From NCBI GenBank assembly GCA_019236675.1, contig JAFAIO010000019.1, positions 1 to 34,604 of the forward strand: 34,604 nucleotides of DNA, in the 5' to 3' direction. The notes under the pieces are model-generated. The model saw nothing but the letters and a program-made list of their open reading frames with translations, did not search any database and was not told where the DNA came from. The DNA is from Verrucomicrobiota bacterium (lineage in GTDB: Bacteria > Verrucomicrobiota > Verrucomicrobiia > Chthoniobacterales > JAFAMB01). Positions 1 to 34,604 of the stretch are shown here, in pieces; position 1 is the first letter of the stretch, and each line of letters opens with the position of its first letter. Both the position numbers and the translations under genes were made by a program.

Positions 1-1274
1 CGCTGAGTGATCATGGTGCTCAACAACGCGGTGCCAACGCTGCCGCCCAGGTTTCTCATGATGTTGAAAAGGGCCGATCCGTCGCCTTGCTGTTCGCGCA
101 ATAAACCGGCAGTAGCCAAAGCGGAGAGCGGAACAATGGTGAACGGCTGCCCGAGCGCGCGGATGATATTGGCGAACTGAAATTGCGGTCCGCCGAATTG
201 GGGATTCATGTAGATATTCAATAAACAGCTGCCACCGAAGATCAGCGCTCCGACAAAAACGATCAGACGGAGATCGAATCGTTTCATCAGACGAGGCACC
301 ATCGGGAATATTAAAAGTTGCGGGAGCCCGATCAACACCATGGCTTCGCCGGTTTGGCTGGCGCTGTACTGTTGGACTTGCTCAAGGTACTCCGGTAAAA
401 GGAACACAGACCCGTAGAGACTTGCCCCCAAGATAAAATTTACTGCGCAAGCTAAACCTAAGTTCCGGATCCGCAGTAGTCGAAGATTGACCACTGGAGT
501 TTTGCTGACGAGCTCGCAGATAATAAAAAGAGGAATGAAAATCACCGCGAGCGCAAAACAGCGTTGGATGAAAACGCTCGTAAACCAATCGTCATTTTGC
601 CCTTCCTCGAGAAACGCAATGAGCGAGCCAAGTCCGATGGCCATAAACACGGTGCCCAGCCAATCGCCCTTCCAGAGCAACGGCATATTTAGGGGTTCTG
701 GATCGATGGCAAAAAAGATCGTAGCCAGCATCACTGCGCCTGGAATGAGGTTGATGTAGAAGACCATGGGCCAGCCATAGTTGTCTGTGAGCAACCCCCC
801 GATGTAAGGCCCAATGGCGGGCGCCATTGTGGCGGTGATCCCAAAGAGCACTAACCCAACGGCGCGTTTCGAAGGTGGCAGCTGGGTGTTAATGACCGTG
901 AATGACATCGGGATCATAACACCGCCGGTAAAGCCTTGCAGCGCTCGATAAAAGATCATCTGCGTCAATTCGGTGGCTGTTCCGCACAGTCCGGAAAAGA
1001 GCAGGAACAACGAGACATTCACTAACAGATAGAGACGGGTGCCAAAGACCCGTCCCAGCCAGGCAGTGAGCGGAATGGTGATGATCTCTCCAATCAAATA
1101 ACTGGTGGAAACCCAGGAGGCTTCAACCGAAGTGGAACCAATACCGCCCGTAATCTCCCGTAGCGAGGCGTTGGTAATCTGGATATCCAACACCGCCATA
1201 AAAGCCCCCAAGATCGTGCCCAGCACCGCCATCCAGGTGCGTAAGCTGACATGTTCTTCTGATGGTGCTGTCAT
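1..1274 (-). CDS. EmrB/DHA2-type MFS multidrug exporter, C-terminus cut by the window edge
   Basis: Continuous minus-strand reading frame of 424 codons from ATG at 1274, open at base 1. Visible membrane segments start with SLRTWMAVLGTILGAFMAVL followed by the DIQITNASL motif, typical of the 14-helix DHA2 family. The family motifs WVSTSYLIGE and FYRALQGFTGG and the motif-C-like region ITATMAPAIGPYIGG are present. It is expected to act in the inner membrane as a proton-driven exporter. The EmrA-like adaptor gene lies just upstream on the same strand, so the two would form an EmrAB-type efflux unit, possibly with an outer-membrane partner beyond the window. The 139-bp gap to that gene holds repeats, which is unusual for an emrAB operon. 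Family assignment is secure; the substrate is unknown. Confidence 0.93.
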   Translation of the reverse strand, partial: MTAPSEEHVSLRTWMAVLGTILGAFMAVLDIQITNASLREITGGIGSTSVEASWVSTSYLIGEIITIPLTAWLGRVFGTRLYLLVNVSLFLLFSGLCGTATELTQMIFYRALQGFTGGVMIPMSFTVINTQLPPSKRAVGLVLFGITATMAPAIGPYIGGLLTDNYGWPMVFYINLIPGAVMLATIFFAIDPEPLNMPLLWKGDWLGTVFMAIGLGSLIAFLEEGQNDDWFTSVFIQRCFALAVIFIPLFIICELVSKTPVVNLRLLRIRNLGLACAVNFILGASLYGSVFLLPEYLEQVQQYSASQTGEAMVLIGLPQLLIFPMVPRLMKRFDLRLIVFVGALIFGGSCLLNIYMNPQFGGPQFQFANIIRALGQPFTIVPLSALATAGLLREQQGDGSALFNIMRNLGGSVGTALLSTMITQ

Positions 1275-1310
1275 AACGCGAGAAGTCGTTGGCGCCTAGC
1301 AAGAGGCAAA

Positions 1311-1412
1311 AAGTAATCAGTAAGCAGTAAGCAGTAAGCAGTAAGCAGTGAGACGCGAAGAACGAGACCCCGTTCCCGGCGATCCCGGCGTTGCCGGCGA
1401 TCGCGGCGTTTC
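1311..1412. repeat. Two short tandem-repeat arrays inside the emrA-emrB gap
   Basis: Bases 1311-1350 hold a heptamer array (AGTAAGC units, first unit AGTAATC). Bases 1368-1410 hold an imperfect array built on CGGCGATCC/CGGCGTTGC units. The second array begins right after the EmrA-like stop codon at 1414-1416. The same two repeat types recur at 14996-15135 and at 8829-8868. They separate two genes expected to be co-transcribed. Confidence 0.8.
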
Positions 1413-1413
1413 C

Positions 1414-2667
1414 TTATTGTACAACGCCGGCTGGCGGAACACCCTGAATCTGTGTGATCGGTTGGCTGGCAATTTGGCGCGAGGGTTTCTCGGCCTCTTG
1501 ATTATCCTGATACGGTTTGTCGATCATTTTTTCGGTAACCGCGATGCTCGGAACTGCCGATAAGCCGGCCACAATCTTGTCGCGAACTTCTTTGATGCTT
1601 TCGGGATCGAACAGGATTTTCACGGGAACGCGCTGGACAATCTTGATGAAGTTGCCCGTGGCGTTGTCCGGCGGAAGCAAGGCAAAATTCGAGCCGCTTC
1701 CAGGTTGCAAGCTGTCAACCCGGCCCTTGAACCGGTAGTGCGGGAGTGCGTCGATTTTGATGTCGACCGGCTGACCAACCCTGACTCTTTCCAGCTGGGT
1801 CTCTTTGAGATTGGCCAGGATCCAGACATCGTCTTCGACCACCGCCATCAGAGCCTGTCCGACGGAAACGCGATTCCCGGTTTGGACCGTTTTTTGGGCG
1901 ATGCGCCCGGAAACCGGAGCGACAATCGTGCAGTAGGAAAGCTGCAGTTCAGCGTTCTGTACCTGCGCCTGCGCAGCGTCAACCTGAGCGCTGGCAGCCT
2001 GCTGTTGAGCCTGGGCCACCTTCAGATTTTCCTGGGCCACCGTTACCGCTGCCTGGCTCGCTTTGTAACTTGCGAGGTTGGTTTGCGCCTGAGATTGAGC
2101 GGTATCCAGGTCCTGCTTAGAAATGACTCCTCTCCCCTGATAGAACAGTTGGCTATCCCGTTCGAATGTGCGCTCCAGATAGTCGGAGTTCGCCTTGGAG
2201 GAGTCCGCTTGAGCTTGAGCCTGCGCTAATTGAGCTTCGACCAGTGGGATCTGCGCGTTTGCCTGGACGAGCTGAGCTTTGGCTTGCAAATAGTTGGCGT
2301 GGGCTTGAGTCAAGGCCACTTCATAGTCACGCGGATCGAGCTTCAAGAGCGGCTGTCCCGCGGTGACGTGCCAGTTATCGTCAACTAACACCTGCTGGAC
2401 CGTGCCCGTAATCCGGGAACTGATCTGGTGAGTGTTACCGGTTACATAAGCGTCATCGGTGTCCTCGTGGGTAGAAGCATACATCCAATACCGGACCCCA
2501 AAGAACAGGCCGAGGACGGCAATGACGGCGCCGATGACTAGAAAACGGCGGGGTGGACCATTCCCAGGTCCGGCTTTTTGCTTCGCATCGTCTTTTTGAT
2601 TCGCGCTACCCGCAGGCGGTCGAGCCGCGACATGGTTGAGTGGGAGCGTGTTTTCTTTGACTTGCAT
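1414..2667 (-). CDS. emrA: EmrA/HlyD-family membrane fusion protein
   Basis: A 417-residue periplasmic adaptor. A hydrophilic, proline- and lysine-containing N-terminal cytosolic tail of about 40 residues precedes one membrane anchor (RFLVIGAVIAVLGLFFGVRY, about 41-60). A biotinyl-lipoyl-like half (DTDDAYVTGNTHQISSRITG) follows, then a long Ala/Gln-rich coiled-coil hairpin (about 115-245) and the second lipoyl half with APVSGRIAQKTVQTGNRVSVGQ. Family members link an EmrB/DHA2 exporter to an outer-membrane channel. The downstream EmrB-type gene on the same strand supports this role. Length fits the EmrA family. The start is ATG 2667, and the divergent TetR gene begins at 2897. Regulation is probably by that TetR protein through the palindrome at 2762-2775. 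The substrate cannot be told. Confidence 0.93.
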   Translation of the reverse strand: MQVKENTLPLNHVAARPPAGSANQKDDAKQKAGPGNGPPRRFLVIGAVIAVLGLFFGVRYWMYASTHEDTDDAYVTGNTHQISSRITGTVQQVLVDDNWHVTAGQPLLKLDPRDYEVALTQAHANYLQAKAQLVQANAQIPLVEAQLAQAQAQADSSKANSDYLERTFERDSQLFYQGRGVISKQDLDTAQSQAQTNLASYKASQAAVTVAQENLKVAQAQQQAASAQVDAAQAQVQNAELQLSYCTIVAPVSGRIAQKTVQTGNRVSVGQALMAVVEDDVWILANLKETQLERVRVGQPVDIKIDALPHYRFKGRVDSLQPGSGSNFALLPPDNATGNFIKIVQRVPVKILFDPESIKEVRDKIVAGLSAVPSIAVTEKMIDKPYQDNQEAEKPSRQIASQPITQIQGVPPAGVVQ

Positions 2668-2761
2668 AAATTTTCTAACGGTTTGGAGACAATCAGAGCG
2701 GACAGGGAAAGAGGGATCTGGGAGAAGGATTTAGTGGTTGCGTCTGGGAGCTCATCGTGTG

Positions 2762-2775
2762 ACGTTACGTAACGT
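2762..2775. promoter_or_regulatory. Palindromic operator candidate between emrA and tetR
   Basis: ACGTTACGTAACGT is a perfect 14-bp palindrome, and GTAAC repeats once more on its right side (to 2778). It lies in the 229-bp divergent gap, 95 bp upstream of the EmrA-like start. Position and symmetry fit a TetR-family operator controlling both genes. This is inference from symmetry and context. Confidence 0.6.
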
Positions 2776-2896
2776 AACATTAAGAAAGAGTCAAATGCTT
2801 TTATGATTCGCCTACCCAGCAGCCTTTCACCCGAATCAACCCTCGCAATCCTTATTGCTTGCTTGCGAGGAAGTTTCGCTGAACCGACCTTCCTCC

Positions 2897-3550
2897 ATGC
2901 CCCGAAAACAATCGGCTCCGACCCGCCCCAGAACGGGAAATCGACGCAATCCGTTGCTGCACCAGGCGATCATTGATGCCGCAACCGAAGTGCTGGCCAA
3001 GGAAGGACCGACACGTTTTACCATTGAGGCCGTAGCAAAATTGGCGGGATGCGGAAAACCCACCATCTATCGATGGTGGCCCTCGCGACCCGCGCTCTTA
3101 CTGGAAGTCTACGATCAGGCAGTTGAACAAGAGTTGACTGAGCCCGAAGGAAAGGATCTGGCAAAAGATCTCGCGGCCATGATTCGACAAGTTTGGCGAT
3201 TCTGGCGAACGGGGTCCATGGGCTCACTTTATCGCCTAATTCTATCGGAAATGATTCTCGAAGAAGAAGGCGCTCATTATTTGCGTGAGGTCTTTATTCC
3301 GAGACGTCAGGCTTTTACCGCGCTCGTGTTTCAAGCGGCAATCGATAGCGGAGAAATTCCGCCGGACACAGATATCAAATTGCTAATGGATCTCATGTAC
3401 GGCTATTCAATTTTCCGCATGATCACGAGACAGATCGACGATGATGAGATCCCTGATCGGCTTGCCGCCACGATTGCCAAGCTTGCGCGGAGCGGTATTC
3501 TCAGTTCGACCGGTAAAGAAAAACACTCACGCAGCCAACGCGTTAATTAA
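2897..3550 (+). CDS. TetR/AcrR-family transcriptional regulator
   Basis: A 217-residue protein from ATG 2897. A TTG-started frame from 2855 would add 14 residues, but it has no better ribosome site, so ATG 2897 is preferred. The N-terminal helix-turn-helix covers about residues 20-68, with IIDAATEVLAKEGPTRFTIE and then KLAGCGKPTIYRWWPSRPAL, the classic recognition-helix signature. The C-terminal ligand domain (about 75-205) is all-helical. Divergent transcription from the EmrAB-type genes suggests a local repressor of that pump, released by a pump substrate. Neither ligand nor operator is proven. Confidence 0.93.
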   Translation: MPRKQSAPTRPRTGNRRNPLLHQAIIDAATEVLAKEGPTRFTIEAVAKLAGCGKPTIYRWWPSRPALLLEVYDQAVEQELTEPEGKDLAKDLAAMIRQVWRFWRTGSMGSLYRLILSEMILEEEGAHYLREVFIPRRQAFTALVFQAAIDSGEIPPDTDIKLLMDLMYGYSIFRMITRQIDDDEIPDRLAATIAKLARSGILSSTGKEKHSRSQRVN

Positions 3551-3591
3551 GTCGGTCACGCTTGCCAGATTTCTGTCCGGCAGGGACAAGA

Positions 3592-3812
3592 TGTGGAGCG
3601 CTGCCTCGCTTGCGAGGCCAATGCGGTGGGCACGTCGGGCGCTGCCTTGCTTACGAGGCCGTGGCACGAAGTCCTGTAAGAAGGCGATATGGCGCCTTGG
3701 CGAAATAGGAATACTGGGAAAAGTGCACCGTACTAGGAACACGAGGAGCGCACTCCGACTTGGTCCAAAGGTTTGCGACCCGGTCGGCCTGGCAAGCAAG
3801 GCAGCGCTCCAC
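3592..3812. repeat. Degenerate copy of inverted-repeat family A in the tetR-DUF6268 gap
   Basis: The left arm at 3592-3619 (TGTGGAGCGCTGCCTCGC, then TTGCGAGGCC) pairs with the right arm at 3782-3812 (ends GGCAGCGCTCCAC). A second partial left arm (GCGCTGCCTTGCTTACGAGG) lies near 3640-3659. Other copies of the family are at 4971-5403, 6945-7100 and 34482-34604. The rest of the 372-bp gap (3551-3591 and 3813-3922) shows no gene or clear signal. Confidence 0.8.
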
Positions 3813-3922
3813 GGCCAACCGCTAACCGCACGTTCAGCGGCTCCAAATGGGGCTTCATACGCTTTTTTCCGCGCTTACGCTCTATAACTGGTTAGGCCTG
3901 TTCCCGGATTCTATTTACCGGG

Positions 3923-4981
3923 ATGGAAACGCCTTCTGGGACCCCACACGAGCACCGGAGAATCTCTTACCTATCGTCCACAGCCAGCTTCGTGAGGTGG
4001 CCGAAAACCAGCCGAGGCCTAATTACAGTTCTTTTCGGTTTGATTTTGGCAGCCGGTGCATCAGGCCAACAGGTTGACACCCTGAATCCAACGGATTCGG
4101 ACAAAGAACCCATTACTAAAGCCATTCAGCCGTTGCCTGCTCCGTCGCTGGATCTCTCTAAAACAATTGATCTAACCGTAGACTATTCATTCTTAGCTCG
4201 GGAAAACTTGTCAAATAGTCAGTCAGCCTACGGCCGGATTGGTGAACAACAGATCGGAGTACGAGCAAGTTTGAATCTGCCGATCAACGACCAATTATCT
4301 CTCAGTATTGGCGGCTTTTATAACAACTTCCTTTTTGACTTAGGAAATCCGAATCCCTTTCCTCGTATCCCGCTGGTAGATAATTTGGGGACTCTCGGGG
4401 CCACATTCGGCTTCATGTACAAAGTGTCCCCCAGGTTCTCGATTTTAGGAGAAGTGGCGCCTGACTTCAGCGGCGACCTCAACAAACTTACGACCAGAGA
4501 TTTCCAACTCGGGGGAATGCTTGCGATTCGTTACGCTCCTAATGGTGATGATCGACTTTTTTTCCTGCTGGGCATCCGCGCTAAATCAGACGCACAACCC
4601 ATTGTCTTCCCAGTGGCCGGGGTTCATTGGCAGCCGAGCGACGTATTGACCTTTAATTTGACCGTGCCCCGGCCGGAGGTCGACTTCAAACTGACTCGCA
4701 GGATTACGTTGTTTGCGGCTGGTCAATTTAATGGCGGGGATTTTCGGGTACCTGATTCGACCGGCACCGCGATCGGCCGGCCTCAATTTAACAACGCCGT
4801 CCTTACCTATCGCGAAATTCGGCTTGGAGCTGGTCTACGCTTGAAACTTCTACCGTTTGCTACGGTGCAAACCGAAGCGGGAGAAGCGCTGGGCCGCGAC
4901 TTCGATTACTATCGTATTCACGAAAACCTGAAGGCTGACAATGCGCCGTATGTGGATACGAAGGTGATATTTTCGTTCTGA
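3923..4981 (+). CDS. DUF6268-like outer-membrane beta-barrel protein
   Basis: The ATG at 3923 gives 352 residues, but GTG 3992 (24th codon) gives a cleaner export signal: VRWPKTSRGL, then ITVLFGLILAAGASGQ with cleavage near AGASG-Q. The true product may therefore be 329 residues. The mature part is a run of alternating amphipathic strands (TIDLTVDYSFLAREN, IGVRASLNLPINDQLSLSIG, LGATFGFMYKVSPRFSILGE). It ends in KVIFSF, the aromatic terminal signature that the outer-membrane assembly machinery recognises. Function beyond outer-membrane location is unknown. The stop codon lies inside the left end of repeat family A, which fills the convergent gap to the LysR gene. Confidence 0.85.
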   Translation: METPSGTPHEHRRISYLSSTASFVRWPKTSRGLITVLFGLILAAGASGQQVDTLNPTDSDKEPITKAIQPLPAPSLDLSKTIDLTVDYSFLARENLSNSQSAYGRIGEQQIGVRASLNLPINDQLSLSIGGFYNNFLFDLGNPNPFPRIPLVDNLGTLGATFGFMYKVSPRFSILGEVAPDFSGDLNKLTTRDFQLGGMLAIRYAPNGDDRLFFLLGIRAKSDAQPIVFPVAGVHWQPSDVLTFNLTVPRPEVDFKLTRRITLFAAGQFNGGDFRVPDSTGTAIGRPQFNNAVLTYREIRLGAGLRLKLLPFATVQTEAGEALGRDFDYYRIHENLKADNAPYVDTKVIFSF

Positions 4982-5403
4982 ATGTGGAGCGCTGCCTCGC
5001 TTGCGAGGCCGACCGGGTCGCGGCACCCTGGAGGGGAGCCGCTTTTGAACTTGCCCCGTAACCTGAGCCGATCGCGCAAACGACCGCCGTATTACTGAGG
5101 TGTTATCTAGCCACCGAAAGGGTTCGGGGTCGACAGGCGGCTCCCGGAAACGTCTCATGGCAAGGTTTGGCCTTATCGCGTTGATCGGAAACAAAATCAA
5201 TCGCGCTGGGTCATGGCAGCCTCAGGAGACCTTCGCGGGAGTCGCCTGCTCGCACACGCCCACCCAGTAAACGCGGGGCTTAACCAATATGCGTGCAAAC
5301 GGGGTTCGAGAAAAAGCGGCTCCCCCGCCCGCTTCGCTACGCTAAGCGTTGCGGGCGTGGCCTCCATGTTGCCGACCGCTTCTGCCTCGCGAAAAAATCA
5401 TGT
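4971..5403. repeat. Inverted-repeat family A element spanning a convergent gene gap
   Basis: The left end is TTTCGTTCTGAATGTG (4971-4986), identical to 6945-6960. The right end is AAAAAATCATGT (5392-5403), identical to 7089-7100. Inside, the left GGAGCGCTGCCTCGC arm is followed by a GGGGAGCCGCTTTT / AAAAAGCGGCTCCCC pair (5034-5047 and about 5312-5327). Both flanking stop codons, TGA 4979-4981 (+) and TGA 5398-5400 (-), fall within the shared end sequences. The 416-bp gap holds no gene. Confidence 0.82.
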
Positions 5404-6330
5404 TAACTGAGCTCTAACAAAACCGGCTATGCATTTCTGGATGGCTGGCTTTTGGGAGCGCAAGACGTCCAAAAAAGCTTCTCGGGTCGGACTGTGAGAG
5501 CCGCGAAGCCAGGCAGCACATAGAGGGATAGGATCTGATTGAACCGCCAATGGCCGGCGGACGCTTTTCTGTCGCTCGAAACCGCGCGCGCAGCTTGGTA
5601 CTAGCGAGACGCCAAGCCCGGATTCCACCAGCACAAAAACCGTGGTCAGGAGCTCTGGCTCATGCCGAATTTGGGGAGAAAAGCCAGCGCGACGACACAT
5701 TGCCACCGCTTCATCAAATAAGCCGGACGCTCCTGCACGATGAACGAGCACAAAAGGTTCAGAGGCTAGTTGTTCCAATCTAATCCTTGCTTCGTTGGTC
5801 AAAGGATGTTTTGGAGGAAGGAGCGCCGCCAGGTGATCAATATAGACGACCTCTTCATCAAAGGAGCGTCGGCGTTCCGGCGGCAACGGTCGCGAAAAAC
5901 CGAGATCGAGCGTGGCTTTATCAAAGGCAGCAAGCTGCTGGTCGGGACTCAGGAGGTGAAGTTGAAGCTCAACGTCCGGATACCGTCGCAAATAAGCCTG
6001 TACCAGCAGAGGCAAAATGGGCGTTGTCGCTGCAGCGACGAATCCGATGCGAAGGATCCCCGCTTCCCCGCGCGCAGCCCGTTGCGCCGTCCGGGTTGCC
6101 TCATCGGACCGCTCCAGAATGCTTTCAACCTCGCCGAGTAAGGCCGTCCCTGCGGCCGTGAGACGAACATTGCGCTTATTGCGCAGGAAAAGCTTGGCCC
6201 CGATTTCCTCTTCCAAATCCAAAATGGTCTGGCTGATAGCCGGCTGAGCGACGTGGAGACGGCGTGAAGCTTCGCTGTAATTAAGGTATCGAGCCACCGC
6301 AGCAAAATAGCGGAAATGTCGGAGTTCCAT
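5398..6330 (-). CDS. LysR-family transcriptional regulator
   Basis: A 310-residue protein from ATG 6330. The N-terminal winged helix-turn-helix is clear: MELRHFRYFAAVARYLNYSE, then ASRRLHVAQPAISQTILDLE and FLRNKRNVRLTAAG (about 1-65). The linker helix leads to a substrate-binding domain (about 90-300) with ILRIGFVAAATTPILPLLVQ. The length matches the BenM/CatR-type group. It is divergent from the VOC-fold gene at 6416 across an 85-bp gap, the usual layout for a LysR regulator and its target. A direct repeat in that gap is a possible binding site. The terminal TGA lies in the repeat element's right end. Confidence 0.94.
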   Translation of the reverse strand: MELRHFRYFAAVARYLNYSEASRRLHVAQPAISQTILDLEEEIGAKLFLRNKRNVRLTAAGTALLGEVESILERSDEATRTAQRAARGEAGILRIGFVAAATTPILPLLVQAYLRRYPDVELQLHLLSPDQQLAAFDKATLDLGFSRPLPPERRRSFDEEVVYIDHLAALLPPKHPLTNEARIRLEQLASEPFVLVHRAGASGLFDEAVAMCRRAGFSPQIRHEPELLTTVFVLVESGLGVSLVPSCARGFERQKSVRRPLAVQSDPIPLCAAWLRGSHSPTREAFLDVLRSQKPAIQKCIAGFVRAQLT

Positions 6331-6343
6331 ACCTAGTGAGTCT

Positions 6344-6382
6344 TAGACATATTTACGATTACTCAAATAGACTTATACGATT
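6344..6382. promoter_or_regulatory. Direct-repeat motif in the lysR-VOC divergent gap
   Basis: TAGAC (6344-6348) followed by TACGATT (6354-6360) recurs as TAGAC (6368-6372) followed by TACGATT (6376-6382). The TAGAC units are 24 bp apart. The gap is AT-rich against its surroundings. The repeat could be a LysR-type binding region or promoter elements for both genes. This is inference from position. Confidence 0.4.
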
Positions 6383-6415
6383 TTTCTATTTCTGTTTAGT
6401 GGTGCAGATATAGGC

Positions 6416-6892
6416 ATGAGACAAACAGAACCGCATTGCAGCAATACAGGGGTCCATCACGTCGGTTTGTATGCGAAAGATCCGGCCGTGACGGCGGAGT
6501 TCTATCGAGAGGTATTGGGCATGCAAATTGTCGGTGGTAGTTCCGCAGAACACCCGCTTGGGGCCTCCGCTTTCCTCTGCAGCCGGCCGGAGGAAGAGGG
6601 TCATGAAATCGCCCTCGTAGCGAACCCGGAATTCCGGCATGTCGCCTTCAAAGTGGCGTCACTCGCAGAGCGGCGATCTTACTACCAACGTGTCTGTGAT
6701 CGTCAGATAACGGTTAAATTGGTGTTCAACCACGGGTCCTCGCTCGCCTTCTATTTTGATGACCCGGACGGAAATATGATCGAAATATACTGGGATACAG
6801 GATTAAGAGCTCGTCAGCCTTCTGCCGAGCCGGTCGATTTGACTCAGAGTGAGGAATCGCTGCGCGCCAGGTTAGGGATCGCTGACGAATGA
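6416..6892 (+). CDS. VOC-superfamily (glyoxalase/dioxygenase fold) protein
   Basis: A 158-residue protein with one glyoxalase/bleomycin-resistance/extradiol-dioxygenase-type module. The opening strand VHHVGLYAKDPAVTAEFY carries the first metal-ligand position (H15), FRHVAFKV gives H75, and DDPDGNMIEIYW gives E123. That is the usual His/His/Glu metal-site pattern. The protein is probably a cytosolic metal-dependent lyase, isomerase or dioxygenase acting on a small organic molecule. The substrate is not deducible. The divergent LysR gene probably controls it. The last 30 residues are charged and lie beyond the fold. Confidence 0.88.
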   Translation: MRQTEPHCSNTGVHHVGLYAKDPAVTAEFYREVLGMQIVGGSSAEHPLGASAFLCSRPEEEGHEIALVANPEFRHVAFKVASLAERRSYYQRVCDRQITVKLVFNHGSSLAFYFDDPDGNMIEIYWDTGLRARQPSAEPVDLTQSEESLRARLGIADE

Positions 6893-6944
6893 AATGGACA
6901 GTCATACCCCAACGGCTAACCACAACAAAGGCCCAGCGAAATGA

Positions 6945-7100
6945 TTTCGTTCTGAATGTGAAGCCGTGGAGCGCTGCCTCGCTCGCGAGGCCGATGCGGT
7001 CGGCACCCTGGAGCGCGGTCGCGGGACGAGACTCATCGGACCGCGGCCCGGTCGGCCTCGCAAGCGAGGCAACGCTCCACGGGGCAAAAAAAAATCATGT
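6945..7100. repeat. Compact, best-preserved copy of inverted-repeat family A
   Basis: Ends TTTCGTTCTGAATGTG (6945-6960) and AAAAAATCATGT (7089-7100) match the copy at 4971-5403. The 30-bp arms 6965-6994 and 7052-7081 are inverted copies with two mismatches, built on CGTGGAGCGCTGCCTCGC. The transcript could fold into a long GC-rich hairpin. The rest of the 342-bp gap (7101-7234) holds a GAGATAAAT direct repeat (7154-7162 and 7170-7178) and a small hairpin CGCGGC-TTT-GCCGCG (7188-7202) upstream of the next gene. Confidence 0.9.
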
Positions 7101-7234
7101 GGCCGGAATGGAAAACGACGCTTGAAACCTAGAAGTGCCCACCCAGCCGAAATGAGATAAATTCCGAACGAGATAAATACAGAAGAACGCGGCTTTGCCG
7201 CGAATCGTAAACTGTGAACAGTGAACCAACTAGC

Positions 7235-8707
7235 ATGAACCGCGAACTACAAACGGAATTTAGCCGGCCGAGTTCAAGCGAAACCATCGATCCAGCCGCA
7301 CGGACAGAGATCATTGTGGGCGTCCTGCTCGCAATGTTTCTAGCCGCGCTTGATCAAACGATTGTCGCGCCTGCATTACCGACCATTGGCTCGTCGCTGG
7401 GAAATGCAGAATACCTTTCCTGGATCGTGACCGCTTATCTCCTCACGGCAACAGCAGTGACGCCGCTCTACGGAAAGTTGGCAGATATCAGAGGACGTCG
7501 CCCCGTTATTTTTGGAGCAATCGGGATCTTTGTCGTGGGATCGATCATTTCGGCTCTGGCACCATCGATGTTAGTGCTCGTCATCGGTCGAGCAATCCAA
7601 GGCATCGGTGGTGGCGGTTTAGGGGCGTTGGCGATGACCGTCATCGGCGATGTGGTTGCTCCTCGTGAACGAGGGCAATACCAAGGATACATCTCGGGCA
7701 TGTGGGGGATTGCTAGTTTAGCGGGACCGGTTGTCGGTGGTTTTCTTGCGCACAAGCTGCATTGGTCGATGATCTTCTGGATTAATTTGCCGTTAGCCGC
7801 GCTCGCCATTGTGGTTTTGAACAACCCTTTAAAGAAGTTGCCTCCTGTCCGCAGCGATCACCGGCTGGATTTGCCGGGTGCGAGTTTGGTGGTCCTGGCA
7901 ACGACTTCTTTGATGCTGGTGCTGACGTGGGGTGGTTCGCGGTTTGCCTGGACTTCACTGCCAATTCTCGGACTAACGGTCGTTTCTCTCGTATTTTGGG
8001 TGCTGTTTGGTTTAAGGATTCGCCATTGCGACGAGCCACTTCTTCCGATTGAGGTGTTAAAAAATCCAATCGTGGCAACTGCAAGTGCGTCGAACTTTTT
8101 CTCTATGGGCGTGAATCTAGGCCTCAGTGTTTATATACCCCTCTATTTACAAGGGGTTCGTCACCTCGACCCGAGCAGCGCCGGTCTGAGCTTGGTGCCT
8201 TTGATGGGCAGCATGGTATGCGGCGCCGCGTTCTCAGGCTGGATGACAACTCGGTTGAAACATTATAAACGCGTTGCCTTGACGGGGATAACAATAGCGG
8301 TACTTGCACTTTTCGCGCTGGCGTTCTGGGCCGATTCATTTCCTTACCTTGGACTGGAAGCAGTTCTTATGGTCGCCGGCGCCGGAATCGGGACTTCATT
8401 TCCATTAGTCGTTATCAGTGTGCAAAACGCGGTTGCCCCTGCAAATCTCGGTGTAGCAACTGGCGCCGTAACCTTTCTGCGGGCGCTCGGTGGCGCCATG
8501 GGCGTCGCAGTGCTCGGCACCGTTTTTCTCAGCTACGGCCTGGCTCAAAATGCCGAGACCGCCAAGGTGCTAAGCGATCTTGGACCACAGGGTAGATCTG
8601 CATTCGCCACGATTTTCCTGGCCGCCGCCATCGGGTTAGTAATCACTAATATCTTTCTCCTTTTAATGGAAGAAAAACCGCTGCGGAGTGGGCACGGTGA
8701 GAGGTGA
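7235..8707 (+). CDS. DHA2-family MFS drug exporter
   Basis: A 490-residue permease from ATG 7235. An in-frame GTG at 7214 would add seven residues encoded by a GTGAACA-type repeat, so ATG 7235 is preferred. It has about 14 membrane helices, the motif LDQTIVAPALPTIG after helix 1, motif A as GKLADIRGRRPVIFG, and motif-C-like GIASLAGPVVGGFLAHKLHW. It should export hydrophobic compounds across the inner membrane in exchange for protons. There is no adaptor gene beside it, so it may act alone. The last codons (GHGER, stop) lie in the GTGATTG-type repeat array that starts here. Confidence 0.93.
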   Translation: MNRELQTEFSRPSSSETIDPAARTEIIVGVLLAMFLAALDQTIVAPALPTIGSSLGNAEYLSWIVTAYLLTATAVTPLYGKLADIRGRRPVIFGAIGIFVVGSIISALAPSMLVLVIGRAIQGIGGGGLGALAMTVIGDVVAPRERGQYQGYISGMWGIASLAGPVVGGFLAHKLHWSMIFWINLPLAALAIVVLNNPLKKLPPVRSDHRLDLPGASLVVLATTSLMLVLTWGGSRFAWTSLPILGLTVVSLVFWVLFGLRIRHCDEPLLPIEVLKNPIVATASASNFFSMGVNLGLSVYIPLYLQGVRHLDPSSAGLSLVPLMGSMVCGAAFSGWMTTRLKHYKRVALTGITIAVLALFALAFWADSFPYLGLEAVLMVAGAGIGTSFPLVVISVQNAVAPANLGVATGAVTFLRALGGAMGVAVLGTVFLSYGLAQNAETAKVLSDLGPQGRSAFATIFLAAAIGLVITNIFLLLMEEKPLRSGHGER

Positions 8708-8740
8708 TTAGTGAAAGGTGATTGGTGATTGGTGACTAGT
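8697..8740. repeat. GTGATTG-type tandem array starting at a stop codon
   Basis: Units GGTGAGA, GGTGATTA, GTGAAA, GGTGATT, GGTGATT, GGTGACT follow each other across the DHA2 stop codon (TGA 8705-8707). The same unit type forms the arrays at 26150-26234 and 32383-32540. Confidence 0.85.
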
Positions 8741-8828
8741 TGCTGGTTGCTGGTGGCGGCCCGCTCACACAGTTACGTCGGCGTATCCCAAGGTTTTCTG
8801 TCCCGTAGGGCACGGTATGATCGATCGT

Positions 8829-8868
8829 TCTCGGCGTTCCCGGCGACCCCGGCGTTCTCGGCGCTTCC
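8829..8868. repeat. CGGCG-based short tandem array
   Basis: Units of the kind TCGGCGTTCC / CGGCGACCC recur four times. The array begins two bases beyond the minus-strand stop codon (8870-8872) of the ACS-type transporter. Related arrays lie at 1368-1410 and inside the GNAT gene start (28629-28669). Confidence 0.75.
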
Positions 8869-8869
8869 G

Positions 8870-10174
8870 TTACCGGGCTCGTGACCGGTCTAGCTCCGGG
8901 GTGCGCTCCAATGCCCTGTCATGGCCGAGTAAGAGCACAATGACCAAGGCCACAACGGCCACTCCGCCCAGCACCAGCAAACCATTGGTAAAGCTTCCAG
9001 TGGCGTCCTTGATCATGCCCATCACCGATGGCCCAACGAAGCCCGCGAGATTGCCAATTGAGTTGATGATGGCGATACCACCTGCGGCCGCAGCTCCGGA
9101 CAGGAAGGCGGTAGGCAAAGTCCAAAATACCGGCAAGGAGCCAAAGATGCCGAACCCGGCTACGCTAAACGCCACCATCTTCGCGATTGGATCGTTCAAA
9201 AATGCGGCCACGGTCAGTCCGGCGGCGGCGACAAAGATAGCAAAGCCGGTGTGAAGGCGCCGTTCGAGCTTCGCGTCTGAATGCCGGCCCCACCATACAA
9301 TGCCGACCACGCCCACCACATACGGGATGGCCGACACGAAGCCGGTTTGGAGGTTGGACATGCCGAACGCCTTTACGATCTGCGGCAGGAAAAAGCTTAA
9401 TCCGTAATTGGTGGCCACAGCGCCGAAATACACCAGACTGAGCGCCAGGACGCGCGGGTTGAGTAAAGCCTGCATGACGGCATAATGTCGCACCGCCACG
9501 CGGTGCCGCTCTTCGGCTGCCAGCCGGTCGACAAGCCAGCGCCGTTCGTCGTCACGCAGCCAGCCAGCATCAGCGGGCTTGTCGGTAAGGTAGAACACAA
9601 CCACAACTGACAGCAGCAGCGCCGGCACTGCTTCCAAGATGAACAGCCACTGCCAGCCATGCATACCGAGAACTCCATCCAATCCCAGCAACACACTCGA
9701 TACCGGCGCGCCGATGACCGTCGAAAGAGGGATCGCCGCCATGAAATAGCCGATGACACGACCGCGATACGCCGCCGGAAACCACAGTGTCAGGTAGAAG
9801 ATCATGCCAGGGAAAAAACCCGCTTCTGCCGCACCCAATAAGAACCGCACGACATAGAACCAAGTCTCGTTGCCGATGAATGCCATCGCCCCTGACATGA
9901 TCCCCCAGGTAAACATAATGCGCGCGATCCAGCGGCGCGCACCGAAATGGGCCAGAAGCAGATTGGATGGTACCTCCAAGAGGGCATAGGCCAGAAAAAA
10001 GATACCTGCGCCCAGACCATAGGCAGAGGCGGACAGGCCGAGATCTTTATTCATCGTCAGCGCAGCGAAGCTGACGTTGACCCGGTCGAGGTAAGCGACA
10101 AAATAACAGACAACCAGGAAGGGAATCAGACGCGCAGATACCCTTGCCATCGTGCGTTGTTCGAGCGTGTCCAT
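8870..10174 (-). CDS. MFS transporter, anion:cation symporter (ACS) type
   Basis: A 434-residue, 12-helix permease. The signature VAYLDRVNVSFAALTMNKDL after helix 1, the segment EVPSNLLLAHFGARRWIARI and the stretch GAAEAGFFPGMIFYLTLWFP are typical of the ACS group, which takes up organic acids such as tartrate, phthalate, hexuronates or 4-hydroxyphenylacetate. It is therefore probably an importer, unlike the neighbouring exporters. The divergent LysR gene at 10672 probably controls it. It uses CTG for leucine more often than its neighbours, which hints at transfer, perhaps from a proteobacterium (inference). The substrate is unknown. Confidence 0.92.
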   Translation of the reverse strand: MDTLEQRTMARVSARLIPFLVVCYFVAYLDRVNVSFAALTMNKDLGLSASAYGLGAGIFFLAYALLEVPSNLLLAHFGARRWIARIMFTWGIMSGAMAFIGNETWFYVVRFLLGAAEAGFFPGMIFYLTLWFPAAYRGRVIGYFMAAIPLSTVIGAPVSSVLLGLDGVLGMHGWQWLFILEAVPALLLSVVVVFYLTDKPADAGWLRDDERRWLVDRLAAEERHRVAVRHYAVMQALLNPRVLALSLVYFGAVATNYGLSFFLPQIVKAFGMSNLQTGFVSAIPYVVGVVGIVWWGRHSDAKLERRLHTGFAIFVAAAGLTVAAFLNDPIAKMVAFSVAGFGIFGSLPVFWTLPTAFLSGAAAAGGIAIINSIGNLAGFVGPSVMGMIKDATGSFTNGLLVLGGVAVVALVIVLLLGHDRALERTPELDRSRAR

Positions 10175-10671
10175 CGGGGGGATGGTCGCCCTTCTCGGCC
10201 CTGACCAAGCGGCTTCCTAACGCCAGGTACTAGCCAATGCAACAGCTACCGAGAATATTGTCAAGCCGCGATCAATTCCGGTTGCGGAAGCGAAAGCTAG
10301 TACCGCTCCTGCAGAAATGGTCCGCTCCTTACACCGGCATCTTTCTTTGCTATCCAGCGCAAGGACAGATGCCAGCGGGGCCGCGCGCGTTCATCAACCA
10401 CACGCGAGTCTGACGCACGAGTTAGTAAACTAAAATCCACTTTGCGACACCGCTGAGGTTCGGCAACTGCTTCCTTAACGTGACGTCTTGCTGCTTTCAG
10501 CTCGTACCAAAGGAAAGCGAGCGTTTGCATAATTCTCCTTCCATGGTCCCAGCACCGTCGAAGGCTAGACGGACAACTGGTCACCGTTACGGACACATCT
10601 TCTTCCGGAGATTGCGTGTACTCCAATATATTAAAGCTTCGACATTGATGGCTTCCGGCTATTATAGGGGT
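10175..10671. other. Divergent 497-bp regulatory gap without dispersed repeats
   Basis: The gap separates the ACS-type permease gene from the lysR gene. No inverted-repeat element was found here, unlike most other gaps of this size. One small candidate reading frame is described separately (10297-10530). The part next to lysR is AT-richer (ATATATTAAAGC, ATTATAGG) and probably holds its promoter. Confidence 0.5.
10297..10530 (-). CDS. Small ORF candidate, function unknown
   Basis: ATG 10530 is preceded by a good ribosome-binding site (AAGGAG, four bases before the ATG). The frame runs 77 codons: MQTLAFLWYELKAARRHVKE, then a basic, polar sequence. I recognise no family. It lies between the divergent ACS-type permease and LysR genes and reads in the same direction as the permease. 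It could be a leader peptide, a gene remnant or chance. The ribosome site is the only positive evidence. Confidence 0.25.
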   Translation of the reverse strand: MQTLAFLWYELKAARRHVKEAVAEPQRCRKVDFSLLTRASDSRVVDERARPRWHLSLRWIAKKDAGVRSGPFLQERY

Positions 10672-11571
10672 ATGGAGCTCCGGCATTTGAAATACTTCGT
10701 GGCGGTGGCCGAGGAATTGAATTTTGCACGAGCCGCCCGCCGTGTCCGTATCGCTCAACCGTCATTAACGAAGCAAATTCAACAGCTCGAACAGGAGCTA
10801 GGATTTCCGTTACTTTACCGGACCAAGAAAAAGGTAGAACTCCTGGACACCGGTCATGTCTTTCTGGACGAGGCGCAACGACTCCTCCGTCAGGCAGAGA
10901 CAGCAATCCAATCTGCGCGCAGGACGCACACCGGCGAGAGCGGCCGTCTAGTGATCGGCTTCAGTCCGTCCGCTGCACCGGAGGTTCTGCCGAGGATTCT
11001 TCGAAGATATCATGCCTTATACCCCACGGTGGTAGTCGACCTCTTGGAGATTGTGAGTATCAAAAACGCGGAATCATTATTGGAGAGTGCGATGAGTGTT
11101 GCCCTGGTCCGATCACCTACATTTTTAAGCCGCGAACTGTTCTGTTTCGAGACTATCCAAGACGAACGTTTCGTGGTCGCATTGCCTGATTCACATCCCT
11201 TAGCCAAGCAAAAAAGCGTCCGAATCACGACTTTGGCCAGCGAGCCTTTGATCGTTCCCCCGCTTCAACCAGGATGGGGCTACGCGGACTCAATTTTCCA
11301 GATCTTCCGCGAATATGGAATCGTACCTCGGATCGCACAGGAAGCGACTGGGGCTTTGGCCGTGGTCACTATCGTGGCAGGCGGGTTCGGCGTCGCCCTG
11401 GTACCTGCTTCTCTCAGCAATTTAAGTTTACCCGGCGTGACATATCGACCGATAAAAGGGCAATGCCGAACCAGTGACCTAACCTTGGTTTGGAGGCGTG
11501 ACAGCCGCGCTTCGACGGTTCGAGCTTTTCTCGAGGTGATTAGAAGGGAATACGGAGGAGCTAGGGCGTAG
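10672..11571 (+). CDS. LysR-family transcriptional regulator (BenM/CatR-like group)
   Basis: A 299-residue protein from ATG 10672. Upstream in-frame starts would add a non-conserved 64-residue tail. The DNA-binding domain reads MELRHLKYFVAVAEELNFAR, then AARRVRIAQPSLTKQIQQLE and FPLLYRTKKKVELLDTG. The effector domain (about 90-290) contains GRLVIGFSPSAAPEVLPRIL and EATGALAVVTIVAGGFGVAL, as in regulators of aromatic-acid catabolism. It is divergent from the ACS-type transporter, a common pairing for inducible organic-acid uptake. The last residues (ARA, stop TAG) are encoded by the left terminal arm of the inverted repeat that follows. Confidence 0.93.
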   Translation: MELRHLKYFVAVAEELNFARAARRVRIAQPSLTKQIQQLEQELGFPLLYRTKKKVELLDTGHVFLDEAQRLLRQAETAIQSARRTHTGESGRLVIGFSPSAAPEVLPRILRRYHALYPTVVVDLLEIVSIKNAESLLESAMSVALVRSPTFLSRELFCFETIQDERFVVALPDSHPLAKQKSVRITTLASEPLIVPPLQPGWGYADSIFQIFREYGIVPRIAQEATGALAVVTIVAGGFGVALVPASLSNLSLPGVTYRPIKGQCRTSDLTLVWRRDSRASTVRAFLEVIRREYGGARA

Positions 11572-11927
11572 GCGACACGGCGACACGGCGAAAGCGCGAA
11601 AGCGCGAAAGCGCGAGACGGCGAGACGACGAATGGGCGCGTTCTTGTCCCGAAGGGACTCAAGGACTCAGCCTGGGGTTTTAACCGGTTTTAACCCCAGG
11701 TAGTAACAAAAACAACGCCCGCCCTGAAAGGGTGGAAGAGGGTCGTTCTGAAGTTCCTTCGATGTGTGCGGTTACTAACATTGCGTGCACCTTCCTCCCG
11801 CCCCTTCAGGGCGGGACGCATTTTCTTGGACCGATACCTGGGGTTAAACCCCAGAGTCCTTGGGTCCCTTCGGGACAAGAACGCGCCCATTCGCCGTGTC
11901 GCCGTGTCGCCAGCTCGCCTACGCCCT
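11563..11927. repeat. 365-bp nested inverted repeat filling a convergent gap
   Basis: Outer arms AGGGCGTAGGCGA (11563-11575) and its exact complement (11915-11927) contain the stop codons of both flanking genes. A perfect 30-bp inverted pair follows inside (11629-11658 and 11864-11893, core TTGTCCCGAAGGGAC). Then come CCTGGGGTT / AACCCCAG arms (11671-11700 and 11838-11854) and CCCGCCCTGAAAGGG / CCCTTCAGGGCGGGA-type arms (11718-11732 and about 11800-11817). The left side also has GGCGACAC and GAAAGCGC tandem units. No gene lies inside. Confidence 0.93.
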
Positions 11928-13352
11928 GGCTTCTACCTCCTGGCTCTTTTCCCGTGGAGACTCAATCTTTTCCAAGGAAAGCGGGAGCCTGGCAGCGGCC
12001 ACAATCAGTAGCGCGTGGAGACTGCATAAGAGGGCGAAGGCAATCGTAAACGCGTTCCCGACAATGGCGGGTGAACCAACCGCGAGTTCCCAACCGAGAA
12101 AGGATGCGCAAAGGGTCGTCAGTGTGGGACCGCCCAGACGTTGCACAATGTTCAAAGACGTTGTTGCCATCGGCAGCTGCTCCTTGTGCACGGAAGCATA
12201 AGCAGCAGAAATCGACGGAACGCCTACCGCACTCATGCCCATCCCCCTAATGAACAGAGTGCCGGCGAGAATCGGCAAATTGAGAGGATGGGAGCTTAAA
12301 TAAAGAAATGGTAGCGTACCCAGAAACGCCAACGACGCGCCTCCGGCAGAGGTTCCTCGGATGCCAAAACGCTGAGTCAACTTGCCCAACCAAGGATAAG
12401 TGCACATCATTCCGAGCCCGAGGGGAGCCATCATCCAGCCGGCAACGCTTGGCGATTCGCCCAACGCCCGGATGAGGTACACCGGGATCAACATCTGGCC
12501 CGCGAATGAAAGACCGTTAGTCGTGAACTGAGTGACAGCGGACGCGGAGAACGTTCTGTACCCGAAGAGTCGCAGATCGATCAGTGCCCCTTCCCGGTCT
12601 TTCCAAGCTTTGCAGACAAAAGCCGTCAACAAAATAACCGCCAGCAGCATCGCCAGGATCCCGATTTGCTCACCCAAATGATCCGACCCGTACAAGAACA
12701 GCACCAGACCGGGTGAAACCAGGATAAAGCCTATCAGGTCGAGACCTCGGGTAGACGCTTTTTTGACGTCATCATCAGGAATAAACAGGGAGGCAAGTAC
12801 GACCGCCAGGATACCAATCGGCAGATTAACCAGGAAGAGCCAACGCCAGGTCGCATGCTGAAGAATGGCTCCCGCAATCACCGGGCCCAGGATCGGCCCC
12901 AAGAGGATGGGTATGGCTGCGTAGCCAAGAACACGCACCATATGCTTTCCGGCAAACCGGGCCAACATCAGTTGGGCCATCGGCGCCATCAGTCCGCCGC
13001 TTATCCCCTGCAGAACGCGGAACCCGATCAAGGAGCCCGCTGACCAACTGAAGGCACAAAGCGCAGAGGTCAGTGTAAACCCGGAAAAACAGAGGAGATA
13101 GAGCCTTTTAGCACCAATGCGTTCCACCAGCCAGCCGCTTAGCGGCAACATTAGAGCCAACGCCATAAGATATCCGCTGGTAACCCATTGTATCACCGGC
13201 AAGCTGGTCTGCAGTTCCGCAGCGAGACTGGACAGCGAAACGTTGACAACGGTTGCGTCTAACTGGGAAAGCAACGAACCCAGCACCGCAACCCAGACGA
13301 TCCTCCAGACTCGCGGATTGAGCTGATCCTGCCCTACTGTTTGCTCACGCAA
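11919..13352 (-). CDS. DHA2-family MFS drug exporter
   Basis: A 477-residue, about 14-helix permease. LSQLDATVVNVSLSSLAAEL follows helix 1. WLVERIGAKRLYLLCFSGF gives motif A. RVLQGISGGLMAPMAQLMLA and the motif-C-like region AAIPILLGPILGPVIAGAIL are typical of the EmrB/QacA branch. Its start overlaps the end of the isochorismatase-fold gene by 8 bp, so the two are almost certainly one operon with translational coupling. The TetR gene divergent from the operon probably represses it. The C-terminal ARA-stop lies in the repeat arm. Confidence 0.93.
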   Translation of the reverse strand: MREQTVGQDQLNPRVWRIVWVAVLGSLLSQLDATVVNVSLSSLAAELQTSLPVIQWVTSGYLMALALMLPLSGWLVERIGAKRLYLLCFSGFTLTSALCAFSWSAGSLIGFRVLQGISGGLMAPMAQLMLARFAGKHMVRVLGYAAIPILLGPILGPVIAGAILQHATWRWLFLVNLPIGILAVVLASLFIPDDDVKKASTRGLDLIGFILVSPGLVLFLYGSDHLGEQIGILAMLLAVILLTAFVCKAWKDREGALIDLRLFGYRTFSASAVTQFTTNGLSFAGQMLIPVYLIRALGESPSVAGWMMAPLGLGMMCTYPWLGKLTQRFGIRGTSAGGASLAFLGTLPFLYLSSHPLNLPILAGTLFIRGMGMSAVGVPSISAAYASVHKEQLPMATTSLNIVQRLGGPTLTTLCASFLGWELAVGSPAIVGNAFTIAFALLCSLHALLIVAAARLPLSLEKIESPREKSQEVEARA

Positions 13353-13914
13353 GCGCTTTCAAGACCTCCTGTGTGTTGCGGACCCGGGCGAGGCGCGGCA
13401 AAATCTTTTCGAAGGCAAAGCGATGTTCTTCCGCATCCTGAGCGGAGCAAGCGTCTTCGACGACCACGAAGCCCAGGCCCAGTCCGGTCCCTTGACGCAG
13501 CGTTGATTCAACTCCTGCGTTCGTTGACACACCAGTTAGGAGGACAGTATCTATTTTGCGGATCGCGAGCTCCTCGCCAAGACCAGTGCCGGCAAACGCG
13601 CCCCAGTGGCGCTTTGTAGTTAGCAAATCGCCCTCCTGAAACCCCGCCGACGGCGCAATTTCTGAAAGCGCATCCGGTAAATCTTTCGCTGCGAGGGAGG
13701 ACGGACGATCGACCGGAAGCTCTAGCAAGTGCTTGAGGTCAACCCGAACCCACACGACCAACCCGCCCTGCGCACGTAACTCGTCGGCAATCCGGCGGTT
13801 TTTCTGTACGACTTCCGTCACCGGATACGGGGCAGCATTGATCCCCATAATAGCGTTTTGCAGGTCGATAGCCACCAGAGCGGTTTTTCGTGAATCGAGA
13901 TAAAAGTCAGACAT
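13345..13914 (-). CDS. Isochorismatase-fold cysteine-hydrolase-family protein
   Basis: A 189-residue protein from ATG 13914; a TTG two codons upstream is less likely. The fold signature is clear: TALVAIDLQN (D17), the lysine region LTTKRHWGAFAGTGL (K101) and the motif TGVSTNAGVEST. The position that carries the nucleophilic Cys in nicotinamidase-type members is Gly (G134). A cysteine-hydrolase mechanism is therefore unlikely; isochorismatases such as EntB also lack the Cys. The product is probably a cytosolic hydrolase acting on a small molecule. Its overlap with the exporter gene suggests that the enzyme and pump handle the same compound or its product (inference). Confidence 0.88.
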   Translation of the reverse strand: MSDFYLDSRKTALVAIDLQNAIMGINAAPYPVTEVVQKNRRIADELRAQGGLVVWVRVDLKHLLELPVDRPSSLAAKDLPDALSEIAPSAGFQEGDLLTTKRHWGAFAGTGLGEELAIRKIDTVLLTGVSTNAGVESTLRQGTGLGLGFVVVEDACSAQDAEEHRFAFEKILPRLARVRNTQEVLKALA

Positions 13915-13937
13915 AAGCAAAAGGACGTTTTAGATTG

Positions 13938-13959
13938 AAATCGAGGATATCCTCGATTT
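13938..13959. promoter_or_regulatory. Perfect 22-bp palindrome, TetR operator candidate
   Basis: The half-site AAATCGAGGAT is followed directly by its exact reverse complement. It lies in the 48-bp gap between the isochorismatase-fold gene and tetR, and ends three bases before the tetR ATG. A further half-site copy (CCTCGATTTC) occurs just inside tetR near 13982. It should block both promoters when bound. Binding is inferred, but the symmetry is exact. Confidence 0.8.
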
Positions 13960-13962
13960 ATA

Positions 13963-14613
13963 ATGTCGAATATGAGGCCACCCTCGATTTCGTCAAGTTC
14001 AGTTCGGGTTGCCCCGCAACAGGAGCGTTCCGCTCGCCGGTTAGCAGGTTTTTTGCAAGCAGCCGCCGAACTGTTCTCGGAGATCGGATTCGAAGCCACC
14101 ACCATGCAGGCGATCGCAGACCGTAATAATTCGTCTATCGGGGCGCTCTACAATTACTTTCCAGATAAGCAGTCTATCGCTACCACGCTTCTAAGCCGGT
14201 ATGCAGAAGAACTGCACTGGCGCCTCAAATCGCTGATGGAGCATTCAGAGACACTATCCACCGTCGAATTCGCAGGATTGTTTATCGACTGCATCATCGA
14301 TTTCGCGCAAGAGCGGCCCGCTTACCTGAATCTGCACGGCCTAACGATTCGCTTTCGCCGTGATCCTGCCGCCCGCAAGGCATTACGCGAGATCATTGCC
14401 AATGCTTTTCGGATTAAAAATCCATCTCTCTCATCGGAACGATCACTATTAGCCGGTAACGTTGCGGTCCAGATTGTCAAAGGGATGATAAATCTCTATC
14501 TGGAATCTGATGCGAAAACCAAACCTCTGGTCGTGGCAGAATTTCGCCGAGTGCTCACCTCCTATCTCGAGAAGGTTTTATCGGACCAAAGACCAGCCGG
14601 GGCACGGCGCTGA
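13963..14613 (+). CDS. TetR/AcrR-family transcriptional regulator
   Basis: A 216-residue protein. The helix-turn-helix is at about 25-75: LQAAAELFSEIGFEATTMQA, then ADRNNSSIGALYNYFPDKQS. The C-terminal domain is helical and fits TetR ligand pockets. ATG 13963 sits just beyond the palindrome; ATG 13972 is an alternative start. Either way the leader is very short, so the protein may be read from a nearly leaderless transcript. It probably controls itself and the divergent isochorismatase-exporter operon. Confidence 0.92.
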   Translation: MSNMRPPSISSSSVRVAPQQERSARRLAGFLQAAAELFSEIGFEATTMQAIADRNNSSIGALYNYFPDKQSIATTLLSRYAEELHWRLKSLMEHSETLSTVEFAGLFIDCIIDFAQERPAYLNLHGLTIRFRRDPAARKALREIIANAFRIKNPSLSSERSLLAGNVAVQIVKGMINLYLESDAKTKPLVVAEFRRVLTSYLEKVLSDQRPAGARR

Positions 14614-14657
14614 CTCGTCCGGCCGTTCCTCGGAGGACCTCCGGGGAGCAGACCCAA

Positions 14658-14966
14658 ATGGCATCGACTGACATTTACGTCCAAATAACCGCAACCTCAG
14701 ATTTCTCCGCCCGTTCGAAATCGGTCGTCGTCTTAGTCCCAGGAAACGCCATCGAGAAATACAGATCGACACTTCATTCGAATCGAGACGACGATGAGGC
14801 GATTGCCAGACAATTGGCTGACCCTGTGGCAAGCTATGTCTTTACCCATCGATCCAGCTTTGGCAGGTTCAGAGTCGCCTATTCTTTCACGGCTGCGCGT
14901 CCGCCAGAAATTGCCCGAGAGCCTCCGGAACTCTCGCGAGGAGATTTGAAAGCGTGGCTAGTGTGA
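14658..14966 (+). CDS. Small hypothetical protein
   Basis: A 102-codon frame from ATG 14658, with a purine-rich stretch (CCGGGGAGCAGA) upstream. It starts MASTDIYVQITATSDFSARS, continues with a predicted strand KSVVVLVPGN and a charged helix, and ends in a proline-rich tail. I recognise no family and see no signal peptide or membrane segment. It lies between tetR and a heptamer repeat array and reads in the same direction as tetR. Composition is compatible with coding, but it could be spurious. Confidence 0.4.
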   Translation: MASTDIYVQITATSDFSARSKSVVVLVPGNAIEKYRSTLHSNRDDDEAIARQLADPVASYVFTHRSSFGRFRVAYSFTAARPPEIAREPPELSRGDLKAWLV

Positions 14967-14995
14967 TGTGTGATGGCCGGACAGCCGGCAGCACT

Positions 14996-15135
14996 TAGTA
15001 AACAGTAAACAGTAAACAGTAATCAGTAATCAGTAATCAGTAATCAGTAATCAGTAAACAGTAATCAGTAGCTCAGTAATCAGTTCGGATTTCCGATTGT
15101 CGGCCGTCGATACTGATTACTGTCTTACTGATTAC
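14996..15135. repeat. CAGTAAT/CAGTAAA heptamer array with an inverted partner
   Basis: About a dozen AGTAAAC/AGTAATC units run from 14996 to 15083. After a 27-bp spacer an inverted segment (TACTGATTAC, twice) occupies 15111-15135. The right arm contains the stop codon (15125-15127) of the minus-strand 2TM gene. A similar heptamer array is at 1311-1350. Confidence 0.9.
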
Positions 15136-15508
15136 CTTCGCTCGGGACTAGCCGCGCGACCGTTCGCAGATAATCCTTTTTCCAGCGTCGATAGCGTCTC
15201 TCTTTGAAATAGAAGACGCCGACTACCCAGAGCACGAAGAGGATATAAGCAGAGTGAAATATGCAGAAGAGCAGCGGAGAGCCGAGGAGGAGAAATGGCG
15301 TATGGGCCATTGCGCCAATCCCTAGCAACAACCCGTAAATCAAAATATGCATCGGCCGCGGACGCCGACGCCAAAGCCACCAAGCACGTTGCCTCTCTTC
15401 TTCGGTCACCGAAGCGTTGTTACCGGGTTTCTGTCGAAGAATCGAATCCGGATCGAGCTCAGGAAAGCCGTGAAAAATCCAGGAATGCGATTCCGAAAAC
15501 TTCGCCAT
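15125..15508 (-). CDS. Small two-helix membrane protein (2TM-type)
   Basis: A 127-residue protein from ATG 15508. An upstream in-frame extension would translate the CGCAAAGACGCCAAG repeat and is rejected. The soluble N-terminal part has an E/R-rich segment (SVTEEERQRAWWLWRRRPRP). Two membrane helices follow: MHILIYGLLLGIGAMAHTPF and FCIFHSAYILFVLWVVGVFY. The tail is basic (FKERRYRRWKKDYLRTVARL). The layout resembles 2TM-domain proteins of unknown role in the inner membrane. The last residues EGNQ and the TAA stop are read from the heptamer repeat. Confidence 0.7.
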   Translation of the reverse strand: MAKFSESHSWIFHGFPELDPDSILRQKPGNNASVTEEERQRAWWLWRRRPRPMHILIYGLLLGIGAMAHTPFLLLGSPLLFCIFHSAYILFVLWVVGVFYFKERRYRRWKKDYLRTVARLVPSEGNQ

Positions 15509-15537
15509 AGTTAACTCCGACCCAAAAGAAAATCTCA

Positions 15538-15560
15538 CGCAAAGACGCCAAGACGCCAAG
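15538..15560. repeat. CGCAAAGACGCCAAGACG-type short repeat
   Basis: AAGACGCC occurs twice in tandem after CGCA, upstream of the 2TM gene and inside the 100-bp gap to the CGNR gene. It resembles the arm of the inverted element at 25888-26074 in style (a CACAAAGAC-type sequence). Confidence 0.5.
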
Positions 15561-15608
15561 AAAAGACTGATGAAAAATTCATACACGTGCTCAAGACGGG
15601 CGGCGCTC

Positions 15609-16202
15609 TCACGATTCTCGATGGCGGCGGGCAAAGGTTCGGCTTTTTGATCGATTCCCGCAAAAGTTCATTGAACACCACCGGCGTTGGCCCGGCCGGG
15701 ATTCATCGACGAATAGGGCCCGGCAGGTCGGGTCAGCGCACAGTTTGATCCGTATTGGAGGTGTCCGGGTCAGCATGTCGATGGCGTCTCTAGCAATAGT
15801 GGCGAGGACTGGCGAGAGTGCTCGCTCATCCTTCCAGCCGGCCGACCGCCCGTCGGGAGTTAGTTCCGGCACTAAGGTCCCTCGGGCAGCCCAGACATTG
15901 ATCGTCGCTACATCTTCCGGGAGCGGTTTGCGCAATTGGCGCACGGCACAAGCTGCGCGATAAATTGCTTCCCTTAGCAGACGGACCGAAGCCAACTCGG
16001 GCGCAGCGATTTTCGGCGACACTGCCAAGAATCCGCCTTCCAAGCACCAGCGAGCGAGGGTCTCCGGATCGGGAATCCGCTCCAACGGTTGCTCTCTTCC
16101 TCGGTCCCCCAAAGTCGCGGCTAAAGCGATGCAAGGTCTGCGGTCGCCCAATCGGAATTGAATTGAACGCGGCCGGCCTGGGCTGGTTCGGGCTTGACTC
16201 AC
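15609..16202 (-). CDS. CGNR zinc-finger / ABATE-domain regulator
   Basis: A 197-residue protein starting at GTG 16202. The N-terminal two thirds match the ABATE layout (LARWCLEGGF, then LREAIYRAACAVRQLRKPLP). The C-terminus is a CGNR zinc finger with four cysteines, C155, C160, C176 and C181 (KLCADPTCRALFVDESR, then RWCSMNFCGNRSKSRTFARR). Such proteins are thought to be DNA-binding stress-type regulators. The gene is divergent from an epoxide-hydrolase-like gene over 66 bp. The inverted repeat at 16212-16254 is a possible target site, so it probably controls that gene and itself. Confidence 0.9.
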   Translation of the reverse strand: MSQARTSPGRPRSIQFRLGDRRPCIALAATLGDRGREQPLERIPDPETLARWCLEGGFLAVSPKIAAPELASVRLLREAIYRAACAVRQLRKPLPEDVATINVWAARGTLVPELTPDGRSAGWKDERALSPVLATIARDAIDMLTRTPPIRIKLCADPTCRALFVDESRPGQRRWCSMNFCGNRSKSRTFARRHRES

Positions 16203-16211
16203 AAAAACCAG

Positions 16212-16254
16212 TATAGCCGGTTGACAACAAATTGCCAGTGAACTAACCGGTATA
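16212..16254. promoter_or_regulatory. Inverted repeat and promoter elements between the CGNR and hydrolase genes
   Basis: TATAGCCGGTT (16212-16222) faces AACCGGTATA (16245-16254), an interrupted dyad with one extra base in the left arm. TTGACA (16221-16226) and TATAAT (16261-16266) lie in the same gap, but their spacing does not form a standard promoter. It is a candidate operator for the divergent zinc-finger regulator. Confidence 0.45.
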
Positions 16255-16268
16255 AGAGGTTATAATCC

Positions 16269-17168
16269 ATGAGCGCAAATCCCGTTTCTGCTAACCTTTC
16301 CAACCAACAACCTTCTTCCGGCGCGTTCCAGCACGCCGATACCGTGGCCGCCGGCTTCCGTTTCTATTTCTTGTTTCAGGGCGCCGGGTTCCCAGTGATT
16401 CTGCTCTCCGGTTTCCCCGAAAGCTGTTACGCGTGGCGCAAAGTGATCCCCGGCCTAGCCAGTGATTATCGCGTAATCGCCCCCGACCTACCTGGCCAAG
16501 GCGATTCTGATCGCCCGACTGATGGCTATGACACTTCGACAGTCGCGAAACGACTCGATCTCTTTCTCTCCGAGCTCGGCCTGCACCGCTTTCACCTGGT
16601 TGGGCACGACGTCGGCGCCTGGGTCGCCTTTACTTATGCCGCCACCTTTCGCTCCAAAATTGAGACACTCACTCTCATCGACGCCGGCATCCCGGGAATC
16701 AGTCTTCGGCCTGAGATCAGACTACAAGATGCGCGTAATAGTTGGCATTTTCTGTTTCAGCAAGTCCCAGAATTAGCAGAGACCGTGGTTGCCGGGCGCG
16801 AGGGAACCTACATCACGTGGTTTTTCAGAAACAAGGCGGCGCGACCGGACGTTTTCAGCGACGCTGATATCAAGGAATACACTCGAGTCTATTCTGCTCC
16901 CGGGGCCATGGCAGCCAGCTTCAAATACTATCAAGCAGTTCCTGAATCGATGGAACAGAACCGAGCGCTGGCCGCAACAAAGCTCTCGTTCCCGGTTCTG
17001 GCAATAGGAGGTGAGCGAGGCTCTACTCCAAATCTCGGCAACGACCTCTCGCCGATCGCACCGAACACTCGCGGATTAGTGTTTCCCTGCGGCCACTATA
17101 TTCCGGAAGAGGAACCCGACCGATTAGTGCGAGAATTGCGGTCGTTCTTCAAAGCAGTGGGGCGGTAG
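16269..17168 (+). CDS. Alpha/beta hydrolase, epoxide hydrolase-like
   Basis: A 299-residue alpha/beta-fold enzyme. The oxyanion-hole loop is LLSGFPESCYAWRKVI; family members usually have HGFPES or HGWPE. The nucleophile elbow LVGHDVGAW puts Asp (D114) at the catalytic position, as in epoxide hydrolases and haloalkane or fluoroacetate dehalogenases. The terminal His lies in GHYIPEEEP (H276). A cap domain sits between about 135 and 220. It probably hydrolyses an epoxide or a related small ester or halide in the cytosol. The divergent CGNR regulator suggests inducible expression. Confidence 0.9.
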   Translation: MSANPVSANLSNQQPSSGAFQHADTVAAGFRFYFLFQGAGFPVILLSGFPESCYAWRKVIPGLASDYRVIAPDLPGQGDSDRPTDGYDTSTVAKRLDLFLSELGLHRFHLVGHDVGAWVAFTYAATFRSKIETLTLIDAGIPGISLRPEIRLQDARNSWHFLFQQVPELAETVVAGREGTYITWFFRNKAARPDVFSDADIKEYTRVYSAPGAMAASFKYYQAVPESMEQNRALAATKLSFPVLAIGGERGSTPNLGNDLSPIAPNTRGLVFPCGHYIPEEEPDRLVRELRSFFKAVGR

Positions 17169-17180
17169 TACCAAGCACAA

Positions 17181-17487
17181 TGGAGTGATGGAGTATTGGA
17201 GTTATCCGTCACCCAGATCGGAGGGGAGCCGCATTCCGCTGTCTATTACCGCCGGCGTTGTTCGATATATAGCGTTTTCGGTCCGAACCAGGTGTTAGCT
17301 GCGGCTCCCTGGACCGCGTGACCGAATATTAAACGTGCCACGCTAAGCGGCGTGGTACGGCTTCTGGGCGTCGCAGTTGTGGCACAGCAAAAACTTCGCA
17401 CGCACTCTTTGGTCGCACACGCCAGCAACGTAGCAACACTGAATGCAACGCCCCTCCGTTCTGGGTGATGGGCAACTCCATTACTCC
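17181..17487. repeat. Inverted-repeat element between the hydrolase and AKR genes
   Basis: The 37-bp arms 17190-17226 and 17451-17487 are inverted copies with about five mismatches (cores TCACCCAGA and CGGAGGGG). An inner GGGAGCCGC / GCGGCTCCC pair lies at about 17225-17233 and 17302-17310. It fills most of the 355-bp gap (17169-17523). The right arm ends 37 bp before the AKR start codon. No gene is seen inside. Confidence 0.85.
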
Positions 17488-17523
17488 GCCGCGCCGGCCC
17501 ATTTTTGTGCAACAATAGCGAAG

Positions 17524-18489
17524 ATGAAAAACCGTCCCATTCCACACACGAATCTTAACGCATCAGAGCTTTGTCTTGGCACAGCCGAGTTTGGGTCCGC
17601 CGTCGACGAATCGGCGTCCGAAGAAATCCTCAAAACCTATCTTGATGCTGGCGGCAATGTGTTGGACACGGCGGAGATTTACGCAGCATGGCTCCCCAAT
17701 GGGGAGCATCGGAGCGAGACCTTTCTTGGCAACTGGTTACGAAAAAACAAAAATCGGGATCAACTGATCATTTCGACAAAAGGAGCTCATCCGCGGCTCG
17801 ATAGCATGGAAAAACCCCGCATGTCCAAACCTGTCGTCGAGTCCGATCTCAATTCAAGTCTGCAGCGGCTGGGGATCGACTATGCCGACATCTACTGGCT
17901 GCACCGCGATGATCCCACTACACCAGTCGAGGAGATCGTTTTGATGCTCGAAGACTTTCGCAAAGCGGGAAAGATCCGGTACTACGGGTTTTCGAACTGG
18001 ACCGAAGCGCGCACCGAAGCGGCTAGACTGGCGGCAGAGAAATTAGGTGTTCAATCCTGCATCGGGGTTCAAAATCAATGGAGCCTGGCTAAAGCGGACG
18101 CCTCGAAAGGGGATCCGACCTGGGCCTACACGGACGAGTCTTTTGCCCAATGGCATGCACAGAATGACATCGCGGCGTTTCCGTACACGACGCAGGCAAG
18201 CGGTTATTTCCGACGCTTGGAAAATGGTACCCTGGATAAAGGTCCCGAGCTGGTGAGATCGCTGTTCGATAGTCCAGAAAATCGGGAGCGTTATAAACGG
18301 ATCAAGACGATCCAATCGGAAACGGGGCTGAGCACTGGAGCAATTGTATTGGGCTATTTACTCAGCCAACCGTTCCCAATCTTTCCGATCATCGGGCCAA
18401 AGAAAAACTCCGATCTTCACGAATCTTTCGAGGCAACAAAAGCAACGTTGAGCGCGGAGAATCTCGCATTTTTAACTGGCCGGAGCTGA
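17524..18489 (+). CDS. Aldo/keto reductase
   Basis: A 321-residue NADPH-dependent oxidoreductase of the AKR TIM-barrel family, from ATG 17524. An upstream in-frame start would translate the repeat arm. The catalytic tetrad is visible: D48 and Y53 in VLDTAEIY, K86 in LIISTKGAHP and H127 in YWLHRDD. The C-terminal cofactor region PIIGPKKNSDL (IxGxxK/R pattern) is also present. The insertion FRRLENGTLDKG after TTQASGY is typical of the bacterial AKR groups that act on sugars or aldehydes. The exact substrate is unknown. It has no obvious operon partner. Confidence 0.92.
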   Translation: MKNRPIPHTNLNASELCLGTAEFGSAVDESASEEILKTYLDAGGNVLDTAEIYAAWLPNGEHRSETFLGNWLRKNKNRDQLIISTKGAHPRLDSMEKPRMSKPVVESDLNSSLQRLGIDYADIYWLHRDDPTTPVEEIVLMLEDFRKAGKIRYYGFSNWTEARTEAARLAAEKLGVQSCIGVQNQWSLAKADASKGDPTWAYTDESFAQWHAQNDIAAFPYTTQASGYFRRLENGTLDKGPELVRSLFDSPENRERYKRIKTIQSETGLSTGAIVLGYLLSQPFPIFPIIGPKKNSDLHESFEATKATLSAENLAFLTGRS

Positions 18490-18497
18490 AACTTGGT

Positions 18498-18730
18498 CCT
18501 GTAGGGACCTTATGAAAGTAGCCAGGTAATTTATTGCCTGGAATACGTCCCAGAACGAAATCCGTCCCGTAGGGTACGGTAAGATTTAGTTGGCCTACAG
18601 AGTTCCTTCACGCCGCGGGAGGCAAAATTCCGCGCTACTTGATCGTACCGTACCCTAACGGGACGGATCTTCTTATGCACGATTCCAGGCAATAAGTTGC
18701 CTGGCTACTTTCGTTGTGTCCCTACGGGAC
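18498..18730. repeat. Nested inverted repeat with GCCAGGCAATA-type hairpins
   Basis: The outer arms TCCTGTAGGGACC (18498-18510) and TGTCCCTACGGGAC (18717-18730) enclose a GAAAGTAGCCAGGTAAT / CAGGCAATAAGTTGCCTGGC arm pair and a TCCGTCCCGTAGGGTACGGT (18561-18580) arm facing ACCGTACCCTAACGGGACGG (about 18647-18666). It starts nine bases after the AKR stop codon. It is related in style and partly in sequence to the element at 27751-27969. Confidence 0.9.
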
Positions 18731-19092
18731 GGGGTACGGACGAACAAAACGCCGATACCTGTCCGAATCCGTTAGCTGGGAAATGCTAAGAGTCTGGACC
18801 GCGATCATTCACCAAACGATCCCAAAGGTCCGAGACGAACCGTGTACAATTCGACGTCGGTAATCGCGACGTGCGGCCCCTGTCGGACGCCTGCTGATGT
18901 TTTCCAGAAGGTGCGAGCCTCACAACGCCTGCCCCCAGTCTCGGAAAGGATGAGGTTCCGGAAGTGCCTACCGATGCCACGGCAGCCCTGTCTCACAATG
19001 AGACGATCTGTTGTCAGTTTGAGACAAGATCTTAGTCTCGCATTATCCGGACCTACAAAGTTATTCGATTCACATGGAGCCAATCATGGGTT
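18731..19092. other. Gene-free stretch, no recognised feature
   Basis: Within the 871-bp gap before the ADOP permease, this stretch has short reading frames on both strands but none with a known motif, a good ribosome site or a clear coding pattern. The stem CAATGAGACGATCTG / CAGTTTGAGACAAGATC near 18995-19030 is imperfect. It may hold the upstream part of the permease promoter or be gene debris. Confidence 0.4.
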
Positions 19093-19263
19093 CCGTAGGA
19101 GCCAAATCTTTATAGCTTCGCGGTAACGTGCGAGCGGTCAGCTCCGGTAGGAGCGGGATCGAGAGCCATGCCAGGAACACGCCCGTTCCCGATCATATAT
19201 CGCTCCTACGGAGCTAGTCGTTCTCTTTTCACGTTACAAGCTATAAAGATCTGGCTCCTACGG
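19093..19263. repeat. CTCCTACGGAG-type inverted-repeat element
   Basis: The 25-bp arms 19093-19117 and 19239-19263 are inverted copies with one mismatch (core AGCTATAAAGAT next to GGCTCCTACGG). An inner GCTCCGGTAGGAGC / GCTCCTACGGAGC pair sits near 19142-19155 and 19202-19214. It ends about 100 bp before the permease start codon, so it may lie in the leader of that mRNA. Confidence 0.88.
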
Positions 19264-19360
19264 AGCCGTTAAGCCGCATGCGTATCGAACCGGCAACAGG
19301 TGCGTCGGCAATTCCCTTGGCATGTAACCTGCCGCTGAGGGATTAAAAATCCCCAGAACA

Positions 19361-21793
19361 ATGCGCGGTCTCTTAGCGTCTGTCAGATACACGATCCGGC
19401 TACTGCTCAAGTCGCCGACATTCACCGTCATCGCAGTCCTGATCCTCGGCGTCGGAATCGGCGCCAATACGGCAATCTTCAGTCTGGTCGATGCCGTAGT
19501 ATTGAATCCGCTGCCATTCCCGCAGCCTGACCGTCTGGTCAGCGTTGTTCATACCACCAATGAGCTCAGTGACCTTGGCGTCGATCTGCCCGATTATGTG
19601 GACTTCCGCACCGCTCAACAAAGCTTCGATGAACTCGCCGCGGCTGGTGAAGATTTCCTGGATTTGAGCGATTCTGCCGGCCCTCAAAGACTTAACATTG
19701 GCTTCGTATCTGCAAGTCTATTCAGCCTCACAGGTCGACCTTTTGTCATTGGACGCCCGTTCACTGACCAGGAGGACAGGTTTGGCGGCCCGCTCTTGGT
19801 GGTTTTGACGGAGCGTTTCTGGCGCAGTCACTTTCAATCGGATCTGAAAGTCCTAGGGCAGAATATGACTTTGAGCGGGCGCAGCTATGAGATTATCGGA
19901 GTCTGCGCAAACCAAGTCGATGATTGGGGCATCGATTCACCGCAGCTCTATGTGCCGGTTCATTCACTCGCAGGAGCCGATGACCCGGTTATGCGCCGAG
20001 ACCACCATTTTCTAGGTTGCTATGGACGCTTGAAGTCGGGGGTTACCTTGGATCAGGCGGGAAAGGATCTAGCTCGGATCGAACGCACTTTGCAGAAGCG
20101 ATATCCTGAGATGAATCAAGGCTACGGCGTCCGACTGATGCCGCTGCTCGATTCGATGGTGGTAGATGCTGTCTCCAATCTTTGGTTTCTGGGCGCTTCC
20201 GTCGCCTGTCTTCTAGTGATTGCCGTCGCGAATGTAGCGAATCTGCTTTTCTGTCGGGCTGTAGAGCGGCGGAAAGAGACGGTCATTCGTCGGACGCTGG
20301 GTGCCACTCGCTGGGCTTTGGCCGGCGACGCCTTGCTGGAGAGCTTGATACTTTCCCTATTCGGCGCGGCCATCGGCTGGTTGGTTGCGCTTGGTTTGAT
20401 TGGATTAATCAAGGAGGTTGGGCTGCAAGAGAGTATCGCGCGGGTGGATCAGGTGTCTTTTGGTGGTCCTACGTTGACGGTCTTCGCCGGAATCACCGGC
20501 CTGGTATCGTTGCTCACTGGCTCGCTCTCAGCTTTGAAGGCGGCTAGCGCCGGCACCGGTTTAAAAGGCCTGCCCAATCGCACCGGCACCGCCGGACGCG
20601 AACGACAACGGACACAGCGTATCTTGGTCATCGGGCAGGTGGCTTTGTCGTGTGTGTTACTAACTACCGCCGCGTTGTTGGTGCGGAGTTTCGTAGCTGC
20701 GCAAAATCGGCCGCTCGGTTTTAATCCCGAACACCTAGTTGCGGCAGAGGTCTCGTTGACTAGTCGAAAGTATGATGACCTCGGCCAGATCAGAAAATTC
20801 TTCGATGCGGTTCTAGACCGAATGCGACTGTTACCGGGCGTCACGGACGTGAGTATGGACGACGATCTACCGTTCGTACTCGAATGGGGCGATTGGGATC
20901 CTTTTTTTCTACCTGGACAGTCGAGAGCTGAACCGGGACGCGCGCCGACCGTGGCCGCGCAAAGCGTTTCTTCGGACTATCTCCACACCCTGCAAATCCC
21001 TTTATTACGAGGACGAGACTTCAACGCCGAAGATACTGCCACCAGCCAGCCGGTCGTCATTATTAATGAAGCGTTGGCGTCGCGCTATTTTCCAAACGAG
21101 AACCCGATCGGTAAACCGATAATAATCTATGCATTGCACGCAGCTAACGTGTCCTGCACCGTCGTGGGAGTGGCTGGTAACGTTCTTTACGCTAGCCCAG
21201 ATAGTCACCACCCTGCATTCGACAGCTATTTTCCTTATAACCAGCGGCCTTTGAATAACGAAGTGCTAGTCCTCCGCACCTTGAGTGATGTTGCCACGCT
21301 AGCCCCGGCAATTCGCAAAATTGTTGCCTCTGTCGACCCCGATGTCCCAATCGGGAAGATCACGACTTTCAACCATTTGATCGCTGCGAGGTTTACTAGT
21401 CGGCAGACGGGCATGCTTTTAGTAAGCGCATTCTCTGCGGCGGCTCTCTTCCTGTCTGCTATCGGGATCTATGGCACGCTAGCATATACCGTAATGCATA
21501 GAACCCGAGAGCTAGGCATCCGAGTTTCGTTAGGGTCCACTTCGCTGGGAATTCTGAACCTGGTTCTGCGCGATGGCCTTCAGGTGGTTGGGATCGGCCT
21601 TCTAGCCGGCGTGTTGGTTGCGTTCGGTGTGGCTGGTTTCCTTCAAAGTGCCTTGTATGGCGTCTCCGCGCGTGACCCAATCGCGATGGGTACAGGAATC
21701 GTCGTGCTCGCGGTAGCCGGCTTCATTGCTTGTCTGTTGCCTGCGCTTCGCGCCTCGCGCGTTGACCCGACTGCGGTGCTGCGTTCTGAATGA
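19361..21793 (+). CDS. ADOP-type (MacB/FtsX) ABC transporter permease
   Basis: An 810-residue inner-membrane protein with two fused MacB-PCD plus FtsX halves. The first half has the helix [20 protein letters not shown], a periplasmic MacB-PCD domain (about 50-245) and FtsX helices (about 270-400). The second half has [20 protein letters not shown], a second periplasmic domain (about 440-670) and the final helices. The end [14 protein letters not shown] is the usual C-terminal signature of acidobacterial-type duplicated orphan permeases. No ATPase gene lies beside it, as is common for this family. The role is unknown; MacB relatives export peptides or lipid-linked molecules. It is convergent with the glycoside hydrolase gene. 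Confidence 0.92.
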
Positions 21794-21802
21794 CGCCGAA
21801 TG

Positions 21803-22066
21803 CCGCGAAGCGGTTCCCGATTGAAGCCCGGGGGCTTTAGTCCTGGGTTAGCCGGTCGGCGCAAGCGCCCTGAAAGTGGCGTCCGAACGAAGATCTGTGT
21901 TCAGGATTGCCGTGTTAGCTCGATCTGTTGGAGCGCCTGGTCATATCGATAGTTATTTCCTAAAGCTCCGACCTCGGGCGCCACTTTCAGGGCGCTTGCC
22001 GTGGCTAACTAACCCAGGGCTAAAGCCGGCTAAAGCCCTGGGCTGTACTCTACAACCGCTTCGCGG
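21803..22066. repeat. Nested inverted repeat between the permease and glycoside hydrolase genes
   Basis: The outer arms CCGCGAAGCGGTT (21803-21815) and AACCGCTTCGCGG (22054-22066) are exact. Inside are CCCGGGGGCTTTAGTCCTGG / CCAGGGCTAAAG-type arms and a perfect 21-bp pair (21861-21881 and 21979-21999, core GCGCCCTGAAAGTGG). It fills the 292-bp convergent gap and ends about 20 bp before the hydrolase stop codon. Confidence 0.92.
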
Positions 22067-22085
22067 TAGAGCTTTTGTAGCAGCC

Positions 22086-24329
22086 CTACTGGTTCGGATT
22101 GGAGACAATCTGGATTCTTCCTCTGCGAGCTGGACTCATCCAATATAAATGCATGCTCGCCGGTCCAGTTGAGCTGTGGGTGTATTCAACGGTAACCGGA
22201 ACAGGTTGGTTTGGAGTTAACTTATATTGACCACTGATGGTTGCTAGCCCCGGCGACGGTTTGTTGATGACTTCCGTCGTCCCAATCCAGACGCGAGCGA
22301 CGTCGTCGGAGGTGAGAAAGAAGATAAAGGGTTCTCCGCCAAAGCCAGCACTCTGGCCGGCCTCAACATCTTCAATTTCACCGGTCCAACGAATCCCGTA
22401 ACCGGTGGACGGAAGTCCCGCGGAGGCGTCGGGTGAGTTGGTACCTTGGTGGGTGTCGAGATCAAAGCTGAGCGCCGGTGTAATCGAGGTTTTGACCGGA
22501 GTCCCTGTAAGCGTTGTATTATTGTAATAGCTCACGTTTAGCACGGGTAAGCTATTGTAGCCGTTGCCGGTAATAGCTTGGACTTCGGACGTCTGCCAAG
22601 GATGCCCATCTGGATAGATTGTCCCTTGGAAAGGAGTAGCCGGTTCGACGGTAGCCGGATCGGTACGGGTTTGTCCCCAGTGGAACCGGGTGTTGGTATC
22701 ACCAATCATTAACTCCCAAACGAGAAAACCGGTCTTACCGCCATAATTGCTAACCACGCCAGCCATGGTCATAGGGAAAGCGTATCCCCAGGCGTCGTTG
22801 AATCCTCGTTCCAAGGTTTCCGAGTTTAACGCGTTGACGTCACTGCCATTTATCGGAGCGCCATAACCCCCATAAGGATGGAACGCGTAGAAGTCGGAGA
22901 AATAGGTTCCTTCATCCTCTTGCACCTGCGGAGAATTGATCGGCTGAGTTGCGCCGGCGGCCAGGATGGCCATACGCCCATCGTTCATCAGTTGGGCACG
23001 TCTCTCTTGCATTGAACCATCGCCGCTACAGCCGGGCTCATTCATAATTTCCCAATAGAGTATTCTCGGGTCGTTCCGGTAAACCGAGGCGAAGTCGGTA
23101 ATATAGTTTTGGAGACTGGTTTTGTAGGTCGTGCTGTCGGAGCTCGAGATCGGGTTGAAATAATTCTGTTCGACTGGATGACCCGGGGACTCCACCCACT
23201 CACTGTTGTGTACACCCCATACTGGTGGGGGCTGTGGACCCGGAGCTGGATCATAGTTCCAACAGTCGTCGTAAAAAATCGGGGCAACTTTCAAGCCGTG
23301 GTTGGTGGCGATCTGCAGCAGATTCTCGAACTTGCTCAGCAGGCCGACTCGGTCCGCCAACCAACTGAAATAGTGGAGATACACGGTAATCGTGTTCATC
23401 CCGTAGGCTTCGGCATATCGCAATTCGCGATCGACCTCCACGGGATCGTAATTGTTCCAAAAATCGATGGCGTTATCTGCGCTATACGGGTTGTAAACAG
23501 CACCGACGATCTTGGAGAAGTCGTAAACGGGCGAGGTCACCTTCGGATAGGTGTTGATCGTAATGTTACTGGCACTCATGCTCGGGCCAAACCGGCGAAC
23601 ACCAAACCAGCCGGCCAGGAATGCGGGCTTCAAGTTGTTGGTCGCATCGTTGATGCTAAGGACCTGCACATTATCGAGGTAGACCAGGAGCGCATTTCCC
23701 TGAGTCGCCACTTTCAAGTGGTGCGTGCTTCCCGGAGTGATACCGGCGACCGGATACTCAATGAAATTGGTCCAGCTATAATCTTCGCGGCCGACCACGA
23801 GTTGATTCCCGCTAACATCGAGCCCAATATAGTAACCCGTCAGAGTGTCAAAACCGCCGGCTGATGGGTTGGTTACATGCACGATGAAGCCGGCATTTCC
23901 CGTATCTCCGGGCGCCGACGAACCGACCGTTACATCCGCCTCATAAGAGGCAGTATCATACGCGTTGGCTAGAGCGACCGCCTTGTCTCCCAGTCCGGTA
24001 CTGCCATTCGGTTGGGGCGGAATCAATATCGTCTCCGGAGTAGAGCCCTGTTGCCAACCTTGGGTCGTACCGGAGGACACAAAAGGAGTGAAGTCACTGA
24101 ATTTCAGCGTAACCGTGCATAGAGGCTGTGGCGGCTTTGGAGGAACGTATGGCGGAAGATTTTTGGTTGGATCCGAAATGACCAAATTAGGTGGCGGCGC
24201 CTTTAGACCAAGGACGACCGCGGATGGCGGCGGGGCGTTGTCGCCAAATAGTGTGTGCGTGGTCACCCCGCTTCCGATCACCAAAGTGAGCAGGAAGCAA
24301 CGGGATGCGGTGACAGTGGGCATCTTCAT
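22086..24329 (-). CDS. Secreted clan GH-A-like glycoside hydrolase with PA14-like C-terminus
   Basis: A 747-residue exported protein from ATG 24329; ATG 24323 is equally possible. A longer frame would add 39 Cys/Arg-rich residues ahead of the signal peptide. Order: signal peptide (ASRCFLLTLVIGSGVTTHTL); proline-rich linker (about 30-70); a jelly-roll, LamG-like module (about 72-260, with AGFIVHVTN and YYIGLDVSGNQLVV); a TIM-barrel hydrolase (about 270-585); and a PA14-like module (about 605-745, with GIRWTGEIE and FFLTSDDVARVWIG). YWEIMNEPG supplies the acid/base Glu (E431) and GFLVWELM the probable nucleophile (E539), as in clan GH-A cellulase-fold enzymes. It probably cuts a plant or microbial polysaccharide outside the cytoplasm. 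The GH family and substrate are not certain. Confidence 0.87.
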   Translation of the reverse strand: MKMPTVTASRCFLLTLVIGSGVTTHTLFGDNAPPPSAVVLGLKAPPPNLVISDPTKNLPPYVPPKPPQPLCTVTLKFSDFTPFVSSGTTQGWQQGSTPETILIPPQPNGSTGLGDKAVALANAYDTASYEADVTVGSSAPGDTGNAGFIVHVTNPSAGGFDTLTGYYIGLDVSGNQLVVGREDYSWTNFIEYPVAGITPGSTHHLKVATQGNALLVYLDNVQVLSINDATNNLKPAFLAGWFGVRRFGPSMSASNITINTYPKVTSPVYDFSKIVGAVYNPYSADNAIDFWNNYDPVEVDRELRYAEAYGMNTITVYLHYFSWLADRVGLLSKFENLLQIATNHGLKVAPIFYDDCWNYDPAPGPQPPPVWGVHNSEWVESPGHPVEQNYFNPISSSDSTTYKTSLQNYITDFASVYRNDPRILYWEIMNEPGCSGDGSMQERRAQLMNDGRMAILAAGATQPINSPQVQEDEGTYFSDFYAFHPYGGYGAPINGSDVNALNSETLERGFNDAWGYAFPMTMAGVVSNYGGKTGFLVWELMIGDTNTRFHWGQTRTDPATVEPATPFQGTIYPDGHPWQTSEVQAITGNGYNSLPVLNVSYYNNTTLTGTPVKTSITPALSFDLDTHQGTNSPDASAGLPSTGYGIRWTGEIEDVEAGQSAGFGGEPFIFFLTSDDVARVWIGTTEVINKPSPGLATISGQYKLTPNQPVPVTVEYTHSSTGPASMHLYWMSPARRGRIQIVSNPNQ

Positions 24330-24771
24330 AGGAGGGAGGCTCTTGCAAAATGTCCTTAGCTCCTTCGCGTTGCAGGTTAGGGAGACGATGCAGCCTGCAG
24401 GAGGCAATCGCTTTAGCAGGCGACAGCAACGGCACCGTCTCTTCACCCGCGGCAGGAGTTAGACCTGAGCTGAGGACACCTCCTGCGTACGCGCGGCGGA
24501 GTAGATTCATTCTCTGGGGGACGTTGGTCCAGAGAAGGAGACGAAACCGGATCGATCCCTCCATGGACCGGCTAATTTTATGCACGTTCGTCGTGAACGC
24601 TCACTAACTCGTCCTCTTTTTTCGCCGTATTCGCAAACTGAATTTTGCGAATCTTCTGGCTGAGACTCGCTGCCGATGTGGCAGCGTCAGCTTCGCAACC
24701 GGTCGCTGCGAAGCTGGATTAACCTGCTGACTTTCAAGATCGATCGGGAGAAATCCCGTGTTCAACTCTCA
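24330..24771. other. 442-bp gap with two hairpins, no gene seen
   Basis: The stretch lies upstream of the glycoside hydrolase gene. It contains ATTCGCAAA-CTGAAT-TTTGCGAAT (24629-24652) and the stem CAGCTTCGC / GCGAAGCTG (24688-24696 and 24708-24716). Neither has a following T-run, so they could be operators, processing sites or a weak terminator for the small gene at 24772. No further feature is supported. Confidence 0.45.
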
Positions 24772-24969
24772 TTAAGTGTTTGAAGCCAACGAGATCGGTT
24801 GCCGTCGCTTACCGAATATTTGCTCAAAGAAAGCGACCGATATTCGATTTAGCTCTTCCGCAGTCGCCTCAGAATCGACTCGATCGGCCAGCTGCTCGGT
24901 TCGCTTTAGGTGCTCTTTGTATATTTCCTGACGTACCCGGTATTCCTTCCAACGTAATGATTCACTCAT
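24772..24969 (-). CDS. Small charged helical protein, unknown
   Basis: A 65-residue protein from ATG 24969, with AAAGGGA eight bases upstream as a ribosome site. The sequence MSESLRWKEYRVRQEIYKEH is followed by DRVDSEATAEELNRISVAFF. It looks like two amphipathic helices, with no signal or membrane segment. Small size and upstream dyads suggest a DNA-binding antitoxin or regulator, but there is no family match I can name. A longer TTG-started frame (to 25101) would read through the dyads and is less likely. Confidence 0.5.
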   Translation of the reverse strand: MSESLRWKEYRVRQEIYKEHLKRTEQLADRVDSEATAEELNRISVAFFEQIFGKRRQPISLASNT

Positions 24970-25054
24970 AAACAAATCCCTTTCTGCATGCCGAGCTGCC
25001 AACCCGTCTTCATTGATCCAATGAAGATCGAATCGACGGACGTTTTGCATGCAA

Positions 25055-25102
25055 GCAAGTACTTGCACGCCATCCGATCGATTGCAAGCGATTACTTGCA
25101 AT
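25055..25102. promoter_or_regulatory. Two adjacent GCAAG/CTTGC dyads
   Basis: GCAAGTACTTGC (25055-25066) is a perfect palindrome. ATTGCAAG (25081-25088) faces CTTGCAAT (25095-25102) with a six-base spacer. Both use the half-site GCAAG, and the centres are about 31 bp, three helix turns, apart. They lie 86-133 bp upstream of the small ORF at 24969 and in the divergent gap to the DUF1643 gene. This fits cooperative binding of a dimeric regulator. Confidence 0.55.
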
Positions 25103-25130
25103 TACGGGGGTCTTTTCTGCTCTATTTGAT

Positions 25131-25153
25131 GACGTGTCGTTTCGCTACACGTC
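25131..25153. terminator. Short hairpin, possible terminator
   Basis: GACGTGT (25131-25137) pairs with ACACGTC (25147-25153) around a nine-base loop and is followed by TTTA. The T-run is short, and the site is in a divergent gap, so it may instead be a protein-binding dyad. Bases 25183-25240 hold a remnant of repeat arms (CTCAGGGTTAAAACCTTGGG, CCGCTTCGCGG) like those at 11838-11854 and 22054-22066. Confidence 0.3.
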
Positions 25154-25262
25154 TTTAGGGCACACTTCCGATGCGCGGAACTCAGGGTTAAAACCTTGGG
25201 CTAGGATCCGTCACCGCTTCGCGGCAGATGATTCATTCTGGCGTATGATCTGAACGCTCCCA

Positions 25263-25868
25263 ATGAACCAGTGCATCTTTAGTCCGGACCGCATTTACCG
25301 GTATGTATTACGCTGCAGATGCGCGGATAGCGCCTCAGAAAATTCACCCAGCCCGATATCCGTGGGATACAATTCAGAGAGAGCGCATTATTCCAACACT
25401 CAGGCACTCCGGAAACCCGCTTGCCAGTACTCGAGGACGAGGACGACGACGAGGACGAGAACGATTACGAAGCGGATCGCGTGGATCGGCTTAAATCCCA
25501 GCAGGGCGGACGAAGACACTCTCGATCAAACCATGGCGGCAGTATGCCGTTACTCGAGAAAGTGGGGCTTCACCGAGGTGGTCATGCTGAACTTGTTCGC
25601 GTTTCGAGCGACCGATCCTCGCAACATGAAACAGGCGGCGGATCCGATCGGGCCGGACAACGACAGACATCTGCTAACGGAGGTGTCTAACGTTGACCGG
25701 GTAATGGCTTGTTGGGGCGACCACGGCAAGTTTCTAGGGCGCGATAGACAAGTCTCAGACCTGCTCGGTGTTTCGTTTCAATGTCTACTTAGAAATAGAA
25801 CCGGAGCGCCCCATCATCCCCTCTATCTAAAGCCGAGAATCAGGCCTCAGCCGTTCGGATTGGATTAA
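25263..25868 (+). CDS. DUF1643-domain protein with an apparent internal insertion
   Basis: 201 residues. The start CIFSPDRIYRYVL and the block IAWIGLNPSRADEDTLDQTM belong together in DUF1643 proteins. Further conserved parts are VVMLNLFAFRATDPRNM, VMACWGDHGKFLGRDRQV and HPLYLKP at the end. Here about 50-55 residues lie between the first two blocks. They include SRTRTTTRTRTITK, read from a GACGAG-type tandem repeat (25431-25472) that also occurs upstream of pdxY. The gene therefore seems to have received a repeat insertion in frame; the protein may be altered or inactive. The family's biochemical role is unknown. Confidence 0.8.
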   Translation: MNQCIFSPDRIYRYVLRCRCADSASENSPSPISVGYNSERAHYSNTQALRKPACQYSRTRTTTRTRTITKRIAWIGLNPSRADEDTLDQTMAAVCRYSRKWGFTEVVMLNLFAFRATDPRNMKQAADPIGPDNDRHLLTEVSNVDRVMACWGDHGKFLGRDRQVSDLLGVSFQCLLRNRTGAPHHPLYLKPRIRPQPFGLD

Positions 25869-25887
25869 TTTCGAAAACACAAAAATT

Positions 25888-26074
25888 TCACCACAAAGAC
25901 ACAAAGGACACGAAGATCGGCGGAAAAGGTTTGTTGCAGTCTGCCGCTGTAACCACGCTTTTCAGAGTGCATTCACATTGTGGACGCCACGCCGCAGCCC
26001 AAGCGCTCGCTGACCAAGAACATCTGGAACCCTTTGGGGGCAAAAGCTTCGTGTCCTTTGTGCCTTTGTGGTGA
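25888..26074. repeat. 187-bp inverted-repeat element with CACAAAGAC-type arms
   Basis: The 28-bp arms 25888-25915 and 26047-26074 are inverted copies with one mismatch (core CACAAAGGACACGAAG). The 131-bp core has no reading frame of note. It lies in the 351-bp convergent gap between the DUF1643 and DUF4440-like genes, next to a GTGATTG-type array. Confidence 0.93.
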
Positions 26075-26149
26075 TCTATCATGGAAGAAGACCGCCATTG
26101 ACATCTACAATGCTTGACAAATCCCGATAAGCATTGGCTATGCGCGATT

Positions 26150-26234
26150 CCACCAATCACCAATCACCAATCACCAATCACCAATCACCTTTCACCAATC
26201 ACCTTTCACCAATCACCTTTCACCTTTCACCTTC
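26150..26234. repeat. CACCAAT/CACCTTT tandem array
   Basis: About 12 seven-base units, CACCAAT then alternating with CACCTTT, run to 26234. On the minus strand they read GGTGAAA/GGTGATT, the same family as 8697-8740 and 32383-32540. The DUF4440-like stop codon (26220-26222) lies inside. Confidence 0.92.
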
Positions 26235-26687
26235 CGGGATACTCGGGATCACGAGACGCAGGTGCCAACCGTCGGGATCAAGTTGGTAGACGGAGACAAT
26301 TCTGCCATGCTCCTCGCGAAGTTCACCATTCGGCTTCGGCGCGGTGACAGAGAATTCCGCGAGGCCATAGCCTCCATTTCCTTGTACGTGGACCTCCAGC
26401 ACCTTAATGGAGTGCCCTTTCGCGCCAGAGGCAAAACGCTTAGAGTAATAGGCCAGGAGAGCTTCCCGACCGCGGACGATCGGGCCCACGGGTGATACTA
26501 ACACGCCATCCGAGGCGTACAGCGCCGCCATGCCGGCCGGATCTTTGGCGTCGTAATGGGCGTCGTATTGCTGGGCCAGCGCTATCGCTGCCTGCATCAA
26601 TTCAGCCTCAGTCACGTCGGCCGCGCTGACTCTGTCAACAGACGCAACTAGTTGAATCAACAAGATGGTCGTGAAGAATTTTTTCAT
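26220..26687 (-). CDS. Exported SnoaL/DUF4440-like (NTF2-fold) protein
   Basis: A 155-residue protein from ATG 26687. A signal peptide (MKKFFTTILLIQLVASVDRV, SA-A cleavage near 22-23) precedes an NTF2-like domain of the SgcJ/EcaC/DUF4440 kind: AIALAQQYDAHYDAKDPAGM, LYASDGVLVSPVGPIVRGRE, then VSVYQLDPDGWHLRLVIPSI. It probably forms a periplasmic cone-shaped fold binding a small ligand; many members are not enzymes. The end PEGER-stop comes from the repeat array. It follows the RelE-like gene by four bases and may share its transcript. Confidence 0.88.
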   Translation of the reverse strand: MKKFFTTILLIQLVASVDRVSAADVTEAELMQAAIALAQQYDAHYDAKDPAGMAALYASDGVLVSPVGPIVRGREALLAYYSKRFASGAKGHSIKVLEVHVQGNGGYGLAEFSVTAPKPNGELREEHGRIVSVYQLDPDGWHLRLVIPSIPEGER

Positions 26688-26691
26688 CTGC

Positions 26692-26988
26692 CTATTCCAA
26701 GAGTTCTCTGATCCGCTGAGCGAAAATCTCGTATACAATAGAGCGACTCGCAGCGTAAACGCAGCGGATAACCCGCTGGTTCCTCCGAAGGTCATAATAA
26801 AAGATCACGCGGTACCGCTGAACCCGGATCCGATAAAACCCCTCGAGTTCTCCTTCAAGGGGTCTGATATCACCCTGCTCCAGTTGCAAATTTTTTAGCG
26901 CTCGTCGTGAGACCTGTCTCGGCTGAGGGGGTAAAGAGCGAACAAAGTCGACGACCTCCTGTTCGAGCTCAACGGCTACCCGGTTCAT
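26692..26988 (-). CDS. RelE/ParE-family toxin
   Basis: A 98-residue protein from ATG 26988. Its start overlaps the antitoxin's end by 20 bp, the usual toxin-antitoxin layout. ALKNLQLEQGDIRPLEGELE, then GFYRIRVQRYRVIFYYDL and IRCVYAASRSIVYEIF are the RelE/ParE beta-sheet features, with basic residues where mRNA-cleaving members bind RNA. The target could be ribosome-bound mRNA or gyrase; the sequence does not decide. It is probably held inactive by the Phd/YefM-like partner. Confidence 0.88.
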   Translation of the reverse strand: MNRVAVELEQEVVDFVRSLPPQPRQVSRRALKNLQLEQGDIRPLEGELEGFYRIRVQRYRVIFYYDLRRNQRVIRCVYAASRSIVYEIFAQRIRELLE

Positions 26989-27226
26989 CCAAGATCGTGA
27001 TGGGGTAGTATTTTCCGTGTCCTCGGCGTGCGCGACCGATTGCCCGCATAGCCTTAGGATCCGCCATGATCTCAAGCGTTTCTGCGATCGCTTCCATTCG
27101 CTCCGCGGAAACCAGATAAGCAACCGTCTTATCCCTCTTCGCAATCGCAATCAGATCGCTCTGCGCTTTCTTTAGGAGCGCCGGCAATTGGGCTTGCGCT
27201 TCTGAAACAGAATACGTAGATCGCAC
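26969..27226 (-). CDS. Phd/YefM-family antitoxin
   Basis: An 85-residue protein if translation starts at GTG 27226. A GTG at 27283 would add 19 residues, but that extension spans TATATAGT, which looks like a promoter -10 box. The domain signature STYSVSEAQAQLPALLKKAQ, then VAYLVSAERMEAIAETLEIM matches the Phd/YefM DNA-binding and dimerisation half. The C-terminal HGKYYPITILDEPGSR should wrap the toxin. It is expected to neutralise the toxin and repress the operon. The start is uncertain. Confidence 0.85.
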   Translation of the reverse strand: MRSTYSVSEAQAQLPALLKKAQSDLIAIAKRDKTVAYLVSAERMEAIAETLEIMADPKAMRAIGRARRGHGKYYPITILDEPGSR

Positions 27227-27288
27227 GTTAAGACTATATAGAATTAGCGCCAGCTTTTCAAGGCCGCCAGTCGGACGAGCCACCGTCG

Positions 27289-27696
27289 CTACTGAGATTT
27301 CTTCTTCTCGTTCGCTGCGACTCGGGCTTTTACGATTCTCTTAAGCAGCGTAGCCGGCAGCGGCTTGTCTAAAGGGAATTGGATGGTCCCTTTTGCGATT
27401 GGGTAGCGCTTCAGTTCGTCTTTAAACGCTTCCATGATTCCGGGTCCCGGGAACAAACTACAATGGTCAGAGAACGCGCCGAACCAGACTAACATTCCCT
27501 TATACTTGAACGCCGGGATCCGATAGCTGATGACTTCGGTGGCCTCCGGTGGCACGGCAGAGCGAATCGTTGCCCGGATCTTGTTCAAGGTGCTCCTGGC
27601 CGGTTCCGGAACACCGGCTAGATATTCATCAATGCTTTTCGGAGCATCTTTGGTTTGTTTCGCAGTTTTGCGACGAACAGGTTTAACCCCTTTCAC
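27289..27696 (-). CDS. DUF1801-family protein (YdhG-like)
   Basis: 135 residues from GTG 27696. An ATG-started frame from 27786 would translate the hairpin repeat upstream and is rejected. TATAAT lies about nine bases upstream of the GTG (27703-27708), so the transcript leader may be very short. IDEYLAGVPEPARSTLNKIR, EVISYRIPAFKYKGMLVWFG and TIQFPLDKPLPATLLKRIVK are DUF1801 hallmarks. Relatives include the Bacillus Fra iron-chaperone-like protein, but most are uncharacterised. It precedes the toxin-antitoxin pair on the same strand by 62 bp. Confidence 0.87.
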   Translation of the reverse strand: MKGVKPVRRKTAKQTKDAPKSIDEYLAGVPEPARSTLNKIRATIRSAVPPEATEVISYRIPAFKYKGMLVWFGAFSDHCSLFPGPGIMEAFKDELKRYPIAKGTIQFPLDKPLPATLLKRIVKARVAANEKKKSQ

Positions 27697-27750
27697 AGAA
27701 GTGACATTATAAGAATTTTCCCAACGGACAAAGCGATGAGGGCCGGTGAT

Positions 27751-27969
27751 TTGTCCCGAAGGGACTGAATGATAGTAGCCAGGCATGAAATGCCTGGGAG
27801 ATGTCCTACACAGTGTAACGTCCTGTAGGGACGGTAGATCGACCCTTTATCGTCTGAGTGGGCAAATCCTGGCACCACGAATCACACCGTTCCCTACAGG
27901 ACGGATCATACCTGCGCATCTACCAGGCCTTTCATGCCTGGCTACTATCATTAGTCCCTTCAGAACGAA
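27751..27969. repeat. Nested inverted repeat with GCCAGGCATGAAATGCCTGG hairpin
   Basis: The arms TGTCCCGAAGGGACTGA (27752-27768) and TAGTCCCTTCAGAACGAA (27952-27969), the stems AGGCATGAAATGCCT and AGGCCTTTCATGCCT, and the inner GTCCTGTAGGGACGGT (27821-27836) / CCGTTCCCTACAGGAC (27887-27902) pair all nest. It lies in the 346-bp divergent gap between the DUF1801 gene and the XRE-cupin gene, one of the few divergent gaps with such an element. Confidence 0.9.
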
Positions 27970-28042
27970 TCATTTAATCCCTTCGAGACAAAGGGTATTT
28001 TGTCTTGCTTTACATTCCCACATCCGAGAATATATCCCAGAT

Positions 28043-28612
28043 ATGGAATATACTGCGGAGTCCACGGATACCGATACGCGGCTGGCTCAGCGGCTGCGCC
28101 AGCTCCGGATAGAACGCTCTTGGTCGCTCGAAGAGCTGGCGACAAAAAGCGGGGTCAGTCGGGCAACTTTGTCCCGGATCGAAAACAACGAAGTCAGCCC
28201 TACCGCTTCTGTACTCGGGAGGCTTTGCGCGGCCTTTGACCTGACCATGTCCAGGCTGCTGGCCTACGTGGAATCCGATCTCCCTGCCTTAGTTCCGCGA
28301 AGCGCGCAGCCTCTCTGGATCGACCCTGAAACAGGGTTTCGCCGGCGTTCGATTTCCCCGCCTTCGCCAGATTTTGAGTGTGAGCTTCTTCAATGTGAAT
28401 TGCTGGCCGGCGCTCGAATCGACTACCCCCTCCCGCCGCGGCCAGGGTTAGAGCACCATTTGTATCTAGAGTCGGGCGCGTTGGAGCTCCGTGTCGACGG
28501 ATCAACTCATCGAATATCCGAAGGCGACTGCCTCCGTTATCGGTTACATGGAGAAAGCTCATTTCGAGTACTCCATCGACGCCCGGCCCGATATTTCCTG
28601 GTCATCCGATGA
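28043..28612 (+). CDS. XRE-family regulator with cupin sensor domain
   Basis: 189 residues from ATG 28043. Residues 10-65 are an HTH_3 domain: LAQRLRQLRIERSWSLEELA, then TKSGVSRATLSRIENNEVSP. Residues 100-187 form a cupin barrel (PGLEHHLYLESGALELRVDG, then ISEGDCLRYRLHGESSFRVL). HTH-cupin proteins are usually repressors or activators that sense a small metabolite. Its stop overlaps the next gene's start (ATGA, 28609-28612), so it and the acetyltransferase are translationally coupled. It probably regulates this operon. Confidence 0.92.
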   Translation: MEYTAESTDTDTRLAQRLRQLRIERSWSLEELATKSGVSRATLSRIENNEVSPTASVLGRLCAAFDLTMSRLLAYVESDLPALVPRSAQPLWIDPETGFRRRSISPPSPDFECELLQCELLAGARIDYPLPPRPGLEHHLYLESGALELRVDGSTHRISEGDCLRYRLHGESSFRVLHRRPARYFLVIR

Positions 28613-29271
28613 AGGCAACACCCTCGAATGAACGCCGACAGGGCCGACAGCGCCGGGAACGCCGAGAGCGGGTGGCAACGCAGATTTCGAACCAAAAAAA
28701 AGCTAGACTCAGCAGCATCGAAATCTTCAGGCTCGATGGAGAAGGACTAGGACAGCATTTGGACGCCATCGCCGAAATTCTTCATGCCTGTGTTCACGAT
28801 GGCGCCAATGTCGGTTTCGTCCTTCCATTCGACCTCAATCAAGCTCGCGCCTTTTGGGCAGAAAAGATCGCGCCCGGGTTGGTTGCCAACAGCCGAATTG
28901 TACTGGTGGCGAAAGTAAACAACCAAGTGGCGGGCACAGTTCAGTTGAATCTCGATACGCCCCCGAACCAACCGCATCGGGCAGATGTCTCCAAGCTTCT
29001 GGTTCATCCGAAATATCGAAAGTTAGGTATTGGACGCGCTCTCATGGAGCAGATTGAATCTTATGCTGAGAATGACGGCCGCCGGCTCTTGACTCTGGAT
29101 ACGGCGACTGATATTGCCGAAAACCTTTATCTTTCCCTTGGATACGAGCGCGCCGGTCACATCCCTGGCTACGCGCGCGATCCTAACGAGGACCGGTTTG
29201 TTGGGACGACGATCATGTATAAGGTGCTGCCGGGCTCGCTTAGGCTCGTCCGGCCCTCTGCCTATGTTTAA
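28609..29271 (+). CDS. GNAT-family N-acetyltransferase
   Basis: 220 residues from ATG 28609, supported by the ATGA overlap with the regulator. Residues 6-22 (SNERRQGRQRRERRERV) are read from a CGCCGACAG/CGCCGGGAACG repeat, so the N-terminus seems to be an acquired basic tail; an internal GTG (28672) is an alternative start. The GNAT core spans about 60-205: RIVLVAKVNNQVAGTVQLNL, motif A VSKLLVHPKYRKLGIGRALM and LYLSLGYERAGHIPGYA. It transfers an acetyl group from acetyl-CoA to a small amine or protein. The substrate is unknown. Confidence 0.9.
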   Translation: MKATPSNERRQGRQRRERRERVATQISNQKKARLSSIEIFRLDGEGLGQHLDAIAEILHACVHDGANVGFVLPFDLNQARAFWAEKIAPGLVANSRIVLVAKVNNQVAGTVQLNLDTPPNQPHRADVSKLLVHPKYRKLGIGRALMEQIESYAENDGRRLLTLDTATDIAENLYLSLGYERAGHIPGYARDPNEDRFVGTTIMYKVLPGSLRLVRPSAYV

Positions 29272-30235
29272 AGATCATTTCTCACAATCTGCGGCTGGTT
29301 ATGCGGCTTATCGTCCGACTTATCCGATCGAATTGGTGAATTTCCTGGTTGATGCCGCCCGCCGAAATGAATTCGCGTGGGATTGCGGTTGTGGCTCCGG
29401 GCAGCTATCGACGTTGCTGGCCGAAAGGTTTGATCAGGTATACGCAACGGATGCCAGTGCTAAACAGATCGAGAATGCTGTGCATCACGCGCGAGTCCGT
29501 TATGCTTGCGCCCCGGCCGAAGCCAGTGGGCTTGACGATCAGGTTGCAGATCTGATCGTCGCCGCGCAAGCGGCTCATTGGTTTGATCTTCCGGGCTTTT
29601 ATCGGGAAGTACGCCGCGCAGGTCGTCTTAGTTCAGTCGTTGCATTGGTGTCCTACGGGATTGTCAACGTCGACGAACAATTGGACCCCATCATCGGACG
29701 ATTTTATTGGGATATAATCGGTTCCTATTGGCCGCCGGAACGCAAGCACGTCGAGGACGGTTACCGCTCACTCGATTTTCCGTTTACCGAAATCGAGGCG
29801 CCGCCGATGGCAATGAGCGCCTCGTGGACGCTTTCGGATTTTATTGGGTACGTGAACACGTGGTCAGCTGTGGCCGCCATGGAACGTGCGATCGGCCCGG
29901 AACCGCGCGAGCGATTCAGCCAGGATCTGGGCGAAGCCTGGGGCTCGGCGGAGCAGAAGCGGCTGATACGTTGGCCGCTGTCGTTGCGGGTGGGAATTAT
30001 TGAGGAGCTAGGAGAGGCGAATGGGCGAATGGGCGACTCGGCGAATGGGCGACTCGGCGAATGGGCGACTCGGCGACTCGACGACTCGACGACTCGACGA
30101 CTCGACGACTCGACGACTCGACGACTCGGCGACACGGCGACACGGCGATACGATGATGCGGCGAATGGCGATCGGAGGCGCGAAAGGAGGCGACAAGATC
30201 GGGAGATCACATTGAGCCGGCGCTTTCAGCGCTGA
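29264..30235 (+). CDS. SAM-dependent class I methyltransferase with repeat-derived C-terminal tail
   Basis: A 323-residue protein from ATG 29264, overlapping the acetyltransferase by 8 bp. FSQSAAGYAAYRPTYPIEL, then motif I (FAWDCGCGSGQLSTLLAE), YATDASAKQIENA and DLIVAAQAAHWFDLPGFYRE identify the family of small-molecule methyltransferases of the Methyltransf_11 kind. The fold should end near residue 250 (WPLSLRVGII). The remaining ~70 residues (RMGDSANGRL, RRLDDSTTRRLDDSTTRR and a basic end) are translated from a GGCGACTCG/ACGACTCG tandem array. The original stop codon seems to have been lost to repeat insertion. The substrate is unknown. Confidence 0.88.
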   Translation: MFKDHFSQSAAGYAAYRPTYPIELVNFLVDAARRNEFAWDCGCGSGQLSTLLAERFDQVYATDASAKQIENAVHHARVRYACAPAEASGLDDQVADLIVAAQAAHWFDLPGFYREVRRAGRLSSVVALVSYGIVNVDEQLDPIIGRFYWDIIGSYWPPERKHVEDGYRSLDFPFTEIEAPPMAMSASWTLSDFIGYVNTWSAVAAMERAIGPEPRERFSQDLGEAWGSAEQKRLIRWPLSLRVGIIEELGEANGRMGDSANGRLGEWATRRLDDSTTRRLDDSTTRRLGDTATRRYDDAANGDRRRERRRQDREITLSRRFQR

Positions 30236-30430
30236 TCGTCGTTTGTTACGTTACCTAGGGCTTCGTCCGGCAGTGACCGGGCTATCATGAGCCGCAGCTT
30301 CGCTGCCAGAGCGCCTCGCGCCTCCGATCGCCCATTCGCCCGTTCGCCCTTTCGCCGTATCGCCCATTCGCCGTGTCGCGGTTCGCCCTTGACATCGAGC
30401 ACGAGGACGAGCACGAGGACGAGGACGATT
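30016..30430. repeat. GCGACTCG tandem array with inverted partner and GACGAG array
   Basis: Bases 30016-30160 hold GGCGAATG, GGCGACTC and CGACGACT units in the methyltransferase's 3' end. A segment at 30162-30192 (core GCGATCGGAGGCGCGA) is inverted at about 30311-30338, followed by TTCGCCC/TTCGCCGTATCGCCC units to 30389. Bases 30397-30427 are GACGAG-type units, as inside the DUF1643 gene (25431-25472). The left array resembles the left arm at 11571-11640. Confidence 0.9.
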
Positions 30431-30439
30431 CTCAGCGCC

Positions 30440-31291
30440 TTGAACATCCTATCCATTCAATCCAGCGTCGTTTACGGGCACGTCGGAAACAGTGCTGCGG
30501 TATTCCCGCTGCAACGCCTAGGCATCGAGGTCTGGCCGATTAATACCGTTCACTTTTCTAACCACACCGGATACGGAAGTTGGGGTGGCGCGGTCCTGCC
30601 GACACCGGTAGTCGAGGACATCGTTCGCGGATTGAGCGAGCGCGGGGTCCTATCGCTATGCGACGGTTTGCTTAGCGGGTATATGGGAGACGTTTCGCTT
30701 GGGCGAGTCATCCTCGACCTGGTACAACGGGTTCGAGCCGAAGACCCGTCGGCGGCTTATTGTCTAGACCCTGTAATGGGCGACACCGATCGCGGTTTCT
30801 ACGTGCGCCCAGGAATTAGCGAGTTGATGAGAGACGATGCGCTTCCTTTAGCCACCGTTATCACCCCCAACCAATTCGAGCTGGAATTTTTGGCAGGCCG
30901 TCCAGTGGTCGATCTTGAGTCCACCATGACTGCGGTTAACCTTCTTCGCGAGCGCGGTCCGAGGGTCGTTTTGGTGACCAGTTTGTCTCGGGCTGACAGC
31001 GATTCTAACATGATTGAGATACTCGCCGCGGACGAACAATCCGCGTGCTTGATTGCTACTCCGCGGCTTCCTCTTTCGGTCAACGGAGCTGGTGACGCCA
31101 CCGCCGCGATTTTCTTTGCGCACTGGCTGATGGGTAGCCCAATAGCGGTGGCACTCGAGAAAACGGTGAACTCCGTCTTCGCTGTGCTTGCGCTTACTGC
31201 GGAGAGAAACGCCAGAGAGATCCAGCTCATCGCAGCGCAGGATCAGATCGCCAATCCGCCGGAAGGGTTCCGCGCGGTGAAGATCCGCTGA
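30440..31291 (+). CDS. pdxY: Pyridoxal kinase PdxY
   Basis: A 283-residue PfkB/ribokinase-fold kinase that phosphorylates pyridoxal to pyridoxal 5'-phosphate in the salvage pathway. SIQSSVVYGHVGNSAAVFPL, INTVHFSNHTGYGSWGG and CDGLLSGYMGD match PdxY closely. CLDPVMGDTDRGFYV, VITPNQFELEFLAG and NGAGDATAAIFFAHWL (catalytic GxGD) complete the set. Homology begins at LNILSIQSS, so TTG 30440 is the best start. The region just upstream is a tandem-repeat array, and an ATG at 30287 would add 51 repeat-encoded residues. The original start region may have been replaced. Confidence 0.94.
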   Translation: MNILSIQSSVVYGHVGNSAAVFPLQRLGIEVWPINTVHFSNHTGYGSWGGAVLPTPVVEDIVRGLSERGVLSLCDGLLSGYMGDVSLGRVILDLVQRVRAEDPSAAYCLDPVMGDTDRGFYVRPGISELMRDDALPLATVITPNQFELEFLAGRPVVDLESTMTAVNLLRERGPRVVLVTSLSRADSDSNMIEILAADEQSACLIATPRLPLSVNGAGDATAAIFFAHWLMGSPIAVALEKTVNSVFAVLALTAERNAREIQLIAAQDQIANPPEGFRAVKIR

Positions 31292-31310
31292 AAGGTCCAT
31301 AGAGAGATTA

Positions 31311-31471
31311 AATATCCGCAGATTACACAGATTAACGCAGATTTCGGTTTGAGAACTGACTCTGCCGCGGGTTCAAAACCAAAACAGAATTCTGCGGAGT
31401 GATGTTTATCTCACTGGCGTTCGCCGAACCTAGGCCGAAATCTGTGTTAATCTGCGTAATCTGCGGATATT
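31311..31471. repeat. 161-bp inverted-repeat element with CAGATTA-type arms
   Basis: The 37-bp arms 31311-31347 and 31435-31471 are inverted copies with two mismatches. Each contains three CAGATTA-like heptamers (AATATCCGCAGATTAC, then CAGATTAAC). It fills most of the 212-bp gap between pdxY and the SDR gene and ends 32 bp before the SDR start codon. Confidence 0.94.
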
Positions 31472-31503
31472 CATCTTCTTTCTGGATATTTCTCTCTTTC
31501 ATC

Positions 31504-32385
31504 ATGTCTGAGCAATCGAAGCGTTCAGTTGTAATTACCGGCACTTCGTCGGGCATCGGTTACGCCGTGGCCAAGCTGCTGGCAGAACGCGGCTATCAAG
31601 TATTTGGCAGCGTGCGTTCGGAGATGGACGCCGATCGCACGAGCAAGGACCTGGGCCCAAATTTCAGTCCACTGATCTTTGACGTAACGGACCAGCAATC
31701 GGTCAACATGGCAGCTGATCTGGTCCGAGAGAGACTCGGTCGGGGTCGATTGTTCACGCTGATTAATAATGCCGGTATCGAGATGGCCGGTCCGCTAGCC
31801 TATTTGCCGGTCGAACGGTTCCGCGCCCAACTTGAAGTGAACCTGATTGGTGTGCTCTCGGTCACCCAAGCATTCTTGCCGCTATTGGGCACCGAGGCTA
31901 ACCGCACCGGCAGCCCAGGCAGAATCATCAACATCAGTTCCATGCTGGGCCGGCTAGCCGTGCCTTTCGTCGGGGCCTACTGCGCCTCGAAGTTCGGACT
32001 TGAAGCTTTTTCAGATTGTCTCCGCCGCGAAATGATATTGTTCGGAATCGATGTCATTGTGGTGGAGCCAGGAGCGGTGGTGACGCCAATTTGGGAGAAA
32101 GCCGAAGGCAAAATACTCCAAGACTATCCCAACACACCGTACCAGCACTCCCTGACAAAGTTTGTCGAAACAGCGATGAAATCCGGACGAGAAGGCTTTC
32201 CGGCCCGTAAAGTAGCAGAGCTGATCGAGCGCATCCTATCAACAAAAAAACCAAAGGCCCGGTATACGTTGATCCCAAACCATTTCGTGGAATACACAAT
32301 CCCACGCCTTCTACCGGCTCGGACGCTTGACTATTTCATGGGCAAGTATCTGGGTATCGGTGGTGTCAAAGGAACCGATACGTGA
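31504..32385 (+). CDS. Short-chain dehydrogenase/reductase
   Basis: A 293-residue classical SDR with a Rossmann fold, from ATG 31504. An upstream in-frame start would translate the repeat. Cofactor motif: VVITGTSSGIGYAVAKLLAE. LINNAGIEMAGPLAYLP gives NNAG. Catalytic Ser is in INISSMLGRLAVPFVG, and YCASK gives the Tyr/Lys pair. PGAVVTPIW follows. Length and the C-terminal helices resemble SDRs acting on retinoids, steroids or other lipophilic alcohols. The specific substrate is unknown. The stop codon TGA opens the GTGATTG-type array. Confidence 0.93.
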   Translation: MSEQSKRSVVITGTSSGIGYAVAKLLAERGYQVFGSVRSEMDADRTSKDLGPNFSPLIFDVTDQQSVNMAADLVRERLGRGRLFTLINNAGIEMAGPLAYLPVERFRAQLEVNLIGVLSVTQAFLPLLGTEANRTGSPGRIINISSMLGRLAVPFVGAYCASKFGLEAFSDCLRREMILFGIDVIVVEPGAVVTPIWEKAEGKILQDYPNTPYQHSLTKFVETAMKSGREGFPARKVAELIERILSTKKPKARYTLIPNHFVEYTIPRLLPARTLDYFMGKYLGIGGVKGTDT

Positions 32386-32540
32386 TTGGTGATTAGTGAT
32401 TGGTGATCGGTAGCAGCGCGATCGAGCCAGGGACCCGTCCACTCATCAGAAATCGCCGGTGAGCCGAAGAATTATTGACACGTCGCCTACCCCACTCTGC
32501 GGGCCAATCACCAATCACCAATCACCAATCACCAATCACT
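32383..32540. repeat. GTGATTG-type terminal inverted arrays around a 92-bp core
   Basis: The left array 32383-32411 (TGATTGGTGATTAGTGATTG) is inverted as CCAATCA units at 32504-32540. The SDR stop codon is the first TGA of the left array. The right array is followed by a CTTCTCGCTTCTCACCTCTC pyrimidine-rich stretch ahead of the lipoprotein gene. Confidence 0.93.
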
Positions 32541-32590
32541 TCTCGCTTCTCACCTCTCACTTCCCGTTCTAATTTCCCGTACTTCAAGCA

Positions 32591-33049
32591 ATGATCCCTC
32601 GCTCTTTTTTCCCTCTTTTGTTCACCTGTCTGACCGTTGTCTTTGTAAATGGATGCGCTTCCTCAGCGAAAACGAACTACCGCGATTACACTGTGGCGGT
32701 CGGGGCGGCTTATCCCAACGAAGCGAGTATCGCGCAAGATCGCGTGAACAAATACCTCGCTCGGCTGAAACCTGAAAAGAAGGCACAAATCGCTCAGAAC
32801 GATTATCTCGCAGTAGAATCAACCGAAGTGCCGATGAGCGAAGTACCTGGCTTAGCCGGTCGAGTTCCGGGTCAAACCGGAGGATTAACGGATCGCGCTT
32901 CTCAAATGACTAAGTTCATTATGATCTTTGACGCCAAGACCGGTAAGCCTGTCGGCAATGAAGGTTACATTTCCGTCGAAACCCCGCCAAAAGGGAGCCT
33001 TGGCATTTTTGGCGGTTATACGGCGGTTTATATTGGAAACGGCAAATGA
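32591..33049 (+). CDS. Lipoprotein, first of a tandem paralogue pair, unknown family
   Basis: 152 residues. The signal SFFPLLFTCLTVVFVNGC ends in a lipobox (VNGC, lipidated C22), so it is probably anchored to a membrane. The mature part contains DRVNKYLARLKPEKKAQIAQ, a loop with EVPGLAGRVPGQTGGLT and the strands KFIMIFDAKTGKPVGNEGYI, ending GGYTAVYIGNGK. I recognise no family. It overlaps the next gene by four bases (ATGA) and is clearly paralogous to it, so the two products may act together in the envelope. Confidence 0.85.
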   Translation: MIPRSFFPLLFTCLTVVFVNGCASSAKTNYRDYTVAVGAAYPNEASIAQDRVNKYLARLKPEKKAQIAQNDYLAVESTEVPMSEVPGLAGRVPGQTGGLTDRASQMTKFIMIFDAKTGKPVGNEGYISVETPPKGSLGIFGGYTAVYIGNGK

Positions 33050-33516
33050 AACGTTTCGCGACTTTTCTAGCGCTGGGTTCCTTAGTGCTATCTGTATTGG
33101 CCGCGACTGCTCACGAGTCGCAAGAGAAAGACTATTCTATCATGACCGCTAAACCGTACCGGCTTGAGATTGAGCGGGGCCAACAACGTCTGACGAAGTT
33201 TTTATCTCACCTCAATCCGAAACGCAGGGCCCTATTAGATCAGACGCCCTACGTCGCGGTTCAAGTCTACGTCCTGAACGCGGGAGAACTTCCGGGTCTG
33301 ACCTTCCGTCTCGGCAAAGGTTCGGTGCCATCGAACCAGTTCGCTCAGGATATTCGTAGCGGCGCCAATGTTCAGGTGAAATTTCTTCTCATTTACGACT
33401 CGCGAAGCCAGCAGTTGGTAGGCGAGGACGGTGTCCTGGTTACCGATACCCCCACCCTAAATACGGTCGGCATGTTCGATGGGAAACACGCGGTGTACAT
33501 CGGGACGGGTTGGTGA
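33046..33516 (+). CDS. Exported protein, second of the tandem paralogue pair
   Basis: 156 residues with a cleavable signal peptide (ATFLALGSLVLSVLAATAHE) and no lipobox, so it is probably periplasmic or surface-exposed. It aligns with its neighbour over its length: QQRLTKFLSHLNPKRRALLD matches VNKYLARLKPEKKAQIAQ, AGELPGL matches SEVPGL, KFLLIYDSRSQQLVGEDG matches KFIMIFDAKTGKPVGNEG, and HAVYIGTGW matches TAVYIGNGK. The ATGA overlap implies coupled translation. No known family. The stop codon lies in a GGTTGGTGAACGGTTGG-type repeat. Confidence 0.85.
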   Translation: MKRFATFLALGSLVLSVLAATAHESQEKDYSIMTAKPYRLEIERGQQRLTKFLSHLNPKRRALLDQTPYVAVQVYVLNAGELPGLTFRLGKGSVPSNQFAQDIRSGANVQVKFLLIYDSRSQQLVGEDGVLVTDTPTLNTVGMFDGKHAVYIGTGW

Positions 33517-33720
33517 ACGGTTGGGGATCTGCGGTTTGCAGTTAGAGATTGGCGGTTGGGGCGCTAAGAATAGCCTACGCCAAGCGACTCGACTGAGCTC
33601 GCCGAATGTCCTACGGAGCGACAGGCTCTATGGGACTGATGGGGGTATCACTTGGTTGGCTGGTGAGCGTCATCGGCCGGAAAACCGCTAATGGCCAACC
33701 GCAAACTGCAAACCGTCAAC
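33507..33720. repeat. GGTTTGCAGTT-type inverted arms around a mobile-looking core
   Basis: CGGTTTGCAGTT (33532-33543) is inverted at 33704-33715 within longer GCGGTTGG-rich arms. The core contains a 48-bp unit (33578-33625) that recurs at 34508-34555 with four mismatches. Stop codons of both convergent genes (33514-33516 and 33716-33718) lie at or inside the arms. Confidence 0.88.
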
Positions 33721-34438
33721 GCAAGAGCCCGCCGGTGGCTTGGATTGGGGTTAAGGATCCAGCACGGGTTACCCATACGGCGAGAGCATCCGGTTTATCG
33801 GTTTCAAACGAAATGTCGGCGCCGAAGCTATCCCTGGTTTGACTGAGATCCGCTTTCAGCAGGTTCATCGCAATGAATTGATGAATTAAAGTCCGACCGT
33901 GATTTTCGCCTCGTGTAACCCGCGAAGTTACGTTCATCTTCAAAGGGACGACATCGGCTGTGTAAGGACCGGCCGGCTGAACAGGTGAATAGCTGACCGT
34001 AACCTTAGTACCCGCCACTATAACCGCCAATCTACCCGCCTGCAGATTCTCCTTGCCGGGTAGTCCGCCCCCCCAAGCTGGCCACTCGTCTCCGTTCAGA
34101 ACGAAAGCCGGCGTGTAGACCGATCCGGAGCCCCAGCTAAGAGCATAGCGGCGCTGACGCTGCGTGAATTCCTGACTGGAAAATCCATCTTTCCAACCCA
34201 GGTTGTCCCAATAGTCTACATGGAAAGCCACTGGAATCACCGCTTTCCAAAGGTTCGGGTTTTGAGACAAGGTGCCGAGCCAGGCTTCCGCCGGCGGACA
34301 ACTGCTGCATCCTTCCGAGGTATAAAGCTCCAGCAACGAGACCTGAGCCGGCCCGCTTTCAAATCGGGTAGTCGCCTGCGCCTGCAAATTCATTCCAAGG
34401 CCAAGAATGGAAACCGTCAACAGAAGAATCGTTCTCAC
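33716..34438 (-). CDS. DUF1223 thioredoxin-like exported protein
   Basis: 240 residues if translation starts at GTG 34438, which gives a compact signal peptide (RTILLLTVSILGLGMNLQAQ). An ATG at 34513 would add 25 residues, partly repeat-encoded. LLELYTSEGCSSCPPAEAWL carries the CSSC motif (C44, C47), and FHVDYWDNLGWKDGFSSQEF and VYTPAFVLNGDEWPAWGG are the other DUF1223 blocks. The family has a thioredoxin-like fold and is expected in the periplasm. A redox or metal-binding role is likely but unproven. Confidence 0.9.
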   Translation of the reverse strand: MRTILLLTVSILGLGMNLQAQATTRFESGPAQVSLLELYTSEGCSSCPPAEAWLGTLSQNPNLWKAVIPVAFHVDYWDNLGWKDGFSSQEFTQRQRRYALSWGSGSVYTPAFVLNGDEWPAWGGGLPGKENLQAGRLAVIVAGTKVTVSYSPVQPAGPYTADVVPLKMNVTSRVTRGENHGRTLIHQFIAMNLLKADLSQTRDSFGADISFETDKPDALAVWVTRAGSLTPIQATGGLLR

Positions 34439-34481
34439 CAGCTGAATTGATGTAAATAGAAGGACTATTATTCCCAGAACC

Positions 34482-34604
34482 GTGGAGCGCTGCGTCGCTT
34501 CCGCCTCCGCCAAGCGACTCGACTGAGCTCGTCGAACGTCCTATGGCGCGACAGGTAGCGAGGCCGATTCGGTCGGCACCCTGGAGCCGCTTTTGTCCGT
34601 TGCC
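34482..34604. repeat. Family A repeat copy split by another repeat, cut by the window edge
   Basis: The family A left arm (GTGGAGCGCTGCGTCGCTT, 34483-34501) is interrupted by the 48-bp unit at 34508-34555 also seen at 33578-33625. The family A sequence then resumes (TAGCGAGGCCGATTCGGTCG, 34556-34575, then GCACCCTGGAG). This looks like one repeat inserted into another. Confidence 0.85.

Follow-up and report, generated by a model that had tools for sequence, protein, structure and literature searches.

In Beggiatoaceae, arrays of the heptamer TAACTGA are abundant and intergenic; depending on their orientation, they either end genes by offering a stop in each of the three frames or become part of the reading frame at protein ends, e.g., those of MurG and of a glycosyl hydrolase (MacGregor 2015, PMC4679880). 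Repeats of GGGAATC are known from Xanthomonas and Nostoc. For Xanthomonas, 70–75 convergent array pairs are given per genome, and the heptamer arrays are placed within 50 bp of stop codons, with a length that varies between relatives (PMC4692102). In the archaeal Borgs, tandem repeats in the DNA make disordered protein regions, the units within ORFs being divisible by three (PMC9879509), and in yeast and flies, de novo C-termini arise through the loss of stop codons (PMC4494051).

Here, we describe an octamer array in a 34,604-nt stretch of DNA from a Verrucomicrobiota bacterium (contig JAFAIO010000019.1 of GenBank assembly GCA_019236675.1; the whole stretch is termed the window), into which the reading frame of a methyltransferase gene continues. 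The case combines features of the Beggiatoaceae, Xanthomonas, Borg and yeast/fly systems, and the process is already known elsewhere. As in Beggiatoaceae, short intergenic arrays are abundant and either supply stops or are read into protein ends. The Beggiatoaceae arrays, however, have a single heptamer unit, occupy for the most part the sequence immediately before start codons and are almost always direct, whereas here we find many locus-specific units of 7–9 nt, arranged in inverted pairs, and the tail comes from an octamer. Xanthomonas and the window have in common that arrays of the same unit lie inverted close together (here, 30016–30148 and 30327–30379), but the Xanthomonas arrays constitute one G-quadruplex-type heptamer family, GGGAATC, while the window unit, GGCGACTC, has 8 nt; a long C-terminal extension is not noted in the available portion of the Xanthomonas report (PMC4692102). 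The likeness to the Borgs is that tandem repeats become disordered protein sequence, with the difference that the Borg units are divisible by three, while the window unit has 8 nt and affects the C-terminus alone. In yeast and flies, too, non-coding sequence is joined to old genes by stop loss, although the cases known there are intraspecific polymorphisms unconnected with repeat arrays. The repeats of Fpg in M. tuberculosis were rejected as a precedent, being located upstream of the gene. An earlier reading of the window from its letters alone (the sequence-only reading) had drawn attention to the extended methyltransferase; these published precedents, and the recognition of the array as one arm of an inverted pair, are points beyond it.

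Results

The Methyltransferase Gene and Its Neighbours

The window corresponds to contig C502 in a metagenome-assembled genome (MAG; termed G000) of 5.87 Mb, 84.67% complete and in 565 contigs. The features in and around the methyltransferase gene are listed in Table 1. Residues 1–246 of the protein match Methyltransf_11 in Pfam (E = 1.4e-13), and the nearest solved relative, PDB 4hg2 (E = 2.6e-97), matches across the whole profile; both the start of this core and its end, ...WPLSLRVG, are common to the orthologues. An identity as BioC (malonyl-ACP methyltransferase) was rejected, the score of 47.3 bits comparing with an NCBIfam equivalog cut-off of 184.95.

Table 1. Features of the methyltransferase locus (positions in the window).
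Feature	Position	Strand	Remark
Methyltransferase core CDS, 246 aa	29264..30001	+	Class I SAM-dependent, Methyltransf_11
GAG codon 247, where the ancestral stop was probably lost	30002..30004	+	G001 has TAG here
Predicted C-terminal tail, 77 aa (20 Arg), including the stop TGA 30233–30235	30002..30235	+	New versus orthologues
TAG out of frame just upstream of the array	30009..30011	+	Aligns with the functional G003 stop TAGGAGA
Octamer array GGCGACTC/GGCGAATG, 16.6 copies; left arm of the inverted pair	30016..30148	+	TRF score 154
Left-arm inner flank GGCGAATGGCGATCGGAGGCGCGA	30160..30183	+	Inverted copy in the right arm, by arm alignment
Element core between the arms	30184..30315	.	Short pieces recur at a few other genome sites
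Right arm: inverted octamer array TCGCCCAT and inner flank	30316..30379	-	TRF rows 30327–30379
Pyridoxal kinase PdxY, downstream gene	30440..31291	+	TTG 30440 is the probable start

The gene is flanked by those for a GNAT acetyltransferase and a pyridoxal kinase. Read from 30440, PdxY matches the NCBIfam pyridoxal kinase with E = 1.5e-111, and the kinase gene of the congener G002 has the same TTGAACATCC start region; in a longer ORF, from 30287, the N-terminus would read repeat sequence. The ORF of the GNAT gene (28609–29271) has an N-terminus that reads a 9-nt array (28633–28670) and a C-terminus ~12 residues longer than that of its G003 orthologue, a terminal drift resembling that of the methyltransferase. 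The TGA of a short-chain dehydrogenase gene (31399–32385) is supplied by the first unit of a heptamer array at 32382–32411, and the G003 dehydrogenase orthologue (L039:1229–2125, minus strand) likewise ends within a heptamer array, of a different unit. Two similar arrays of the hexamer CGAGGA occur at 25432–25464 and 30396–30428; the latter is conserved in G002, at a place directly before the kinase gene that has no octamer element. ACGAGG is among the commonest units in the G000 sample (9 arrays).

The Octamer Array and the Inverted Element

The consensus of the array is GGCGACTC (8 nt, 89% matches in TRF), and a perfect period-8 run of 55 nt (30074–30128) lies inside it. It is beyond what chance would produce, because order-1 Markov simulation yields 1–3 arrays of period 7–9, as compared to 100 observed per 398 kb of G000. 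The two arms of the element have in common a non-repetitive inner flank (30160–30183 and about 30316–30340), and the predicted RNA fold of 29990–30400 has a free energy of −210.7 kcal/mol (z = −6.4). We found no Rfam match in the window, and a terminator scan detected no intrinsic terminator in the gap between the methyltransferase and kinase genes.

The element core gave 5 short partial matches elsewhere and is not high-copy; a simple transposon copy is unsupported. In the gap after the G003 methyltransferase (L010/L039), the core is a palindrome of ~250–300 bp unrelated to that of the window. Similar arms with different cores are thus seen at one site in the window and in G003.

An Open Frame and Its Predicted C-Terminal Tail

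The methyltransferase frame runs open through the array, as the sequence-only reading had described; it extends from the ATG at 29264 to the TGA at 30233–30235 (323 aa), and the unit, for which that reading had claimed an absence of stops in this frame, is stop-free in all six. Its figure of about 70 repeat-encoded residues holds for the existence of a long extension, which has 77 residues, and is too high for the repeat-encoded part: the array proper encodes ~44 of them, the remainder comprising ~5 leading codons and, at 30149–30232, another ~28 from degenerate units and non-repeat palindrome. A frame stays open for 77 codons in 6.9% of cases in simulation and in 17.8% from random starts in this genome; the openness of the frame is by itself weak evidence.

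AlphaFold2, run with 29 sequences, predicts a domain that is complete to residue 245 (pLDDT about 97), with a closing strand at 233–245, while tail residues 251–297 have a pLDDT below 50, and a helix of moderate confidence is placed near the C-terminal end of the tail. In this model, the tail appears mostly disordered and follows the final strand of a methyltransferase fold that is itself intact. That it is a disordered region selected for a function, e.g., the binding of nucleic acid via its 20 arginines (compare the Borg repeat proteins), seems very improbable to us. The Arg-rich composition and the predicted helix would suit such a role, and selection on protein repeat regions has been reported in Borgs (PMC9879509), but the unit sequence alone accounts for the amino-acid composition, and the tail is found in one genome only. 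Moreover, unlike all Borg in-ORF repeats, the unit of 8 nt is not divisible by three, and a change in copy number alters the tail end.

When the unit number was changed in silico, three alternative tail endings were obtained, all of which leave the domain untouched; because 8 mod 3 = 2, the addition or removal of any one unit switches the ending. A change of unit number in the organism would therefore swap the end of the tail among these three. Such switching, and a perfect run that suggests recent expansion, could be read as programmed phase variation of the C-terminus, to which we give hardly any credence: the methyltransferase domain is intact in all three phases, the endings are unrelated filler, and the authors of the Xanthomonas study deemed phase variation unlikely for their own repeats (PMC4692102).

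Orthologues and the Ancestral Stop

In a set of 80 orthologues from many phyla, G002 included, the C-terminus lies a median of 3 and a maximum of 25 residues past the aligned domain, as compared to 77 in the window; apart from the single protein with 25, the values range from 0 to 14. Counted from codon 247, the place of the G001 stop, the congener proteins end at +0 (G001), +2 (G003) and +3 (G002), the G001 protein being split across two contigs and its C-terminus taken from contig C341. The sequence-only reading had named array-free orthologues with an equally long homologous tail as the case that would speak against it, and no comparable tail in an array-free orthologue was found among the 80. 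Its proposal that repeats create new protein sequence is borne out for the predicted protein, whose tail is absent from all 80.

The G001 sequence GTT ATT TAG GAG aligns with ATT ATT GAG GAG in the window, the first GAG being at 30002. In G003, the stop stands two codons beyond the position of that GAG, beside a similar array. The G003 gene ends with CGGAGA TAG GAGAAGTGCGAATGGGCGA, and the window counterpart is the similar CTAGGAGAGGCGAATGGGCGA, in which the TAG is shifted by one base from the frame; the position that matches the tail is, in G003, array after the stop, i.e., non-coding. In G002, there is no repeat element in the gap, and 146 bp separate the conserved WPL codons from the kinase, as against 483 bp in the window. 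The sequence-only reading had expected the ancestral stop at 29995–30010, in good agreement with both the G001 TAG and the out-of-frame TAG of the window (Table 1). Judged from these alignments, the tail very probably results from a lineage-specific loss of the stop beside a stop-free array.

The case for the tail hinges on a handful of consensus bases (30002–30011), together with the frame through the array region, in a single MAG. With 565 contigs, and a perfect 55-nt run that is difficult for short reads, an error of assembly or consensus might be suspected; the real organism would then have a normal stop near 30002–30011, which one base change (GAG to TAG) would restore, and the tail would be artefactual. 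We regard this as improbable, as the critical bases precede the perfect run and are surrounded by nearly unique sequence, and other genes of a separately assembled congener also show array-encoded C-termini (see below).

Arrays Elsewhere in the Genus

Our samples cover, for G000, ~398 kb selected by contig number and ~229 kb picked for repeat hits; those of G002 and G003 amount to 246 kb and 163 kb, respectively. Stops occur on one or both strands in 59 of 63 heptamer arrays of the G000 sample, whereas neither strand has a stop in 13 of its 15 octamer arrays; the contrast with stop-supplying arrays, which the sequence-only reading had drawn for the methyltransferase, is evident in these counts. 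Several long ORFs terminate within heptamer arrays, after 226–924 aa of preceding sequence, at loci L150, L153, L160, L174, L178, L219 and L039. Six further ORFs have array-encoded ends: four lack a Pfam domain and are perhaps chance ORFs, and the two others encode the cobalamin-pathway proteins CbiE (L201:501–1361) and CbiJ (L201:7590–9278) of G002, both with octamer-encoded tails. The methyltransferase is therefore not isolated but the longest member of a small class. CbiE of G002 has 239 aa from its MICC start versus 227 in G001, i.e., it is 12 longer; for CbiJ, no homologue was found in the part of the congeners searched. After the CbiE gene (L201:1360–1640), a long REP-like palindrome (GTCCCGAAGGGACGAAAGGACTCAGCCCGGGGTTTTAACCCC...) lies between octamer arrays of different units.

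Nearby array pairs with a matching unit are inverted in 71 instances and direct in one (samples of G000, G002 and G003), and the sole direct pair overlaps itself. At loci from other phyla, the corresponding counts are nine and zero. Arrays from different contigs match in inverted orientation in 5.7% and in direct orientation in 5.0% of cases; since both orientations are about equally frequent in these cross-contig matches, the inverted bias is local. In G000, the 50 inverted pairs belong to 30 unit families. The window itself contains a further inverted pair, formed by the arrays at 32382–32411 and 32504–32539.

Discussion

Loss of the stop is, we hold with considerable confidence, the best explanation of the methyltransferase tail. 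In the mechanism that we propose, a palindromic element, consisting of two inverted octamer arrays and a short core, sits immediately 3′ of the methyltransferase gene, and one mutation in this lineage would have removed the stop: a substitution at 30002 (T to G, turning TAG into GAG) or a shift of one base by which the TAG at 30009 was displaced from the frame. The choice is left at these two options because the stop positions of the congeners differ slightly among the four sequences. Read-through would then span the whole array, since the unit is stop-free in any frame and 8 is not a multiple of 3, all phases being read in turn, and would end only at the TGA at 30233 in the element core. The outcome would be an Arg-rich, mostly disordered appendage of 77 residues, most likely nearly neutral. 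As far as can be judged from the DNA, the tail is presumably translated, and it would be tolerated rather than useful.

By this route, an intergenic repeat would become protein sequence in one step, a step for which the congeners provide the comparison: G003 keeps its stop beside a similar array, and G002 is without the element. It would also explain why octamer arrays, being stop-free, extend proteins, whereas heptamer arrays, which bear stops, end them.

The two arms of the element may have formed together from a hairpin. It is conceivable, though we consider it unlikely as a general statement, that most short arrays in this genus and in other phyla originate pairwise, as palindrome arms, and that their unit is specific to the locus yet common to both arms. 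If true, hairpin-driven amplification, by template switching between the arms, and not independent slippage, would be their source, and it would feed gene-end stops as well as new protein C-termini. The near-universal inversion of array pairs turns a question on how bacterial short repeats originate into one that comparative genomics can test.
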